In this document: piece by piece, positions 1 through 64,000 of the stretch
How positions within the stretch are numbered: the stretch's first letter is position 1
How the letters are laid out: each line of letters opens with the position of its first letter
DNA from: Rhizobium sp. Root483D2
Lineage (GTDB): Bacteria; Pseudomonadota; Alphaproteobacteria; Rhizobiales; Rhizobiaceae
Direction: 5' to 3'
Assembly: GCF_001426685.1 (NCBI RefSeq)
Contig: NZ_LMFB01000019.1
Coordinates: 395,958-459,957, forward strand
DNA: 64,000 nucleotides
The notes under the pieces: generated by a model
Told to the model about the DNA's origin: nothing
Databases searched by the model: none
What the model saw: the letters and a program-made list of their open reading frames with translations, nothing else
Translations under genes and position numbers: made by a program

Positions 1-251
1 CACGCGGCATCGCCATGCTGGTTCCCTCCCGAGCCGGTCTGCAAGTGGCCGAATATGCACCGAATGCGGTGAAAAAAGCGGTGATCGGCGTTGGCCATGG
101 CGAAAAGCAGCAGATTCATATGATGCTGAAGATCCTGATGCCAAAGGCCGAATTCAAAGGCAATGACGCCGCCGACGCCTTGGCGATCGCGATCTGCCAC
201 GCGCATAATCGCGGCGGTGCCCGGATGCGCATGGCGGCACTGGCGGGGTAG
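1..251 (+). CDS. ruvC: Crossover junction endodeoxyribonuclease RuvC, C-terminal part (5' end outside window)
   Basis: The open frame runs in from the left edge and ends at TAG 249-251. The visible 80 or so residues match the RuvC C-terminus, including the [15 protein letters not shown] segment and the final acidic helix [15 protein letters not shown] that carries the last metal-binding Asp residues. RuvC cuts Holliday junctions together with RuvAB. The first two catalytic acidic residues lie upstream of the window. Downstream, ruvA is separated from ruvC by an AbrB-PIN gene pair instead of following directly. Confidence 0.95.
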
Positions 252-258
252 TTTGTTC

Positions 259-300
259 TTGACTTGTTCTTTTGGTAAGGATATTTCTTACTTAAAGGAG
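259..300 (+). promoter_or_regulatory. Probable promoter, operator and RBS of the first toxin-antitoxin pair
   Basis: This AT-rich stretch between ruvC and the antitoxin has a -35-like TTGACT at 259-264 and an AT-rich -10 region about 17 nt later (282-287). An inverted repeat GTAAG-N7-CTTAC at 275-291 overlaps the -10 region, where an autorepressing AbrB-type antitoxin would be expected to bind. A strong AAGGAG RBS at 295-300 precedes the ATG at 309. The promoter call is inferred from motifs alone. Confidence 0.45.
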
Positions 301-308
301 ATTGGACA

Positions 309-560
309 ATGCGTGTCACATCAAAAGGGCAGGTAACCATACCGCGTGATTTGAGGGAACTGGCTGGTATCGCGCCCAACAGCGAGGTCATTTTCGCAAT
401 GGAGGGCGGCAAGCTTACAATCGTTCCGAAAGACGGAAAGCAGGAGCTTGAAGAACGGTTACGCTTGGAGCGGTTCCTAAAGTCCTTGCAAGTTCTCGAG
501 GGGACGGGAGATCAGGAAATCGATGCGGCCGAGCTCATGAAAATGACGCGGGACCGGTAA
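309..560 (+). CDS. AbrB/MazE-type (VapB-like) antitoxin, module 1
   Basis: An 83-residue protein. Residues 1-45 form a typical swapped-hairpin AbrB/SpoVT DNA-binding domain (VTSKGQVTIPRDLRELAGI). The charged C-terminal tail (from about residue 47) would wrap and inhibit the toxin. The ATG follows AAGGAG by 8 nt. The partner PIN gene starts 4 nt after the stop, the usual antitoxin-toxin arrangement. By family knowledge it should neutralise the PIN toxin and repress its own promoter. It lies between ruvC and ruvA, which is unusual. Confidence 0.85.
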   Translation: MRVTSKGQVTIPRDLRELAGIAPNSEVIFAMEGGKLTIVPKDGKQELEERLRLERFLKSLQVLEGTGDQEIDAAELMKMTRDR

Positions 561-564
561 TCTG

Positions 565-978
565 ATGGCGACCATTGTCGATACGAATGTCCTGGTTGAC
601 ATTGCTGTTCGGGATCCGAACTGGCACATCTGGTCTAAGACGCAGGTTTTTGCAGCTGCAAAACGGGGATCCGTCGTGATCAACCCGGTGATTTATTCGG
701 AATTCTCCGTCCGCTACGAGCGCATGGAGGATGTAGATTATCTCTTGCCCGAGGCGGATTATATTCGCGAAAACCTGCCGTGGAGTGCCGCTTTTGCAGC
801 AGGCGTAGCGTTTCGCCGTTACAGGTCAGCCGGCGGCGGGCGTGAGCGTGTGCTGCCGGATTTTCTCATCGGCGCGCATGCGGCTATTCGCGGGCATAGC
901 ATTTTGACACGGGATCCAAAAGGCTATCGGGCTTATTTCCCCTCCGTCGAACTGATCACGCCGGAAACTCACCCATGA
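565..978 (+). CDS. PIN-domain ribonuclease toxin (VapC-like), module 1
   Basis: A 137-residue PIN-domain protein. The acidic active-site residues appear intact: the N-terminal VDTNVLVD Asp, the Glu in YSEFS, the Asp in [10 protein letters not shown] and the Asp in LTRDPKGY. VapC-type toxins cleave tRNA or rRNA when freed from the antitoxin; the target here cannot be read from sequence. Its TGA (976-978) overlaps an ATG at 975 that opens a 16-codon frame reaching ruvA. It is not a close copy of the PIN gene at 1995-2399, so the two modules look independently acquired. Confidence 0.85.
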
Positions 979-1025
979 CGGCCAGACCTATGAAGGCCAG
1001 ACCTATGAAAGATTTCGCGCCATGA
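975..1025 (+). CDS. Possible 16-codon bridging ORF between the PIN toxin and ruvA
   Basis: The ATG at 975 overlaps the toxin stop (ATGA). The frame encodes [16 protein letters not shown] and its TGA at 1023-1025 overlaps the ruvA ATG at 1022 (ATGA). The five-residue unit ARPMK occurs twice because 15 bp (980-994) are exactly repeated at 995-1009, a duplication that keeps the frame. It may only pass ribosomes from the toxin gene to ruvA and have no peptide function. It could also be chance: no RBS of its own is evident. Confidence 0.4.
980..1009 (+). repeat. 15-bp perfect tandem duplication upstream of ruvA
   Basis: GGCCAGACCTATGAA occurs at 980-994 and again at 995-1009 without a mismatch. 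It lies in the toxin-ruvA junction, 13 nt before the ruvA start codon. A multiple of three, it preserves the small bridging frame. Slipped-strand duplication or an insertion scar are both plausible origins. Confidence 0.9.
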
Positions 1026-1639
1026 TCGGCAAGCTCAAGGGAACGATCGACGAGATCGGTGACGACCATGTCGTGGTGGATGTGCACGGGGTCGGCTATG
1101 TCGCCCATTGCTCGTCAAGGACACTGTCGAAGATCGGGTCGTCCGGTGAGGCCGTCGTGCTGTTCATCGAAACCTATGTCCGCGAAGACCAGTTGCGGCT
1201 GTTCGGCTTTCTGTCGGCGCTGGAGCGGGAATGGTTCCGGTTGCTGCAGAGCGTGCAGGGTGTTGGCTCCAAGGTGGCGCTTGCCGTTCTCTCCGTGTTG
1301 ACGCCGGGCGAACTGGCCAATGCCATCGCATTGCAGGACAAGACAGCCGTCTCGCGCGCACCGGGAGTTGGCCCCAAGGTTGCCGTGCGCATCGTCACCG
1401 AACTCAAAAACAAGGCACCGGCCTTTGCAGGTGAGGCGGGCGCCAATATCGGATTGAAACAGGAATTGGGTGAAGGCGTCGCCTCTGCGCCGGTGTCGGA
1501 TGCGGTGTCGGCGCTCAGCAATCTCGGCTACTCGCGCGACCAGGCTGCCAATGCGGTCGTGGCGGCGTTGAAGAATGGCGGCGAGGGGCTGGATAGTGCG
1601 AAGCTGATACGCTTGGGGTTGAAGGAACTGGCGCGGTAA
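1022..1639 (+). CDS. ruvA: Holliday junction branch migration protein RuvA
   Basis: A 205-residue protein of normal RuvA length. It opens with [12 protein letters not shown], the OB-fold domain I that contacts the junction. The helix-hairpin-helix segments [12 protein letters not shown] and [12 protein letters not shown] form domain II, and the C-terminal three-helix domain (about 155-205) contacts RuvB. A tetramer binds the four-way junction and loads RuvB. The RBS is weak, so initiation may depend on ribosomes arriving from the preceding toxin/bridging frame through the ATGA overlap at 1022-1025. Confidence 0.96.
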
Positions 1640-1645
1640 CGCGGA

Positions 1646-1682
1646 GGAATTTTGAAAATTCCGACAAATCTGTTAGTGTCGG
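1646..1682 (+). promoter_or_regulatory. Palindromic region upstream of the second antitoxin (candidate operator)
   Basis: Right after ruvA there is a perfect inverted repeat GGAATTTT-G-AAAATTCC at 1646-1662, followed by CCGACA (1661-1666) and TGTCGG (1677-1682) separated by 10 nt. The 74-nt gap is AT-rich compared with its surroundings. Such symmetrical sites upstream of AbrB-type antitoxins usually serve autoregulation. This is an inference from symmetry and position only. Confidence 0.4.
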
Positions 1683-1713
1683 CTAAATTCCAGTTCTTCC
1701 GAAGGATGTGTCG

Positions 1714-1998
1714 ATGCAGTGGGAATTGATTATTTCTGCCAAGGGCCAAGTGACTATCCCAAAGGAAATGCGGGAGGTCCTGGATCTGCGGCCTGGGGAT
1801 CAGTTGATTTACAGCTTGATCGATGGGCAGATTGTCGTCACGCCGAAGAATGTCAATTTCAATGATTTGGCAGGGCTTCTGGGCAAGGCGCCAAACGGGC
1901 ACGCCACGCTGGACGAAATCGACCAGGCAGTCCTTAAGGCTGCGGGCGCAAGTGTAACGGACTTGAAGGGTGACGCGGCGCCGGATGTTGCAGCATGA
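1714..1998 (+). CDS. AbrB/MazE-type (VapB-like) antitoxin, module 2
   Basis: A 94-residue protein (start at ATG 1714) with an AbrB DNA-binding domain (LIISAKGQVTIPKEMREVL). A GTG at 1708 is in frame, but GAAGGA at 1701-1706 is correctly spaced (7 nt) only for the ATG at 1714. The C-terminal half (ATLDEIDQAVLKAAG) resembles a toxin-binding tail. Its TGA overlaps the toxin ATG at 1995. It sits between ruvA and ruvB and differs clearly from the module 1 antitoxin outside the AbrB core. Confidence 0.85.
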   Translation: MQWELIISAKGQVTIPKEMREVLDLRPGDQLIYSLIDGQIVVTPKNVNFNDLAGLLGKAPNGHATLDEIDQAVLKAAGASVTDLKGDAAPDVAA

Positions 1999-2399
1999 AG
2001 ACCTATGGTCTTGATACGAATGTCGTTCTGCGCCTCATTTTGGATGATGATCCAGCCCAGCGACGTGCCGCTTTGATCTTCGGCGCCGGGCTTGGCCGTG
2101 AACACTCGGCGTTCTTATCTTTGATCAGTTTGCTGGAGCTGGATTGGGCTCTAAGATCGCAATACGGCTTTCAGAAAGCGGATGTTGCAACTGCGATTGG
2201 CAAGCTTTTACACACACGTGGTTTGGCTGTAGAGCATCACAGCATGGTCGTTCAGGCTCTGAGGCTGGTAGAGAGTAGCAATGCGGATTTTGCAGATGCT
2301 TTGATTGCCTGCCGATCGCTCGACGTGGGCTGTGTGTCTATCAAGACCTTTGACAAAAAGGCCGCAGGGAAAATACCCGGAATGGAACTTCTCGCATGA
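1995..2399 (+). CDS. PIN-domain ribonuclease toxin (VapC-like), module 2
   Basis: A 134-residue PIN protein. The expected acidic residues are present: Asp in [10 protein letters not shown], Glu in LLELDWAL, Asp in [10 protein letters not shown] and Asp in KTFDKKAA. Translation starts inside the antitoxin stop (ATGA at 1995-1998), and its own TGA overlaps the ruvB ATG at 2396 (ATGA again). Antitoxin, toxin and ruvB therefore form one chain of overlapping codons. The codon choice looks more AT-rich than ruvB, consistent with horizontal acquisition (judged by eye). Confidence 0.86.
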
Positions 2400-3436
2400 C
2401 CGATGCCGCACGTTTGATCACACCGGAAAAGCGCGGCGAGGACCTCGATACGACATTGCGGCCGCAATCGCTGGACGAGTTTACTGGTCAGGCGGAGGCG
2501 CGTGCCAATCTGAAAGTGTTCATCGAGGCGGCAAAGAACCGGGGCGAGGCGCTGGATCATGTGCTGTTCGTTGGTCCGCCCGGCCTGGGCAAGACCACGC
2601 TTGCGCAGATCATGGCCAAGGAACTCGGTGTCAATTTCCGGTCGACATCCGGCCCGGTGATCGCCAAGGCCGGGGATCTTGCGGCACTTTTGACCAATCT
2701 CGAAGACCGCGACGTGCTGTTCATCGATGAAATCCACCGGTTGAACCCGGCCGTGGAAGAAATTCTCTATCCGGCTATGGAGGATTTCCAGCTGGATCTG
2801 ATCATCGGCGAAGGACCGGCAGCGCGGTCCGTAAAGATTGACCTGTCGAAATTCACGCTGGTTGCGGCCACCACACGGCTCGGGCTTTTGACGACGCCGT
2901 TGCGTGATCGCTTCGGCATTCCGGTGCGGCTGAATTTTTATACGGTGGAGGAACTGGAATCGATCGTTCGCCGTGGCGCCCGGTTGATGGGGCTTGGCAT
3001 CACCGATGACGGCGCGCGCGAAATTGCCCGCCGTGCGCGCGGCACGCCGCGGATTGCCGGGCGGCTTTTACGCCGGGTGCGGGATTTCGCGGAGGTGGCA
3101 AAGGCCGAAGCCGTCACCAAGCAGATTGCCGATGAGGCGCTGACGCGGCTTCTGGTGGATAATATGGGCCTTGATCAGCTCGACAAGCGCTACCTCACGA
3201 TGATCGCGCTCAATTTCGGCGGCGGCCCGGTCGGGATCGAGACGATTGCCGCAGGGCTATCGGAGCCGCGCGATGCGATCGAGGATATTATCGAGCCCTA
3301 TATGATCCAGCAGGGTTTCATCCAGCGCACGCCGCGCGGGCGCATTTTAACTGCAAACGCCTGGAAACACCTTGGACTGCAGGTGCCGAAGGATCTGGAA
3401 GCCACCCAGTTCCGTCTGTTCCAAGAGGGTGATTGA
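2396..3436 (+). CDS. ruvB: Holliday junction DNA helicase RuvB
   Basis: A 346-residue AAA+ motor, normal in length. Walker [10 protein letters not shown] is at residues 60-68, Walker B FIDEIH at 109-114, and the C-terminal winged helix ends the protein ([20 protein letters not shown] region). RuvB hexamers drive branch migration on RuvA-bound junctions. Translation starts within the stop of the preceding PIN toxin gene (ATGA), a position normally held by ruvA. The next gene begins at the base immediately after the ruvB stop. Confidence 0.97.
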
Positions 3437-4309
3437 GTGTTGACGCGGCGCGGCTTTGTCCGAACGCTCGGCGCGCTGTTGTTGTCGGGCGTGGCGTCCG
3501 GTGCCTATGCCGTGGGGATAGAACCTGTGGGCCGGCCGCGCATCGTTCGCTACCATCTGATGCCGGAGAATTGGCCGGCCGGGCTGAAGCTGCGGCTGGT
3601 GATCCTGGCTGATATCCATGCCTGCAGACCGTTTATGTCTCCCCGCCGGATCGGCGATATCTGTGCGCAGGCGAATGCGCTGAATGGCGACATGATCCTC
3701 CTGTTGGGCGATTTTCTGTCGGGAATGCGGATGGGAGGTCACCGGGTCACGTCGAACGAATGGGCGGACGAGCTTGCCCGCCTTGCAGCGCCTCTTGGCG
3801 TTCACGCGGTGATGGGCAACCATGATTGGATCGACGACCCCGATGCGATGATCGCGGGCGCGGGGCCGACGATCGTGCATAAGGCGCTGGCCTCGATCAA
3901 CGTGCCTGTCTACGAGAACCGGGCGACCCGTTTTGAAAAGGATGGCCAAGGGTTTTGGCTGGCGGGCCTTGCCGATCAGATCGGACCGCGCATCGGCCTT
4001 GACGATCTGCCGGGAACCTTGGCGCAGGTCACAGACGAGGCGCCGGTTATCCTGATGGCGCATGAGCCGGATGTTTTTCCAGAGGTGCCGGACAGGGTGG
4101 CCGTGACTCTGTCGGGGCACACGCATGGCGGGCAGATCCGTCTGTTCGGCTATTCGCCTGTCGTACCATCGCGCTTCCGCAACCGTTACGCCTACGGCCA
4201 TGTGGTGGAAGACGGCCGCAATCTGATCGTTTCGGGCGGGCTCGGCTGCTCGATCATGCCAGTCCGCTTCGGCTCCCCGCCGGAAATCGTTATTGTCGAA
4301 CTCGGATAG
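3437..4309 (+). CDS. Metallophosphoesterase (YaeI-like), probable Tat substrate
   Basis: A 290-residue calcineurin-like phosphoesterase. The N-terminus carries a twin-arginine signal, TRRGFVRTLG, followed by a hydrophobic stretch ending near AYA, so export by Tat is likely. The metal-binding motifs are present in order: ADIHA, LLGDFLSG, GNHDW, AHEPD and SGHTHGGQ. The GTG start abuts the ruvB TGA, with an AAGAGGGTGA RBS inside ruvB. Substrate is unknown; YaeI relatives act on phosphodiesters at the envelope. It probably shares the ruv transcript. Confidence 0.85.
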   Translation: MLTRRGFVRTLGALLLSGVASGAYAVGIEPVGRPRIVRYHLMPENWPAGLKLRLVILADIHACRPFMSPRRIGDICAQANALNGDMILLLGDFLSGMRMGGHRVTSNEWADELARLAAPLGVHAVMGNHDWIDDPDAMIAGAGPTIVHKALASINVPVYENRATRFEKDGQGFWLAGLADQIGPRIGLDDLPGTLAQVTDEAPVILMAHEPDVFPEVPDRVAVTLSGHTHGGQIRLFGYSPVVPSRFRNRYAYGHVVEDGRNLIVSGGLGCSIMPVRFGSPPEIVIVELG

Positions 4310-4312
4310 TCC

Positions 4313-4822
4313 ATGCCCAAACGCAAGATGATCCGGATGGATGGGCCGCAGGGAAAGCGGTTCAATTTCCGCATCGCCGAGCTTGGGTTTCGCGATGGTC
4401 ATGTTCTGGTGCATCGGGCAGTGCACGAGGATTTCTGGACGTTCCCGGGTGGGCGGGCGGAGATCGGCGAGACATCGGTGGAAACGCTGAAGCGCGAGAT
4501 GATCGAGGAACTGGGCGTCGAGGTCCGCGTTGGCCGCATGCTCTGGACGGTAGAAAACTTCTTCCGCTACGAGGACCGGGACTATCATGAGATCGGTTTC
4601 TACTACGAAATGGAAATCCCGGAACATTTTCCCTTTCATCGAAGCGAGATCGTTCATCGCCTGCGGGATGGCACGAGCGATCTTGAATTCAAGTGGGTTA
4701 AGGCGACCAGAGCAGCGCTGACGGCGCTCGATATTCCGCCCTATTTCATCGCCGACCAGATCGGGGACCTGCCGCCGTCGCCGGTCCATATCATCTGGGA
4801 TGACGGTCATCCTGACCGGTAG
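4313..4822 (+). CDS. Nudix hydrolase
   Basis: A 169-residue protein with a complete Nudix box at residues 47-69 (G-x5-E-x7-REMIEELGV), so the catalytic Glu residues are intact. Nudix enzymes hydrolyse nucleoside diphosphates linked to other groups; this substrate cannot be assigned. It begins 3 nt after the phosphoesterase stop and is the last gene of the ruv-led plus-strand run. Downstream, sqdC is convergent with only 39 nt between. Confidence 0.88.
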   Translation: MPKRKMIRMDGPQGKRFNFRIAELGFRDGHVLVHRAVHEDFWTFPGGRAEIGETSVETLKREMIEELGVEVRVGRMLWTVENFFRYEDRDYHEIGFYYEMEIPEHFPFHRSEIVHRLRDGTSDLEFKWVKATRAALTALDIPPYFIADQIGDLPPSPVHIIWDDGHPDR

Positions 4823-4861
4823 ATCACGGCGTGGGCTGGGATCTGTTGGGCTAGACCAGAG

Positions 4862-5749
4862 CTAAACCAACTGCCCTATCGTTTCCCGAAGCAGCTCCAG
4901 GCCGCCCGGCTTCCAGCCCAGTGCCTCAATCTTGCGGGTGCCCATCGGATTTAACGCCGCCTTGTCGCCGGTGGGCGGCAGAGGATGCGGACAGTGCGTG
5001 AGGTGCTGGAGGATGGACAGGATTTCATGGGTGTCGGTCGAGAGATCGGAGACGTTGAAGGTTTCGCCGTTGATCTGCACGGTGTCTGTTTCCAGCATCA
5101 GCCGCACGGCGCGGGCGACGTCGTCGCCGTGGACTTCGGTGCTGGCCCGGACCGGAACAGGCTTGCCGGCAAGATAGTCCTCGAAAAGTCCCGCCCATTT
5201 CTGCCGCTGTCCGGCGCCTGCGGGGCCATAGATGCCGGTTGCGCGCAGGCTTGCGGTAACGAAGCCGTGGCCGCAAAGGGACAGGAGGCTGCGCTCGGCC
5301 TGCAGCTTGAGCTCGCCATAAAGCGTGTCTGGCTTGCCGTGCATATCCTCTTTCAGAACCGTTCCGGGTGGTTGCGGTCCGTAGGCGGCGCGGCTGGAGA
5401 GGAAAACGCAGCGGCGCACGCCGGCATCGCGGGCAGTCTCAAAAAGCCGCACCGTGCCGTCGAGATTGGCGCGGCGGAACTCTTGCGGATCGTCGCCTTC
5501 ACCGCCCCGGTAGTGTCCGGGAAGGTGATCGAAGGCGGCATGGACGAAATAATAGACGTGATCGAACGCCTCGATCTGGTCAGCATCGGGATCGAGCCGC
5601 AGGGGCACGAAGGCGACATCCTTTGAGAAGAAACCAGGCTCCGGCGCGGTGCGGCCGCCGACGGTGACTTTATAGCCATTGGCCAGCAGGTGCTCGACAA
5701 TGAAGCGGCCGGCATAGCCGGTGCCGCCGGAAACGAGAACGCGTGTCAT
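4862..5749 (-). CDS. sqdC: NAD-dependent epimerase/dehydratase family protein, probable SqdC
   Basis: A 295-residue short-chain dehydrogenase of the extended class, with an N-terminal Rossmann motif SGGTGYAGR and an active-site YGELK (YxxxK). It is the third gene after sqdB and sqdD, 13 nt behind sqdD, matching the sqdBDC order known from Sinorhizobium meliloti. SqdC is needed for normal sulfolipid synthesis, but its exact reaction is unclear; it may act on a sugar intermediate. The symbol rests mainly on operon position. Confidence 0.65.
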   Translation of the reverse strand: MTRVLVSGGTGYAGRFIVEHLLANGYKVTVGGRTAPEPGFFSKDVAFVPLRLDPDADQIEAFDHVYYFVHAAFDHLPGHYRGGEGDDPQEFRRANLDGTVRLFETARDAGVRRCVFLSSRAAYGPQPPGTVLKEDMHGKPDTLYGELKLQAERSLLSLCGHGFVTASLRATGIYGPAGAGQRQKWAGLFEDYLAGKPVPVRASTEVHGDDVARAVRLMLETDTVQINGETFNVSDLSTDTHEILSILQHLTHCPHPLPPTGDKAALNPMGTRKIEALGWKPGGLELLRETIGQLV

Positions 5750-5762
5750 GAGCTTCCTGATG

Positions 5763-6650
5763 TCACTTCGGGCCTAATATGTCCGGATTGGGCGCGTCCG
5801 GGTTTGGCAATGCGGCAATCTCCGGGATAGCGTCGCCGGTCAGGAAAGCATGCCAGAGATTGATCAGCGGTCGCAGTCTTTCGGCTTTGGAATGATCCTT
5901 TTCCCAGGGTTTTTCATATTGGTAATGCAGCACGCCGATCGATGGCCAATCCCAGAGCGCCGGCATGTTGAACCAGACATATTGCAGCATGTTCATCGTG
6001 ACAGGCAGGCCATGCCAATCTGTGAAAAAATTCTGTAAAAATGTCTGGTCGGTGCGTGGCCAGAAGGCATCGCGTGTGTCGAGCTTTGCCAGCATGTTTT
6101 CGAATGTTTGAAGGCTGGGTGTTGCGACGAAAACCCCGGAATTCAGCCGGTGAAAATCAGCAAGGCTTTCATAGACGTTGGGTGCCGCTGAAAATTCCGG
6201 ATAGCCGAAATAGCGGTCGATGTTTTTCAAGACCAGCGCATCGGCATCGATGAAGATGCAGCGCTCGTATTCGGTCAGCTGCCACAGTCTCAGCTTGCAG
6301 AAATTGTCGAGTGGCGAATGAAAGTCAGGTTTGCGACCCTTGGTAAAAGGGGCTGCGCTGTGCAGCGCCCTGCGGGCATGCCGCGCGTTGAAGGCGTCAG
6401 AGAGTGGCAGCAACTCGGTTGCGGCGAAACGGCACCCGAATTGCGCGAGCGGCGCCAGCGCATGCTCTGGAACGCCGCCCGTGTGCAGAACGACGATGTC
6501 GGCTTGCGTCCCGGTTCGTCTGATCGAACGGGCAAGTGCGGTTGCGCCCATCGCATAATCCGCATTCGTCACCAGCGTCACGAAGGCGTACCGCGATCCG
6601 GCGGAGCCGGAAGGCGCGATGCCGTTGGAAGCAGTTCCTGGCTGCGTCAT
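5763..6650 (-). CDS. sqdD: Glycogenin-like (GT8) glycosyltransferase, probable sulfoquinovosyltransferase SqdD
   Basis: A 295-residue GT8-family protein. The N-terminal YAFVTLVTNADYAMGA nucleotide-binding segment and the metal-binding DAD in FIDADALVLKNID are visible, followed by LNSGVFVATPS typical of glycogenin relatives. In rhizobia and Rhodobacter, SqdD is the glycogenin-like transferase moving sulfoquinovose from UDP-sulfoquinovose to diacylglycerol. Its ATG overlaps the sqdB stop (ATGA), so the two are translationally coupled. The first 18 or so residues are low in complexity and may not be folded. Confidence 0.8.
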   Translation of the reverse strand: MTQPGTASNGIAPSGSAGSRYAFVTLVTNADYAMGATALARSIRRTGTQADIVVLHTGGVPEHALAPLAQFGCRFAATELLPLSDAFNARHARRALHSAAPFTKGRKPDFHSPLDNFCKLRLWQLTEYERCIFIDADALVLKNIDRYFGYPEFSAAPNVYESLADFHRLNSGVFVATPSLQTFENMLAKLDTRDAFWPRTDQTFLQNFFTDWHGLPVTMNMLQYVWFNMPALWDWPSIGVLHYQYEKPWEKDHSKAERLRPLINLWHAFLTGDAIPEIAALPNPDAPNPDILGPK

Positions 6651-7867
6651 GAAACCGATTTCAGCCTTCTTCCTTCCGGATCATGATTGATCTTGGCGGC
6701 GATGTCCTTGGTCCAGGCGGATACGGCCGGCACACGGCTGCGATCGACGCGGTAGGCGTATTTCTTGCCGACATCGACGATTTCCGCAAGCAGGCCGTCC
6801 TGCAGCGTGATCGGGTTGTGGCCAAGCTGGCGGAATTTTTCGTTGCGCACGACCAGATCGTTTTCAGCCGCTTCCTTGCGCGGATTGGGCAGCCAGGCAA
6901 TCTCGGAACCGGTAAGGCCGGCAATCATTTCGGCGAGATCGCGGACCCGGTGTGTTTCGGTCATCTGGTTAAAGATCTCGACGCGGGCGCCGCGCTGCGG
7001 CGGGTTTTTCAGCGCCAGCTCGATGCAACGGACCGAATCCTGGATGTGAATGAAAGCGCGCGTCTGGCCGCCGGTACCGTGCACGGTCAGCGGATATCCG
7101 ATCGCCGCCTGAATGAGGAAGCGATTGAGCACGGTGCCATAGTCGCCGTCATAATCGAAGCGGTTGATCAGCTGTTCATGGCGGCGGGTCTGTTCGGTAT
7201 GGGTGCCCCAGACGATGCCCTGGTGCAGGTCGGTGATCCGCAACGCGTCATTTTTGGCGTAGAACTGGAACAGCAGCTGATCGAGACATTTGGTCATGTG
7301 GTAGATCGAGCCGGGATTGGCGGGGTAGAGGATATCCTGCTTAGCCGTTTCCCCGCTTTCGGTCTCGATGCCCACCGGAAGATAGCCTTCCGGGATCGCC
7401 GCGCCAACGGTGGAATATCCATAGACGCCCATGGTACCAAGATGGACCAGATGCGCATCGAGGCCGATCTCGACCATGGCGTTCAACAGGTTATGGGTGG
7501 CATTGACGTTGTTGTTGACAGTGTAATTCTTGTGACGGTCGCTCTTCATCGAATAGGGTGCGGCCCGCTGCTCGGCGAAATGGATGACGGCATCCGGGCG
7601 GTTTTCCGCAAGCCAGTTTTTCAAGAGCTCATAGTCGCGGGCGAGATCGATCAGGTGAAAATGAATACGCCTTCCGGTCTGCGCATGCCAGATGCGAGTG
7701 CGTTCCTGAATGCTGTCCATGGGGGTTAACGACTGGACCCCAAGCTCGGTATCGATCCAGCGGCGGGACAGGTTGTCGAGAATGTGGATGTCATGTCCGG
7801 CATCGGACAAATGCAGGGCTGTCGGCCAACCGACAAAGCCGTCACCGCCAAGGACTGCAATTTTCAT
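6647..7867 (-). CDS. sqdB: UDP-sulfoquinovose synthase SqdB
   Basis: About 406 residues, starting at the ATG of MKIAVLGGDGFVGWP (7867) with AGGAG upstream; a longer frame to 8008 exists but lacks this RBS. It has the Rossmann motif GGDGFVG, the LDNLSRR segment typical of SqdB/SQD1, the active-site region YHMTKCLDQ, and NRFLIQAAIGYPLTVHGTGG followed by QTRAFIHIQD near the C-terminal third. The enzyme makes UDP-sulfoquinovose from UDP-glucose and sulfite. It heads a three-gene minus-strand operon with sqdD and sqdC. The ybgC gene is divergent, with 125 nt between start codons. Confidence 0.93.
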   Translation of the reverse strand: MKIAVLGGDGFVGWPTALHLSDAGHDIHILDNLSRRWIDTELGVQSLTPMDSIQERTRIWHAQTGRRIHFHLIDLARDYELLKNWLAENRPDAVIHFAEQRAAPYSMKSDRHKNYTVNNNVNATHNLLNAMVEIGLDAHLVHLGTMGVYGYSTVGAAIPEGYLPVGIETESGETAKQDILYPANPGSIYHMTKCLDQLLFQFYAKNDALRITDLHQGIVWGTHTEQTRRHEQLINRFDYDGDYGTVLNRFLIQAAIGYPLTVHGTGGQTRAFIHIQDSVRCIELALKNPPQRGARVEIFNQMTETHRVRDLAEMIAGLTGSEIAWLPNPRKEAAENDLVVRNEKFRQLGHNPITLQDGLLAEIVDVGKKYAYRVDRSRVPAVSAWTKDIAAKINHDPEGRRLKSVS

Positions 7868-7992
7868 GCGCCAATCTCCTGTGGGATCGAAATCATGCGC
7901 CGGTGATAGGAGAACATTGTGACAAACCTGCAATGCTTGCAAAACCCGTTTGGTTCCTGCACAGAAAAAAGAATAATTTTGCGAGGCTGCGG

Positions 7993-8436
7993 ATGACTTT
8001 GATTGCACTTTCCGGCGAGCTGACGGATGCCGGACACCGGTTGCTGCAGCGTGTCTATTACGAGGACACCGACTTTTCCGGCGTCGTCTATCACGCCCGG
8101 TACCTGCATTTCATGGAGCGGTCGCGCACGGATTACCTTAGGCTTCTGGGTGTCGAGCAGGCGACTCTGGCAATCGAGGGAGACAGCGAAGGCTTGGTCT
8201 TCGTCGTCCACCGGATGGAGATCGATTTCAAGCAGCCCGCGCGCATGGACGATATCCTGACGATCACCACGGCAACAGAAAAGGCGGGAGGCGCCAAAAT
8301 GGTGCTCGCCCAGGAAATCCGCCGGGAGGGCACGCTGTTGATCGCAGCCAAGGTGATCATCGCCGTCATCAACGGGCAGGGCCGTCCGCGCCGGTTGCCG
8401 GAGGCGCTCGGCAAGAGGTTTCTTGGGGAAAGCTGA
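7993..8436 (+). CDS. ybgC: Acyl-CoA thioesterase, YbgC family (Tol-Pal associated)
   Basis: A 147-residue single hot-dog-fold protein starting at ATG 7993 (MTLIALSGEL). The motif QRVYYEDTDFSGVVYHARY contains the catalytic Asp of 4-hydroxybenzoyl-CoA-type thioesterases. In most Proteobacteria ybgC directly precedes tolQ. Here the Ku/LigD block (about 4 kb) separates them. The frame remains open upstream to 7903, but that part would lie in the divergent sqdB promoter region. It ends in a 12-bp palindrome shared with the convergent ligD stop. Confidence 0.88.
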   Translation: MTLIALSGELTDAGHRLLQRVYYEDTDFSGVVYHARYLHFMERSRTDYLRLLGVEQATLAIEGDSEGLVFVVHRMEIDFKQPARMDDILTITTATEKAGGAKMVLAQEIRREGTLLIAAKVIIAVINGQGRPRRLPEALGKRFLGES

Positions 8437-8442
8437 CGTCAG
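8431..8442. other. 12-bp palindrome containing the two convergent stop codons of ybgC and ligD
   Basis: GCTGACGTCAGC is perfectly self-complementary. It holds the ybgC TGA (8434-8436) and, on the other strand, the ligD TGA (8439-8441). It leaves 2 nt between the genes and no room for a separate terminator. Confidence 0.8.
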
Positions 8443-11057
8443 CCGTCGGCGTCAACAGCCTTCAGCATGGCCTTGGTTAGGCTCTGTTTCCAGTCCTTGG
8501 CTTCTGTCCAGGGGTCTTTGCCGCTTTCCAGTCGCTCCAGAATATCGGGGATGTGAAAGCCGTTCGCAGCTTCAAGTTCGTCCAGTTCGTCCCAGCTGAC
8601 GGGCGTGGCGACCGGGCCGTTGGCGCGGGCGCGCACCGAATAGGGGGCAACCGCAGTGGAACCGCGCTCGTTACGCAGCCAGTCGATGAAGATGCGGCCC
8701 TTGCGCTTGGCCTTCGACATGGTGGCAATGTAGTGATCGGGATCATTATCGGCGATCTTGGCTGAAAGGCCCTTGGCGAAGGCTTTGGCATCAGCCCACG
8801 GGGCGCGGCGGGATAGCGGCACGATGACATGGATGCCCTTGCCGCCGGAAACCATGGCCACCGACTTCAAGCGAATCTCTTCCAGCGCGCTTTTAAGCGA
8901 CACCGCCGCCTGCTTCACGGTTTCGAACGTGACGCTCGGATCGGGGTCGAGGTCGAAGACGAGCCGGTCGGCGGCGTCGAGCTTGTCGATGGTCGATCCC
9001 CAGATATGCAGCTCGATCGTGCCCATCTGCACGGCGGCGACCAGGCCTTTGGCGTCATTGACGTAGAGATAATTGGCCATATCCCCGTCCGACTCCTCGA
9101 TCGGGACCTGATGGATCTCGTCGGGAAAGCCGTCGCCGGCATGTTTCTGGTAGAAACACTGATGATCCGGCCCCTGCGGGCAGCGCAGGATCGAGGCGGG
9201 ATGATTGGCGGCGAAGGGCAACATGCGATCGGCAATCACGCCGTAGTACCGCGCAAGGTCGATCTTGGTGATATCCGGATCGGAAAACAGCAGCCGGTCG
9301 GCATGGGTGATGCGGATGCCGAGCACATCGCCGTCGGCATCCTTTTGCCTGCGCGTGGGGCGCTTCTTCTCCGCTGCCGGCTCGGTCTTCGCCTCGGTTT
9401 GGGTCTGCACAGGCTTGGACGGGGGTGCTGGTTTCTTCGTCTCTGGCGTCACGGCAGAAGCCTCCTTGTCCTCGCGCAGGCCCTGAAAGGCCCCATGACG
9501 GATATGACCGTCATCGGTAAATTCGGCGAAATCCACCTCGGCGACAAGATCCGGCGTCAGCCAGACCGCATCACGGGCGATTTCGTTCGGCACTGTACCA
9601 AAGGGCGACGTCTTGCGCTTGAGCTTGGAGAAACGGCTGGCGAGATCCGCCATGGTATCTTCATCGAAGCCGGTGCCGACGCGGCCCTGATAGACGAACT
9701 TATCGCCTTCATAGGCGCCAACCAGAAGCGAGGCGAAGGCGCGGCCGCGTTTGTCGGACGGCGAATAGCCACCGATGACGAATTCCTGCCGTTTCGTGCA
9801 TTTGATCTTCAGCCAGCTGCCCACGCGTCCTTCGCGGTAGGGAGCATCGGCCCTCTTGGCGATGATGCCTTCCTGGCCCGCCTTGCACATGGCCTGAAAA
9901 ACCTTTTCGCCATTGCCGCGCACATGCTCGCTATACTGGATCGCCCGGCTTGTACCCAGAGTATCAAGAAGCGCTTTCAGTGCCTCTTTGCGTTCGATCA
10001 GCGGCGCCTTGCGCAAATCCTCGCCATTCAGGTGCAGCAGGTCAAAACCATAAAACCGGGTTTCGCCTCCTATCTTGATCGCCTTCTGCAGGGCGGAGAA
10101 TTTCGAGCCTTCCTGCGAGGCGGCGACTGCTTCTCCATCGATCAAGGCCGTGTCGCAATCCAGTTGCGCAAAACCGTTGGCAATGTCCGGAAATTTTTCG
10201 GTCCAGTCGAGGCCCGTGCGCGTGAAGCAGGTGACGCCTTGTTTGCCGATGGAGACCAGCAGACGGTAGCCGTCGAACTTGGCTTCATTCAGCCAGTCGT
10301 CTCCGGCCGGTGCGTCGGCGGTGAGGGTTGCAAGTTGCGGCTTGACGAAGGCGGGCGCTTTGCCGGAGCGTTTCCGCTCGCCTTGAGGCTCGGGTTTTTC
10401 CTCGGCAATCGCGCCTGCCTTGACGTTTGCGGCGGCACTTTTGTCCGATTCCCAGATATGGGCCTTCTTTTCGCCCTCACCGGAGGCGATCTCCTCCATC
10501 GAACGTCCGGTTTTCACGCTGGTCAGGTTTTCGGTCAGAATGCTTTCGCCGTCCTCGCCGGTGTCCTCGTCATGCTCCTTTATCAGCAGCCAGTTTTCGC
10601 GCTTTTCGCCATTGCGCGGCTTCATCCGCACCAGCGTCCAGCCACCATGCATGCGCTGACCGTGGATGTGGAATTTCAGTTTGCCTTCCTTCAGGCCCTC
10701 GTCGGGATCATTGTCCGGCTCCCACCAGCCGGTATCCCACAGCATCACCGTTCCGCCGCCATATTGCTTTTTCGGGATCGTCCCCTCGAAATCGCCATAA
10801 GCCATGGGATGATCTTCGGTGCGCACGGCAAGCCGCTTGTCTTCGGGGTTGATGCTTGGCCCCCGCGTCACCGCCCAGCTTTTCAAAACACCTTTCCATT
10901 CCAGCCGGAAATCATAGTGCAACCGGGTGGCATCGTGCTTCTGCACCAGGAAAAGCTTGCCAGCCTTGGCCGTTTTTGCCGCGCCTTTCGGCTCCGCAGT
11001 TTTTGAGAAGTCGCGCTTGCGGTTATATTCGGACAGCTGATCGTGATGCTCGGCCAT
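8439..11057 (-). CDS. ligD: Non-homologous end-joining DNA ligase D (PE-LIG-POL)
   Basis: An 872-residue three-domain protein. The N-terminal phosphoesterase domain (about 10-190, HYDFRLEWKGVLKSWAV) is followed by an ATP-dependent ligase domain (about 225-540, nucleotidyl-lysine motif AKFDGYR) and a C-terminal primase-polymerase domain (about 590-872, catalytic LVFDLDPD). Low-complexity linkers separate them, one rich in Ala/Pro/Glu/Lys (about 545-585). Together with Ku it repairs double-strand breaks by end joining. It starts 9 nt after the ku stop and the two form an operon. The domain order is PE-LIG-POL, unlike the POL-PE-LIG order of mycobacteria. Confidence 0.95.
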   Translation of the reverse strand: MAEHHDQLSEYNRKRDFSKTAEPKGAAKTAKAGKLFLVQKHDATRLHYDFRLEWKGVLKSWAVTRGPSINPEDKRLAVRTEDHPMAYGDFEGTIPKKQYGGGTVMLWDTGWWEPDNDPDEGLKEGKLKFHIHGQRMHGGWTLVRMKPRNGEKRENWLLIKEHDEDTGEDGESILTENLTSVKTGRSMEEIASGEGEKKAHIWESDKSAAANVKAGAIAEEKPEPQGERKRSGKAPAFVKPQLATLTADAPAGDDWLNEAKFDGYRLLVSIGKQGVTCFTRTGLDWTEKFPDIANGFAQLDCDTALIDGEAVAASQEGSKFSALQKAIKIGGETRFYGFDLLHLNGEDLRKAPLIERKEALKALLDTLGTSRAIQYSEHVRGNGEKVFQAMCKAGQEGIIAKRADAPYREGRVGSWLKIKCTKRQEFVIGGYSPSDKRGRAFASLLVGAYEGDKFVYQGRVGTGFDEDTMADLASRFSKLKRKTSPFGTVPNEIARDAVWLTPDLVAEVDFAEFTDDGHIRHGAFQGLREDKEASAVTPETKKPAPPSKPVQTQTEAKTEPAAEKKRPTRRQKDADGDVLGIRITHADRLLFSDPDITKIDLARYYGVIADRMLPFAANHPASILRCPQGPDHQCFYQKHAGDGFPDEIHQVPIEESDGDMANYLYVNDAKGLVAAVQMGTIELHIWGSTIDKLDAADRLVFDLDPDPSVTFETVKQAAVSLKSALEEIRLKSVAMVSGGKGIHVIVPLSRRAPWADAKAFAKGLSAKIADNDPDHYIATMSKAKRKGRIFIDWLRNERGSTAVAPYSVRARANGPVATPVSWDELDELEAANGFHIPDILERLESGKDPWTEAKDWKQSLTKAMLKAVDADG

Positions 11058-11066
11058 GGCGGTGCC

Positions 11067-11939
11067 TCAGGCGGATTTTTTCTTAGGGGTAGCGGCTTTC
11101 TTAGAGGGCGCTTTCTTGGGTGCGGCCTTGGTGCCCGAAGCCTTCTCGCCGCCGCCCTCAAGGCTCTTCTTCAATGCCGACATCAGATCGACGACGTTAT
11201 CGCCGCGTTTGCCGGTGTCTTCCTCGTCATCGACCTCGATCTTCGCCTTCTTGCCCTTGAGCTTCCGTTGAACAAGATCCTTCAGCGCGGTCGAATAGTT
11301 GTCCTTGAAGGTCGTGGCATCGAAGGGAGCCGTCTTCTTGTTGATCAATGCGGTTGCGACCTCAAGCAGGTCGTCGTCGGAGGTCTTGCCGGACAGGCCG
11401 TGAAACATCGGATCGGCCTTGCGCAGTTCGTCGGCATAGTGCAGCGTCTCCAGGAGAAGGCCGTCGCCGCAGGGCTTGATGGCGGCGATATATTCGCGCC
11501 CGCGCAGCGTCAGCTGTCCAAGCCCCACCTTGCCGGATTTACGCAGCGCATCGCGCACCACCCGATAGGCGTCCTCGGCCAGATCGTCGGAGGGAACGAC
11601 GTAATAGGGCTTGTCATAGTAGATCGGTGAAATTTCGGAGGCATCGACGAACTGTACGAGTTCTAGCGTCTTCTTGGTCTCGAGTTTGACAGCATCGATT
11701 TCCTCGGGTTCAAGCAGCACATATTTGCCGCTCTCATATTCATAGCCCTTGACGATCTCGTCGGTGTCGACCGGTCCGATGCCATCGACCACTTTGTCAT
11801 AGTGAACAGGCTTGCCAGAGGGCTCATGGATTTGGCGGAAGGCGAAGCGTGCGCCGGTCTTGGTGGCGCTGAAGACTTCGACGGGGATGGAAACCAGGGA
11901 AAGGCGAAGCTGCCCTTTCCACAATGCACGCGATACCAT
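11067..11939 (-). CDS. ku: Non-homologous end-joining protein Ku
   Basis: A 290-residue bacterial Ku with the family opening ALWKGQLRLSLVSIPVEVF and the central beta-barrel core. The Lys/Ala/Pro-rich C-terminal tail (KKAPSKKAATPKKKSA) is typical of bacterial Ku and probably binds DNA or LigD. It forms a ring on DNA ends and recruits LigD, whose gene follows after 9 nt. Rhizobia often hold several ku/ligD copies, so this may not be the only pair. Confidence 0.95.
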   Translation of the reverse strand: MVSRALWKGQLRLSLVSIPVEVFSATKTGARFAFRQIHEPSGKPVHYDKVVDGIGPVDTDEIVKGYEYESGKYVLLEPEEIDAVKLETKKTLELVQFVDASEISPIYYDKPYYVVPSDDLAEDAYRVVRDALRKSGKVGLGQLTLRGREYIAAIKPCGDGLLLETLHYADELRKADPMFHGLSGKTSDDDLLEVATALINKKTAPFDATTFKDNYSTALKDLVQRKLKGKKAKIEVDDEEDTGKRGDNVVDLMSALKKSLEGGGEKASGTKAAPKKAPSKKAATPKKKSA

Positions 11940-11980
11940 GTGTCCACCTTTTCACTTAGACGGGTCAGTCCGTACTCTGT

Positions 11981-12259
11981 TCAGTGCGGAATATTCTTTG
12001 CATCCGTGTCGCGCGCCAAAAGGCGTTCAAGGGCTGCTACATCTTCGCTGGTAATCACCGGAACGGGGTCGGAGACCATGGCCTGCAAGACTTCCGGCGA
12101 GATCGCACTGTTCTCGATCGCCCATTCCAAAGCCTCGCGCGTCTCGCGCTCCGCCTTTAGCTGCGCATACAGCGCAAGGATGAGACGATCGCGATGATCG
12201 AAATGCGCCGGCGGGGAGCGCTTGGACGGTTTTTTGGGCGTGATGGTGCTCATGGCCAT
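11981..12259 (-). CDS. Small protein of unknown function upstream of ku
   Basis: A 92-residue protein with no recognised domain. It has a Lys/Pro-rich start and a charged helical middle (LILALYAQLKAERETREALE). The frame has ATGs at 12259 and 12253; neither has a strong RBS. It lies 41 nt upstream of ku on the same strand and may be co-transcribed with the NHEJ genes. Codon usage in the third position looks normal for the genome. Confidence 0.55.
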   Translation of the reverse strand: MAMSTITPKKPSKRSPPAHFDHRDRLILALYAQLKAERETREALEWAIENSAISPEVLQAMVSDPVPVITSEDVAALERLLARDTDAKNIPH

Positions 12260-12575
12260 CTAACGCGGCAGGGTAGGGAATGTTCCGGCTGCGCGTGCCC
12301 CGGAGCCAAGTCTTCGCCAAGATGTCACCGCAGTGCAGTATAGTAAGACTCTCTTAACCATAATGATGTCTTAATGCCGATATTAGGGTTTTGTGCAGTG
12401 CACGTCATCCTTTCACCAAGATTGAACGCAAGAAGGCAGACAGGAAGCTTAAAGATCGGCATGACGCTGGTTATCGGCGGCTGCCGGGTCAATTTTGCAA
12501 CAATGACGTTTGAGCACCCTGGCTGTGAGCATGAGACTGCTCTTGCCGGGCGTTTGGATTCGGGGATTTGAGACT
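12260..12575 (+). promoter_or_regulatory. Upstream region of the tol-pal operon
   Basis: A 316-bp gap between the small minus-strand gene and tolQ. A TTAACCAT octamer, matching the rhizobial CtrA half-site, lies at 12354-12361, about 215 nt before tolQ. The sequence around it (12340-12400) is AT-rich and is the likely promoter zone. No coding potential is convincing, though an open frame from 12510 runs into tolQ without an RBS. Confidence 0.4.
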
Positions 12576-13295
12576 ATGGAACAGGTTGGATTGGCTGCGG
12601 CAACGACAGACGTAACGCTGTGGTCGCTATTCATGGAGGCGGGCTTCGTGGTGAAGCTCGTCATGCTGGGACTGATTGGCGCCTCGATCTGGACCTGGGC
12701 GATCGTTGTCGACAAGTCGCTGAAATTCGGCAAGGTGCGCCGCCAGCTGGATGCCTTTGAACAGGTGTTCTGGTCCGGTCAGTCGCTGGAAGAGCTTTAC
12801 CGGACATTGTCCGACCGCACGACCTCGGGCATGGGAGCGATCTTCGTCTCGGCCATGCGCGAATGGAAGAAGTCCTTCGAGCGCGGCGCCCGCTCGCCGA
12901 TCGGCCTGCAGATGCGTATCGACCGCGCCATGGACGTGACGCTGTCGCGTGAGGCAGAAGCGCTGGAATCGCGGCTTGGGTCGCTCGCTACAATTGGTTC
13001 GGCCGGCCCGTTCGTCGGCCTGTTCGGGACCGTTGTCGGTATCATGACGTCGTTTCAGGCGATCGCGGGTTCTAAATCGACCAACCTTGCGGTCGTGGCT
13101 CCCGGTATTGCCGAGGCGCTTTTGGCCACCGCAATCGGACTTCTTGCCGCTATCCCGGCGGTTATCGCCTACAACAAATTCTCCGCCGATGCCGGCAAGC
13201 TGACCGCTCGCATGGAAGGGTTCGCCGACGAATTCTCGGCCATTCTTTCGCGCCAGATCGATGAAAAGCTGCAGCCGCGTCAAGCGGCGCAGTGA
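12576..13295 (+). CDS. tolQ: Tol-Pal system proton channel subunit TolQ
   Basis: A 239-residue inner-membrane protein starting at ATG 12576 (MEQVGLAAATTDVT). The first membrane segment lies at about 20-42. Two more follow (ATIGSAGPFVGLFGTVVGIM and LLATAIGLLAAIPAVIAY), with a cytoplasmic loop between the first and second: the MotA/TolQ/ExbB topology. With TolR it uses the proton gradient to drive TolA during envelope constriction at division. First gene of tolQRAB-pal. Confidence 0.95.
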   Translation: MEQVGLAAATTDVTLWSLFMEAGFVVKLVMLGLIGASIWTWAIVVDKSLKFGKVRRQLDAFEQVFWSGQSLEELYRTLSDRTTSGMGAIFVSAMREWKKSFERGARSPIGLQMRIDRAMDVTLSREAEALESRLGSLATIGSAGPFVGLFGTVVGIMTSFQAIAGSKSTNLAVVAPGIAEALLATAIGLLAAIPAVIAYNKFSADAGKLTARMEGFADEFSAILSRQIDEKLQPRQAAQ

Positions 13296-13342
13296 CGGCC
13301 GCAGTGTCAAAAGCCTGAGCGGCACGAAGACGGAGATAGACC

Positions 13343-13804
13343 ATGGGTATGTCAGCAGCAGGTGGATCGAAGGGTGGCGGCCGACGCCGTGGCGGCCGGA
13401 GTGGCCGCGGCGGCAAGGGCGTCATGAGCGAGATCAACGTGACGCCGTTCGTCGACGTCATGCTGGTTCTCCTGATCATCTTCATGGTTGCCGCCCCGAT
13501 GATGACGGTCGGCGTGCCGATCGACCTGCCGGAAACGCAGGCAAAGGCCCTGAATGCCGAAACCCAGCCGATCACGATTTCGGTGAAGACCGACGGCCAG
13601 GTCTTCCTGCAGGAAACGCCGATCCCCGTCGAAGAGGTCGCGGCCAAGCTCGAGGCGATTGCCACGACGGGCTATAGCGAGCGCATCTTCGTGCGTGGCG
13701 ATGCGACCGCACCTTACGGCGTGATCGCCGACGTGATGGCGCGTATCCAGGAAGCCGGTTTCAAGAATATCGGTCTCGTCACCCAGCCGCAGAAGGGCCA
13801 GTAG
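13343..13804 (+). CDS. tolR: Tol-Pal system protein TolR
   Basis: A 153-residue ExbD/TolR protein. The single membrane helix at about 37-57 holds the conserved proton-carrying Asp38 (NVTPFVDVMLVLLIIF). The C-terminal periplasmic domain follows. Residues 9-25 form an unusual Gly/Arg-rich cytoplasmic tail (GGGRRRGGRSGRGG). It follows tolQ by 47 nt and precedes tolA by 10 nt, consistent with one operon. Confidence 0.94.
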   Translation: MGMSAAGGSKGGGRRRGGRSGRGGKGVMSEINVTPFVDVMLVLLIIFMVAAPMMTVGVPIDLPETQAKALNAETQPITISVKTDGQVFLQETPIPVEEVAAKLEAIATTGYSERIFVRGDATAPYGVIADVMARIQEAGFKNIGLVTQPQKGQ

Positions 13805-13814
13805 AGCGCTAACG

Positions 13815-14882
13815 ATGAAGAGCAGTCTCATCACATCCGCTGTGCTGCATGGCCTGGTTCTGACCTGGGCGCTGGTGTCGCTTGGCAGCCCCAAATCGTT
13901 CGAGGTCTCCAGCATGGAGTCCATTCCGGTCGATATGGTGTCTGTCGAAGAGCTGACCCAGCTGCAGATGGGAGACAAAACGGCTCCGAAATCCGAAAAG
14001 CCTTCTCCCATTCCGACGAAAAAGCCGGCCGAAATCAACGATGGTGAAAATGTCGGCGATAACAGCGTCGATCTGAAAACACCGCCCAAACCGGAATCCA
14101 AGCCGATCGAGAAGGAATCGACCGGCGCGATCAAGGCTGAGGAAAAGCCGCTGCCGACACCGGAACCGGTGAAGGAAGACACGCCGGAGGTGACGGAAGA
14201 AAAGCCGGCATCCGAGCCTGCGACCGAAGTGGCCGCCTTGCCGGAGCCAAAGCAGGAGGTTCAGCCGGACCCTAAGCCGGCCGAGACGCCCGCTGAGGAA
14301 AAGCCTGCGGAAAATCCGGATGCGGAAGCGCTGCCGGATAAGGTTCCGACGCCGATGACCAAGCCGAAGGTGGAACAGCCGGCGCAGACGGCCAAGACGC
14401 CCGATCGCAAGAACGAAGAAAACAAGACCGAAAAGAAGAAGACATCGACGGCCATGAAGTCGGACTTCGACGCCGATCAGGTGGCAGCGCTTCTCAACAA
14501 GCAGGATTCGTCCGGCGGCGGCAAGAAACGCTCTACCGAAACGGCTTCGCTCGGCACCACGAAAACCACCGGCAATACGCTGTCCGCCAGCGAAATGGAC
14601 GCGCTGCGGGGCCGGATCGAAAACAACTGGTCCGTCGTTGCAGGTATTTCCGGCGCCGAAGGTCTGACGATCACGGTGACGATGCAGCTCGACAAGAATG
14701 GCGGCATCGTCGGGCGGCCTGAAGTGGTTGCATCCGGCGGCACGGATGCGGCGCGGCGCACCTTCGAGGGCAGCGTGCGGCGGGCGATCATGAAGTCTGC
14801 GCCGTTCGATAACCTGCCTGCCGACAAATACGATTCCTGGAGCGAAGTGGTCGTTAATTTCGATCCTAGCGCCATGCTTTAG
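13815..14882 (+). CDS. tolA: Tol-Pal system protein TolA
   Basis: A 355-residue protein with an N-terminal membrane anchor (about 5-24), a long Pro/Glu/Lys-rich periplasmic region (about 45-215) and a C-terminal TonB/TolA-type domain (about 255-350, [20 protein letters not shown]). It spans the periplasm to contact TolB and Pal. The central region is acidic and proline-rich, unlike the Ala/Lys helical stalk of E. coli TolA, so position and domain order support the call more than similarity. Confidence 0.9.
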
Positions 14883-14920
14883 AACATCACACGAATGAAT
14901 GGCTGAAAGGCTCCGTTACA

Positions 14921-16225
14921 ATGTTGAAACGCAACCCCTTCCGTTTTCTAATCGCGCTGGCGACGATGGTCACCCTTGTGGTCGCACCCGCTCATGCGCG
15001 CGTGGAAATCAATATCAACAAGGGCAATGTCGAGCCTTTGCCAATCGCCGTCACTGACTTTCTGCAGGGTGAACTGGGCCAGAAGATTTCCGACGTGGTG
15101 GCCGCCGACCTGAAGCGCTCCGGCCTGTTTGCGCCGATCGCCAAGACGGCCTTCATCGAAAAGATCACCAATCCGGATGCGGCTCCGCGTTTTGAGGACT
15201 GGAAGGTGATCAACGCGCAGGCTCTGGTCACCGGCCGCGTCACCCAGGAAGGTGATGGCCGCCTGAAGGCCGAGTTCCGCCTGTGGGACAGCTTTGCCGG
15301 CCAGCAGATGGCAGGCCAGCAGTTCTTCACCCAGCCGGAAAACTGGCGCCGTGTCGCTCATATCATCGCCGATGCGATCTATGAGCAGATCACCGGTGAA
15401 AAGGGCTATTTCGATACACGTATCGTCTATGTCGCCGAAAGCGGTCCGAAGACGGCACGCAAGCGGCAGCTGGCCATTATGGACCAGGATGGCGCAAATG
15501 CGCGCGGCATCACCAATTCCAATGACATCGTGCTGACGCCGCGTTTTTCGCCGAACAAGCAGGAAATCACCTACATGTCGTTTGAAGGCAACGAGCCGCG
15601 CGTCTATCTGCTGCAGCTTGAAACCGGACAGCGCGAAGTGGTCGGCAATTTCCCCGGCATGACCTTTGCGCCGCGCTTCTCGCCGGATGGCCAGCGGGTC
15701 ATCATGAGCCTGCAGCAGGACGGCAACGCCAACATTTACACGATGGACCTGCGCTCGCGCACCACGACGCGGCTGACCTCGACGGCAGCGATCGATACCT
15801 CGCCGTCCTATTCGCCGGATGGCAGCCAGATCGTGTTCGAAAGCGACCGGGGCGGCCGTCAGCAGCTTTATGTCATGAGCGCCGGTGGCGGCGGACAGAA
15901 CCGCATCTCGTTTGGCGACGGCTCCTATTCCACGCCAGTGTGGTCGCCACGTGGGGATCTGATCGCTTTCACCAAGCAGTCGGGCGGCAAGTTCTCGATC
16001 GGCGTGATGAAGCCGGATGGTTCGGGCGAACGCATCCTGACGACCGGCTTCCACAATGAAGGTCCGACCTGGGCCCCGAATGGCCGCGTCCTGATGTTCT
16101 TCCGCCAGAATGCCGGTGCCGGTGGCCCGCAGCTCTATTCGATCGATCTGACCGGCTATAACGAGCAGCTGGTTCAGACCAAGGGCTTCGCCTCCGACCC
16201 GGCCTGGTCGCCGCTTCTGGAATAG
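14921..16225 (+). CDS. tolB: Tol-Pal system beta-propeller protein TolB
   Basis: A 434-residue periplasmic protein. The signal peptide ends at about residue 26 (APAHA-RVE). An N-terminal domain follows (about 27-160). The C-terminal six-bladed propeller shows repeated WD40-like PD40 units such as [26 protein letters not shown] and SPRGDLIAF. TolB bridges TolA and the lipoprotein Pal. GAAAGG precedes the ATG. Translation is in line with tolA and pal. Confidence 0.96.
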
Positions 16226-16320
16226 CCTTCTCAATGCATTGTGACGGTGCGGCGGGGAATATGGCAAATTTGCCGCTTTCTCGCCGCAAAGGACTGATCT
16301 AGCAAGCCCACAAGCCTATT

Positions 16321-16361
16321 TTGACAAACTGTTAACCATATTCGTTGAAATGGGATTAACC
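16321..16361 (+). promoter_or_regulatory. Candidate internal promoter of pal with TTAACC elements
   Basis: Within the 191-bp tolB-pal gap, TTGACA (16321-16326) looks like a -35 element. TTAACCAT (16332-16339) lies in the presumed spacer and a second TTAACC at 16356-16361. TTAACCAT matches the CtrA half-site reported for rhizobia. The -10 element is poor, so this is suggestive only. It would allow pal to be expressed apart from tolB. Confidence 0.35.
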
Positions 16362-16416
16362 GCTTCCGGTTACAGTCTGGCAACCCTGAATTCCGACCAT
16401 CCAAGGAGACCGGCCC

Positions 16417-16944
16417 ATGAGCCGCATTCACGCCCAGGCCGCAGGCCGCATGCAATCCCTCGCCCGCAACCCGATCATGATCGCTCTCTTTGCCAGCCTG
16501 GCTCTCGCCGCCTGCGCCAAGAAGCCGATGAACAGCGCCGGCGATCTTGGCCTTGGTGCCAACTCCGCAGCGACCCCGGGCTCGGCCCAGGACTTCACCG
16601 TCAATGTCGGCGACCGCATCTTCTTCGATACGGACTCCACCTCGATCCGTGCAGATGCCCAGGCAACGCTCGATCGCCAGGCTCAGTGGCTAGCCAAGTA
16701 CCCGAACTACGCCATCACGGTCGAAGGTCATGCCGACGAACGCGGCACCCGCGAATACAACCTGGCGCTCGGCGCACGCCGTGCGGCTTCGACCAAGGAA
16801 TATCTCTCCTCGCGTGGTATCTCGGCCTCGAAGATCCGCACGATCTCCTACGGCAAGGAAAAGCCGGTCGCTGTCTGCGACGACATTTCCTGCTGGTCGC
16901 AGAACCGCCGCGCCGTCACGGTTCTCGGTGGCGCCGGCATGTAA
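16417..16944 (+). CDS. pal: Peptidoglycan-associated lipoprotein Pal
   Basis: A 175-residue OmpA-like lipoprotein. The lipobox LALAAC places the acylated cysteine at residue 33 after an unusually long n-region. The OmpA-C domain (about 65-170) has FFDTDSTSI and the peptidoglycan-binding HADERGTREYN motif. Pal ties the outer membrane to the cell wall and is the outer-membrane end of the Tol system. AAGGAG lies 9 nt before the ATG, and a strong terminator follows. Confidence 0.96.
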   Translation: MSRIHAQAAGRMQSLARNPIMIALFASLALAACAKKPMNSAGDLGLGANSAATPGSAQDFTVNVGDRIFFDTDSTSIRADAQATLDRQAQWLAKYPNYAITVEGHADERGTREYNLALGARRAASTKEYLSSRGISASKIRTISYGKEKPVAVCDDISCWSQNRRAVTVLGGAGM

Positions 16945-16972
16945 TTGCCGACAGCCGGACGATCTCAATTGC

Positions 16973-17007
16973 AAAGGGCCGCGTGTTTTTCACGCGGCCC
17001 TTTTTTC
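16973..17007 (+). terminator. Rho-independent terminator after pal
   Basis: A 13-bp perfect stem (16973-16985 with 16991-17003, AAAGGGCCGCGTG) closes a TTTTT loop and is followed by a T-run to 17006. The reverse strand also yields A/T-rich flanks, so it may stop the convergent hydrolase transcript too, although that gene's stop codon (17009) lies just beyond it. Confidence 0.9.
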
Positions 17008-17008
17008 G

Positions 17009-17854
17009 TTATGCGGCTGCGCCATGCGCCGCGATGGCGCCGATGATCTGCGGCCAGTCGTTCCTGTGTAGCTCGTGCCCGCCACCCTCGATCCGCTCCA
17101 GTTTCGCGCCCGCGACGGCGTTTGCCAAAGCCTCGCCATGGGCGAGCGGAAAGATCGGGTCCGAGGTTCCATGAATGACGAGGAGGGGAACATGCAGGTC
17201 TGCTGCGGCCAGTTGCTTTTCATCGTCGCCGCCTTCCACCAGGAAGTGGTTGGTCGCGTTAACAAACGAAGGGGCCCGGTCCATGTCGTGCTCGATCAGC
17301 TGAAGTGCTGCCGCTTCGTCATGCGGATGGGCGGTGCTTGCTATCATGCGGACATCGCGCATCATGAAACCGGTGACGCTTTCGCGGTCGGTCCAGTCAA
17401 GCGTCTCGGCCGTGGCCGCGTGTGCGCTATACGCATCGGTGAAACCTGGCAAGCCGTCAATGCCAAGCGGGCTCGAACTTATGATTGTGAGCGTCCGGAC
17501 GCGGGCGGGATAGGACAGTGCAACGCGTTGCGCGATGAAGCCGCCCATCGACATGCCGATGATATCTGCGGTTTTGATCCTGTAACCGTCGAGAATTGCA
17601 ACGGCATCCTGCGCCATGTCTGAAAGCGTATAACCGGGCTCTCCAAGCGGATAGGTCGTGGACAGGCCCGTATCGCGATTATCATAGCGGATGACGAAAT
17701 GTCCGCGTGCGGCAAGTTGCTCGCAGAACTCCTCCGGCCACCACAGCATCGAGGCCATCGCCCCCATGATCAAAAGCAGGGCGGGGTCGGTGGGATGGCC
17801 GAATGCTTCGGTGGCAATCTCCACCTCGCCGCGCCTGATCGTCAAAACTGCCAT
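17009..17854 (-). CDS. Alpha/beta-fold hydrolase
   Basis: A 281-residue esterase/lipase-type enzyme. The nucleophile elbow is GMSMGG (Ser102), the acid is probably the Asp in GTSDPIFPL (about 230) and the base the His in GGGHELH near the end. An oxyanion region LLIMGAMASMLWW is seen at about 28-39. Substrate is unknown. It is transcribed against the tol genes and separates pal from cpoB, which are usually adjacent. No sign of a signal peptide, so it is probably cytoplasmic. Confidence 0.85.
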   Translation of the reverse strand: MAVLTIRRGEVEIATEAFGHPTDPALLLIMGAMASMLWWPEEFCEQLAARGHFVIRYDNRDTGLSTTYPLGEPGYTLSDMAQDAVAILDGYRIKTADIIGMSMGGFIAQRVALSYPARVRTLTIISSSPLGIDGLPGFTDAYSAHAATAETLDWTDRESVTGFMMRDVRMIASTAHPHDEAAALQLIEHDMDRAPSFVNATNHFLVEGGDDEKQLAAADLHVPLLVIHGTSDPIFPLAHGEALANAVAGAKLERIEGGGHELHRNDWPQIIGAIAAHGAAA

Positions 17855-18115
17855 ATCCTGCCTCCAGATTGCGAAATGAAACTGGTTGCATATTGAATTC
17901 AGTTTTTGGATTTGGCAAGAGGACTTTCGTCAGCGTGGTGGTTTCAATCGACGCGCGGCAGAAAGCTTGGACATTCGGGCTGCTCTTTCTTTTTTGTCAC
18001 ACTTTGACCGAACTCCGTTGCTTTTTGAGGCCAATTGGAAAACTGTGCGGAAATCATCCATCGACCGATTTGAACCGGTTCGGGTGAGAGTGGATAGATA
18101 AACAGGACACATGAC

Positions 18116-19111
18116 ATGAAACATTTTGTCGTGGCGGGATTGATCGGCCTGACTGCCTTTGCGGGCTTTGGACAGACAGTCACCGCCATGCCGCTTTCCG
18201 CGCTGTTTAACCGCGCAATTCACGGCGAAACCCAGTTGCCGGGGAACGCGCCGCTGCTCAAGGTCCAGTCGAGTGAGGTTGGACGCATCGGGCAGCTCGA
18301 GGAACAGATCCGCTCGCTCAACGGGCGTATCGAAGAGATGAGTTACCAGCTTCTGCAGATGCAGGAGCAGATCCGCAAATTCCAGGAGGATAACGAATTT
18401 CGTTTCCAGGAACTGGAAGGCGGCAAGTCGGGCTCCACCAAGAAGAGCCAGCTGGAAACACCACGCACCACCGATCAGGCTGCCGCGACTGCGCCGGCAG
18501 CCACCGATCAGGCAACAGCAACCGATCCCAACACAGGTTTGGGATCGGGTACCGTTGCCGGTGGCAATGCGGGCGCGCCGTCGGCGACGCTTGGCCAGAT
18601 CATCTTTGACGAAAACGGCAATCCCGTTGCGGCAAACCAGGATACGTCGAGCCTTGAATCCTCGCTTCCCGGCACGGATCAGGGGCTCAACCAGACGCCG
18701 GACACCCAGCAGCAGACGGCAGCACTCGACAATCCCGGCGATCTCTATCAGTCGGCCTATGGCCATGTGCTGACCGGCGATTACAGCCAGGCCGAAAACG
18801 AATTCCGCAGCTATCTCGAAGCGTTCCCGAAGGGCGAAAAAGCCGCGGATGCGAGCTTCTGGATGGGCGAAGCACAATATTCCCAAGGCAAGTTCAACGA
18901 TTCCGCCAAGACATTCCTGAATGCGCACCAAGCCTACAGCAAATCGCCCAAGGCTCCGGAGATGCTCTTGAAGCTCGGCATGTCGCTGGCGGCCCTCGAC
19001 AACAAGGACACAGCCTGCGCCACGCTGCGCGAGGTCAACAAACGCTACCCGAAAGCGTCACAGGCCGTGAAGGCCAAGGTGACCAGGGAACAGGGCCGTC
19101 TTGCCTGCTGA
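18116..19111 (+). CDS. cpoB: Tol-Pal system protein CpoB (YbgF)
   Basis: A 331-residue periplasmic protein: signal peptide (about 1-24), an N-terminal coiled coil (about 58-105, LEEQIRSLNGRIEEMSYQLL), a Thr/Ala/Gln-rich linker (about 110-205) and C-terminal TPR repeats (about 210-331, LYQSAYGHVLTGDYSQAENE). CpoB links outer-membrane constriction to peptidoglycan synthesis. The linker is longer than in E. coli. It overlaps the downstream tilS by 11 nt. Confidence 0.92.
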   Translation: MKHFVVAGLIGLTAFAGFGQTVTAMPLSALFNRAIHGETQLPGNAPLLKVQSSEVGRIGQLEEQIRSLNGRIEEMSYQLLQMQEQIRKFQEDNEFRFQELEGGKSGSTKKSQLETPRTTDQAAATAPAATDQATATDPNTGLGSGTVAGGNAGAPSATLGQIIFDENGNPVAANQDTSSLESSLPGTDQGLNQTPDTQQQTAALDNPGDLYQSAYGHVLTGDYSQAENEFRSYLEAFPKGEKAADASFWMGEAQYSQGKFNDSAKTFLNAHQAYSKSPKAPEMLLKLGMSLAALDNKDTACATLREVNKRYPKASQAVKAKVTREQGRLAC

Positions 19112-20465
19112 GGCGGACCGCGCCGCGCCGCACGCCGCTTTTAAGGCGGCACAACAATTTCTCTCCAGCTTCAAGACCCCCGGCATGATCCTCGCTGCCG
19201 TTTCCGGCGGCAGCGATTCAAAAGGCCTGCTGCTTGCGTTGCATGAAGCAATCACGCTCGGTGGCTTCTCCGCCTTTTCCCTGTCGGCCTGCACTGTCGA
19301 TCATGCGCTGCGGCCCGAATCCGCTGCGGAAGCAAACGCGGTGGCAGCATTTTGCGCGCAAAGAGGGATCGCGCACAGCGTTCGCCGCTGGCACGGCGAC
19401 AAGCCTGTGACCGGTATTCAGGCGGCAGCGCGGGCAGCGCGCTATTGCTTGCTTGCCGATGCCGCGCAGGAGATTGGCGCGATTTGCATCGTCACAGCCC
19501 ACACCGCCGACGATCAGGTCGAAACGATTGCCATGCGGCAGACACGGTCGGAGCCCGGCGCGCCTGGTCTCGCCGGAATGGCGGCCAGCGTTCTTGTCGA
19601 ACGCCGGGCCTGGGTTTTGCGGCCTTTTCTTGATCTGCACCGGACGGAGATCCGCGCCTTTCTGACCGCGAAAGGCGAGGGGTGGTTCGATGACCCGAGC
19701 AACGACAACCGGCAGTTCGAGCGTGTGCGCATGCGCCATGCCTTAGCCGGGAGCGGCTCGTCGCCTGCGGATATCCTTGCGGCCGGTCGAGCCCGGCTTG
19801 CCTCAAGCGAGCGTGCGGCGAAGCTGTTGTCCCGGCATGTCCAAGGGTTCGAAGGGCTGGTGGCACGCGTAGATCCGGCACTCTCGGCCAGGATGGACGA
19901 CCCAGACTGCGCGCGTGCGCTTCTGTCGCTCGCGTCCGTGGTCGGTGGCCGTGCGCATCTTCCCGGCCGGGAAACGGCTGGGCGGCTGGCTGCCTTTTTG
20001 AAATCGCCTGGGGGCGGACGGATGACGGCGGGGCGGGTGGTGTTCGATAATCGCAAATCGGGGCTCTATCTCTATCGCGAGGCAAGGGGGCTGCCGCATC
20101 TCGAGCTTCACCCCGGCGAACGCGCGCTGTGGGATGGCCGCTTTTTCGTCGAAAATACCGGTCGCGACCGGGTTGCCGTCCATGCTGGCGGCGAAACGGG
20201 TGCGTTGTGCGCGAGACTGATTGCCGCAGGCCTGCCCGAACCGGTGACCAAGCGCGCCGTCAAATCCGCGATCAGCTTCGGTGCGGTTGCGGCGTTCGCC
20301 GATCTCACCGATGTGCAGGCCGTAGTGCCGCCAACGCCCTTGGTGCAAGCCCATCTCGGCCTCTACGACACCTTTTTGCCGTGTTTCGACCTGATGATGG
20401 CCAATAGTATCGCCGCCCTCTTTGGCCGTGATGGCTATCCTGCTCCTCCCGTTCATGATGTTTGA
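19101..20465 (+). CDS. tilS: tRNA(Ile)-lysidine synthase TilS
   Basis: A 454-residue protein with the PP-loop ATP-binding motif SGGSDS at 35-40 and the downstream HTADDQVETI segment. TilS converts C34 of tRNA-Ile(CAU) to lysidine so that it reads AUA. The TTG start at 19101 lies inside the end of cpoB, leaving an 11-nt overlap; the next in-frame ATG (residue 29) would cut into the first beta-strand, so TTG is favoured. Essential in most bacteria. Confidence 0.93.
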   Translation: MPAEADRAAPHAAFKAAQQFLSSFKTPGMILAAVSGGSDSKGLLLALHEAITLGGFSAFSLSACTVDHALRPESAAEANAVAAFCAQRGIAHSVRRWHGDKPVTGIQAAARAARYCLLADAAQEIGAICIVTAHTADDQVETIAMRQTRSEPGAPGLAGMAASVLVERRAWVLRPFLDLHRTEIRAFLTAKGEGWFDDPSNDNRQFERVRMRHALAGSGSSPADILAAGRARLASSERAAKLLSRHVQGFEGLVARVDPALSARMDDPDCARALLSLASVVGGRAHLPGRETAGRLAAFLKSPGGGRMTAGRVVFDNRKSGLYLYREARGLPHLELHPGERALWDGRFFVENTGRDRVAVHAGGETGALCARLIAAGLPEPVTKRAVKSAISFGAVAAFADLTDVQAVVPPTPLVQAHLGLYDTFLPCFDLMMANSIAALFGRDGYPAPPVHDV

Positions 20466-20494
20466 CGGAAAAGTTGGGGTTTTGACGGAAAAGT
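20461..20494 (+). repeat. Two direct copies of a 14-bp sequence after tilS
   Basis: TTTGACGGAAAAGT occurs at 20461-20474 and 20481-20494, a 20-bp period. The first copy includes the tilS TGA (20463-20465). Two copies could be binding sites for a regulator of ftsH, or a simple local duplication. Confidence 0.8.
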
Positions 20495-20514
20495 CAGGTT
20501 CGTCTTGAGTTTGC

Positions 20515-20543
20515 CTTGGCAAGGCGGTTACGCAACCCTATGT
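20515..20543 (+). promoter_or_regulatory. Probable RpoH (sigma-32) promoter of ftsH
   Basis: CTTGGC at 20515-20520 and CCTATGT at 20537-20543 are 16 nt apart and resemble the alphaproteobacterial RpoH consensus (CTTG ... CYTATNT). The position leaves a leader of about 50 nt before the ftsH ATG. FtsH is a known heat-shock gene in related bacteria. The match is by eye. Confidence 0.55.
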
Positions 20544-20603
20544 TAGGCGCAAGAATGCAGCCACAAATCATTGCGGGTTGCGACAGAGGTTCCGGGGAGT
20601 TCG

Positions 20604-22544
<1,941 letters not shown>

Positions 22545-22904
22545 TCGGCACCTAGCCAAAAAACGAAATTGGACCGCCGCGCCGTCATGCGCGGCGGTTT
22601 TTCTTTGTCCCTGATGGCTCCGTGTTGGTAACGCGCTGTAATGAATTCTGATGATAGAACGGGATGCTGCCGCAGAAGATTTATGGCATGACGTAGCAAG
22701 GTCGCCCAAAAGGATGCGTCGGATTCTGGCGCAACTGCAGGCATAACTGAAAACCTGGGCGCTGTGGGAAAGCGGTCTCTTGCGAGGCCCCCGGCGACGG
22801 TTTTGTTGCAATGACCTTTTGGGCTTGAGGTTAAATCAAAGGCGATGTCGCCGGAAGCGCGCTCTGGGTGGGCGCCGGCACCCCTGATGAAAATTGGAGT
22901 TCTT
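22545..22904 (+). other. Intergenic region between ftsH and glmM (360 bp)
   Basis: The first 60 bp hold the ftsH terminator. The remaining 300 bp show no convincing small gene and carry the likely glmM promoter. An open frame from 22845 runs into glmM but has no RBS of its own. No riboswitch family could be recognised by eye. Confidence 0.5.
22573..22602 (+). terminator. Rho-independent terminator after ftsH
   Basis: A 10-bp GC-rich stem (ACCGCCGCGC at 22573-22582 paired with 22589-22598) with a CGTCAT loop, followed by TTTTTC. Located 28 nt after the ftsH stop. Confidence 0.88.
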
Positions 22905-24257
22905 ATGAAGCGCAGATATTTCGGCACGGATGGCATCCGCGGGCAGTCCAATGTCTTTCCGATGACGCCTGATCTCGCCATGCGGGTCGGTATCGCCGTC
23001 GGCACCATTTTCCGCAATGGCGCCCATCGTCACCGGGTGGTGATCGGCAAGGACACGCGCCTGTCCGGTTATATGCTGGAAAACGCGATGGTGGCCGGCT
23101 TTACTGCGGCCGGGCTCGATGTCTTCCTGCTCGGACCGATCCCGACCCCCGGCGTTGCGATGCTGACGCGGTCGCTGCGCGCCGATGTCGGCGTGATGAT
23201 CTCGGCTTCGCACAATCCGTTCGAGGACAATGGCATCAAGCTGTTCGGCCCGGATGGCTACAAACTCTCCGACGAGATCGAGGGGCAGATCGAAGACCTG
23301 CTCGACAAGGATATGACGGCACAGCTTGCCAAGTCGCAGGAAATCGGCCGGGCCAAGCGCGTCGAGGGCGACATCTACCGCTATATCGAACACGCCAAGC
23401 GCACCTTGCCGCGCGATGTGACGCTGCAGGGCTTGCGGGTTGCCATCGACTGCGCCAATGGTGCCGCCTACAAGGTCGCCCCTCTCGCTCTTTGGGAACT
23501 GGGCGCCGATGTCGTGACCATCGGCAACGAGCCGAACGGCATGAATATCAATCTCGACTGTGGCTCCACACATCCAGCAGCCTTGTCGCGCAAGGTGCAT
23601 GAGGTCCGGGCCGATATTGGCATTGCGCTGGATGGCGATGCCGACCGGGTGCTGATCGTCGATGAAAACGGCACTGTGATCGATGGCGATCAGCTGATGG
23701 CGGTGATCGCCAATAGCTGGGCCGACGACGGCGTGCTCAAGGGCAACGGTATCGTTGCGACCGTCATGTCCAATCTCGGGCTCGAGCGTTATCTTAACGG
23801 CCGTGGGCTGGATCTGCATCGCACCAAGGTTGGTGACCGGTATGTGGTCGAACACATGCGCCAGCACGGCTTCAATGTCGGCGGCGAGCAGTCCGGTCAT
23901 CTGGTGCTTTCCGATTTCGGCACGACCGGTGACGGTCTGGTTGCTGCGCTTCAGATCCTTGCCTGCGTCAAGCGCCAGGGCAAGACGGTCAGCGAGGTCT
24001 GCAACCGCTTCGATCCCGTGCCGCAGGTCTTGAAGAATGTCCGGGTATCGGCCGGCATGCCGCTTGAAAACGCCACCGTTCGCAAGGCCATTGCCGATGC
24101 GGAATCCGAACTGGCCAAAAACGGCCGCCTGCTGATCCGTCCGTCCGGCACCGAACCGCTGATCCGCGTCATGGCCGAGGGCGACGACCGGGCGCAGGTC
24201 GAGCGCATTGTCGATGAACTGGTCAGCGTCATCGGCGGCGCGCGCGACGTCGCCTGA
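22905..24257 (+). CDS. glmM: Phosphoglucosamine mutase GlmM
   Basis: A 450-residue alpha-D-phosphohexomutase. The phosphorylated serine is Ser102 in [13 protein letters not shown], the metal-binding loop is DGDADR in the middle, and the C-terminal phosphate-binding loop is [12 protein letters not shown]. It makes glucosamine-1-phosphate for peptidoglycan and LPS. Start ATG 22905 ([16 protein letters not shown]) is preceded by GGAG; upstream in-frame ATGs are rejected. In most bacteria glmM follows ftsH (often with folP between), as seen here without folP. Confidence 0.97.
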
Positions 24258-24283
24258 GCGCACTTCTCTAATAAGACTTGAAG

Positions 24284-24309
24284 AGACCGGGTTTTGCCCG
24301 GTCTTTTTT
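24284..24309 (+). terminator. Rho-independent terminator after glmM
   Basis: An 8-bp stem AGACCGGG/CCCGGTCT (24284-24291 with 24297-24304), loop TTTTG, then a run of T to 24309. It lies 27 nt after the glmM stop. Confidence 0.88.
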
Positions 24310-24488
24310 GTGCGTTGTTTAAAAAGCCGATGATGTTGCTTTCTGCAGCATGCAATTTCTTAACAGTTACGGTAAATTTTTGTAGTTAATCAGACCTTAA
24401 CCTTTCCTATTCATGATCAACATCAACACAATTTGTTGGAAGCCGGTCTTTCGGCTGACCAGGCAGCAAGAAGTATTGGAGTGTGGCC

Positions 24489-25310
24489 ATGAAGACTATT
24501 TTGATTGGCGTTGTTGCAGCTATGCTCGGCAGCACCGCAACCTTCGCCGCGGATTTTTATGAGCCGCCGATCGAGCAGCCCGTTTCCGAGCCGGTACAGC
24601 TGGCGGAAGCCAGCGGATGGTATCTGCGCGGTGATGTCGGTTATGCCTTCACCAAGCTTCGCGGCGCCAATTTCTACCAGGGTCCCGGCCGCTTTGTTCG
24701 CGATTTCGACGATGCCGATCTCGATGACAGCTGGACCGCAGGCGTCGGTGTCGGTTACCAGATCAACCATTATCTGCGCACCGACCTCACGCTCGACTAT
24801 CTCGGCAAGGCCGATTTCGATGGCTCGACGTCCGGCAGCTGCGGTGTTGCCGTGTCCTGCACCTCGCGCGATGTTTCGGCAATCGCAGCCTGGAGCCTGA
24901 TGGCCAACGCCTATGTCGATATCGGCACCTATGGCTCATTCACGCCCTACGTCGGCGCCGGCATCGGCGGTACGCAGGTCAGGTGGGACAAGCTGCGCAA
25001 TACCAGCTGCGAAACCGGCAACCCGGGCAATTGCGATCCGAGCTTCGAACATGACGGCCGCAGCAAGTGGCGCTTCACCTACGGCCTGATGGCCGGTACA
25101 GCGATCGATCTGACCTGCAACCTGAAGGCCGATGTCGGCTACCGTTTCCGCCATGTCCTCGCCGGCGATATGTTCGGCTATAACGCCAATAGCGGTCCAG
25201 GTCGCGACGAGGGCATCTATCTGCATGAAGCCCGCGCCGGTCTGCGCTATTCCTTCGGCGGTTGCGCGGAGGCCTATGTGCCGCCGGCCGAGCCGATCGT
25301 CTACAAGTAA
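24489..25310 (+). CDS. Omp25/RopB-like outer-membrane beta-barrel protein, copy 1
   Basis: A 273-residue protein with a cleavable signal peptide (about 1-20, STATFA-ADF) and an eight-strand-type barrel with alternating hydrophobic strands ending in an aromatic-terminated region (AGLRYSFGG), followed by a short extra tail. WYLRGDVGYAF and TPYVGAGIGGTQVRW are shared with the next gene. The ATG at 24489 is used rather than the in-frame GTG at 24483. Related proteins are major envelope porin-like proteins in rhizobia and Brucella. Confidence 0.8.
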   Translation: MKTILIGVVAAMLGSTATFAADFYEPPIEQPVSEPVQLAEASGWYLRGDVGYAFTKLRGANFYQGPGRFVRDFDDADLDDSWTAGVGVGYQINHYLRTDLTLDYLGKADFDGSTSGSCGVAVSCTSRDVSAIAAWSLMANAYVDIGTYGSFTPYVGAGIGGTQVRWDKLRNTSCETGNPGNCDPSFEHDGRSKWRFTYGLMAGTAIDLTCNLKADVGYRFRHVLAGDMFGYNANSGPGRDEGIYLHEARAGLRYSFGGCAEAYVPPAEPIVYK

Positions 25311-25332
25311 GCGCATCGCGCGATCCGTCACC

Positions 25333-25366
25333 AAAGGCCGTCCGGTTTCCGGGTGGCCTTTTCGTT
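25333..25366 (+). terminator. Rho-independent terminator after the first outer-membrane protein gene
   Basis: A 13-bp stem with two G-T pairs (25333-25345 with 25349-25361) closes a TTT loop, followed by TTTCGTTTTTT. Placed 23 nt after the stop. Confidence 0.85.
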
Positions 25367-25383
25367 TTTTGATGGATCCGTTT

Positions 25384-25415
25384 GGTTAAGAAGCATGCTT
25401 AACCTGAGGTTAACC
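25384..25415 (+). promoter_or_regulatory. Cluster of alternating TTAACC/GGTTAA elements upstream of the second outer-membrane protein gene
   Basis: GGTTAAG (25384-25390) and CTTAACC (25398-25404) form an inverted repeat with a 7-nt spacer. TTAACC (25399-25404) and GGTTAA (25408-25413) form another with a 3-nt spacer. A fourth TTAACC lies at 25410-25415. TTAA pairs in these positions resemble CtrA-type binding elements. A role in controlling the porin-like gene, or a DNA/RNA hairpin, are both possible. Confidence 0.4.
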
Positions 25416-25491
25416 GCTGGATGCGATGATCAGAGCATATGAACGCGGGCGGCGGGTTCTGCCGCTGTTACCAATTTCCAAGGACGGTACA

Positions 25492-26298
25492 ATGAAGTTG
25501 CGGCACACTCTCCTCAATGCATCTGCACTGATCCTGCTGTTTGCCGGCGGGCAGGTGATGGCTGCCGATTTTCTGGACGCGCCCGAGGTTAGCATTTCGA
25601 CCACAGATACAGTCGGCCAGGGTTTTTACCTGCGCGGCGATCTGGGTTACGCCGGATGGACGCGCGGTGGCGACCCATCGCTGCGACTGTTCGATGCCGG
25701 AACCGGCACGACCAATACCGCATCTTTCGACAATGATTTCGACCAGCCCTTTTCCGGCACTGTCGGCGTCGGATATCAGTTCAACGACATGTTCCGGGCC
25801 GATTTGACCGGAGAATATTTCGAGGGCGATGTCAGTGGACGTGGCCGGGCAAACATCCCTTGCGCCGGCGAGGCGCTCGGCACATCCTGCGGCGGCGGCC
25901 TTAATGCTGACTACAAGGCGATTGGTCTGATGGCCAATGGCTATGTCGATCTGGCGACGGTCGCTGGCCTGACGCCCTATGTCGGCGCCGGTCTCGGTGT
26001 CACGCAACTGCGCTGGAACGACGTTGCCCTGCGCACAAGCTGCGTCCCGGGAGCTGCAGCCTGCTCCGGTGCTGCCGCCGTCAACCAGACCTTCGACGGC
26101 GAAAGCAGCTGGCGCCTGACCTATGCGCTGATGGCCGGCGTGTCCTACAACATGACCGAGCGGCTGAAACTCGATGTCGGCTACCGCTACTCGCAGATCA
26201 CCGATGGCGACCTGTTCAACGGCAGCGATATTGACGGCCTCGACGACGGCCTCGGCCGCCACGAAATCCGCGCCGGTCTGCGCATGTCTCTTTGGTAG
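25492..26298 (+). CDS. Omp25/RopB-like outer-membrane beta-barrel protein, copy 2
   Basis: A 268-residue protein starting at ATG 25492 (MKLRHTLLNAS) after AAGGAC. Signal peptide ends near residue 24 (QVMA-ADF). The barrel ends in ...IRAGLRMSLW, a C-terminal aromatic typical of outer-membrane proteins. It is a diverged paralogue of copy 1, sharing FYLRGDLGYAGW, TPYVGAGLGVTQLRW and SWRLTYALMAG. The two genes are 181 nt apart in the same direction but separated by a terminator, so they are probably transcribed independently. Confidence 0.82.
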   Translation: MKLRHTLLNASALILLFAGGQVMAADFLDAPEVSISTTDTVGQGFYLRGDLGYAGWTRGGDPSLRLFDAGTGTTNTASFDNDFDQPFSGTVGVGYQFNDMFRADLTGEYFEGDVSGRGRANIPCAGEALGTSCGGGLNADYKAIGLMANGYVDLATVAGLTPYVGAGLGVTQLRWNDVALRTSCVPGAAACSGAAAVNQTFDGESSWRLTYALMAGVSYNMTERLKLDVGYRYSQITDGDLFNGSDIDGLDDGLGRHEIRAGLRMSLW

Positions 26299-26407
26299 CC
26301 AAAATAGCCGTTGCTCCGGCAATGCTTGCAGCGTCAAAAATCTTTCCGGAAACGACACATCATTCTTGACTTCCGGGCCTGTCCGCAATATCCACGGCGG
26401 CAGGCCA

Positions 26408-26445
26408 CGCCTCCCTAACGAGGTGCTTTCTATCTGGAAGGATAG
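26408..26445 (+). ncRNA. Candidate serC leader RNA structure
   Basis: Two consecutive hairpins end 5 nt before the serC ATG. The first is CGCCTC/GAGGTG (26408-26413 with 26420-26425; one G-T pair) with loop CCTAAC. The second is CTATC/GATAG (26430-26434 with 26441-26445) with TGGAAG in the loop, which covers part of the serC Shine-Dalgarno GGAAGGAT. A conserved serC leader motif is known upstream of serC-serA in alphaproteobacteria. I cannot compare the covariance model by eye, so identity to it is inferred. Confidence 0.5.
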
Positions 26446-26450
26446 CTTTG

Positions 26451-27629
26451 ATGACGACCCCTGCGACACCGGAATTGCGTCCGGCAAACACCCATTTTTC
26501 TTCTGGTCCCTGCTCCAAGCGCCCCGGTTGGTCGCTTGATGCGCTCTCTGATGCGGCCCTCGGGCGCTCGCACCGTGCCAAGGTTGGCAAGAGCAAGCTG
26601 AAGCAGGCGATCGATCTCACCCGTGAAATTCTGCAGGTTCCGGCGGATTACCGTATCGGTATCGTGCCTGCCTCCGACACCGGCGCCGTCGAAATGGCGC
26701 TCTGGTCGCTGCTCGGCCCGCGTGGCGTCGATATGGTCGCCTGGGAAAGCTTCGGCTCCGGCTGGGTCTCCGACGTCGTCAAGGAACTGAAGCTCCCCGA
26801 TACCCGCAAGTTTGTTGCCGATTACGGCAAGCTTGTCGATTTCTCTCAGGTCGATTTCGACCGCGATGTCGTCTTCACCTGGAACGGTACAACATCCGGC
26901 GTGCGGGTTGCCAATGCCGATTTCATTCCGGCTGACCGCAAGGGCCTGACCATCTGCGATGCGACGTCTGCTGCATTTGCACAGGACATCGATTTCGCCA
27001 AGCTCGATGTCGTCACCTTCTCCTGGCAGAAGGTTCTGGGCGGCGAGGGCGCGCATGGCATCCTCATCCTGTCGCCGCGTGCCGTCGAACGGCTGGAAAG
27101 CTATGAGCCTGCCTGGCCGCTGCCGAAGATCTTCCGCATGACCAAGGGCGGCAAGATCATCGAAGGCATTTTCCAGGGCGAGACGATCAACACGCCGTCG
27201 ATGCTTTGCGTCGAGGATTATATCGATGCGCTCACCTGGGCAAAGTCGCTCGGGGGCCTGAACGCCCTGATCGCGCGTGCCGATGCCAACGCGCAGGCCA
27301 TTCATGACTTTGTCGAGAAGACGGACTGGATCGCCAATCTGGCGGTCGATCCGGCAACGCAGTCCAATACGTCGGTCTGCCTGAAGATCGTCGACAAGGA
27401 CATTGCGGCTCTTGACGCTGCCGGCCAGGATGCCTTTGCCAAGGGCATGGTCGCGCTGCTGGAAAAGCAGGGTGTCGCCCATGATATCGGCGCCTATCGC
27501 GATGCGCCCTCCGGTTTCCGGATCTGGGCCGGTGCGACGATCGAGACCTCGGATATCAAGGCGCTGATGCCCTGGTTCGACTGGGCGTTTGCGACCCAGA
27601 AGGCGACGCTGTCTCAGGCAGCGGCCTAA
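26451..27629 (+). CDS. serC: Phosphoserine aminotransferase SerC
   Basis: A 392-residue PLP-dependent class V aminotransferase. The PLP lysine is in [14 protein letters not shown]. The N-terminal [15 protein letters not shown] is typical of the alphaproteobacterial/methanosarcinal SerC type rather than the E. coli type. It makes phosphoserine from 3-phosphohydroxypyruvate and glutamate. The start is ATG 26451 with GGAAGGAT 8 nt upstream (a TTG at 26448 is in frame). serA follows after 75 nt in the same direction. Confidence 0.95.
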
Positions 27630-27638
27630 CCGGCTTTA

Positions 27639-27661
27639 GGCCGCGCCAACAGGGCGCGGCC
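27639..27661 (+). other. Perfect hairpin between serC and serA
   Basis: GGCCGCGCC (27639-27647) pairs with 27653-27661 over a 5-nt loop AACAG. No T-run follows, so it is more likely an mRNA-stability or partial attenuation element within a serC-serA transcript than a full terminator. Confidence 0.7.
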
Positions 27662-27704
27662 GTCCATCCCCATTCCCTTTTGACGAAACCAATGGAGGCC
27701 TCCC

Positions 27705-29300
27705 ATGGCACCTCGCGTACTCGTATCCGATGAACTGTCGGAAACTGCCGTCCAGATCTTCCGCGATCGCGGCGTCGATGTCGATTTCCAGCCGCAGCTC
27801 GGCAAGGACAAGGAAAAGCTTGCCGCAATCATCGGCAATTATGATGGCCTTGCCATCCGCTCCGCCACCAAGGCGACGGAAAAGCTGATCGCTGCCGCGA
27901 CCAACCTCAAGGTCATCGGCCGCGCCGGTATCGGCGTCGACAATGTCGATATCCCGGCCGCCTCGCGCCGCGGTATTATCGTCATGAACACGCCGTTCGG
28001 CAATTCGATCACCACGGCAGAACATGCGATCGCGCTGATGTTTGCCGTGGCCCGCCAGCTGCCGCAGGCCGATACATCGACCCAGGCCGGCAAGTGGGAA
28101 AAGTCCAAGTTCATGGGCGTCGAAATCACCGGCAAGACGCTCGGCGTCATCGGTGCCGGCAATATCGGCGGCATCGTCTGCGCCCGCGCCATCGGCTTGA
28201 AGATGCATGTTCTGGCCTACGATCCCTTCCTGTCGAAGGAACGCGCCGAGGAAATGGGCGTGACCAAGGTCGAGCTGGACGAGCTGCTCGCCCAGGCCGA
28301 TTTCATCACCCTGCATGTGCCGATGACCGACAAGACGCGCGGCATCCTCAACCGCGAAGCGCTGGCAAAGACCAAGCCCGGCGTTCGCATCATCAATTGC
28401 GCACGCGGCGGTCTGGTCGATGAGCAGGCGCTTGCCGATGCCATCAAGTCTGGTCATGTCGCCGGCGCCGGTTTTGACGTGTTTGAAGTCGAGCCCGCAA
28501 CGGAAAGCCCGCTGTTTGGCCTGCCGAACGTCGTCTGCACGCCGCATCTGGGCGCTTCCACCACGGAAGCCCAGGAGAATGTCGCGCTGCAGGTGGCCGA
28601 GCAGATGTCGGATTACCTGGTCAAGGGTGCCGTTTCCAATGCCATCAACATGCCCTCGATCACGGCTGAGGAAGCGCCGCTTCTGAAGCCCTTCATCCGG
28701 CTCGCAGACGTGCTCGGCGCCTTTGTCGGCCAGGTGACGGAAAGCGCCATCAAGGAAATCGAGATCCTTTATGATGGATCGACCGCCGGAATGAACACCA
28801 AGGCGCTGACGAGTGCGGCGCTTGCCGGTCTCATCCGCAGTCAGGTGTCCGACGTCAACATGGTTTCGGCGCCTGTTATGATCAAGGAAAAGGGCATCAT
28901 CCTGTCCGAGGTCAAGCGTGACAAGTCGGGGGTTTTCGACGGTTATATCAAGCTGACGGTCACGACCGACAACCAGACGCGCTCGGTGGCCGGTACGGTG
29001 TTTTCGGATGGCAAGCCGCGCTTCATCCAGATCAAGGATATCAATCTGGACGCCGATGTCGGCAACCACATGGTCTACATCACCAATACCGACGTTCCCG
29101 GCATGATCGGCTTCATCGGCATGACGCTGGGTGATGCCGGCGTCAATATCGCCAACTTCCAGCTCGGCCGCCACAATGCCGGCGCCGATGCCATCGCGCT
29201 GCTTTATGTCGATGGTGCCGTGTCGGAAGACGTTCTCGACAAGCTGCGCGCCAACCCGGCCATCCGGGCCGCCAAGCCGCTGGTCTTCAACGTCGATTAA
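27705..29300 (+). CDS. serA: D-3-phosphoglycerate dehydrogenase SerA
   Basis: A 531-residue enzyme of the long SerA type. The nucleotide-binding motif GVIGAGNIGG is near 146. The catalytic Arg is in NCARGGLVDE, and the His in CTPHLGAST is about 20-40 residues later. An intervening domain (about 315-450) precedes the ACT regulatory domain (about 455-531, HMVYITNTDVPGMIGFIG). It starts serine biosynthesis from 3-phosphoglycerate and is usually feedback-inhibited by serine through the ACT domain. GGAGG precedes the ATG. Confidence 0.97.
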   Translation: MAPRVLVSDELSETAVQIFRDRGVDVDFQPQLGKDKEKLAAIIGNYDGLAIRSATKATEKLIAAATNLKVIGRAGIGVDNVDIPAASRRGIIVMNTPFGNSITTAEHAIALMFAVARQLPQADTSTQAGKWEKSKFMGVEITGKTLGVIGAGNIGGIVCARAIGLKMHVLAYDPFLSKERAEEMGVTKVELDELLAQADFITLHVPMTDKTRGILNREALAKTKPGVRIINCARGGLVDEQALADAIKSGHVAGAGFDVFEVEPATESPLFGLPNVVCTPHLGASTTEAQENVALQVAEQMSDYLVKGAVSNAINMPSITAEEAPLLKPFIRLADVLGAFVGQVTESAIKEIEILYDGSTAGMNTKALTSAALAGLIRSQVSDVNMVSAPVMIKEKGIILSEVKRDKSGVFDGYIKLTVTTDNQTRSVAGTVFSDGKPRFIQIKDINLDADVGNHMVYITNTDVPGMIGFIGMTLGDAGVNIANFQLGRHNAGADAIALLYVDGAVSEDVLDKLRANPAIRAAKPLVFNVD

Positions 29301-29338
29301 GCCGCTTATGCGGAATGGCCTTTAAGGGCCGACATTTG

Positions 29339-29366
29339 AACGCGCCGGATACCCTCCGGCGCGTTT
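29339..29366 (+). terminator. Terminator-like hairpin after serA
   Basis: A 10-bp stem AACGCGCCGG/CCGGCGCGTT (29339-29348 with 29356-29365) with a 7-nt loop and only three T after it. It sits between serA and the acetyltransferase and ends about 25 nt before the latter's ATG. Confidence 0.7.
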
Positions 29367-29389
29367 GCCGTTTGATGAAAGTGAATGCC

Positions 29390-29917
29390 ATGAACGCAAC
29401 AGACCGCTCCGCCCATTGGCGCCCGGCCAGCCCTGCCGATATCGAGGCGATCGACGCGATCCAGCGCATCGTGCATGCCGATTTCCCCGAGGCCCGCGCG
29501 GTTCTGTTCGAGCGCCTGGACTTGTGCCCGGCCGGATGTTTCGTCCTGGAAAAACGCGGCGAGATTTGCGGATATGTGCTCAGCCACCCTTGGCGCCGCC
29601 TCTCGCCACCGCCGATCGATACAAGGCTTGAGGCGATCCCGGCAGATGCGGATATCTGGTATCTTCACGATCTGGCTTTATTGCCGGGTACGCGTGGCTC
29701 AGGTGCGGGCGCAAGGGTGGCAAAATTGCTGGCGGTGGCGGCGCGCCGGGATGGCTATGGAACCATGGCACTTGTCTCCGTCAATGGATCACAAGGTTTC
29801 TGGGAGCGGCAGGGTTTTGGCGTGCGGATGGAAGAGGCGCTCGGCGCAAAACTTTCCAGCTATGGTGGCGAGGCGGTCTATATGGAGCGAACGCTTGCCG
29901 GTGAGAATTTTCGCTAG
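29390..29917 (+). CDS. GNAT-family N-acetyltransferase
   Basis: About 175 residues from ATG 29390 (MNATDRSAHW), placed after GAAAG; an ATG at 29375 and a longer frame to 29315 lack an RBS. The acetyl-CoA-binding segment is LPGTRGSGAGARVAKLL, followed by GSQGFWERQGFGV typical of GNAT beta6-alpha4. Substrate is unknown. Its TAG shares the CTAG with the convergent EamA transporter stop at 29914-29917, so the two genes overlap at their ends. Confidence 0.78.
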   Translation: MNATDRSAHWRPASPADIEAIDAIQRIVHADFPEARAVLFERLDLCPAGCFVLEKRGEICGYVLSHPWRRLSPPPIDTRLEAIPADADIWYLHDLALLPGTRGSGAGARVAKLLAVAARRDGYGTMALVSVNGSQGFWERQGFGVRMEEALGAKLSSYGGEAVYMERTLAGENFR

Positions 29918-30816
29918 GGTGTTTGCGCAGGCCGCGGACGGCCGCGCTCGGCCACGGCGATCCCGACGAGAACGAGTGCCATGGCGGCAATATGAAATGT
30001 CTGCAGCGCCTCGCCGATCAGGGTGATCGATAGCAGCGTGCCGAAGATCGGGATCGTGTTGATGAACAGGCCGGCCCGGTTGGGACCGATCAGTTCGACG
30101 CCGCGCACGTATAGGATTTGCGAGACGAGCGAGGGAAGGAGGCCGGCATAGGCGACGATGACCCACCCCTGCATATCCGGCCAGATCATCCGGCCGGTGG
30201 AAAACTCCCAGATCACCAGCGGAATGGAGCTGATCAGCGCCCCCAGGGCGGAGATCGCAATCAGGCTTTTCCAGTGGATTTCCGGCTTGAAGCGCAGCGC
30301 CACGGTATAGCCGGCATAGACGAGCACCGCCGCCATCATCATGGCGTCGCCCTGGTTGAGATCGAGCGAGAGCAGCGTGGTGAGATCGCCATGCGATGCG
30401 GTCAGCGCCACGCCGCCCAGTGTCAGCGTGAAACCGGCGATCTGCGCCAGCGAAAATGCGGTGCGAAACAGCACATAGTTCATCACGAAGATCACCATCG
30501 GAATGCCGGCCTGTTCGATGACGGCATTGATCGCGCTGGTATATTGCAGGGCGGAATAGAGAAAGGCATTGAAGGCGGTGAAGCCAACGGTGCCGTAGCC
30601 GAGCAGGAGCAGCCAGTTCCTGCGGATGACCGGGAAGTCGCGGCGCACCTGCGGGGCTGCGAAAATCAGGAGCACGGTGCAGGCGATCACCCAGCGCAGG
30701 CCTGTCAGCATCATCGGGCTGACATGGCCGACGGCCATTTTCCCTGCCACCGTATTCCCGCCCCAGATCAGGGTGGTGATGCACAAAATGATATAGGCTT
30801 GCAGATTGACGGGCAC
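29914..30816 (-). CDS. EamA/DMT-family inner-membrane transporter
   Basis: A 300-residue ten-helix transporter with two EamA repeats. The start is taken as GTG 30816 (MPVNLQAYIILCITTLIWGG) because AGGGA lies 5 nt upstream; a longer frame to 30921 would add a non-hydrophobic tail. Substrate is unknown; the family covers amino-acid and metabolite exporters. Convergent with the acetyltransferase and divergent from purA across 422 nt. Confidence 0.82.
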   Translation of the reverse strand: MPVNLQAYIILCITTLIWGGNTVAGKMAVGHVSPMMLTGLRWVIACTVLLIFAAPQVRRDFPVIRRNWLLLLGYGTVGFTAFNAFLYSALQYTSAINAVIEQAGIPMVIFVMNYVLFRTAFSLAQIAGFTLTLGGVALTASHGDLTTLLSLDLNQGDAMMMAAVLVYAGYTVALRFKPEIHWKSLIAISALGALISSIPLVIWEFSTGRMIWPDMQGWVIVAYAGLLPSLVSQILYVRGVELIGPNRAGLFINTIPIFGTLLSITLIGEALQTFHIAAMALVLVGIAVAERGRPRPAQTP

Positions 30817-31238
30817 GGTATTCCCTAAGCAAAGCATGACGGCGGTCGTGATGACGGTAGACGTCCGGTGCTCCAGGACCGGCCTTTGCCGGCGCAGAGT
30901 TTCCCTTTGCATTGAATCCATACGGGCGAGGAAGGCAAGTCCACATTATGGACCATGGGCGGGCGGGCGGCCATTGCGCGTGGTATTGCGGACAAGCAAT
31001 GGGGTGCGCAAGCCCTGTGATAACCGGACCGGTCCGGTGCGTTTTCCCCCTATGCGGGGACAATCCTGTTTTGTGAAACAGTGCACAGACGCAGAATCTC
31101 AGGGTCAAATGCGGTCTTTACCATGCAAAAACCCCGAATCCCCGGTTAAACAGGGTCGCTTTCCAAAAAACAAAACAGTATAGATGCGCGGGTTTGAAGA
31201 CAGCGCATGACTGGCGCCAAGGAAACAGGAAATCTGAA
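30817..31238. other. Divergent intergenic region between the transporter and purA (422 bp)
   Basis: Holds promoters for both genes. A perfect 16-bp palindrome ACCGGACCGGTCCGGT lies at 31023-31038. An AT-rich stretch (31155-31190) with TATAGAT near 31180 is a plausible purA -10 region. No coding sequence is convincing; the open frames present lack RBSs. Confidence 0.5.
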
Positions 31239-32537
31239 ATGACGAATGTCGTGGTGGTCGGATCGCAATGGGGTGATGAAGGCAAGGGCAAGATTGTCGA
31301 TTGGCTCTCCGAGCGTGCCGACATCGTTGTGCGCTTTCAGGGCGGGCACAATGCCGGCCATACCCTTGTGATCGATGGCACCAGCTACAAGCTGTCGCTC
31401 TTGCCCTCCGGCGTCGTGCGTCCGGGTAAGCTCGCCGTCATTGGCAATGGCGTGGTCATCGACCCGCATGCGCTCTTGGCCGAAATCGAAAAGCTGGACA
31501 AGCAGGGCGTGTCCATCACGCCAGAAAACCTGCGCATCGCCGATAATGCCACGCTGATCCTGTCGCTGCACCGCGAGCTCGACGGCATCCGCGAGGATGC
31601 CGCGTCCAACAGCGGCACCAAGATCGGCACGACGCGCCGCGGCATCGGCCCGGCCTATGAAGACAAGGTCGGCCGTCGCGCCATCCGCGTCATGGATCTT
31701 GCCGATCTCGATACGTTGCCGGCCAAGGTCGACCGCTTGCTCACCCACCACAATGCGCTGCGCCGTGGTCTTGGCGAAGCCGAAGTGAGCCATGAGGCCA
31801 TCATGAGCGAGCTTTCCTCGATCGCTGCCCGCGTGCTGCCGTTCATGGAAACCGTCTGGCTGTTGCTCGACCGCCAGCGCCGCAAGGGTGCGCGCATCCT
31901 GTTCGAAGGCGCGCAGGGCACGCTGCTCGATATCGATCACGGCACCTATCCCTTCGTCACCTCGTCCAACACGGTCGCCGGTCAGGCCGCTGCGGGCTCG
32001 GGCATGGGTCCTGGTGCGCTCGGCTATATCCTCGGCATCACCAAGGCCTACACGACCCGCGTCGGCGAAGGCCCGTTCCCGACGGAGCTGCATGACGAAA
32101 TCGGCCAGTTCCTTGGCGAAAAAGGCCATGAGTTCGGCACGGTCACCGGGCGCAAGCGCCGTTGTGGCTGGTTCGATGCGGCCCTGGTGCGCCAGTCGGT
32201 TGCCACCAACGGCATTACCGGCATCGCGCTTACCAAGCTCGATGTGCTCGACGGCCTTGATGAATTGAAGATCTGCGTCGGCTATACGCTGGACGGTGCC
32301 GAGATCGATCACCTGCCGGCAAGCCAGGCGCAGCAGGCCCAGGCGAAGCCCGTTTACATCACGCTGGAAGGCTGGAAAGAATCGACCGTCGGTGCCCGCA
32401 GCTGGGCCCAGCTTCCCGCCCAGGCCATCAAATATGTGCGTCAGGTCGAGGAGTTGATCGGTGCGCCGGTCGCTCTTCTGTCCACCAGTCCGGAGCGTGA
32501 CGACACCATACTTGTGACGGACCCGTTTGAGGACTAG
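31239..32537 (+). CDS. purA: Adenylosuccinate synthetase PurA
   Basis: A 432-residue GTP-dependent enzyme. The start [18 protein letters not shown] contains the P-loop with catalytic Asp13 and is followed by His41 in [10 protein letters not shown]. It converts IMP and aspartate to adenylosuccinate in AMP synthesis. The ATG at 31239 follows AGGA-rich sequence; a frame extending to 31194 is ignored. A large unrelated gene follows 62 nt downstream. Confidence 0.97.
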
Positions 32538-32599
32538 TCTGACGTTGACGACCAGGGAAGAATTTGGCGTAAACACGCCGATGGTATGAGAAAGTTCTG

Positions 32600-34936
32600 A
32601 TGGCGGATTTTGTTGCAGTTATTCGAAGGACCGTCGATGGTCTGTCGGACAATGTTCCCGAAATGCGGGCCAAGGTCTATGACAAGGCCCGTGGCGCCGT
32701 CCGCCGTCAGCTCGAAAGCATGAAGCCTCGTCCTTCCGACGAGATGATCGAACGCCAGATGGTCAAGCTCGAGGCGGCGATCAGCGAGGTCGAGGACGAT
32801 CACGCCGAAGCGCTTGCGCCCCTTGAAGAGGCGTACGATGATTCGGTCGTTGAAGAAGCTGCCGAGGCCGGGGATCATGCCGCCGCACCTGCGGAAGAGC
32901 CATATGAGCAGGAAGCCCCGCCCGTCGAGGACGAACGCCCGGCCTTCGCCGCCGAGCCGCCGCCGGCCATTGAACCCGTCGAAGAGCCCGTTGCGGCCGC
33001 TGAGCCGGTGGATGCCGTCGAGCCGCCGGTGGAAGATGCTTATGTGGCGCCTGAACCGGTTGTGGAACCCGTTTATGACCCGGCTCCCGTAGAAGACCAT
33101 ATTCCCGAGCCCGAGCGGGAGCCCGAGTTCCAGCGCGAGCATGCGGTTGAGGCCGAAGAGCCCCGCCCGGTTACGCCGTATGAGCCGGACCATCCGGTTG
33201 CGGCCGAATATGCGCCGGAGGAGCACGATGGCGCGGTCGAGGAAACGGTTTACGTTCCCGACAATGCGGCAGAGCCGGAGCCGCAAGACGTTGCCGAGCC
33301 AGCGGCCGAACCGCTTGCAGAGCCGGTCGAAGAAAAACCCATGCCTGCGGCGTCCACCGAGTGGGAATTGCCGGAATGGAACGATCCTGTCCCGGCGACC
33401 GCCCATAGCGAACCGGTCTGGACGGAGGCTGCCGAAGCTGCCCCTGCTGCCGATGACATTCCCGATCTTACAACATACGAGCCGGTTGAAACCGTAACGC
33501 TGCTGAACGAGGAAATCGGCGCTAAAGAGCAGGCTCCGGGCGAGCCTGATGCTTGGGCCTGGGACGACAAGGATCCCTTCACGCAAGCGCCCGCAGCGGC
33601 CCCTGCAGAGACGTCGGAACCGGCCATTGCCGATTGGTCCTGGCCGGTCGAAAAGACGCCTGCTGCTGAGCCCGAGCAACGCGCCGCTGCCAATGACAGC
33701 TGGAACGATCTTGACGAGCTCCTAACCCATGGCGGCACGGCGGCAGCGGCTGGTGCGGCAGCTTCGTCGCAGACGGGCAGGGCGCCGGCTGCCACAGACG
33801 AAAATGTCGAAGTGCCGTCACGGCCTGTTTCCTACCGCGTCGAGCCGAAACGCTCGCGTTTGAACGGCAAGGCCATCGGGCTTGCCGCCGTGCTCCTTTT
33901 GATCCTGGGCGGTGGCGGTTATGCCTATTGGCAAAACCAGACCACGGTGAATTCCTGGGTCTCGAGCACGCTGGCATCGATCACCGCCAATATTCCGGGC
34001 CAGAGCACGCCGGAAACCACAGCACCCGAAGAGGGCGCCAGGGATCTGAGCACGCCGGAAACCAACAACCAGACGCAGACGCCGGCCAATACCGAGGTCG
34101 CAGCTGTTGAAGGCAGCGGCAAGTTCACGCAGCGCCTGCAGCAGGATGGCACCGAGATCGATCCGGGCCCGGCTGTGGTTGCCACTGGCGCCAGCGCCAC
34201 TGAGGAAGGCAAATCGGTCGCGGCGCAGACAGAGGCGGGCAAGCCCGTCGACACAGCGCAGGCGGCGCAAACGACCCCTGCCGCCCAGACGACGGACGGG
34301 ACGCAGCCTGCCCAGCCGGTGCCGGGCCAGCAGCCGGCCGCCAATCCTGCGACGCAGCAGGTTCCGGCCGGTGCCCAGAAAATGTTCCTCTATGAGGAGC
34401 GGCTCGGCCAGTCGGCCCCGACTGCGATCGAGGGCAATGTTGCCTGGTCGGTCAAGGAAGAGTCCCCGGGGGGCGATGCCAAGCCGGAGCCGGTCGTTCA
34501 GGCGCAGATCAATGTGCCCGAGCGCGGCCTGACGGCCCTGATGACAATCAAGCGCAATGCCGACTCCTCGCTGCCGGCCAGCCATGTGATCGAATTCGTC
34601 TTCTCGCTGCCGGAAAATTTCGAAGGCGGCAGCATCGATAGCGTGCAGCGTGTTTCGATGAAGCGCAACGAGCAGGATCGTGGCGATGCGCTGATTGCGG
34701 TTCCGGCCAAGATCACCGAGGATTTCCACATGATCGCGCTCAACGACTTCCCGGAAGCCGTTGCGACGAATACCGAGCTTTTGCGCACACGCGGCTGGAT
34801 GGATATTCCGCTGACCTACCGCAACGGCCGCCGTGCGCTGCTGACCCTGGAAAAGGGAGCCGCCGGCACAGAGGCGTTTACGAAGGCGATGCAGGCCTGG
34901 AGCCTGGCTGCGACGCCTAACCCGGCGGGTCAGTAA
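32600..34936 (+). CDS. Large Pro/Glu/Ala-rich single-pass membrane protein of unknown function
   Basis: A 778-residue protein. The N-terminal 75 residues are helical and charged. Residues about 80-380 are a low-complexity acidic region (repeated EPVEEP/AAEP types). A basic segment precedes a transmembrane helix (about 423-444, LAAVLLLILGGGGYAYW). A Thr/Gln/Pro linker (about 455-590) leads to a folded C-terminal domain (about 595-778, KMFLYEERLGQSAPTAIEGN). Topology would put the acidic part in the cytoplasm and the C-domain in the periplasm. No family could be named. Confidence 0.7.
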   Translation: MADFVAVIRRTVDGLSDNVPEMRAKVYDKARGAVRRQLESMKPRPSDEMIERQMVKLEAAISEVEDDHAEALAPLEEAYDDSVVEEAAEAGDHAAAPAEEPYEQEAPPVEDERPAFAAEPPPAIEPVEEPVAAAEPVDAVEPPVEDAYVAPEPVVEPVYDPAPVEDHIPEPEREPEFQREHAVEAEEPRPVTPYEPDHPVAAEYAPEEHDGAVEETVYVPDNAAEPEPQDVAEPAAEPLAEPVEEKPMPAASTEWELPEWNDPVPATAHSEPVWTEAAEAAPAADDIPDLTTYEPVETVTLLNEEIGAKEQAPGEPDAWAWDDKDPFTQAPAAAPAETSEPAIADWSWPVEKTPAAEPEQRAAANDSWNDLDELLTHGGTAAAAGAAASSQTGRAPAATDENVEVPSRPVSYRVEPKRSRLNGKAIGLAAVLLLILGGGGYAYWQNQTTVNSWVSSTLASITANIPGQSTPETTAPEEGARDLSTPETNNQTQTPANTEVAAVEGSGKFTQRLQQDGTEIDPGPAVVATGASATEEGKSVAAQTEAGKPVDTAQAAQTTPAAQTTDGTQPAQPVPGQQPAANPATQQVPAGAQKMFLYEERLGQSAPTAIEGNVAWSVKEESPGGDAKPEPVVQAQINVPERGLTALMTIKRNADSSLPASHVIEFVFSLPENFEGGSIDSVQRVSMKRNEQDRGDALIAVPAKITEDFHMIALNDFPEAVATNTELLRTRGWMDIPLTYRNGRRALLTLEKGAAGTEAFTKAMQAWSLAATPNPAGQ

Positions 34937-34970
34937 TCTTTGGTTTAGCTCTGTCAAAAGCACAAAAAGA

Positions 34971-35002
34971 AACCCGGCTGGAGCGATCCAGCCGGGTTTT
35001 TT
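34971..35002. terminator. Bidirectional terminator between the large membrane protein and rpoH
   Basis: An 11-bp stem AACCCGGCTGG (34971-34981 with 34988-34998) with loop AGCGAT. A T-run follows on the plus strand; on the minus strand the flank reads TTTCTTTTT. It can serve the plus gene ending at 34936 and rpoH ending at 35025. Confidence 0.9.
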
Positions 35003-35024
35003 ATCGGTTCAGGTAATGCCGCGA

Positions 35025-35930
35025 TCAGGCGTCTTCTACGACCCGAAGCGCATTCTGACGATCCTGCGCCGCCTTGCGGACGGCGTCCTGGACCTTTTCG
35101 AAGGCGCGGACCTCGATCTGGCGGACACGCTCGCGGCTGATGTCGAACTCGGTCGACAGGTCCTCAAGCGTGACCGGATCTTCAGTCAGGCGGCGGGCCT
35201 CGAAGATGCGGCGTTCGCGGTCGTTCAGCACGTTCATGGCGCTCGACAGAAGGCTGCGGCGGTTTTCCAGTTCGTCCTGTTCGATCAGGATGTCTTCCTG
35301 ATTGTCGTGGTCATCGACCAGCCAATCCTGCCACTGGCCGGATTCGCCTTCGCCAGCCTTGATCGGCGCGTTCAGCGATGCGTCGCCGGAGAGCCGCTGG
35401 TTCATCGAAATGACCTCGGCTTCCGAGACCTTCAGGGTCGTGGCAATGTGCGCGACCTGGTCGGGTTTCAGATCACCCTCGTCAAGAGCCTGGATCTTGC
35501 CCTTCAGGCGGCGCAGGTTGAAGAACAGCCGCTTCTGGTTGGCGGTCGTGCCCATCTTCACCAGCGACCACGAGCGCAGGATATATTCCTGGATCGAAGC
35601 CTTGATCCACCACATCGCGTAGGTGGCCAGACGGAAGCCGCGTTCCGGATCGAATTTCTTGACCGCCTGCATGAGGCCGACATTGCCTTCGGAAACGACT
35701 TCACCGATCGGCAGGCCATAGCCACGGTAACCCATGGCAATCTTCGCCACGAGGCGCAGATGGCTGGTGACGAGCTGATGGGCGGCCTTGCGGTCGTCAT
35801 GCTCCTGGTACCGCTTGGCGAGCATGTACTCTTCCTGCGGTTCAAGCATGGGAAATTTGCGGATTTCATCGAGATAACGGTTGAGACCGCCTTCTCCGGC
35901 GGTAATCGACGGTAACGTACTGCGGGCCAT
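35025..35930 (-). CDS. rpoH: RNA polymerase heat-shock sigma factor RpoH (sigma-32)
   Basis: A 301-residue group 3 sigma factor. Region 2 shows LRLVAKIAMGYRGYGLPIGE and FRLATYAMWWIKASIQEYIL. The RpoH-specific box ANQKRLFFNLR follows, and region 4 has the helix-turn-helix EDLSTEFDISRERVRQIEVR. The start is ATG 35930 (MARSTLPSITAG) after GGGGG. It directs heat-shock genes, including probably ftsH here. Rhizobia commonly have two rpoH genes; which one this is cannot be decided from the window alone. Confidence 0.95.
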   Translation of the reverse strand: MARSTLPSITAGEGGLNRYLDEIRKFPMLEPQEEYMLAKRYQEHDDRKAAHQLVTSHLRLVAKIAMGYRGYGLPIGEVVSEGNVGLMQAVKKFDPERGFRLATYAMWWIKASIQEYILRSWSLVKMGTTANQKRLFFNLRRLKGKIQALDEGDLKPDQVAHIATTLKVSEAEVISMNQRLSGDASLNAPIKAGEGESGQWQDWLVDDHDNQEDILIEQDELENRRSLLSSAMNVLNDRERRIFEARRLTEDPVTLEDLSTEFDISRERVRQIEVRAFEKVQDAVRKAAQDRQNALRVVEDA

Positions 35931-36316
35931 GATGCACCCCCTTTCGCGTTCCGGCCTCCTCTTGGCAGGCCGGGCATGTGGGTCTATCCGACCCCACATC
36001 CTCATAGATAAGCGCGGCGAAAGCATGATTCAAGAACTCCGGTTTCACAGAGATGTGAAGCCAGAGAAGCGCATGCTCCAGTCGGGTTACGACACGTAAA
36101 TCGTGTCCGTCCCTGAAATATCAAGCCTGAAACTGGCACTTTTCCTGCAAAAATCCTCCATGCCGCGACATCTGCTGAAAGGCTGAACGCGGCGGCGTGG
36201 TCCCTGATTTTGCGTGTATTTTTTACGTGATCAATTTTAGATTGCATTTGATCTAATTTGTGCTGAAATACCTCTGGCGATCGTCACGGCGAGGGTCGGC
36301 AAAGAGAGGATGGACA
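35931..36316. other. Divergent intergenic region upstream of rpoH (386 bp)
   Basis: Contains the rpoH leader and promoters for the plus-strand secreted protein. The open frame of rpoH continues to 36026 without a good RBS. The region 36225-36260 is AT-rich. No regulatory RNA was recognised. Confidence 0.45.
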
Positions 36317-36673
36317 ATGCTCAAGATCCTAGCGGTTGCTGGTATAGCCGTTTCATCTGCGGCAACAGCGTCAGCGCAGGACCAGACCGTAAAAGCCGTC
36401 TATATCCATGATCAACGGCCTTTCCTGTGTGGTGCGCTGTTCCAACTGCTGAGCGATGCGCATGCGGAGGATAAGGACAGGCAGGTCTATGATCACTATT
36501 CAGCAAAGTTCAATCTGTCGTTCGAGCGTGCGAAAGCCAGCATCCGGAATGCTGGGGGCGATAGTGACGACGCTCATTTGAAAATGCAGGAAGCGGTCAA
36601 TTCCATGGGGAAACTGCTGGCCCGGGAAAAGGCCATGACCGGACATCTGCTTTCGTCCTGCGAACGGTCCTGA
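36317..36673 (+). CDS. Small secreted protein of unknown function
   Basis: A 118-residue protein from ATG 36317 (MLKILAVAGIAVSSA) with an AGAGAGGA-type RBS. Signal peptide ends near residue 20 (ASA-QDQ). The mature part contains two cysteines (FLCGALF and SSCERS) that could form a disulfide. Otherwise helical and charged. No family recognised. Confidence 0.65.
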   Translation: MLKILAVAGIAVSSAATASAQDQTVKAVYIHDQRPFLCGALFQLLSDAHAEDKDRQVYDHYSAKFNLSFERAKASIRNAGGDSDDAHLKMQEAVNSMGKLLAREKAMTGHLLSSCERS

Positions 36674-36683
36674 AAAAAGACGA

Positions 36684-36706
36684 GAGCCCCGCCGGGAACG
36701 GGGCTC
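36684..36706 (-). terminator. Terminator-like hairpin between the secreted protein and the DUF2171-like gene
   Basis: An 8-bp stem GAGCCCCG/CGGGGCTC (36684-36691 with 36699-36706), 7-nt loop. On the minus strand a T-run (TCTTTTTTC) follows about 5 nt later, so it best serves the DUF2171-like gene ending at 36736. Confidence 0.6.
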
Positions 36707-36735
36707 CGATATCCTTTGCGCAATGCATGGGGCAC

Positions 36736-36993
36736 TCAATGGATGGGGGAGTTGTCCTGTTCTTCCTCAAACATGACGGCCACATCGCCATTCGCACTGA
36801 GGCGGACGCGGTTTTCATCGACGCTTGCGACGAGTTCCAGCGCGATGAAATGGTGGTGGCCTTCATGGCCGGAGCCGCTGTCTTTCTTGGTCAGCTTGAT
36901 GCGATCGCCTTCGACGCGATCGACCGTTCCGACATGAAGACCGTCGGCGCTGATTACTTCGGCATGCTCTCTGATCTGTGTGACATCAACCAT
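36736..36993 (-). CDS. DUF2171-like small protein
   Basis: An 85-residue protein from ATG 36993 (MVDVTQIREHAEVI) with AAGGAGA upstream. It has the pattern ADGLHVGTVDRVEGDRIKL and GHHHFIALELVASVD of the PRC-barrel-like DUF2171 family, found in many Alphaproteobacteria and often stress-associated. Acidic end. Cytoplasmic; function unknown. Confidence 0.7.
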   Translation of the reverse strand: MVDVTQIREHAEVISADGLHVGTVDRVEGDRIKLTKKDSGSGHEGHHHFIALELVASVDENRVRLSANGDVAVMFEEEQDNSPIH

Positions 36994-37261
36994 CGGGGCT
37001 CTCCTTTTATGGTCCTGCCAAAACGCGTGAGAGCCGGAAAGGATGCATGCCGGTGTGAGAAAACCGTCCGTCATCAAATCCGGGCAGGATGACTGTCAAG
37101 CCTTCACTCCATCATCGCCGGTTTCGGTTCGCCGTGGGGGCAGACCATCGCGGTATTGCAAATCGTCGTGGCCGCAAACGGCTCATGGGCGCACCGGTTT
37201 CCAGAGTGTTCATGCCTCGAAGGGGCGTACCGCCAAGATGTCCAGTCAGCTTCTCAGTCTC

Positions 37262-38284
37262 TCAGCCGCGCAGCGCGTCCACCAGTTCCTTCATGTCGTC
37301 CGGCACCGGCGACTCGAAATGCATGGTTTCGCCGCTCGTTGGATGTTCAAAGGCCAGCATGAAAGCGTGCAGCGCCTGGCGCGGGAAACGGTTGACGATC
37401 GCCTTCGCCTCATCCGGCAACAGATTGGCCTTGGTCTTGAAGGCCGCGCCATAATCGGGATCGCCGATCAGCGGATGGCCGATATGGGCCATGTGCACGC
37501 GGATCTGGTGGGTGCGGCCAGTTTCGAGATTGCACTTGATCATCGCCGCAAGCGCCGTCGCGTCGGGTTTCTCGTGGTAGCGCTCCATCACCTCGTAATG
37601 GGTGATCGCCTCGCGGGCGTCGTCTGAGCCTTCCTGCTTGACCGCACGCTTGACGCGGTCGCCGGCGCGGCCGAGCGGTGCGTCGATCGTGCCCTTCAGG
37701 CCGCGCGGGCGGCCCCAGACGATGGCCATATAGGCGCGCTCCAGCGGTCCGGTGCGGCCATGGTCGGCAAACTGGTCGGAGAGGTGGCGGTGGGCGATAT
37801 CGTTCTTGGCGACGACCATGACGCCGCTTGTGTCCTTGTCCAGCCGGTGGACGATGCCGGGGCGCTTGACGCCGCCGATGCCCGACAGGCTGGCGCCGCA
37901 ATGATGGATCAGCGCGTTGACCAGCGTGCCGGTCCAATTGCCAGCGCCGGGATGAACGACGAGGCCGGGCGGCTTGACGAGCACGATCAGATCGTCGTCC
38001 TCATAGAGCACATCCAGCGGGATATCCTCGCCCTTCGGTTCCGGGTCTTCCGCTTCGGGCAATCCGATCTCGAAGACGTCGCCGGGCGCAACCTTCTTCT
38101 TGGCTTCCTTCACCGTCTTGCCGTTGACGGAGACTTCGCCCTGTTCGATCAGGCTCTTGATACGGTTGCGCGAAAACTCGCCGCCGAGTGCTTCGGTCAG
38201 ATAGGCATCCATGCGGCCGGCTGCGTCCTCATTTGACGTGAGGACTTTCCTAATCGCCGGGGCTTGTTTAAAGGGGTCGTTCAT
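37262..38284 (-). CDS. rluD: RluD-family 23S rRNA pseudouridine synthase
   Basis: A 340-residue enzyme from ATG 38284 (MNDPFKQAPAIRKV). An S4 RNA-binding domain (about 25-85) is followed by the RluA-type catalytic domain with GIVHRLDKDTSG holding the catalytic Asp. RluD modifies helix 69 of 23S rRNA; RluC-like activity cannot be excluded. Its start codon is only 30 nt from the divergent gene at 38315. The symbol is by best overall similarity. Confidence 0.85.
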   Translation of the reverse strand: MNDPFKQAPAIRKVLTSNEDAAGRMDAYLTEALGGEFSRNRIKSLIEQGEVSVNGKTVKEAKKKVAPGDVFEIGLPEAEDPEPKGEDIPLDVLYEDDDLIVLVKPPGLVVHPGAGNWTGTLVNALIHHCGASLSGIGGVKRPGIVHRLDKDTSGVMVVAKNDIAHRHLSDQFADHGRTGPLERAYMAIVWGRPRGLKGTIDAPLGRAGDRVKRAVKQEGSDDAREAITHYEVMERYHEKPDATALAAMIKCNLETGRTHQIRVHMAHIGHPLIGDPDYGAAFKTKANLLPDEAKAIVNRFPRQALHAFMLAFEHPTSGETMHFESPVPDDMKELVDALRG

Positions 38285-38314
38285 TCTCGTTCCATTCCGC
38301 AAGGTAGGCCACCC

Positions 38315-38698
38315 ATGTCCAATCAGAAACCCGTCGAACAGGAAGACAAGCCGCTCGATCCGGTGATGGAGAACGTGCGCCGCAAGATGGTCAAGCTGCA
38401 GCTGGTCTCAGGTGGTATCATGTTGGTGATGCTTATGGTCGTGCTGGCAGCGATTGTCTATAAGCTTACGCGTCCGGGCAAGGCCGATGTGACGCAAAGT
38501 GCCGCCGTTTCCGTGCCGGGCGAGGCGCCGGTCACCGCAATCGCCGCGCTGCCTGCCGGGTTCGAAGTGTCCGATGTCGCCCTGTCGGGTGGCCAGATCC
38601 TGTTTTATGGCGCTGTTGCCGGGGGAGAACGCAAGGCAATCGTCTTTGATATCGCCGCCGGCCGCATCGTTGCGGATGTCTCCGTCAAGACCAATTGA
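38315..38698 (+). CDS. Conserved single-pass membrane protein of unknown function
   Basis: A 127-residue protein from ATG 38315 (MSNQKPVEQED) with AAGGTAGG 6 nt upstream. One transmembrane helix at about 35-55 (GGIMLVMLMVVLAAIVYKL) is followed by a small domain of about 70 residues. It is divergent from rluD and 12 nt ahead of the TrmH gene, so the latter two are probably co-transcribed. No known function. Confidence 0.7.
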   Translation: MSNQKPVEQEDKPLDPVMENVRRKMVKLQLVSGGIMLVMLMVVLAAIVYKLTRPGKADVTQSAAVSVPGEAPVTAIAALPAGFEVSDVALSGGQILFYGAVAGGERKAIVFDIAAGRIVADVSVKTN

Positions 38699-38710
38699 GA
38701 AGGCCTAATC

Positions 38711-39532
38711 TTGATCCCGCTGCGCATCGATGATCCGGCCGATCCCCGCATTGCAGGCTTCGTTTCGATCAAGGAGCGCGACTTGACAGGCAGGCATGGC
38801 CGTTTCATCGCCGAGGGCACGGTTGTCCTGCGCATGCTGGCGGCCGCACATCGCGCCGGGCGCGGCATCGAGGCTGAAGCGATCCTGCTCCTGGAAAACC
38901 GTATCGCCGGCCTCGGTTCTATCCTTGCCGAATTCCCGGCGGATATTCCGGTCTATGTCGCCAATGCTGCGGTATTCGATGCGATTGCCGGGTTCAACAT
39001 GCATAGGGGCGTGCTGGCGCTTGGCAGGCGTCAAACGGCCCCTGGTCTCGATGCGCTCGTCGCTGACCTTGCGCCCAGGAGCCTCGTTCTTGCGGCCTGC
39101 GGAATTTCCAATCATGACAATATGGGTTCGATGTTCCGCAACGCGGCCGCTTTCGGTGCCGATGCCATCCTGATGGATGAAACCAGCTGCGATCCGATGT
39201 ACCGCAAGGCGATCCGGGTCTCGGTCGGCTCGGTCTTGAGCGTTCCTTTTGTCCGAGAGGGGCCGGTGAGTGCGCTGATCGGGCGCCTGCAGGCGCAAGG
39301 CTTTGCGATCTGGGGCCTGTCGCCGCGTGGAAAAACCGATCTGCACGACATTCCACCATCGCCGCGCACCGTGCTGCTGGTTGGTACAGAAGGCGAGGGG
39401 CTGCCCGAAAGTGTCATGGCGTCGATCCAGACCGCCCGTATCCGCCAGCGCCCAGGCCTCGATAGCCTCAACGTCGCCACCGCCACAGGCATCGCGTTGC
39501 ATCAGGTGGCGATGATCAACGGTTTTATCTGA
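38711..39532 (+). CDS. SpoU/TrmH-family RNA 2'-O-methyltransferase
   Basis: A 273-residue SPOUT enzyme with an N-terminal substrate-binding domain (about 1-100). SpoU motif 2 is LLVGTEGEGLP and motif 3 is DSLNVATATGIALHQ, together building the trefoil knot and S-adenosylmethionine site; motif 1 is SNHDNMGSMFRNAAAFG. The target RNA is unknown. A TTG start at 38711 is inferred from GAGAAGG upstream. Confidence 0.85.
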   Translation: MIPLRIDDPADPRIAGFVSIKERDLTGRHGRFIAEGTVVLRMLAAAHRAGRGIEAEAILLLENRIAGLGSILAEFPADIPVYVANAAVFDAIAGFNMHRGVLALGRRQTAPGLDALVADLAPRSLVLAACGISNHDNMGSMFRNAAAFGADAILMDETSCDPMYRKAIRVSVGSVLSVPFVREGPVSALIGRLQAQGFAIWGLSPRGKTDLHDIPPSPRTVLLVGTEGEGLPESVMASIQTARIRQRPGLDSLNVATATGIALHQVAMINGFI

Positions 39533-39535
39533 TAT

Positions 39536-40741
39536 CTACGGCTGCTCCGGCGGCAGCATGCTGCGGGCGCGGGCAGCAAGGCTTTTATCCGGACCGTCAG
39601 GCCCGGTGGCTGCTGTAGACAAGAGGCCCGGTATCGGCGAGTCCTCGCCTTCCTTGGCCGCCGTCAAAGCCACCATGGTGGCAGCGATATCGGCGATGTC
39701 CTCGCGCAGGGCGTCGTCATGGGCAGCCGACGTCGAGCTGATCAGCTGTTCGGCGAGGGCTGCGGCGCGGTTGCGGGCATATTCGGCCGGCACGGTCAGA
39801 TCGATCGGGGCTGTCTGAGACAGAGCTGTTGGTTCATCGGCGGTGTCCTGGGTTGCGGCAGTCAGACTGCCCTCTGGTGCCGCATTGATGTCTGCCGGTT
39901 TCTTGTCCCGGCGCACGGGCATGGTCAGGCCTGCAGCGCGCAGCGCCTTTGAGGCTTCGCGCAGATCGGTGCCGGCATCCTTGACCTTCAATTTCAGGCG
40001 TTCGATTTCGCTACCACGGCGTTCCAGAAAACTGTCCTTGTCTGCATTGGCGGCTATTTCCCGGGTGAGTTTCGCCTCGAACTGCTTCAGGCGGGTCACG
40101 TCGCGCGCCAGCCGGACTTCCAGTTCCCGCGCCTTGGTGCTTTCCGCTTTCAGATCGTTGCGCATGATCTCGCGCTCGTCCTTTAGGCCGGCAATGCGGC
40201 TTTTCAGGTTTTCGGCCTCCGCATCATGGGCGGCAACATCGATCTTCAGGCTGTCCATATCGCCTGTGAGGTGTTCCACCTGCCGGGTCAGGGTCGTGAT
40301 GTCGATGTTCTTTTTGACATTATCGCGCTCGACATCGGCAAGTGTGCCCTTCAGCCGCTCGATATTCTGCTCAAGCTGACGGGCCGCTGAGCGCAGGTCG
40401 GCGGCCTCCACGTTCATGTCGGCCAGTTGTGCATGAAGGTCGGCATTTTCACCGGCAAGGCGCTGGGTTTCCTTCAGTGTAGAGCCGTTTTGCAGCAGAA
40501 GCACGACGTTCTTGTCGCGCTCGCGTTTCAGCATCTGGCTGGTCCTGGCATTTTCGGCCGCGTAGCCGGCACGGGCCGCGTCCTTCTGGGCGCGCACCTC
40601 CTGCGGTGACAGCGGCATGGTTGCCGTCATCCGTTCCTCGGCAAAGCGGACGATGCGCCGGTGAACGACCGGTGCCGCCAAAAGGCCAAGAATGGCTGCG
40701 GTGAGAAAACCCAGGGCAAACAGGAGTGCGAATTCAATCAC
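39536..40741 (-). CDS. N-terminally anchored coiled-coil protein of unknown function
   Basis: A 401-residue protein. Residues 2-25 form a membrane anchor (FALLFALGFLTAAILGLLAA). Heptad-rich coiled coil spans about 55-270 (e.g. LKRERDKNVVLLLQNGSTL onward). The C-terminal 120 residues are Ala/Thr/Asp-rich with a helical stretch near the end. It resembles septum- or cell-shape-associated filament proteins in layout only; no family is recognised. Convergent with the TrmH gene with 3 nt between stops. Confidence 0.65.
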   Translation of the reverse strand: MIEFALLFALGFLTAAILGLLAAPVVHRRIVRFAEERMTATMPLSPQEVRAQKDAARAGYAAENARTSQMLKRERDKNVVLLLQNGSTLKETQRLAGENADLHAQLADMNVEAADLRSAARQLEQNIERLKGTLADVERDNVKKNIDITTLTRQVEHLTGDMDSLKIDVAAHDAEAENLKSRIAGLKDEREIMRNDLKAESTKARELEVRLARDVTRLKQFEAKLTREIAANADKDSFLERRGSEIERLKLKVKDAGTDLREASKALRAAGLTMPVRRDKKPADINAAPEGSLTAATQDTADEPTALSQTAPIDLTVPAEYARNRAAALAEQLISSTSAAHDDALREDIADIAATMVALTAAKEGEDSPIPGLLSTAATGPDGPDKSLAARARSMLPPEQP

Positions 40742-40914
40742 GGGCTGGCCATTTCAGTTCAGAACACGCGGCGACACGCTATCATCCATGGTTTTCGTTT
40801 CATTCGCACTAAAGACGAAGGTGGATATCACTTCAAGTGTTCGCGAACGCGCATTTGTCCCCAGTCACCGCAGCGACTGGCAAGACGGTTTGAAAAATTA
40901 TGGCTCTTTTGACC

Positions 40915-41505
40915 TTAGAAAGGGTTCCAGGTCGGCTGCGAGGTGAGCTTCAGATAGCCAACATTGATGCCGAGGCGGGCGCCGAGGCCGGTGCGGATAG
41001 GAACCAGGACGATATTCTCATCGCTAAGCACCGTCATGCCGACGCCGGCGACCACATAGGCCGAGCCGGAAACACCGCCGAAGCGCTTGTAGAGCGAGGG
41101 AACGGCCGGCAGATTGTAGACCAGCATCATCGTGCGGCTGCCCTGGCCACCCCAGTCGAGACCAAGCGATGGGCCCTGCCAGAAGACGTTATGCTGGCCG
41201 GCATTCTTGGTGTAGAGGTCGCCTTCGCCATAGGTCAGGCCAGCCACGAATGCGCCGGAGCCTTCCTGGCCGAGAATATAGCCGTTCGGCAGGCCGTATT
41301 TGGAAAATGCGTTCTCGACCACCTTGGCAAGCCCGCCGGAGGTGGAGCCGAAGAAGCCATGGCCGGCATCGACGATTTCCTGCATCGTGTATTGCTCGCC
41401 ATTGCTTTGCTGCGCAAGCGCCGCCGGCGTCAGGCTGAGGACAGCCATCATTGCGGCCAACAAGTGCAAGAGTGGGAATTTCACGGCATTGACGATCCGC
41501 TGCAT
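40915..41505 (-). CDS. EipA-like (DUF1134) envelope integrity protein
   Basis: A 196-residue periplasmic protein from ATG 41505 (MQRIVNAVKFPLLH) with GGAGA upstream. Signal peptide ends near residue 32 (PAALA-QQ). The conserved DUF1134 core GFFGSTSGGLAKVVENAFSKYG is followed by a small beta-barrel-like fold (GPSLGLDWGGQGSR). EipA in Brucella maintains envelope integrity and is regulated by CtrA, which is encoded nearby here. An upstream frame to 41604 has no RBS. Confidence 0.8.
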   Translation of the reverse strand: MQRIVNAVKFPLLHLLAAMMAVLSLTPAALAQQSNGEQYTMQEIVDAGHGFFGSTSGGLAKVVENAFSKYGLPNGYILGQEGSGAFVAGLTYGEGDLYTKNAGQHNVFWQGPSLGLDWGGQGSRTMMLVYNLPAVPSLYKRFGGVSGSAYVVAGVGMTVLSDENIVLVPIRTGLGARLGINVGYLKLTSQPTWNPF

Positions 41506-41608
41506 GGCTTTCTCCGTAAGCTCAGGAGGACCCGCGGCGTCATGCGCGGGCTGCTGTCCCGCCCAGGACGGGTCTGTCATGGGGATCGGGCTGATTGTCA
41601 GCAATTTG

Positions 41609-41632
41609 AACCGATGATCTTAACAATCGGTT
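41609..41632. promoter_or_regulatory. Inverted repeat in the eipA-like/chpT intergenic region
   Basis: AACCGAT (41609-41615) and ATCGGTT (41626-41632) flank GATCTTAACA. The centre contains CTTAAC. Located between two divergent genes (267 nt apart) and may be a binding site for a dimeric regulator. Confidence 0.35.
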
Positions 41633-41771
41633 TACCAAATGTGGTGTCTTTATGATCTTCGCCTTCAGACTATGCCCGCGCAATCTTCGCGGGCTAGATA
41701 GGGGGTAAAGGGATCGCGGAGGGCCGCCTGATCCCGTTGTCAGCCGCTCGAAGGCTAGTGAGGATACGACC

Positions 41772-42419
41772 ATGGGAAAGAACCCGAACCTGACCTTGAC
41801 CGGTCCCGATCTCGCAGCGCTTCTGTGCAGCCGTGTCTGCCACGACATCATCTCGCCAGTCGGCGCCATCAACAACGGCCTGGAACTGCTCGACGAGGGC
41901 GGGGCGGATGCCGATGCCATGGACCTGATCCGCACCAGCGCGCTGAATGCTTCGGTCCGGCTGAAATTCGCCCGGCTGGCCTTTGGCGCGTCCGGCTCGG
42001 TCGGCGCCTCCATCGATACGGGTGAAGCGGAAAAGGCTGCCAAGGATTTTGCCTCGGTTGAGAAGAAGACGGAGGTCACCTGGACGGGCCCGCGCGTCAT
42101 CATCGCCAAGAACCGGGTCAAGCTGCTGCTCAATCTCTTTCTGATCGCTTACGGCGCCATTCCGCGCGGCGGTTCGATCGATGTCATCCTGGACAATCCG
42201 GAATATGACGCGGCCTTCAAGCTGATCTGCAAGGGCCGGATGATGCGGGTGCCGCCGAAGCTGGTCGAGCTTCTTTCGGGAACGCTCGAGGAAGCCGTCG
42301 ATGCCCATACGATCCAGCCCTATTACACGGTGCTGCTTGCCGACGAGGCCGGCATGGAGATCGAGGTCAATTCGACGCCTGAGGAAATCGTATTTTCCGC
42401 AAAGATGGCTGCAGCCTGA
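41772..42419 (+). CDS. chpT: Histidine phosphotransferase ChpT
   Basis: A 215-residue dimeric HPt-like protein. The phosphorylated histidine is His24 in CHDIISPVGAINNGLELL. The C-terminal half is a degenerate ATPase-like fold. ChpT passes phosphate from CckA to CtrA and CpdR. Located upstream of ctrA in this window, separated by one receiver gene. GAGG lies before the ATG. Confidence 0.92.
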   Translation: MGKNPNLTLTGPDLAALLCSRVCHDIISPVGAINNGLELLDEGGADADAMDLIRTSALNASVRLKFARLAFGASGSVGASIDTGEAEKAAKDFASVEKKTEVTWTGPRVIIAKNRVKLLLNLFLIAYGAIPRGGSIDVILDNPEYDAAFKLICKGRMMRVPPKLVELLSGTLEEAVDAHTIQPYYTVLLADEAGMEIEVNSTPEEIVFSAKMAAA

Positions 42420-42531
42420 AGCTGAAAGATAATTGGCCTTTTCGTTCCTGCGGTAACTGATTCTTTGCCAAAGCGGCATACGGTTGTTGATAGGGGTTAA
42501 AATCCCGCCGTAGCGCAAAGAGGAGCTTGAG

Positions 42532-42894
42532 ATGCAACGCTTGATGATTGCCGATGATTCGGACGTCGTACGCAAGGTCGGGAAGCGCATCCTCTCCGGC
42601 CTGAACTTCCTCGTTTCCGAAGCCGCCAACGGTCTGGAAGCGCTGGTGCGCTGCGAAGCGGAGCTGCCCAACATCATCATCGTCGATGCGGGTCTCGATG
42701 GCGCGCTGGAACTGATCGCCAATATCCGCACTCTGCCCGAGGGCAAGACCGTGCGCATCTACTATTGCGTGGTCGAGGCGGATCTGAAGAAGATGATGGC
42801 GGGCAAGCGCGCCGGTGCTGACGATTTTCTGCTCAAGCCCTTCGACCGCAAGATCCTGACCAGTGTGTTCGGCAGCCTGTCGGTCGCCGCCTGA
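42532..42894 (+). CDS. Single-domain response regulator (atypical receiver)
   Basis: A 120-residue CheY-like receiver with Asp8/Asp9 and phosphoacceptor Asp52, and the Lys in LLKPFD. The usual Thr/Ser after beta4 is replaced by Cys (RIYYCVVE), so output signalling may differ. AGGAG precedes the ATG. It follows chpT by 112 nt. It is probably a further ChpT partner, but it does not match CpdR or DivK closely enough to name. Confidence 0.75.
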   Translation: MQRLMIADDSDVVRKVGKRILSGLNFLVSEAANGLEALVRCEAELPNIIIVDAGLDGALELIANIRTLPEGKTVRIYYCVVEADLKKMMAGKRAGADDFLLKPFDRKILTSVFGSLSVAA

Positions 42895-42929
42895 TCGTCG
42901 ATCCCTTCATCCAGTTTGGTTTCACATGA

Positions 42930-42957
42930 GCCGTTGCCTCCCAGGCAGCGGCTTTTT
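42930..42957 (+). terminator. Rho-independent terminator after the receiver gene
   Basis: A 10-bp stem GCCGTTGCCT/AGGCAGCGGC (42930-42939 with 42943-42952; one G-T pair), loop CCC, then TTTTT. Confidence 0.88.
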
Positions 42958-43006
42958 CATGCGGCTGCCGTAAAGACACAGTGCGGCGGGATGGAAACCC
43001 CTTAAA

Positions 43007-43040
43007 CGAAAAAGCCCGCCATCATCGGCGGGCTTTTTCG
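43007..43040. terminator. Bidirectional terminator between the receiver gene and ctrA
   Basis: A 14-bp perfect stem CGAAAAAGCCCGCC (43007-43020 with 43027-43040) and loop ATCATC. A- and T-rich ends on both strands fit termination of ctrA from the other side; ctrA ends at 43120. Confidence 0.9.
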
Positions 43041-43119
43041 AAAATTCCGGCACTATCAGCCGTGGCGTCCCTGCATTATGCGGGATGCAAAACACCGCCG
43101 GCGAAAATGGCCGGTGATA

Positions 43120-43818
43120 TCAGGCGCTTTCTGCGAATTCGCCTTCCGGCTCGCGCAGCACATAGCCACGGCCCCAGACGGTTTCGATATAGTTTGCTCC
43201 ACCGGCGGCATTTGCGAGCTTCTTGCGCAGCTTGCAGATGAAGACGTCGATGATCTTCAGTTCCGGCTCGTCCATACCGCCATAAAGGTGGTTGAGGAAC
43301 ATTTCCTTGGTGAGGGTGGTGCCCTTGCGGAGCGAAAGCAGCTCCAGCATCTGGTATTCCTTGCCCGTCAGGTGAACGCGCTGGCCGCCAACTTCGACAG
43401 TCTTTGCATCCAGGTTGACGATCAGTTCGCCGGTCGAGATGACCGACTGTGCATGACCCTTGGAACGGCGCACGATCGCATGGATGCGAGCGACCAGTTC
43501 ATCCTTGTGGAAAGGCTTGGTCATGTAGTCGTCTGCACCGAAGCCGAGGCCCCGGACCTTGTCCTCGATGCCGGCCATGCCGGAGAGGATCAGAATAGGT
43601 GTCTTAACCTTGGACAGACGCAATGTTCTCAAAACCTCGTAACCGGACATGTCCGGCAGGTTCAGATCAAGCAGAATGATGTCGTAATCATACAGCTTGC
43701 CGAGATCGACACCCTCTTCACCAAGATCGGTGGTGTAAACGTTAAAACTTTCCGACTTGAGCATCAGTTCGATGCTCTGCGCTGTCGCGCTGTCGTCTTC
43801 GATGAGTAGAACCCGCAT
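43120..43818 (-). CDS. ctrA: Cell cycle master regulator CtrA
   Basis: A 232-residue OmpR/PhoB-type response regulator. Asp51 (LLDLNLPDM) is the phosphoacceptor, the receiver ends at about 115, and the C-terminal winged helix (about 125-225) includes [17 protein letters not shown]. CtrA binds TTAA-type sites and controls replication initiation, division and motility. chpT is at 41772 and sciP at 45651, so its phosphate donor and a repressor are both close by. Upstream it carries a dense set of GANTC sites and a TTAACCAT site. Confidence 0.97.
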
Positions 43819-44259
43819 AATTGTCCCCTTTTCCGCCGCCGAAAGGTCGTTGTGGCCCCCTTACGCGATACGGATCCAGTCGTTGCCTGATTTGGAGGCT
43901 GCCAGTAAATGGTTAACAAATTCTGATTCACTCTGGCAAGGTGTATCGAAAATGTTAAATATTTTTTGCAGTCCTCTGATTTTGCATGTGAATCTAGAAT
44001 AATATCCTTAACGCACAACATTAAGGAAATCGGCTATCTGACTCATCTGACTCAATCTATGCCGAACCTCAAATTTCGTGTCCGGCATTTACTGACCCTT
44101 AAATGATCGTCCCTATGATTAACGATGCCCGTAAACGAAAGGTTACCAGCGGTAGGATTTTGTTAAGATCGCTGTAATTTTTTTTGTTTCCGACACCGTA
44201 AGGTCGGTTGAACGGGTCAAATCCAGTAACCGGGGTCTCGCATCACGGGAGTATTGCGT
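43819..44259. promoter_or_regulatory. ctrA/FliJ-like divergent regulatory region
   Basis: 441 bp without genes. GANTC (CcrM) sites occur at 43925-43929, 43990-43994, 44040-44044 and 44049-44053, the last two in an exact 9-bp tandem repeat (ATCTGACTC, 44036-44053). A TTAACCAT site on the minus strand lies at 43909-43916, about 90 nt before ctrA. An inverted repeat TCCTTAA-N9-TTAAGGA lies at 44005-44027. This fits cell-cycle control by methylation and CtrA autoregulation. No promoter elements were mapped exactly. Confidence 0.6.
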
Positions 44260-44610
44260 ATGAAGTCACGTGAGAGCCTTGTTCGCCTGAAGGAATTTCA
44301 GGTGAAGGAGAAGCAGCGTCAGTTGAGCCAGTTGCAGCTGATGATGTCCGAATTTGAGCGGATGACCAAGGAATTGGAAAACCAGATCACGTTCGAGGAA
44401 AAGAAGTCCGGGATCACCGATCCCACCCACTTCGCCTATCCGACGTTTGCCAAGGCTGCCAGACAGCGGGCAGACAACCTCCAGGTCTCCGTTCGGGAAC
44501 TGAAGGTGCAGCAGGATGCGGCCGAGCTGGCGCTGGAAGAGGTTCAGGCGGAGTTCGCCAAGGCCGCGGCGCTTGAAGAACGCGACAGCGGCGCTCGCAT
44601 GCGCGCCTAA
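44260..44610 (+). CDS. FliJ-like coiled-coil protein
   Basis: A 116-residue, almost entirely helical charged protein (LVRLKEFQVKEKQRQLSQLQ start) with the profile of flagellar export chaperone FliJ. It begins at ATG 44260 after GGGAG. FliJ-like genes are next to ctrA in some rhizobia. Low-complexity helices make the family call uncertain. It ends at a very strong terminator. Confidence 0.65.
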   Translation: MKSRESLVRLKEFQVKEKQRQLSQLQLMMSEFERMTKELENQITFEEKKSGITDPTHFAYPTFAKAARQRADNLQVSVRELKVQQDAAELALEEVQAEFAKAAALEERDSGARMRA

Positions 44611-44641
44611 GGCGCGCTTGAGATTTTTGCTTGAGGCCTAG

Positions 44642-44686
44642 AGGCCCTTCTCACGGACTTATCTTAAGTCCGTGAGAAGGGCCTTT
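44642..44686. terminator. Very strong bidirectional terminator
   Basis: A 19-bp perfect stem (44642-44660 with 44666-44684, from AGGCCCTTCTCACGGACTT) with a 5-nt loop, followed by TTTT. It lies between the convergent FliJ-like gene and the acetyltransferase. Confidence 0.92.
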
Positions 44687-44713
44687 TGCTTTTTGGCACA
44701 TGGATCCCGGCCC

Positions 44714-44995
44714 CTATGCCTGGATCACATCTTGCCAATCGGCGTGGCGTTGCGCCTGGGCGCGCATGAAGGGGCAGAGCGGAATGATCTTCCATCCGCC
44801 ATTTCGCGCCTCATCGATGGCGTGGGCTGCGAGCGCCTGGCCGACACCTTTGCCGCGCAACGCATCGGGAACGGCGGTATGATCGATGATGATCAGATGC
44901 GGCGATGACCGGGAATAGGTCATTTCAGCCGTATGACCATCGACCTGCGTGCTGTAACGGCCATGCGAGCCGGTTTCTTCGTTGACAATATCCAT
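44714..44995 (-). CDS. Small GNAT-like N-acetyltransferase
   Basis: A 93-residue protein of the short GCN5-related family (YjdJ/Acetyltransf_CG type). The acetyl-CoA loop is ALRGKGVGQAL, preceded by HTAVPDA. ATG 44995 has AGGAGA upstream; a GTG at 44998 is less likely. Substrate unknown. Confidence 0.75.
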   Translation of the reverse strand: MDIVNEETGSHGRYSTQVDGHTAEMTYSRSSPHLIIIDHTAVPDALRGKGVGQALAAHAIDEARNGGWKIIPLCPFMRAQAQRHADWQDVIQA

Positions 44996-45164
44996 CACAT
45001 CTCTCCTGTTTTTCGGCCGCGCCCGGACTGATTTTGTTTCAAGCCTGGTTCATTGCTGCACATGCAAAGGCCGGGTATTCCAGCATTCCATGTCCGCTGG
45101 CCGCGCTGTTCAGCATCCCTAAAGGTGTTATGTAATCCTGCCGGTTCAACAGAAGATAGGAAAC

Positions 45165-45614
45165 ATGCGCCTGATCACACCGCTTTTGCTTGTTCTATCA
45201 GCGTTTTTTCTCGCTCTGGGGCTCGTTCTGCCGCTTGTCCGGTTCGAAAAGCTGGTCTTTTTCAACGAAACGCCGTCGCTTCTTGGCATCGTGTCTTCGC
45301 TCTTCGACGATGGCAATGTCATGCTGGCCATTGTCGTGACGCTGTTTTCCGTCGTTTTCCCGCTGGCAAAGCTTGTCGGGATCGCGTTCGAGGCAACGGC
45401 GGCTGCGGACGGCAGGGCTGCGGGCGGACTGGTTGCCCGGCTTTTGCCGATCCTTAGCAAATGGTAGATGATGGATGTGATGCTGGTGGCGATCGTGATC
45501 TTTGCGGCCAAGACCAGCGGAATGGCCGAGGCTTTCACCCAGCCGGGCCTGTGGTTCTATGCCGGATCCGCTGTCATGACGGGGTTGCTGCAAATGTGGC
45601 TGCGGCCGCACTGA
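45165..45614 (+). pseudogene. PqiA-like membrane protein gene interrupted by an in-frame amber codon
   Basis: The reading frame from ATG 45165 encodes a PqiA-type integral membrane protein with LPLVRFEKLVFFNETPSLLG and two helices. It meets TAG at 45465-45467 (codon 101), then continues in the same frame for 48 codons to TGA 45612-45614 with the expected final part (MMDVMLVAIVIFAAKTSG). Intact relatives read KWSMMDV at this place, so TCG to TAG is a single substitution. Two ATGs follow the stop directly, so reinitiation is possible. It is probably inactive or a base-call error. Confidence 0.8.
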
Positions 45615-45650
45615 ATGCGGCCGCTTAACGTTTTGAAATGAAGGGTCTGG

Positions 45651-45926
45651 CTAGTGGCGATATTGCTGGATGCGGGTCGTTCGCAGGCCGGCAAGGCCAT
45701 GGTCGCTGATCGAGGACTGCCAGGACAGGAATTCTTCAACGGTCAAGGTATAGCGTTCACAGGCTTCTTCCAGGCTCAGCAGTCCGCCACGCACGGCGGC
45801 GACGACTTCTGCCTTTCTGCGGATAACCCAACGGCGCGTGTTGGCCGGAGGAAGATCAGCAATCGTCAAGGGGCTGCCATCGGGTCCGATGACATATTTC
45901 ACGCGGGGTCGTATCATTTCGGTCAT
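45651..45926 (-). CDS. sciP: CtrA inhibitor SciP (DUF1153)
   Basis: A 91-residue DNA-binding protein matching SciP: KYVIGPDGSPLTIADLPP at the start, the conserved RRWVIRRKAEVVAAVRGG helices and LTVEEFLSWQ. In Caulobacter SciP blocks CtrA-activated transcription in G1. A GANTC site (45929-45933) overlaps its RBS region, immediately before the ATG at 45926. It lies about 1.8 kb from ctrA. Confidence 0.9.
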   Translation of the reverse strand: MTEMIRPRVKYVIGPDGSPLTIADLPPANTRRWVIRRKAEVVAAVRGGLLSLEEACERYTLTVEEFLSWQSSISDHGLAGLRTTRIQQYRH

Positions 45927-46422
45927 TGGACTCTCTACACATACTCAAGACCATATAGGCTCAACTTACCCTGCCACATTTAACATTTGCCTAAGCGGGT
46001 GGTAACAATTTGCTAATAATTTTAGAGACTTCCAGAGCGCTCTTCGACCAATTGCGGATCGTAAAAGCAAACGTCTGATCCTGTTGGCTCTACTTGCCCC
46101 TGCTTCTTTAGTATCCTCTTTCAAATATTTTGATCGAATTTCCAAAGTCCGCATAGGAGCTATGCAAATATAACTGTTCAATTTGCCTAAAATTTTTGCT
46201 AGTTGAGGCCAGTAATTGAGCATAAGCAATATATTATTGCTTTCGAATGCTCGCGATACGCCACTTATTTCAAAATGCTGGTCTTTTCGCTTCGATTGTG
46301 TCCCTCAGGGCCTCTCGGGGCTTTTGTCGGTGTTTCGACTAATCGTGCTGCTGCTTGAAAAATTCCGGAATGGGATTTTTGGAGAGCCGGCACCGGTGGC
46401 CGGCAGGTTGGTGATTAAAAAT
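45927..46422. other. AT-rich intergenic region between sciP and the LuxR-type gene (496 bp)
   Basis: Clearly more AT-rich than its surroundings (45980-46260), with TTAACATT at 45979-45986 and many short A/T runs. The LuxR-type frame is open from 46216, but the first part is not protein-like and lacks a conserved start. It probably contains promoters for both divergent genes. I see no known RNA. Confidence 0.5.
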
Positions 46423-47169
46423 ATGAGAGACCCTGACAAGCTGACCTTGCGAAGCGAGGCTTATGCTGATTTCCTTTCGGGCATGAACAGTTCTGCAGTC
46501 CAGACGGAGTATGAAGTGCTCCAGCTGATGCGCCAGTGCACGGTGCAATTCGGTTTCAGCCATTTCATGATCGCGCGTGTGCCCTTTGGCGAGCAGCAGC
46601 GCTTTGCCGAACGTCTCGTCTTGAGCAACTGGCCGTCGGAACTAGTGCGCGACTATGACAGTGCTGCCGTTTTCCAGGTCAGCGTGCTGATCGAGCGGCT
46701 GCGGCACACGAAATTGCCGGTGTTCGGCGCCACACGATCGTTGCTCAACGCTCAAGGGACGGCGGCGCGCGACACGGTCGATGCGCTGTTTTGCGCGCAG
46801 GCGATGGGCAATACCTTTGCCGTGACGCTGCACTCCACCCATGGCGAGGCCTTTGCCGCTCTTCTCAGCGGCGCGCGCGGCGAGCCGGACAGAGCCGAGA
46901 CCGCCGATCTCTATCTCACATTGCTGCAACTGTTCGAGACCCTCGAGCGCACCTTCGAAGTCGGCGCGTCGGCGCGTGACAAGCTGTCTATGCGTGAAAT
47001 CGAATGTCTGCGCTGGGCAGCCGCCGGCAAGAGCAGTGACGAGATCGCCATCATCCTTGGCATTTCCGCCTATACGGTCTCCAGCTATTTCAAGACGGCG
47101 ACCCGCAAGCTCGATTCCGTCAACCGCATGCAGGCGATCGCCCGCGCCATGCGCATGAAGCTGATCTGA
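46423..47169 (+). CDS. LuxR-family transcriptional regulator (autoinducer-type N-domain, likely LuxR solo)
   Basis: About 248 residues from ATG 46423 (MRDPDKLTLRSEAYAD), although GTG 46411 is possible. The N-terminal half resembles the LuxR ligand-binding fold. The DP pair usual in AHL-binding proteins is absent after the DYDSAAV segment. The C-terminal helix-turn-helix is intact (LSMREIECLRWAAAGKSSDE and IAIILGISAYTVSSYF). No luxI gene is visible, so a solo or ligand-independent regulator is likely. Confidence 0.8.
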   Translation: MRDPDKLTLRSEAYADFLSGMNSSAVQTEYEVLQLMRQCTVQFGFSHFMIARVPFGEQQRFAERLVLSNWPSELVRDYDSAAVFQVSVLIERLRHTKLPVFGATRSLLNAQGTAARDTVDALFCAQAMGNTFAVTLHSTHGEAFAALLSGARGEPDRAETADLYLTLLQLFETLERTFEVGASARDKLSMREIECLRWAAAGKSSDEIAIILGISAYTVSSYFKTATRKLDSVNRMQAIARAMRMKLI

Positions 47170-47349
47170 GCGGCGGCACGCCGCCGCCCTTGTTCAATTC
47201 CGCAGGACTTTCTATATAGCGGCTTGCGCGACGGCCGGTCTTTGCCGGCAATCGCATTGCTGCGGCGTTGGCCGCGTGCAGGAAACAGGGTATGGTCGCG
47301 CGAAAATGCCGAAAACCCGCCGATGGACCGGAATGCCGGATTGGATGCC

Positions 47350-48546
47350 GTGAACAGTCTCGATTTTGATCGCAAGCCCGAAGATACACGTGTCGTCGTT
47401 GCCATGTCCGGCGGCGTTGATAGTTCCGTTGTGGCCGGCATCCTGAAACGGCAAGGCTATGACGTTCTGGGCATCACGCTGCAGCTCTACGATCACGGCG
47501 CTGCCGTCCACCGCGCCGGCTCCTGCTGTGCCGGCCAGGATATCGATGACGCCCGCCGCGTCTGCGATGTTCTGGGCATTCCGCATTATGTGCTGGATTA
47601 CGAACAGCGGTTTCGCGAAACGGTGATCAATCCTTTTGCCGAGAGCTATGTGGCCGGCGAAACGCCGATCCCTTGCGTTGCCTGTAACCAGACCGTCAAG
47701 TTTGCCGATCTCCTGGCAACGGCGCGCGATCTCGGCGCTGATGCGCTGGCGACCGGCCATTATATCCGCTCCAAGGCCAATCCGCAGCTAGATGCGCCCG
47801 GCCGCCGCGCGCTGTTTCGCCCGACGGATGCCGACCGCGACCAGAGCTATTTCCTGTTTGCCACCACGCAGGAACAGATCGACTATCTGCGTTTTCCGCT
47901 CGGCAATCTCACCAAGGCGGAAACGAGGCAGCTCGCCGAGGACATGGGCCTCGTCGTCGCCAAGAAGGCGGACAGTCAGGACATCTGTTTCGTGCCGCAG
48001 GGCAAATATGCCGATATTATCAACAAGCTGAAGCCGAACGCGTCGCTGGCGGGCGATATCGTCCATTTGGACGGCCGCGTGCTCGGCAGCCATGATGGCA
48101 TCCTGCACTACACGATCGGTCAGCGCCGCGGCATCGGCGTCGCCACCGGCGAGCCGCTCTACGTGGTGCATCTCGACGCCCGCTCGCGCCGCGTCATCGT
48201 CGGCCCGAAGGAAGCGCTGGAAACCCGTAAGGTTTATCTGCGCGATATCAACTGGCTGGGCGACGGCGATATTTTCGATGTGGCGGCCGATGGTTTCGCC
48301 TGTTTTGCCAAGGTCCGCTCCACCCGCCAGCCGGCACCGGCCATCCTGCGTGCCGATGCAGGCGGGATCTCGGTCGAGCTTCTCGAAGGCGAGGCGGGCG
48401 TTGCCCCCGGCCAGGCCTGCGCGCTCTATTCCGGCATCGGCGAAGACGCCCGTGTCTATGGCGGTGGCTTCATCCTGCGTTCCGAGCGCGAAGCGGCCGC
48501 TGAAGCCGCGCTGAAAGATCTGCTGCAAAGCGTGGTTGCAGCCTGA
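47350..48546 (+). CDS. mnmA: tRNA-specific 2-thiouridylase MnmA
   Basis: A 398-residue PP-loop enzyme. SGGVDSS lies at 20-26. Catalytic cysteines are in [13 protein letters not shown] and [10 protein letters not shown]. It makes 2-thiouridine at position 34 of tRNA-Lys, Glu and Gln. The GTG at 47350 ([15 protein letters not shown]) best fits related proteins; an ATG at 47323 would add nine residues and has no RBS. No obvious terminator before the tRNA gene. Confidence 0.93.
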
Positions 48547-48716
48547 TTAAGGGCAGGGGATGGCCGATCACGTCTGTCATCCGCCGCTTGTTCCCCATCC
48601 GTTGAAAAACTTCCGGTTTTTTGAAACCGCTCGGCTTGACACCGGCATGAACCGCACCTTATAAGCCGCCCACTGACGGCGACGACAGCGGCCAAGCGCC
48701 CAAGTCACAGTCTGAT

Positions 48717-48793
48717 GGCGGGGTAGCTCAGGTGGTTAGAGCAGCGGAATCATAATCCGCGTGTCGGGGGTTCGAGTCCCTCTCCCGCTACCA
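48717..48793 (+). tRNA. tRNA-Met (CAU), elongator type
   Basis: A 77-nt cloverleaf including the encoded CCA. The acceptor stem starts GGCGGGG, the anticodon loop ATCATAA holds CAU within the GCGGA/TCCGC stem, and GGTTCGAGTCCC forms the T-arm. The anticodon stem lacks the three G-C pairs of initiator tRNA. TilS-modified tRNA-Ile(CAU) cannot be fully excluded, but the overall sequence fits elongator Met. Confidence 0.93.
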
Positions 48794-49213
48794 ACGACTT
48801 ATAAAATCAGTTATTTTTGAAATGTCCTGATTTTGATTGCCTGGAAACGGGCGAAGCCTGCCTTCATGATTACGGCACAAAATATGATTGCAGTCTAACG
48901 TCATTCTGGCCGCGAATGTGAGTGCTTGCGCTCTTGCCTTGGTTCTTTTTAGCTGAGTGTTGAAGTCGGTCTGTGCCGATTGCCGGGTTGACAGCCGATA
49001 AGGACGCTTGTGCACATTCTACAATATTAAGTTGACTAGAGATCGCTCTTTTAGCAGAACTACCGAAGGGAGATGGCTAAGCCTTTACCATGCGCACAAA
49101 ATAAACCCCAGCCAAGATTACTTGGCTCGGCAGTAAGGCGGGATAAACCGACTTTACTTTGCAAATTTTGTAGTTTTCATGCCGATATAGATGAAGATCG
49201 TGGCAGGTTTTAA
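48794..49213. other. Intergenic region after tRNA-Met (420 bp)
   Basis: AT-rich from about 49010 on. A short hairpin AGCCAAG/CTTGGCT lies at 49110-49127. No gene is convincing on either strand. The 3' end of the tRNA gene is not seen again in the window, so there is no direct evidence for an integrated element. Confidence 0.45.
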
Positions 49214-50878
49214 ATGGGGACTATTTTATTCGATAATGAGATCACCGTCATTGAAGCGGGGAATATTTCTCATTCTGCCCAGAGCTTGGTCGTCACATTT
49301 TCCTCTTTCGGTGACAATGATCCATCTCTGCCTGGTTTTGGCCAAGCGTTTCTGGAAAAGAACGGCTGTTTTGTTATCGCCGTCAAGAAACGCGCTGACA
49401 ATTGGTATCGGGATCTGAGCCTTCAGGATTTTGCCGATGTCGTCATGCCGTTTTGCGGCAGGGCGAAACATTGCTTTACATATGGCGCCAGCATGGGGGG
49501 GTATGCGGCGTTGTATTTTGCCTCCATCATCCATGCGCAACCAATCGCCATTTCGCCGCGCAATTCCATCGATCCGCGGTTTTTTCTGCCCGAATACGCG
49601 CGCTTTAGAAATTCCTGGCCCAACCATGACCTGGCTTTATCGGCTGTTTCGAACCCCGGCATCCGCCCTTACGTAGTTTTTGATCCACGGGTGAAGGCTG
49701 ATCTCACCTATATCGACAAGGAGGTGCGTCCGGCCTTCCCGGACGGCCTCTATACGGAATTTGCCTTTTCCGGCCATCCCTCCGCGCGGGCCATGTCGGA
49801 AGCCGGGCATCTCAAATCCTTTGTTGCGGGCGCGCTGCAGGGCCATGCCATGCCAGGCCGGCTGGTATCGAGGGCCGTCAAGCGCCGCTCCGCGACCATT
49901 CTGAACGAGATGTCGAAATGGAACCTGACGCGCAAACGGCTGGACCGGGCCTTGCGCCTGTCGCAGGCCGCGCTGCAGATCGGAGGAGAGCAGTCGGATT
50001 TTCTCTATCACAAGGGCGCCCTGATGATTGCCTCTGGCAATCTGGACGGTGCTCTCAAGCTGACCGAAACGATGATCGGTACCCGGGGCGGGTCGGCATC
50101 CCTGTTTCATCGGATGGCCAGCCTTCTGGTGCGGCTTGGCAGGCTGGAAGAGGCGGTTGCGGCTGCCGATGCCGGGCTTGAGCTATCTCCGCAGAGTATC
50201 GGTTTATTAAGAACGCGGCGCAATGCACTGGAGAAAATGGAGCGCTTCGAGCAGGCCTATGCCGACGGCCTGTTCATTCTGAACTCGGGTTTCGGCTCTG
50301 CATCCGACCATCTGCATGTTTCCGGTCACCTGATATCGATGCGGAACTATGCCGGGGCCCTTGATCATCTCGATTCCTCGATCGATGAAAATGCGAGCCT
50401 GCTTGCGCTGCGGCGCCGCCGGGACTGCCTGGATGCTCTGTCGCGCCATTACGATGCGGTCGAGGCTGCCGGCCGCGTGGTCTCGCTTGCGCCTCGCAAC
50501 GTTGCCGATATTCTTCATCTCGCACATCTCAATAAGCGGGTTCGTAATATACCCGGAGCGATTGCGGCTTTAGACGATGGCATTGCCTTGCTTCCCAAGA
50601 GCCTCGAACTTCACCGGGTGAAACGGGATTATCTCATGGCTGCCAACCGGCTGACGGAAGCGGTGGATGCCGCGATCGCCGTGGTCAAGATTGCGGCGCA
50701 CAGTTCCAACGATGTCGCTGTGTTGCGGTGGTTGCGGGTCAGGCAGATGCATCAGCAGGTCACAGTCGCAGGCCGGGATAACCTCATCAGATGGCAGGAT
50801 TACGCGATCAGAATCCCAAGATTTTTCATGAGTTCGGAGCCGATTGCCATTCTCGATACCTTGGTATCGACGTTCTAG
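49214..50878 (+). CDS. Alpha/beta-hydrolase-like protein with tandem helical (TPR-like) repeats
   Basis: A 554-residue protein of unrecognised family. The first 230 residues resemble an alpha/beta hydrolase: a nucleophile elbow YGASMGGYAAL (Ser93), an SPRNSIDPRF segment, and a possible His in SGHPSAR. Residues about 235-540 are helical repeats of TPR character (ALRLSQAALQIGGEQSDFLY, LVRLGRLEEAVAAADAGLEL, ALDDGIALLPKSLELHRVK). No signal peptide. It follows tRNA-Met by 420 nt and is isolated in direction. The substrate and partner are unknown; a polysaccharide-related role is speculative. Confidence 0.65.
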   Translation: MGTILFDNEITVIEAGNISHSAQSLVVTFSSFGDNDPSLPGFGQAFLEKNGCFVIAVKKRADNWYRDLSLQDFADVVMPFCGRAKHCFTYGASMGGYAALYFASIIHAQPIAISPRNSIDPRFFLPEYARFRNSWPNHDLALSAVSNPGIRPYVVFDPRVKADLTYIDKEVRPAFPDGLYTEFAFSGHPSARAMSEAGHLKSFVAGALQGHAMPGRLVSRAVKRRSATILNEMSKWNLTRKRLDRALRLSQAALQIGGEQSDFLYHKGALMIASGNLDGALKLTETMIGTRGGSASLFHRMASLLVRLGRLEEAVAAADAGLELSPQSIGLLRTRRNALEKMERFEQAYADGLFILNSGFGSASDHLHVSGHLISMRNYAGALDHLDSSIDENASLLALRRRRDCLDALSRHYDAVEAAGRVVSLAPRNVADILHLAHLNKRVRNIPGAIAALDDGIALLPKSLELHRVKRDYLMAANRLTEAVDAAIAVVKIAAHSSNDVAVLRWLRVRQMHQQVTVAGRDNLIRWQDYAIRIPRFFMSSEPIAILDTLVSTF

Positions 50879-50927
50879 CGCTTGCCCGAGCCGGCCTCCT
50901 CTCAAACGACAATCATGCGCGGGGACC

Positions 50928-51869
50928 TCACCCCTCGCTCATGACTTCCATGCCGCCGGTCAGGCGGTCCATCAGGCTGCGGCGGACGCGGCCGACGTCG
51001 CGCAGCGGCGGTTCGCCGAACTGGCGGGCATATTCGCGGCTGAACTGCGATTGGCTCTCATAACCGACCTGGTGGCCGGCGGAGCCAGCGTCCAACATAT
51101 CCTCCAGCATCAGCCGTCGGGCTTCCTGCAGCCGCAGCTGTTTTTGATATTGCATCGGGCTCATGGCCGTGATCGCCTTGAAATGGTGGTGCAGGGAAGA
51201 GACGCTCATGCTGACGCGGCTGGCCAGGTCTTCGATCTTCAGCGGCAGCGCATAGTGTTCCTTCAGCCAGACGCAGGCGCGGCCGATCTGGTGAGACTGG
51301 CTTTCTGTGACGGCCATCTGTCGCAGTCTGGCGCTGTGCGGACCGGTCAGGAGGCGGTAGATAATCTCCTGTTCGATCAGCGGCAAAAGAACGGGAATGT
51401 CGTCCGGCCGGTCCAAAAGCCGCAGCAGGCGGATGGCGGCGTCTTCAAGATCCGGCGTTACCGAACTTACGGTCATGCCGCGTGCTGCCGGCGCCGGCGC
51501 GCCGGTTTGCACGCCCGCCCGGTCCAGCAATCCGGCAATGCGTGTGGTGTCGATGCCGAATGTCACGCTCAGATAGGGTTTTTGCTGAGATGCCTCGACG
51601 ATCTGCGTGGTGACCGGCAGGTCGATGGAGGTCAGGAGATAGTCGGCGCCGTTATAGCGGTAGGTGTCGTCGCCAAGCATGACCTGTTTTGCGCCCTGGG
51701 CGATCAGCGCCAGGCTGGGCCGATAGGCGCCGCAGGCTTTCGTGCCGGTGTCTGAGCGCCGGTGCACGCTGACGCCGGGAATGGCCGTTGCATGATCGCC
51801 ATCTTCCTTGGCGAAACGGGCAATAAGATCAATCAGTTCCTGACTGCGCGGGGTTCGTGAAGCTGTCAT
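50928..51869 (-). CDS. AraC-family transcriptional regulator
   Basis: A 313-residue protein with an N-terminal AraC-type cupin domain (about 20-175) and C-terminal double helix-turn-helix (about 200-300). The latter shows LKIEDLASRVSMSVSSLHHH and a second motif with VGYESQSQFSREYARQFGEP. Divergent from the alcohol dehydrogenase, with 223 nt between. The usual pattern is that such regulators activate the neighbouring oxidoreductase. Confidence 0.88.
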   Translation of the reverse strand: MTASRTPRSQELIDLIARFAKEDGDHATAIPGVSVHRRSDTGTKACGAYRPSLALIAQGAKQVMLGDDTYRYNGADYLLTSIDLPVTTQIVEASQQKPYLSVTFGIDTTRIAGLLDRAGVQTGAPAPAARGMTVSSVTPDLEDAAIRLLRLLDRPDDIPVLLPLIEQEIIYRLLTGPHSARLRQMAVTESQSHQIGRACVWLKEHYALPLKIEDLASRVSMSVSSLHHHFKAITAMSPMQYQKQLRLQEARRLMLEDMLDAGSAGHQVGYESQSQFSREYARQFGEPPLRDVGRVRRSLMDRLTGGMEVMSEG

Positions 51870-51959
51870 AATCGAACGTCTTTCCAGCTATTTAGATTTC
51901 GTCTCGCAAACCGTAAGTTAGTGGTTTTCCAATTATCCGCAAAACCCCGGAGGCATGTT

Positions 51960-51989
51960 TTGCAGGATCGTACAATAATCTTGCAGGAT
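51960..51989 (+). promoter_or_regulatory. Direct repeats 21 bp apart, probable AraC-type binding site
   Basis: TTGCAGGAT occurs at 51960-51968 and 51981-51989, exactly 21 bp start to start, so both face the same side of the helix. This is the spacing seen for half-sites of AraC-type regulators. They lie about 105 nt before the alcohol dehydrogenase ATG and in the intergenic region of the divergent AraC gene. Confidence 0.5.
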
Positions 51990-52092
51990 TGCTCTATCGT
52001 TCGTCGCGCATGATCTGCAACTATGCTTCCGGGGAGAGGCAATCTATGCTTCGATCACGATCCCCGCTTTCATCAGATATAAGGAGTGACCC

Positions 52093-53133
52093 ATGGCCCT
52101 GGCACGAGGATATGCTGCGACGGATGCGTCGAAGCCGCTGCAGCCCTTCACATTCGAACGGCGCGAACCCCGCGAGGACGACGTCGTCATCAGCATCAAA
52201 TATTCTGGCATCTGCCATTCGGATATTCACCAAGCCCGTAACGAGTGGGGCAATTCGGCATTTCCGATGGTTCCCGGCCACGAGATCGCCGGTATCGTCA
52301 CAGCGGTCGGCTCCAAGGTCTCCAAGTTCAAGGTCGGCGACCGGGTCGGCGTTGGCTGCTTCGTCGATAGCTGCACCACATGCGCCAGCCGCGATCTCGA
52401 TCTGGAACAGTATATGCCCGGTCTCGTCGTCACCTATAACGGCGTGGAAGCCGACGGCAAGACGCCAACCCAGGGCGGCTATTCCGATCATATCGTCGTC
52501 AAGGAGGGCTATGTCCTTTCGATCCCGGAAAACCTGCCCTTCGAAGCAACGGCACCGCTGCTCTGCGCCGGCATCACGCTTTATTCGCCGCTGCGCAATT
52601 GGGGTGCTGGCCCCGGCAAGAAGATCGCAGTCGTCGGCATGGGCGGTCTTGGCCATATGGGCGTCAAGCTTGCGCATGCGATGGGGGCCGATGTCACCGT
52701 TCTCAGCCAGTCCCTGTCGAAGCAGGAGGACGGCCTGAAGCTGGGTGCCGACCACTATTATGCAACCTCCGACGCAAAAACCTTCGAGACGCTGGCGGGA
52801 ACGTTCGACCTCATCCTGTGCACGGTCTCGGCCGAGATCGACTGGAATGCCTATCTTGGCCTGCTCAAGGTCGATGGTACGCTGGTGCTCTTGGGGATTC
52901 CGGAAAAGCCGGTGCCGGTCCATGCCTTCTCGCTCGTTCCCTCGCGCCGCAGCATTGCCGGCTCGATGATCGGTTCGATCAAGGAAACCCAGGAAATGCT
53001 CGATTTCTGCGGCGAGCACAATATCGTCTCGGAAATCGAACTGATCCGCATGGATCAGGTCAACGAGGCCTATGAGCGCGTTCTGAAGAGCGACGTGCGC
53101 TACCGCTTCGTCATCGACATGGCGACGCTGTAA
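52093..53133 (+). CDS. Zinc-type NAD(P)-dependent alcohol dehydrogenase (YahK-like)
   Basis: A 346-residue medium-chain dehydrogenase. The catalytic zinc residues are Cys in GICHSD, His/Glu in PGHEIAG and Cys in LLCAGIT; the Rossmann motif is GMGGLGHMG. Of the four structural-zinc cysteines expected in this family (as in E. coli YahK, DSCKHCEECE...YC), two are kept in DSCTTC but the third and fourth positions read Arg and Met (ASRD and LEQYM). It probably reduces aldehydes. AAGGAG precedes the ATG. Confidence 0.88.
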
Positions 53134-53146
53134 AGCTTTGACAAGA

Positions 53147-53178
53147 AAAGGCCGGCGGGTTCTCCTTGCCGGCCTTTT
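53147..53178. terminator. Bidirectional terminator after the alcohol dehydrogenase
   Basis: A 10-bp stem AAAGGCCGGC (53147-53156 with 53168-53177), 11-nt loop, with T-runs on both strands. It serves the dehydrogenase (ends 53133) and the minus-strand secreted protein (ends 53203). Confidence 0.88.
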
Positions 53179-53202
53179 TAGTATCGATTGAGCATCAAAG
53201 GG

Positions 53203-53565
53203 CTATTTGACTTCGGTCAGGACTTCGGTGCCGGAGCCATCCTTGCCGGTAATCGTCCAGGCGCCGTTCAGTATGCCATCGCCCTTTACCTGGTAGACGA
53301 TCAGCCCCATGGCATCGTCCAGAACGTAAGCGGCCGCGAACGCATCGCCGTTCAGCATGCATACGCCGGTCGATTTGACGCCGGCGGTCTCCCATTCGAT
53401 GACGCAGGTGGTTTCGCTGGCCAGCGTGATTTCAGCCGTGCCGGAATAGCTGGATCCGTCGAGATTGGTGCCTTCGACGGTATATTTGCCGGCATTGACG
53501 GTTTGCGCATGCGCGGTGGAAGCAGCCGCAAGCAAAAGTGCTGCGGCGAAAATGATCTTTTTCAT
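53203..53565 (-). CDS. Small secreted protein of unknown function
   Basis: A 120-residue protein from ATG 53565 (MKKIIFAAALLLAAAS) with GAGGG upstream; a start at 53577 is possible. Signal peptide ends at AHA-QTV. The mature 100 residues are predicted beta-rich with two cysteines (TTCVIEW, GVCMLNG) that could pair. No family recognised. Bracketed by the terminator on its 3' side. Confidence 0.65.
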   Translation of the reverse strand: MKKIIFAAALLLAAASTAHAQTVNAGKYTVEGTNLDGSSYSGTAEITLASETTCVIEWETAGVKSTGVCMLNGDAFAAAYVLDDAMGLIVYQVKGDGILNGAWTITGKDGSGTEVLTEVK

Positions 53566-53662
53566 GGGTCCCCTCAAAAAAATGGCTCGATGATCGAGCG
53601 CATTTTAGCCTATGCGCAATTGGTGCCGTTTGAAAAGAACCAAAATTGTGGTGATCGGGGGT

Positions 53663-54127
53663 TCAGGCGAGCGGCAGCGGCCCGTCGTTCTTGATCTCTT
53701 CCATGACCGCATAGGTGCGCGTCTCCTTGACGCCCGGGAGCGTCCAGAGCACCTGGCCGAGGAAGTTGCGATAGGCGTTCATGTCCTCAAAGCGGGTCTT
53801 GACGAGATAGTCGAAACCGCCGGCCACCATATGGCATTCGAGCACCGACGGCGCCTGTTTGACCGCAACCGCAAACTTGTCGAAGACTTCGGGCGTCGTC
53901 TTGTCGAGCATGACCTCGATGAAGACGAGAAGGCCAAAGCCCAGCTTGTGCGGATCGAGCCGCGCACCGAAGCCCGAGACATAGCCTTCCTTCAGCAAGC
54001 GGCGCAGCCGCTCGCTGGTGGCCGTCGGCGAAAGGCCGATGCGGTCGGCCAGTTCCAGATTGGTGATCCGGCCGTCCGCCTGCAGGATGTTGAGAATCCG
54101 CCGGTCGATTTTGTCTATCTCATGCAT
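53663..54127 (-). CDS. Lrp/AsnC-family transcriptional regulator
   Basis: A 154-residue protein from ATG 54127 (MHEIDKIDRRILNILQ); a GTG at 54139 is also in frame. An N-terminal helix-turn-helix (TNLELADRIGLSPTATSERL) is followed by a RAM domain (about 70-150). It follows the M20 amidohydrolase in the same direction (stop-to-start gap 27 nt) and may regulate it or an amino-acid pathway elsewhere. Confidence 0.88.
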   Translation of the reverse strand: MHEIDKIDRRILNILQADGRITNLELADRIGLSPTATSERLRRLLKEGYVSGFGARLDPHKLGFGLLVFIEVMLDKTTPEVFDKFAVAVKQAPSVLECHMVAGGFDYLVKTRFEDMNAYRNFLGQVLWTLPGVKETRTYAVMEEIKNDGPLPLA

Positions 54128-54154
54128 CGGATGTCCCACCCGTTCAGTGACGGC

Positions 54155-55318
54155 TTACGCCGCCAGCCGCATTTCGGCGAGTTTCACCCAATAGGAGATG
54201 CCATGCGGGATCGCCTCGTCGTTGAAGTCGTAGCCCGGATTGTGCAGGCCGGCCGTGTCGCCATTGCCGATGAAGATGAAGGCGCCGGGACGGGCGAGCA
54301 GCATGTAGGAAAAATCCTCGCCGCCCATCATCGGATCGAGATCGCCAAAGACCTGGCTTTCGCCGGCAATATTTTGCGCTGCCGAAAGGGCATGGGCGGT
54401 TTCCTGGCGATGGTTGACCGTGACGGGATAGTTGCGGGCGTAGGAGACCTGGATCTTGGCGCCATAGGCGGTGCCGAGGCTTTCGGAAATCTGCTTGATG
54501 CGCTGTTCGGCGAGATCGCGCACTTCCGGCATCAGCGTGCGGACCGTGCCGCCGAGCTTGGCCTGTTCGGGAATGATATTGTGGGCGAACCCGGCATTGA
54601 ACTTCGTCACCGAAACGACCACGGAGGACAGGGGATCGACCGAGCGCGAGGCAATCGTCTGCAGTGCGTTCACGATCTGCGAACCGATGACGATCGGGTC
54701 GATCGTGCGGTGCGGCTGGGCGGCATGGCCGCCGCGGCCATCGATGGTGATGGTGAATTCGTCGGTGGAGGCCATAATCGGGCCGACGCGGCTGCCGAAC
54801 TGGCCGACCGGCATGCCCGGCATATTGTGCATGCCGTAGACTTCCTCGATGGCGAAACGCTCCATCATGCCGTCCTTGACCATTTCATGGCCGCCGGCGC
54901 CGCCTTCTTCGGCCGGCTGGAAGATTACGGCGACCGCGCCTTTGAAATTGCGGGTTTCGGCCAGATATTTTGCAGCGCCGAGAAGCATGGCGGTGTGGCC
55001 GTCATGGCCGCAGGCGTGCATCTTGCCGGATGTTGTCGAAGCCCAGGGCTTGCCGCTGGTTTCGGTCATCGGCAGGGCATCCATGTCGGCGCGCATGCCG
55101 ATGGTGCGGCCTTCGCCGAGATTGCCCTTGATCAAGCCGACGACGCCGGTGCGGCCGATCCCGGTCACGATTTCGTCAACGCCGAATTCTTTCAATTTGT
55201 TTTCAACAAAAGCTGCCGTATTTTCGACGGCAAACAGCAGTTCCGGCTTCGTGTGGAGGTGGCGGCGCCATTCCGTGACTTCGGTCTGGAGTTCTGCTGC
55301 GCGGTTGAGAATAGGCAT
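54155..55318 (-). CDS. M20-family amidohydrolase (hippurate-hydrolase type)
   Basis: A 387-residue metallopeptidase-fold enzyme from ATG 55318 (MPILNRAAELQTEV) with AGGAAA upstream. Metal ligands appear as HACGHDGH, PAEEGGAGG and YGMHNMPG. An inserted dimerisation domain lies at about 185-295. It hydrolyses N-acyl or N-benzoyl amino acids; the substrate is not resolved. Genes of this type are often near Lrp regulators. Confidence 0.85.
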   Translation of the reverse strand: MPILNRAAELQTEVTEWRRHLHTKPELLFAVENTAAFVENKLKEFGVDEIVTGIGRTGVVGLIKGNLGEGRTIGMRADMDALPMTETSGKPWASTTSGKMHACGHDGHTAMLLGAAKYLAETRNFKGAVAVIFQPAEEGGAGGHEMVKDGMMERFAIEEVYGMHNMPGMPVGQFGSRVGPIMASTDEFTITIDGRGGHAAQPHRTIDPIVIGSQIVNALQTIASRSVDPLSSVVVSVTKFNAGFAHNIIPEQAKLGGTVRTLMPEVRDLAEQRIKQISESLGTAYGAKIQVSYARNYPVTVNHRQETAHALSAAQNIAGESQVFGDLDPMMGGEDFSYMLLARPGAFIFIGNGDTAGLHNPGYDFNDEAIPHGISYWVKLAEMRLAA

Positions 55319-55460
55319 TTTGGTTTCCTGTGGGTCCATTGCGGGCATGGGATACGGGATATTTGGCATCGGCGCAAAAGAATGGTCTTTGCCATCTCCT
55401 CGCCATATAGGTTAAATAGCCGGACGATACGAGGCAATTCCCGAAATTTCGAGGTTTGAT

Positions 55461-56588
55461 GTGCAGACAACTGGAATTCGCAAGAGTGGCGCGTTGAAGC
55501 TATTCGCAGTCCTGACAGGCGCCTGCGCCTCGCTGCTGTCGGCCACACTGCCGAGCGTGGCCAATCCGCAGCTGGTTGTCGATGTCAGTTCGCTGAAGGT
55601 TTACGAGCAACGGGAAATCTACCAGAAATGGTATCCGGCCTCGCTGACCAAGCTGATGACGGCGTATACCACCTTTCGGGCGCTGAAATCCGGGCAGCTG
55701 ACGCTGGAAACACCGGTTATCATGAGCAAGAACGCCGCCGGCGAGCCGCCGAGCAAGATGTTCTACAAGCCCGGCCAGGCCGTGACGCTCGACAGCGCGC
55801 TGAAGATGATGCTGATCAAATCGGCCAACGACATTGCCGTTGCGATTGGCGAGACCGTTGCCGGGTCCGAGCCCGCTTTTGTCAACCAGATGAATGCCGA
55901 AGCCAAGCGTATCGGCATGACCTCGTCGCATTTTGTCAATCCGAACGGATTGCCCGGTGCCGGTCAGTACACCACGGCCCGCGATCTCGCCGTTCTGGCG
56001 ATCACGATCAAGCGCGAGTTTCCGCAATATGCGCCGTACTTTGCCTATGAAGGCTTCACCACGGGCAAGAAAAACTATCCCAACTTCAACATGCTGATCG
56101 GCCGTTTCGATGGTGCCGACGGCATGAAGACCGGTTTCATCTGCGCCTCGGGCTTCAATCAGGTTTCCTCCGCCACGCGCAATGGCCGTGCCGTCGTGTC
56201 CGTCGTTCTGGGCGCTGACAGCCTTGGCGGCCGGGCGGATGAATCCGCGCGGTTGCTGCAGCTGGGGCTTACCTCAAGCAATGCCGGCAAGCCCGGCCTT
56301 GGCCAGATTGCGCCCTATGGCGAGACGCGTGACATGGTTGCCGATGTCAGCAAGGAAATCTGCAACCCGAAGGCTGCCAAGGTGCGTTCGGAAAACCGGG
56401 ATGAAGGTGGACGACAGAAGCTGCTGTCGCCCTATATTCACGAGATCAACCGCCCGCTGAACCTTGTCGCCGCCGGGCTGATCCCGGGCCTCGAGAAGGT
56501 GGACGATGTCAAGACCAAGGGGCAGATGGAGGCAGGCCAGGGCGATGTCGCCAATGTGCCGGTCCCGGTTCCCCGCCCCGTTTTCTAA
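55461..56588 (+). CDS. D-alanyl-D-alanine carboxypeptidase (DacA/DacC-type, penicillin-binding protein)
   Basis: A 375-residue serine peptidase with an N-terminal signal (about 1-35). Catalytic motifs are SLTK (61-64), SAN (121-123) and KTG (223-225). It trims pentapeptides in peptidoglycan. The GTG at 55461 is preceded by GAGG. The C-terminal part (about 270-375) lacks the typical membrane-anchoring amphipathic helix and ends in a Pro-rich stretch. Divergent from the M20 gene with 142 nt between. Confidence 0.88.
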   Translation: MQTTGIRKSGALKLFAVLTGACASLLSATLPSVANPQLVVDVSSLKVYEQREIYQKWYPASLTKLMTAYTTFRALKSGQLTLETPVIMSKNAAGEPPSKMFYKPGQAVTLDSALKMMLIKSANDIAVAIGETVAGSEPAFVNQMNAEAKRIGMTSSHFVNPNGLPGAGQYTTARDLAVLAITIKREFPQYAPYFAYEGFTTGKKNYPNFNMLIGRFDGADGMKTGFICASGFNQVSSATRNGRAVVSVVLGADSLGGRADESARLLQLGLTSSNAGKPGLGQIAPYGETRDMVADVSKEICNPKAAKVRSENRDEGGRQKLLSPYIHEINRPLNLVAAGLIPGLEKVDDVKTKGQMEAGQGDVANVPVPVPRPVF

Positions 56589-56615
56589 AGCTTTCGCCTG
56601 CTGATCGGATAAGCC

Positions 56616-57794
56616 ATGAGCCTTGTTTCAAACGCCGTGCCGGTGTCGATCCTCACCGGTTTTCTCGGTGCGGGAAAGACGTCCCTTCTCAACCGGCTCC
56701 TCAAGGATCCCGACCTCACCGATACCGCCGTCATCATCAACGAGTTCGGCGATGTGTCTCTCGATCACCTTCTGGTCGAGGCATCGAGCGACGGGATCAT
56801 CGAACTGTCGGATGGCTGCCTCTGCTGCACGGTGCGCGGCGAACTGGTCGATACGCTGGCTGATCTGATGGACCGGATGCAGACCGGCAAGATCAAGCCG
56901 CTGAAGCGCGTGGTCATCGAAACCACCGGACTTGCCGATCCGGCGCCGGTCTTGCAGTCGGTGATGGGCAATCCTGTCATCGCCCAGAGCTACCGGCTCG
57001 ATGGCGTCGTTACCGTCGTCGATGCCGCCAACGGCCTTTCCACGCTTGATCATCACGAAGAGGCGGTCAAGCAGGTGGCGATGGCGGACCGGCTGGTGAT
57101 CAGCAAGATATCGCTGGCGACGCCGGATGTGGTGAATGCGCTAAAGGCGCGGCTGCGGGCCCTCAATCCGCGCGCACCGATGATCGATGGCGATCTGCCG
57201 GAAGCGGGCAAGGCTGAACTCTTCCATTGCGGGCTCTACGATCCCGCCACCAAGATCGCCGATGTCGGCCGCTGGCTGCAGGACGAGGCGGCGGCGGACC
57301 ACGATCATCATCACGACCACGAACACGACCACGAACACGATCATGAACATGGTCATTGCGGCCACGACAATTGTGGTCATGACCACCACCATCATCATCA
57401 TGATGAGAACCGGCATGGGGCGGATATCCGGTCTTTCAGTCTTGTCCACGACCGGCCGATCGAGCCGATGGCGCTCGAAATGTTCGTCGATCTCCTGCGC
57501 TCGGCCCATGGCGAAAAGCTGCTGCGGATGAAGGCGATCGTCTCGATGACCGACAATCCCGACCGGCCGCTGATCCTGCATGGCGTGCAGACCGTGTTCC
57601 ATGCGCCGCAGCGCATGGCCGCATGGCCCGATCCGGCCGACCGGCGCACCCGCATGGTGCTGATCACCAAGGACCTGCCGGAAGCCTTCGTGCGCGATCT
57701 CTTCGATGCCTTTACCGGCAAGCCGCGCATCGACCGGCCCGACCGGCAGGCGCTCGAGGACAATCCGCTGGCGGTTCCAGGGCTCAGACTGTAA
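56616..57794 (+). CDS. COG0523/CobW-family GTPase, probable zinc chaperone
   Basis: A 392-residue G3E GTPase. Walker A GFLGAGKT lies at 15-22 and the metal-binding CLCC at 68-71. A long His/Asp/Glu-rich insert spans about 228-267 (about twenty histidines), and a CobW C-terminal domain follows (about 270-380). The G4 motif reads SKIS rather than NKxD or SKTD. The insert suggests zinc or nickel storage or delivery. It follows the carboxypeptidase by 27 nt. Confidence 0.88.
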   Translation: MSLVSNAVPVSILTGFLGAGKTSLLNRLLKDPDLTDTAVIINEFGDVSLDHLLVEASSDGIIELSDGCLCCTVRGELVDTLADLMDRMQTGKIKPLKRVVIETTGLADPAPVLQSVMGNPVIAQSYRLDGVVTVVDAANGLSTLDHHEEAVKQVAMADRLVISKISLATPDVVNALKARLRALNPRAPMIDGDLPEAGKAELFHCGLYDPATKIADVGRWLQDEAAADHDHHHDHEHDHEHDHEHGHCGHDNCGHDHHHHHHDENRHGADIRSFSLVHDRPIEPMALEMFVDLLRSAHGEKLLRMKAIVSMTDNPDRPLILHGVQTVFHAPQRMAAWPDPADRRTRMVLITKDLPEAFVRDLFDAFTGKPRIDRPDRQALEDNPLAVPGLRL

Positions 57795-57814
57795 CGCAAC
57801 GGCGAGGGCCTTGC

Positions 57815-58582
57815 ATGTTTCCGGAGCTGGGCGACGGTATCGGCAACATGCGGGCGCCAGCCCATCCTGCCAGCCGTCCCGGCGGCTGGAGTGTCAGCGC
57901 TTCCCTCGGCTTCCATCTCCTGATCGGGCTCGCCCTGCTTTTCGCCGTGACGCCGCGCCGCCAGGCACCGTCATCGCAAGAGAGCGTCAGCGTCGATGTG
58001 CTGACGCAGCAGCAGTTCGAGGCAGCGAGCAGCCCGGCGGCTGCCGAGGTGCAATCCCAGCCGGCGCCGCAATCCCAATCCCAACCGCGACCCACGAGTG
58101 ATGCGGTCAATGCGCCACAAAGAGAAACTCCGGTTCCGGCATTTGAGAAACTGTCGACAGACCAGCCGCGCCCGCAGGTGGATGCGATGGTTCAGGCAAA
58201 GAACCTGCAGTCGGCAAAGGTTCTAGCCGATCCGCGCAGTGCCAAGGCGCGGAAGGCGATGGGTCAGCTTGCATCCTCCGAGCGTATCGTCCAGCTCTGC
58301 AATATCGAGGCAATGGAACAGGTGCATCTCTGGAAGCCGACGTTAAAGCCGGATTTTCTGGTCGCCTATGCGATGGCAGATACGGAGCTGTCGGGGCAAA
58401 AGCTCAAGGCGGATGGCGGGGCGTTTCGCAGCAAGAGCCGCTGGTACAAGATCGGGTTCACCTGCGAAGTGACGCCGGACCTCAAGCAGGTCGTCTCGTT
58501 TGCCTTTGCGGTTGGCAGCGAGATTGCGAAAAGCGAATGGGCCGATCACAACCTGACCGCGGATGATGGTCCGGTGGATTAG
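57815..58582 (+). CDS. DUF930-like membrane-anchored protein
   Basis: A 255-residue protein from ATG 57815 (MFPELGDGIGNMRAP) with GAGGG upstream. One membrane helix at about 28-48 (SASLGFHLLIGLALLFAVTP), a Gln/Pro/Ser-rich linker (about 65-125), and a C-terminal domain typical of DUF930 (about 130-245, with two cysteines LCNIEAM and FTCEVTP). It follows the COG0523 gene by 20 nt and may be co-transcribed. Periplasmic function unknown. Confidence 0.7.
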   Translation: MFPELGDGIGNMRAPAHPASRPGGWSVSASLGFHLLIGLALLFAVTPRRQAPSSQESVSVDVLTQQQFEAASSPAAAEVQSQPAPQSQSQPRPTSDAVNAPQRETPVPAFEKLSTDQPRPQVDAMVQAKNLQSAKVLADPRSAKARKAMGQLASSERIVQLCNIEAMEQVHLWKPTLKPDFLVAYAMADTELSGQKLKADGGAFRSKSRWYKIGFTCEVTPDLKQVVSFAFAVGSEIAKSEWADHNLTADDGPVD

Positions 58583-58618
58583 AGCCTCGTACTCAATATT
58601 GATCGTATGAGGCTCTAA
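58579..58618. terminator. Inverted repeat across two convergent stops
   Basis: TTAGAGCCTC (58579-58588) pairs perfectly with 58609-58618 across a 20-nt loop. The DUF930-like TAG (58580-58582) and the sigma-factor stop (58615-58617) lie in the arms. T-runs are poor, so termination strength is uncertain. Confidence 0.6.
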
Positions 58619-59877
58619 TTGCCGCAGGCAGCGGCCCTTGCAAGAAAGAACGCCTTTTCGCTGCTGTTACGGGTGAGGCTTGCCGCGCGCTCGAATTCGG
58701 CCTTGGCGTCCGCCAGGCGTCCGGCCCGGTACAGGAAATCCCCTCTTGCGGCGGGCAGGGGGACGTAGTTTTGCAGTCCCGCTGCCGGATCGATCTCGTC
58801 AAGGCGCGCGAGCCCGGCTTCCGGCCCAAATGCCATGCTATGGGCGACGGCCCGGTTGAGATCGACCACCGGCGACGGCATGACGTCGCGCAGCGTGTCG
58901 TAAAGCCCGGCAATTTTATGCCAGTCCGTGTCTTCCGCCTTGCGCGCCCGGGCGTGACAGGCGGCCAGAGCCGCCTGCAGGGCATAGGGACCATGTGCGC
59001 CGCCGAGCGCTTCCACACGCTTGAGGGCTGCAAGCCCGCGCCGGATCAGGAGCTGGTCCCAGTGGGCACGGTTTTGCTCGGTCAACAGGATCGGCGCGCC
59101 GTCCGGTGCCACGCGGGCATTGAGACGGGAGGCCTGGATTTCCATCAGCGACAAGAGGCCGAGCACTTCCGGCTCGTCCGGCATGAGGCCGGCGAGGATG
59201 CGGCCGAGACGTTGGGCCTCCGCGCAGAGCGCCGGGCGGATCAGGTCTTCGCCTGCGGTGGCGGCATAGCCCTCGTTGAAGATCAGGTAGATCACTTCCA
59301 GAACGGATGCGAGCCGTTCTGCGCGCTCTGCGCCGCGCGGCACCGCAAAGGTGAGGCCGGCATTGCCGATCGTCTTCTTGGCTCTCACGATCCGCTGGGC
59401 GATGGTGGTTTCGTTGGAGAGAAAGGCGCGGGCAATTTCATCGGTCGTCAAACCGCCGATCAGCCGCAGGGTCAGCGCTGCCCGCGCCTCTGTCGAAAGC
59501 ACGGGATGGCAGGCAGCAAAGAGGAGACCCAGCAGCTCGTCGCCGAGATCGTCGTCCAGCGCCGCTTCGATATCCTCGACGCTGGTATCACGCTCATCTT
59601 CGAGGTCGCGGCCGATTTCGGCATGTTTGCGCGCCAGCATCGTCTTGCGGCGCAAACCATCAATGGCGCGGCGCTTGGCGGCCGCCATCAGCCAGGCTCC
59701 CGGATTTTTCGGAACGCCGTTTACTGGCCAATCCGAGAGCGCGGTCACCAGAGCGTCCTGCGCCAGTTCTTCCGCCAGCCCGACATCCCGCACCATCCGC
59801 GCCAGGCCGCCGATCAGGCGGGCCTGTTCGATCCGGAACACTGTCTCGATTGCCTGATGCGTTTCGTTTGCCGCCAT
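58615..59877 (-). CDS. ECF sigma factor of the ECF42 type with C-terminal extension
   Basis: A 420-residue SigJ-like factor, more than twice the usual ECF length. Region 2 lies at about 15-80 (VGLAEELAQDALVTALSDWP) and region 4 at about 110-170 (LRLIGGLTTDEIARAFLSNE). A helical repeat extension runs from about 180 to 420. It is next to a DGPF-domain gene, the usual ECF42 partner, 68 nt upstream in the same direction. There is no anti-sigma factor gene; in this group the extension replaces it. Confidence 0.88.
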   Translation of the reverse strand: MAANETHQAIETVFRIEQARLIGGLARMVRDVGLAEELAQDALVTALSDWPVNGVPKNPGAWLMAAAKRRAIDGLRRKTMLARKHAEIGRDLEDERDTSVEDIEAALDDDLGDELLGLLFAACHPVLSTEARAALTLRLIGGLTTDEIARAFLSNETTIAQRIVRAKKTIGNAGLTFAVPRGAERAERLASVLEVIYLIFNEGYAATAGEDLIRPALCAEAQRLGRILAGLMPDEPEVLGLLSLMEIQASRLNARVAPDGAPILLTEQNRAHWDQLLIRRGLAALKRVEALGGAHGPYALQAALAACHARARKAEDTDWHKIAGLYDTLRDVMPSPVVDLNRAVAHSMAFGPEAGLARLDEIDPAAGLQNYVPLPAARGDFLYRAGRLADAKAEFERAASLTRNSSEKAFFLARAAACGN

Positions 59878-59945
59878 ACTTATGGATTAAACGAGCGGGA
59901 AAGGCCGCGTCAAGCCAGCGGTAGTCTGACGCGGCCCGGCCGAAA

Positions 59946-60368
59946 TCAGCGCTTGGCTGCCTTTTCGCGCAGGCGTTCTTCCTGTTCGGCCAGTTCCGGC
60001 GTGAACGCCTCGCCGAAATCGGCTGCCTCGAACACTTGGCGGATTTCCAGCTCGCTTGGGCCGGGCATCGGGTTGGGGCAGCGCTTGGCCCATTCGACGG
60101 CCTGCGCCATGTCCTTGACTTCCCACAGCCAGAAACCGGCGATCAGTTCGCGGGTTTCGGCAAAGGGCCCATCGATGACGGTGCGTGACGGGCCGTCGAA
60201 GGCGATCCGCTTGCCCTTGACGGAGGGATGCAGCCCTTCGCCGGCCATCATGATGCCGGCATTGACCAGCTCCTCGTTATATTTGCCCATGGCTTCCAGA
60301 AGCTCGGTCGTCGGCATGACGCCTGCTTCGCTATCCTTCGATGCCTTGACGATCACCATCACACGCAT
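59946..60368 (-). CDS. DGPF-domain (YCII-related) protein, partner of the ECF42-type sigma factor
   Basis: A 140-residue protein with RTVIDGPFAETRELIAGFW, the DGPF signature. An N-terminal ferredoxin-like fold and a charged C-terminal tail (about 105-140) follow. Usual target gene of ECF42 sigma factors; enzymatic role unknown. Its own upstream region may contain the sigma factor's promoter. Confidence 0.85.
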   Translation of the reverse strand: MRVMVIVKASKDSEAGVMPTTELLEAMGKYNEELVNAGIMMAGEGLHPSVKGKRIAFDGPSRTVIDGPFAETRELIAGFWLWEVKDMAQAVEWAKRCPNPMPGPSELEIRQVFEAADFGEAFTPELAEQEERLREKAAKR

Positions 60369-60570
60369 TGTGTTCTCCCTTGATTATTGGAAGCCGGAAT
60401 GGCCTTCCTGACCATACGACGAACGACGCCCGGCTCGATCGACATCGTTCCGGAATTTTTTTGAGAAATCTAGAGAAGTTGTGATGGAGAGGACTGCTTG
60501 GCCGTCTTTACGGCAGAATGTGCCCGGCGGGACAGAACAGGTCTCTCGCCGTCAAGTTTGACCTTGGACG

Positions 60571-60801
60571 TCAAGCCTTCTTGCGGATGACGAAACGGTG
60601 GCCGCCGGACAGCGCCTCGGATTGCTCCAGGCTATGGCCGTCCTCGTTGCAGAAATGCGGAATGTCGATGATGGCAAGCGGGTCGGTGGTCTCGACCGTG
60701 ATCAGCGTGCCGGGAGCAAGGGAAAGCATGCGCTTGCGTGTTCGCAAGACCGGCAAGGGGCATTTCAGCCCCTTGAGGTCATAGATCAGGCCGTCGGGCA
60801 T
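60571..60801 (-). CDS. TusA-family sulfurtransferase
   Basis: A 76-residue protein (ATG 60801) with the sulfur-carrier motif KCPLPVLR holding the active Cys14. TusA-family proteins relay sulfur for tRNA thiolation or other uses; a link to mnmA in this window is possible. Its ATG shares a base with the TGA of the L,D-transpeptidase-like gene (TGATG), so it is translationally coupled to it. Confidence 0.85.
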   Translation of the reverse strand: MPDGLIYDLKGLKCPLPVLRTRKRMLSLAPGTLITVETTDPLAIIDIPHFCNEDGHSLEQSEALSGGHRFVIRKKA

Positions 60802-62273
60802 CAATTGCCCCAGAGTTTCCAGAATGGCCGCTTCTTCGGCTGCTGTTCGGCCACTGCCTGTTCGGCGACCGGTGCCGCGTCGGTGGCGGCCGCTGTCTGG
60901 GCGGCTGCGGCATCGGCGGGCTTCTTCACCGTTGCGGTCGTAACAGGCTGGGGCGTTGCCGTTGCTGCGGCTTGCTGCACGGCCTGCTTCTGGCCAGCCG
61001 GCTGCTGTTCTTGAGCCGCGTTGATAGGCGCTGCGGCTGCCGGCTCGAGCTGCTGCGCATCGGCGCCGCTCTTGGAAAACAGGCTGCCCCAGAAGCCTTT
61101 GCGCGCAGCGCCCGGCTGTTCGACGGCGGCCTGCTGCACTGGTTTGGGCAACGGATTTTCCGCAGGCACCGGCACGTTTTTGCCGTTCTTGGTGGACTTG
61201 TCCAGCTCGGCCTTCTGGATTTCGATCGCCTTCTTGACCTCTTCCAGCTCGGCCCGGCGGGCTTCCTGCTTTTCGAGGTCGGCGACCTTCATAAGCTTGC
61301 CGGCGTCCAGCGAGGTACCGGTCGGGGCATAGGCCAGTTCCTTGCCGACGCGCTGCTTGGCGACGATCGCCTTGCGCTCGGCTTCGCTCGGCTCATACCA
61401 GACCATGCCGTCGAGCTTCTTGGTCGCCTTGGCGTAGTCGTCGTTGTATTTCTTGTTATAGCTGGCGAGCGCGCCCTGCATGGTTGCCGGGGTCGACATG
61501 GCCGGGCATTGGCCGGTCGGCGAGAATTTGCCGTCGGTCTGCTGGTTGAAGACGTATTTCTTCTCGCAGATATTCACTTCCGGCGGCCGTTTGGTGATCT
61601 CGAACTGGTCGTAGCCGGGCTTCAGCATGTTCCAGAAGTCGATGTTCGGGCTGTTTTTGTGCCGCGCCATGTTCTCGGCCGTCATGCGGAAGGGCAGGGC
61701 CTGCAGTTGGATCGCCTGCTGGCCGCCCTTGTAGGCATCGCGCGACAGCGCAAAGATTTCCTGCATCTGCTCGTCGGTCATCGAATAGCAACCCGACGAA
61801 GAACAGGCGCCGTGGATCATCAGATTGGTGCCGAAACGGCCGTTGGCCTGGTCGAAGCGGTTGGGAAAGCCGGTATTGATGGCCAGATAATAGCTGGAAT
61901 TCGGATTCATCTGGCCGGGCGAGATCGGGTAGAACCCTTCCGGCGCCTGGCGGTCGCCTTCCTTTACCTTCGGGCCGAGCTTGCCCGACCAGGCGCAGAT
62001 CTTGTACTGGCGCAGCATCTCGTAGCGGTTGGAGGCATTGGCCTTCCAGACTTCGAGAACGCCTTCCTCCTTGAAGATGCGCAGCATGATCGGCGAATCC
62101 TTCGCCATGCTCATTGCCTGCATCTTCTGGACGATCTTGCCGGAGAGCTGGTAGTTGACCTTGCTGGAGACCTTCTTGAGGTCGACATCGACGGTGTCCA
62201 TCGCCTCATTGGCGGTGCAGCTCGAAAGGAGCGCAGCGATGGCAGCGGTGGCAACAAGATGTGTCAAACGCAT
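60801..62273 (-). CDS. L,D-transpeptidase-like (YkuD) lipoprotein
   Basis: A 490-residue protein from ATG 62273 (MRLTHLVATAAIA) with the lipobox LLSSC (Cys19). The YkuD catalytic motif is MIHGACSSSGCYSM, with His154 and Cys162. This suggests a peptidoglycan L,D-transpeptidase or carboxypeptidase. A long Ala/Pro/Gln-rich, disordered C-terminal region (about 365-490) is unusual. A frame extends upstream to 62339 without an RBS. Confidence 0.82.
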   Translation of the reverse strand: MRLTHLVATAAIAALLSSCTANEAMDTVDVDLKKVSSKVNYQLSGKIVQKMQAMSMAKDSPIMLRIFKEEGVLEVWKANASNRYEMLRQYKICAWSGKLGPKVKEGDRQAPEGFYPISPGQMNPNSSYYLAINTGFPNRFDQANGRFGTNLMIHGACSSSGCYSMTDEQMQEIFALSRDAYKGGQQAIQLQALPFRMTAENMARHKNSPNIDFWNMLKPGYDQFEITKRPPEVNICEKKYVFNQQTDGKFSPTGQCPAMSTPATMQGALASYNKKYNDDYAKATKKLDGMVWYEPSEAERKAIVAKQRVGKELAYAPTGTSLDAGKLMKVADLEKQEARRAELEEVKKAIEIQKAELDKSTKNGKNVPVPAENPLPKPVQQAAVEQPGAARKGFWGSLFSKSGADAQQLEPAAAAPINAAQEQQPAGQKQAVQQAAATATPQPVTTATVKKPADAAAAQTAAATDAAPVAEQAVAEQQPKKRPFWKLWGN

Positions 62274-62473
62274 CGGCAAAGGTCCATCAAGAAAACTGTC
62301 GAACGTGGCTTTCCGTGCAGGCGGTCCACAGGGAATCAATATGCCCTTTTACTTCACAAAATATTAACCTTACAAAACCGCCCTGCTCAACCGTTCCAGA
62401 CGCCCAGAATATGGCCAAGGTTGGACCGCGCACAGATTTGCCACGCCGATCCTCCCAAAGCCAGCAAATTTGC

Positions 62474-63427
62474 TTAGAGCTGGCGGCCGATCGCCAGGTA
62501 TTTCTGGCGGCGGTCAGAGCGCAATTCGTCGCCGGTGCGGCCCGAAAGCTCCTTCAGCGCATCGGCGATGACGGTGCCGGTCTTCTCGATCACGGCGTTG
62601 GGATCGCGATGCGCGCCGCCGACTGGCTCGGTGATGATGCCGTCGATGATGCCGAGCGACTTCAGGTCTTCGGCCGTGATCTTCATGTTGGTTGCCGCTT
62701 CCTTGGCACGCGTACTGTCGCGCCAGAGGATGGAGGCGGCCCCTTCCGGCGAGATGACGCTGTAGATCGAGTGCTCCAGCATGTAGACGCGGCTGCCGGT
62801 GGCGATCGCGATCGCGCCGCCGGAACCACCTTCGCCGATGACCACGGAGACGATCGGAACCCGCATGTTCAGGCACATTTCGGTCGAGCGGGCGATGGCC
62901 TCGGCCTGGCCGCGTTCTTCGGCGCCAATGCCCGGATAGGCGCCGGCCGTATCGATCAGGGTGATCAGCGGCAGGCCGAAACGGTCGGCCATCTCCATGA
63001 CGCGGATCGCCTTGCGGTAGCCTTCCGGCCGGGCGCTGCCGAAATTGTGCTTGATGCGCGACTTGGTGTCGTTGCCCTTTTCCTGGCCGATGACGGCGAC
63101 AGGGGTGCCGCGGAAGCGCGCGAGACCTGCCTGGATCGCCTCGTCATTGGCAAACTTGCGATCGCCGGCCAGCGGCGTGAATTCGGTGAAGAGGTTGGCG
63201 GCATATTCCTGGAAATGCGGGCGCTGCGGATGGCGCGCGACCTGCGTCTTCTGCCAGGGGTTCAGCTTGGAATAGATTTCGGCCATCGCCTCGCGGGCGC
63301 GGACTTCCAGACGCTCGACCTCGTCGGCCGTGTCGATGCTCTCGTCCTCGCTGGCAATCTTCTTCAGCTCGTGAATCTTGCCTTCGAGATCGGAGATTGG
63401 TTTTTCGAAATCGAGATAATTGTGCAT
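62474..63427 (-). CDS. accA: Acetyl-CoA carboxylase carboxyltransferase subunit alpha
   Basis: A 317-residue protein of normal length for AccA. It begins with [18 protein letters not shown] and holds the carboxyltransferase core ([40 protein letters not shown]). It makes malonyl-CoA for fatty acid synthesis as part of ACC with AccD. Upstream is xerD on the same strand, 79 nt away. ATG 63427. Confidence 0.97.
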
Positions 63428-63506
63428 GTGATGCGTTTCCGATCATATTGCGCCAGTGGCTACGGGTATGACGTTTCAGCCGTCCCGGCCAAGTGTTCTG
63501 GCGCTC

Positions 63507-64000
63507 CTAATCCTGTTTTTTCGCGTGTTTGGCAAGAGGGTGATGGTTTTGGACCAGCTGATGCAGCCGTTCTTCCAGCACATGGGTATAGATTTGTGTC
63601 GTTGAAATGTCCGAATGTCCGAGAAGTTCCTGCACGGCGCGAAGGTCGGCGCCATTGGCAAGCAGATGGCTGGCAAAGGCATGGCGCAGCACATGCGGCG
63701 AGATCGCCGCAACGCGGATGCCGGCGCGGGCGGCGAGATCCTTCAAGTCGCGGGCAAAAACCTGCCGCGGCAGGTAACCCGCCTTGCCGGAGGAGGGAAA
63801 GAGCCACGGGCTTTCCGGCGGCGGCGTTTTCTGCGCGGCATTGTCGCTGGCCATCGCCGTGCCATAGGCCTGCATCGCGCGGATCGCCGAATGCGACAGC
63901 GGCACCATGCGCTCCTTGTTGCCCTTGCCGCGAACGACGAGAAAACGGCCGTTCTGGGCAAGCACGGAGGCCGGTAGCGATACGAGCTCGCTGACGCGCA
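63507..64000 (-). CDS. xerD: Site-specific tyrosine recombinase XerD, C-terminal part (5' end outside window)
   Basis: The frame enters from the right edge and ends at 63507. The visible part carries the tyrosine-recombinase catalytic residues: the Arg of LRVSELVSL, Lys in [17 protein letters not shown] and [14 protein letters not shown] with the nucleophilic Tyr. XerC/XerD resolve chromosome dimers at dif. XerD is favoured over XerC because of the sequence style and accA context. An insert or long loop ([15 protein letters not shown]) is longer than in E. coli. Confidence 0.88.

What the first reader, a model, noticed from the sequence alone, without database searches (positions are those of the whole stretch)
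249..2400. ruvCAB split by two different AbrB-PIN toxin-antitoxin modules, each seamlessly coupled to the next ruv gene
Seen: ruvC, antitoxin 1, PIN 1, ruvA, antitoxin 2, PIN 2, ruvB, all in one direction. Toxin 1 overlaps an ATG leading to ruvA; toxin 2 overlaps ruvB by ATGA; antitoxin 2 overlaps toxin 2 likewise. The PIN active-site acids are intact in both. Known: ruvC-ruvA-ruvB normally follow each other directly. Inference: two separate insertions into the same operon, each leaving the toxin upstream of a recombination gene, suggest that these modules tie toxin and Holliday-junction gene expression together, or that the operon tolerates insertion only at stop/start junctions.
Basis: partly seen in the sequence, partly recalled or inferred. 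Interest (0 to 1): 0.78.

Follow-up and report, generated by a model that had tools for sequence, protein, structure and literature searches.

The report
Swappable toxin-antitoxin slots in ruv operon
Two toxin-antitoxin gene pairs sit in fixed slots inside a bacterium's DNA-repair operon, behind a likely DNA-damage switch, and related bacteria keep the slots but swap the pairs in them, which hints at an unrecognised exchange system for such genes.

Summary
In detail: ruvC (3' end), vapB1-vapC1, ruvA, vapB2-vapC2, ruvB, all intact and co-directional. Neither insertion is peculiar to this genome. Of 101 non-redundant Rhizobiaceae-type loci, slot 1 (ruvC|ruvA) is filled in 62 and slot 2 (ruvA|ruvB) in 50.

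What sits in a slot is swapped. The same-species genome G009 shares 99.5% of RuvA but only 55% of VapC1 and 34% of VapC2. Slot-1 toxins fall into three classes scattered over the host tree as if at random, whereas occupancy follows the tree. A tandem double cassette and an orphan-antitoxin locus look like swap intermediates.

All 62 filled slot-1 loci carry a GTTCN7GTTC box at the end of ruvC (58 of 62 identical over 15 nt). Boxes of that form precede recA and lexA in this genome, so vapBC1-ruvA is probably SOS-controlled. vapC2 overlaps ruvB by ATGA in 50 of 50.

A third core operon (def|fmt) behaves alike in this genus.

Best reading: ordinary VapBC modules in conserved, SOS-linked core-operon sockets, exchanged through the flanks. 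Expression coupling is inferred. Why classes are exchanged is open. Our paper searches showed no account of the swapping.

The parts
3..251 (+). 3' part of ruvC (82 codons in the window)
   Evidence: Pfam RuvC 8.6e-18
255..269 (+). GTTCTTGACTTGTTC: LexA-type box GTTCN7GTTC containing a -35-like TTGACT; only exact copy in the genome
   Evidence: boxes upstream of recA and lexA in the same genome
275..291 (+). class-a inverted repeat GTAAGGATATTTCTTAC, probable antitoxin operator
   Evidence: position read
309..560 (+). vapB1, AbrB/MazE-fold antitoxin, class a
   Evidence: Pfam PF04014 1.7e-11
565..978 (+). vapC1, PIN-domain toxin, class a; acids D6, E46, D99, D117
   Evidence: Pfam PF01850 1.3e-7; conservation; AlphaFold pLDDT 87.8 and VapC structure hits
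934..978 (+). 3' tail of vapC1 (last 14 codons), near-identical between allele classes in the same-species pair; boundary of the slot-1 swap
975..1025 (+). 16-codon ORF linking the vapC1 stop and the ruvA start, beside a 15-bp tandem repeat; not kept in the same-species genome
1022..1639 (+). ruvA
   Evidence: TIGR00084 2.3e-57
1646..1662 (+). inverted repeat GGAATTTTGAAAATTCC behind ruvA, possible operator of module 2
   Evidence: position read
1714..1998 (+). vapB2, AbrB/MazE-fold antitoxin (start chosen by comparison; GTG 1708 is the upstream alternative)
   Evidence: Pfam PF04014 4.9e-12
1995..2399 (+). vapC2, PIN-domain toxin; acids D7, E48, D101, D120
   Evidence: Pfam PF01850 2e-7; AlphaFold pLDDT 95.1
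2379..2399 (+). GGAATGGAACTTCTCGCATGA: last codons of vapC2, nucleotide-conserved among divergent alleles; likely ruvB translation-start region and slot-2 swap boundary
2396..3436 (+). ruvB, overlapping vapC2 by ATGA
   Evidence: NF000868 6.2e-155; overlap in 50 of 50

Best explanation
The Rhizobiaceae ruvCAB operon has two conserved sockets for VapBC-type modules.

Socket 1 lies directly behind a LexA-type box between ruvC and ruvA. The box (with a -35-like TTGACT) and an antitoxin-type inverted repeat form the probable promoter of vapB1-vapC1-ruvA and what follows, so the module and ruvAB should rise together on DNA damage (LexA cleavage) and be tuned by antitoxin autoregulation. Socket 2 often has its own inverted repeats, and its toxin's last codons and stop form the ruvB start region.

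The modules make an AbrB-fold antitoxin and a PIN-domain RNase toxin. They are kept in the lineage as occupants of a fixed socket, but the occupant is repeatedly replaced by another allele class through homologous recombination in the conserved ruv flanks and toxin 3' tails, passing through tandem and orphan-antitoxin states.

Shown: anatomy, conservation, swapping, loci that look like intermediates. Inferred: SOS induction, autoregulation, coupling, RNase activity, and the recombination route.
For: Box: both GTTC halves in 62 of 62 filled slot-1 loci, identical 15-mer in 58. Boxes of the same form lie upstream of recA and lexA in this genome. The exact 15-mer occurs once in the genome. In an order-wide sample it occurs in 37 of 397 genomes, the backward control in none; 23 of 29 newly fetched places have ruvA downstream.
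Operators: classes b and c carry GTAATAC...GTA[AT]TAC in 25 of 26 and 8 of 8; class a carries GTAA...TTAC in 19 of 27; neither pattern occurs in the other classes.
Coupling: vapC2/ruvB ATGA in 50 of 50. The 21-nt start region has 0-2 differences in 41 of 50.
Swapping: same-species pair with flank blocks 90-100% and cassette blocks about 32-80% identical per 50 nt. Class changes on the host tree 23 against a shuffled mean of 25.5 (36 of 200 shuffles as low), but slot-1 occupancy 10 against 30.9 (0 of 200). Cassette GC below the flank in 62 of 62 and 50 of 50.
Intermediates: tandem double cassette with a second ruvC-like tail and box (L199), orphan class-a antitoxin with its own box (L184).
Independent operon: def|fmt, 23 of 26 genus genomes, two classes.
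Against: There is no expression, toxicity or binding data. The consensus promoter scan does not call the presumed promoter at the box. ruvA often has its own AGGA behind the vapC1 stop, so translational coupling in slot 1 is not obligatory. A degenerate box (at most one GTTC mismatch) lies 30-130 nt before the approximate ruvC start in 93 of 101 loci, the same 15-mer in 56, and may drive the whole operon. Many relatives live with both slots empty (26 of 100). In other families the box precedes ruvA without any module (11 of the 23 fetched places with ruvA), so control of ruvA by the box does not need the module. The class-a operator pattern fails in 8 of 27; slot-2 repeats exceed shuffles in only part of the 22 loci printed. 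The host tree comes from the flanking ruv genes themselves. Four of 30 slot-1 loci in the genus-by-genus sample lack the exact 15-mer.
Confidence: 0.7

Rival explanations
1. Purely selfish residence. The modules are addictive elements that landed in a needed operon, cannot be lost easily, and are replaced by other addictive modules; the SOS box and ruv coupling are incidental properties of the site.
For: Orphan antitoxins and remnants are what loss under addiction would leave (L184, L100, L073, L087). GC is below the flanks in all filled slots. Swapping also happens in def|fmt, where none of 26 loci has an exact GTTCN7GTTC in the stretch held. Other families keep the box without a module.
Against: The box is kept in 62 of 62 filled loci, and the 21-nt vapC2/ruvB start region is largely kept at nucleotide level, so site and module look knitted together. 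A different TA family (Phd-PIN) stands behind the same box in L153.
Confidence: 0.35
2. Anti-phage or anti-plasmid defence. The classes are alternative recognition alleles held by frequency-dependent selection, and residence in the SOS/ruv operon gives a damage-linked trigger.
For: Three slot-1 classes and fourteen slot-2 clusters (60% identity) mixed across species; slot-1 class labels look random on the tree although hosts are related. This is a pattern expected of defence loci (general knowledge).
Against: No PADLOC model matches any of the four proteins at E 0.01. VapB1 has no match in 50,697 phage records at E 0.01 (the other three proteins were not searched there). No phage test exists.
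Confidence: 0.3
3. A regulatory device for RuvAB dosage. The module is retained because antitoxin/toxin levels set RuvAB synthesis; class identity is neutral.
For: Box plus operator upstream of ruvA and ATGA coupling to ruvB. In R. leguminosarum 3841, vapB, vapC, ruvA and ruvB of this operon all appear in the same required-gene list (PMC11406972, passages and section 20).
Against: Transposon insertions in vapC may simply be polar on ruvAB. Empty-slot species manage without it. Neutral class identity does not explain such frequent swapping.
Confidence: 0.3
4. Assembly artefact or chance adjacency.
For: The window genome is a draft of 44 contigs.
Against: Same order in tens of independent genomes, including a 5-contig same-species genome.
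Confidence: 0.01

Closest known systems
VapBC type II toxin-antitoxin modules (e.g. VapBC2 of Rickettsia felis 3zvk; VapBC1 of Caulobacter 5k8j)
   Same: antitoxin gene first (AbrB fold by Pfam), PIN toxin with conserved acids, palindrome in the promoter; fold matches to solved VapC toxins
   Different: embedded in a core repair operon in two fixed slots and swapped by class between close relatives
vapB-vapC-ruvA-ruvB (RL3987-RL3990) of Rhizobium leguminosarum 3841 (PMC11406972; passages and section 20 read)
   Same: same slot-1 arrangement; all four genes listed as required for root attachment
   Different: the passages and section read do not discuss the box, a second slot, family-wide distribution or swapping
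LexA-controlled higBA-higX of Caulobacter crescentus (PMC13384398; abstract and section list read)
   Same: an SOS-induced TA module of likely foreign origin upstream of an ancestral gene in an alphaproteobacterium
   Different: HigBA family, few genomes; no second slot or swapping mentioned in the abstract
ruvCAB with LexA sites before ruvC and before ruvAB and with inserted genes in Vibrionaceae (PMC3323433; passages read)
   Same: operon split by inserted genes next to a LexA-controlled ruvAB promoter
   Different: the passages do not say the inserted genes are TA modules; no swapping described in them
dinB-yafN-yafO of E. coli (recalled, no call)
   Same: TA pair inside an SOS-controlled repair operon
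   Different: different toxin family and position

Membership tests
VapBC type II toxin-antitoxin | PIN-domain toxin with conserved acidic residues | tested here: met
   Pfam PF01850 over cut-off; acids in 60-62 of 62 and 49-50 of 50; fold hits
VapBC type II toxin-antitoxin | DNA-binding antitoxin encoded immediately upstream of the toxin | tested here: met
   PF04014 in both; 4 nt apart and ATGA overlap
VapBC type II toxin-antitoxin | operator palindrome in the promoter for autoregulation | tested here: inconclusive
   inverted repeats by class in slot 1 (25 of 26, 8 of 8, 19 of 27); binding untested
VapBC type II toxin-antitoxin | toxin inhibits growth by RNA cleavage and antitoxin neutralises it | not testable with these tools
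   needs a bench assay
VapBC type II toxin-antitoxin | score over NCBI's VapC equivalog cut-off (NF047959; a naming model, not a definition of the family) | tested here: not met
   VapC1 18.9 bits against cut-off 80; VapC2 not listed for it; Pfam PIN cut-off is met by both
LexA (SOS) regulon of alphaproteobacteria | GTTCN7GTTC box in the promoter | tested here: met
   window 255-269; 62 of 62 filled loci; consensus read in a PMC12700426 passage
LexA (SOS) regulon of alphaproteobacteria | same box type at recA and lexA in this genome | tested here: met
   GTTCCTTTCTTGTTC and GTTCCATATGTGTTC, on the minus strand, upstream of recA and lexA
LexA (SOS) regulon of alphaproteobacteria | induction by DNA damage, loss of repression without LexA | not testable with these tools
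   no expression data
integron or other site-specific cassette system | own recombinase in or beside the cassette | tested here: not met
   filled slots measure 700-780 nt in 60 of 62 and 50 of 50, room for the two genes; none of the eight proteins of window 3-4309 scanned is a recombinase of that kind

The most novel reading that the evidence does not exclude
Several core operons of these bacteria (ruvC|ruvA, ruvA|ruvB, def|fmt and perhaps more) are standing sockets for TA cassettes held in a few alternative classes and exchanged between species through fixed flanks and fixed toxin 3' tails: a bacterial trans-species polymorphism kept by diversifying selection, tied to the SOS response at ruv.
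Probability: 0.4. Interest if true: 0.85.

Novelty: new variant of a known kind. Interest (0 to 1): 0.7.

Why it matters
Why chromosomal TA modules persist and what they do is a long-standing dispute. Here they sit in fixed places in core operons, behind a likely DNA-damage promoter, with a measurable contrast: the slot is inherited, the occupant is exchanged. That makes selfish, regulatory and defence hypotheses separable by isogenic class swaps and by population sampling. It also means that transposon phenotypes of such vapB/vapC genes may be polar effects on ruvAB.

Tried and rejected
Considered and rejected. (1) Recent insertions private to this strain: rejected by 23 of 26 (slot 1) and 16 of 26 (slot 2) genus genomes. 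(2) The ATG at 975 as a ruvA start: out of frame, not kept. (3) The box as something brought in by the cassette: among the 101 loci box and cassette nearly coincide (GTTCN7GTTC box in 62 of 62 filled, 3 of 39 unfilled), but other families keep the box before ruvA without a module, so the box is probably older. (4) Slot-1 or slot-2 alleles shuttled on plasmids: tblastn with VapC1 and VapC2 found 138 and 411 plasmid records, all below 60% identity except one of the 138 (records very near the window's genome may be left out), so no near-identical donor was seen. (5) Known phage-defence models: none of four proteins matched. (6) A LexA box in slot 2: a match with at most one mismatch in 4 of 50 filled and 10 of 51 short slots, no association. 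(7) The 15-mer with up to 2 mismatches in the own genome: 6 hits, the exact one included, against 14 for the backward control, so weak copies are not evidence by themselves; one does lie just upstream of lexA.

Limits. L026/L027 are one genome with ruvA/ruvB frameshifts; it counts among the 101 loci but was dropped from the host comparison and trees (100 loci; 61 slot-1 toxins). Six duplicates (L027-L031, L049) were dropped before counts. The slot-2 class test used the four largest clusters only (37 of 50 toxins); within the genus slot-2 classes gave 4 changes against 3.8. Two of 41 matching genomes (G462, G481) and one second hit (G455:C3) were not examined. Ten of 40 places were not fetched. 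In one search the two ruv toxins' best pick fell on paralogues; their slot identities are. One search used a wrong reading frame for def, so its gap lengths are void; one search repeated it in frame (gaps 764-796 nt in 23 filled, 53-93 in 3 empty; classes unchanged).


Full report
WHAT IS THERE. The window begins inside ruvC and holds, all on the + strand, vapB1 (309-560), vapC1 (565-978), ruvA (1022-1639), vapB2 (1714-1998; GTG 1708 is the longer alternative), vapC2 (1995-2399) and ruvB (2396-3436). Both antitoxins match Pfam MazE_antitoxin and both toxins match Pfam PIN above the gathering cut-off. The NCBI VapC equivalog model is not met (18.9 bits against 80 for VapC1; not listed for VapC2). 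Predicted structures are good (pLDDT 87.8 and 95.1). Their nearest solved structures are mostly VapC toxins, with weak E-values around 1e-4 and TM-scores of about 0.6 for VapC1 and below 0.5 for VapC2, whose first hit is PcrIIC1. The ATG overlapping the vapC1 stop opens a 16-codon ORF, not ruvA.

DISTRIBUTION. After dropping six duplicates, 101 loci remain. Slot 1 is filled (gap over 600 nt) in 62 and slot 2 in 50; within the genus in 23 of 26 and 16 of 26. Of 100 loci (one frameshifted genome dropped), 37 have both filled, 24 slot 1 only, 13 slot 2 only, 26 neither. In one genome per genus over the family, a slot-1 toxin profile matched 41 of 101 genomes. Of the 39 examined, 30 have the match between ruvC and ruvA, and 26 of these 30 have the exact box in the stretch held. 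The others examined are paralogues elsewhere, at 52% or less to the window's toxin or its slot relatives; the own genome has one among its 22 PIN genes. Several named near relatives of the toxin are Pararhizobium, though the window's own record is unnamed.

THE BOX. Directly behind ruvC stands GTTCTTGACTTGTTC (255-269). Both GTTC halves, seven bases apart, are present in 62 of 62 filled slot-1 loci; the whole 15-mer is identical in 58 and differs by one inner base in 4; in L021 it overlaps the ruvC stop. Of 39 unfilled loci the box is in 3, with leftover gaps of 104-232 nt (L034, L073, L074). In this genome recA and lexA have boxes of the same form upstream. A passage of PMC12700426 gives GTTCN7GTTC as the Caulobacter LexA motif. 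In the order the exact 15-mer occurs in 37 of 397 genomes, the backward control in none. Of 29 newly fetched places 23 have ruvA downstream: 8 with an AbrB-PIN module, 1 with a Phd-PIN module (L153), 3 with an antitoxin-like stretch and no toxin, 11 with no module. So the box is probably an old ruvA-side promoter element, and modules come to stand behind it. Behind the box lies a class-specific inverted repeat before vapB1 (class b 25 of 26, class c 8 of 8, class a 19 of 27). A degenerate box lies before ruvC in 93 of 101.

THE JOINTS. vapC2 overlaps ruvB by ATGA in 50 of 50. The 21 nt across that joint differ at 0-2 positions in 41 of 50 filled slots although the toxins differ down to 27% identity. 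Five of 50 unfilled slots keep that tail with at most 4 differences, as likely remnants of a lost module. vapC1 is followed by ruvA after 12-16 nt in 39 of 62, and overlaps it by 4 nt in 5 of 62.

THE SWAPPING. The same-species genome G009 has the same order, RuvA 99.5% identical, but VapC1 55%, VapB1 34% and VapC2 34% identical. DNA identity falls just behind the box and at the ruvA stop, and returns in the last 14 codons of vapC1 and the last 7 of vapC2. Slot-1 toxins form three classes at 60% (27, 26, 8 loci) and slot-2 toxins 14 clusters. Host identity barely predicts toxin identity (Spearman 0.16 and 0.08). Antitoxins go with their toxins by class (medians). On a tree of the flanking ruv genes slot-1 classes need 23 changes against 25.5 for shuffled labels (36 of 200 shuffles as low) and the four largest slot-2 clusters 14 against 16.3 (21 of 200). 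Occupancy needs 10 against 30.9 and 22 against 33.7 (0 of 200 each). Thus the slot is inherited, and the occupant shows little or no such signal. Cassettes are lower in GC than flanks in all 62 and all 50.

INTERMEDIATES. L199 (G432) has two complete slot-1 cassettes of different classes in tandem, the second preceded by a diverged stretch resembling the ruvC tail and a second box. L184 (G469) has an orphan class-a-like antitoxin with its own box in front of a complete cassette of another class. They suggest that a new cassette with box enters beside the old one and that the old toxin is lost before its antitoxin.

BEYOND RUV. Between G000 and G009, 10 of 22 PIN genes are kept at 96% or more, 6 (two of them the ruv slots) stand in conserved flanks with a divergent toxin, 1 is moderately diverged (64%) and 5 have no syntenic counterpart among the fetched PIN loci. 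One of the six lies between def and fmt. In the genus that slot is filled in 23 of 26 genomes with two classes (14 and 9), whose toxins share most of their last residues. Its classes also look random on the tree (6 changes against 6.6; 200 of 500 shuffles as low, 22 genomes). The three genomes with an empty def|fmt gap are the three with an empty ruv slot 1.

HOW IT PROBABLY WORKS. Shown: fixed slots, intact modules, conserved box, joints, swapping. Inferred: LexA represses the promoter behind ruvC; on damage vapBC1 and ruvA rise together; antitoxin dimers or antitoxin-toxin complexes tune it; module 2 has its own inverted repeats in many loci and feeds ruvB by coupling. Exchange probably uses homologous recombination in ruv flanks and toxin tails, as no recombinase was seen. 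Whether selection on class is defence, competition between addictive modules or neither is not decided here.

WHAT IS KNOWN. PMC11406972 (passages and section 20) reports vapB-vapC-ruvA-ruvB in R. leguminosarum as required for root attachment; since a toxin-gene insertion gives the same phenotype as ruvA, polarity on ruvAB is the simplest reading (inference). PMC3323433 (passages) reports LexA sites at ruvC and ruvAB and inserted genes in Vibrionaceae, and predicted LexA sites at the ruvCAB promoter in alphaproteobacteria. PMC13384398 (abstract and section list) reports an SOS-induced TA upstream of an ancestral gene in Caulobacter. PMC2701414 (find only) contains no word beginning with 'ruv'. 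Searches listed no paper that, from title and start of abstract, describes swapping of TA modules in ruv or def-fmt; two lists were cut (10 of 25, 12 of 38), and only open-licence PMC papers are searched.

Noticed in passing
L115 (651-2875), L222, L240-L265: def - antitoxin - PIN toxin - fmt: a third core-operon TA slot, 23 of 26 genus genomes, two classes with a shared toxin 3' tail; it sits beside the initiator-tRNA formylation gene (def, fmt named by eye).
   Followed up: partly
L110, L122, L129 (core 1501 onward): Further PIN genes with conserved flanks but divergent toxin between the two same-species genomes; L129 lies beside what look like a HerA-type ATPase gene and rpsD (names by eye, no family search).
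   Followed up: no
L199:1944-3395: Two slot-1 cassettes of different classes in tandem, the second with a ruvC-like tail and box.
   Followed up: yes
L184:926-1914: Orphan class-a-like antitoxin with its own box before a complete cassette of another class.
   Followed up: yes
L153:1572-2254: A Phd/YefM-PIN module stands in slot 1 behind the same box in another family.
   Followed up: partly
L142, L148, L155 (gap behind box): Antitoxin-like stretches without a toxin between box and ruvA in other families.
   Followed up: partly
L046 ruvC-ruvA gap (241 nt): Sinorhizobium glycinis slot 1 holds what looks like a long inverted repeat (CCCCTCTGGCCTGCCGGCC...) instead of a module; L047, L052 and L057 have similar-sized gaps.
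   Followed up: no
window 971-1000: 15-bp tandem repeat at the vapC1-ruvA junction, part of a 16-codon ORF.
   Followed up: partly
L131:1501-1515 and downstream: A 2-mismatch copy of the box (both GTTC halves intact) precedes a gene that looks like a radical-SAM/SplB-type protein by eye; possible further SOS gene.
   Followed up: no
L146:2251-2823: Slot 2 in another family holds a 190-aa ORF with no Pfam match instead of a TA module.
   Followed up: no
L026/L027 (G014): ruvA and ruvB each split by a frameshift in a 78%-complete genome; probably sequencing error.
   Followed up: no
window 26398-26450 and 48717-48793: serC leader RNA (Rfam RF00517) and a tRNA-Met gene.
   Followed up: no
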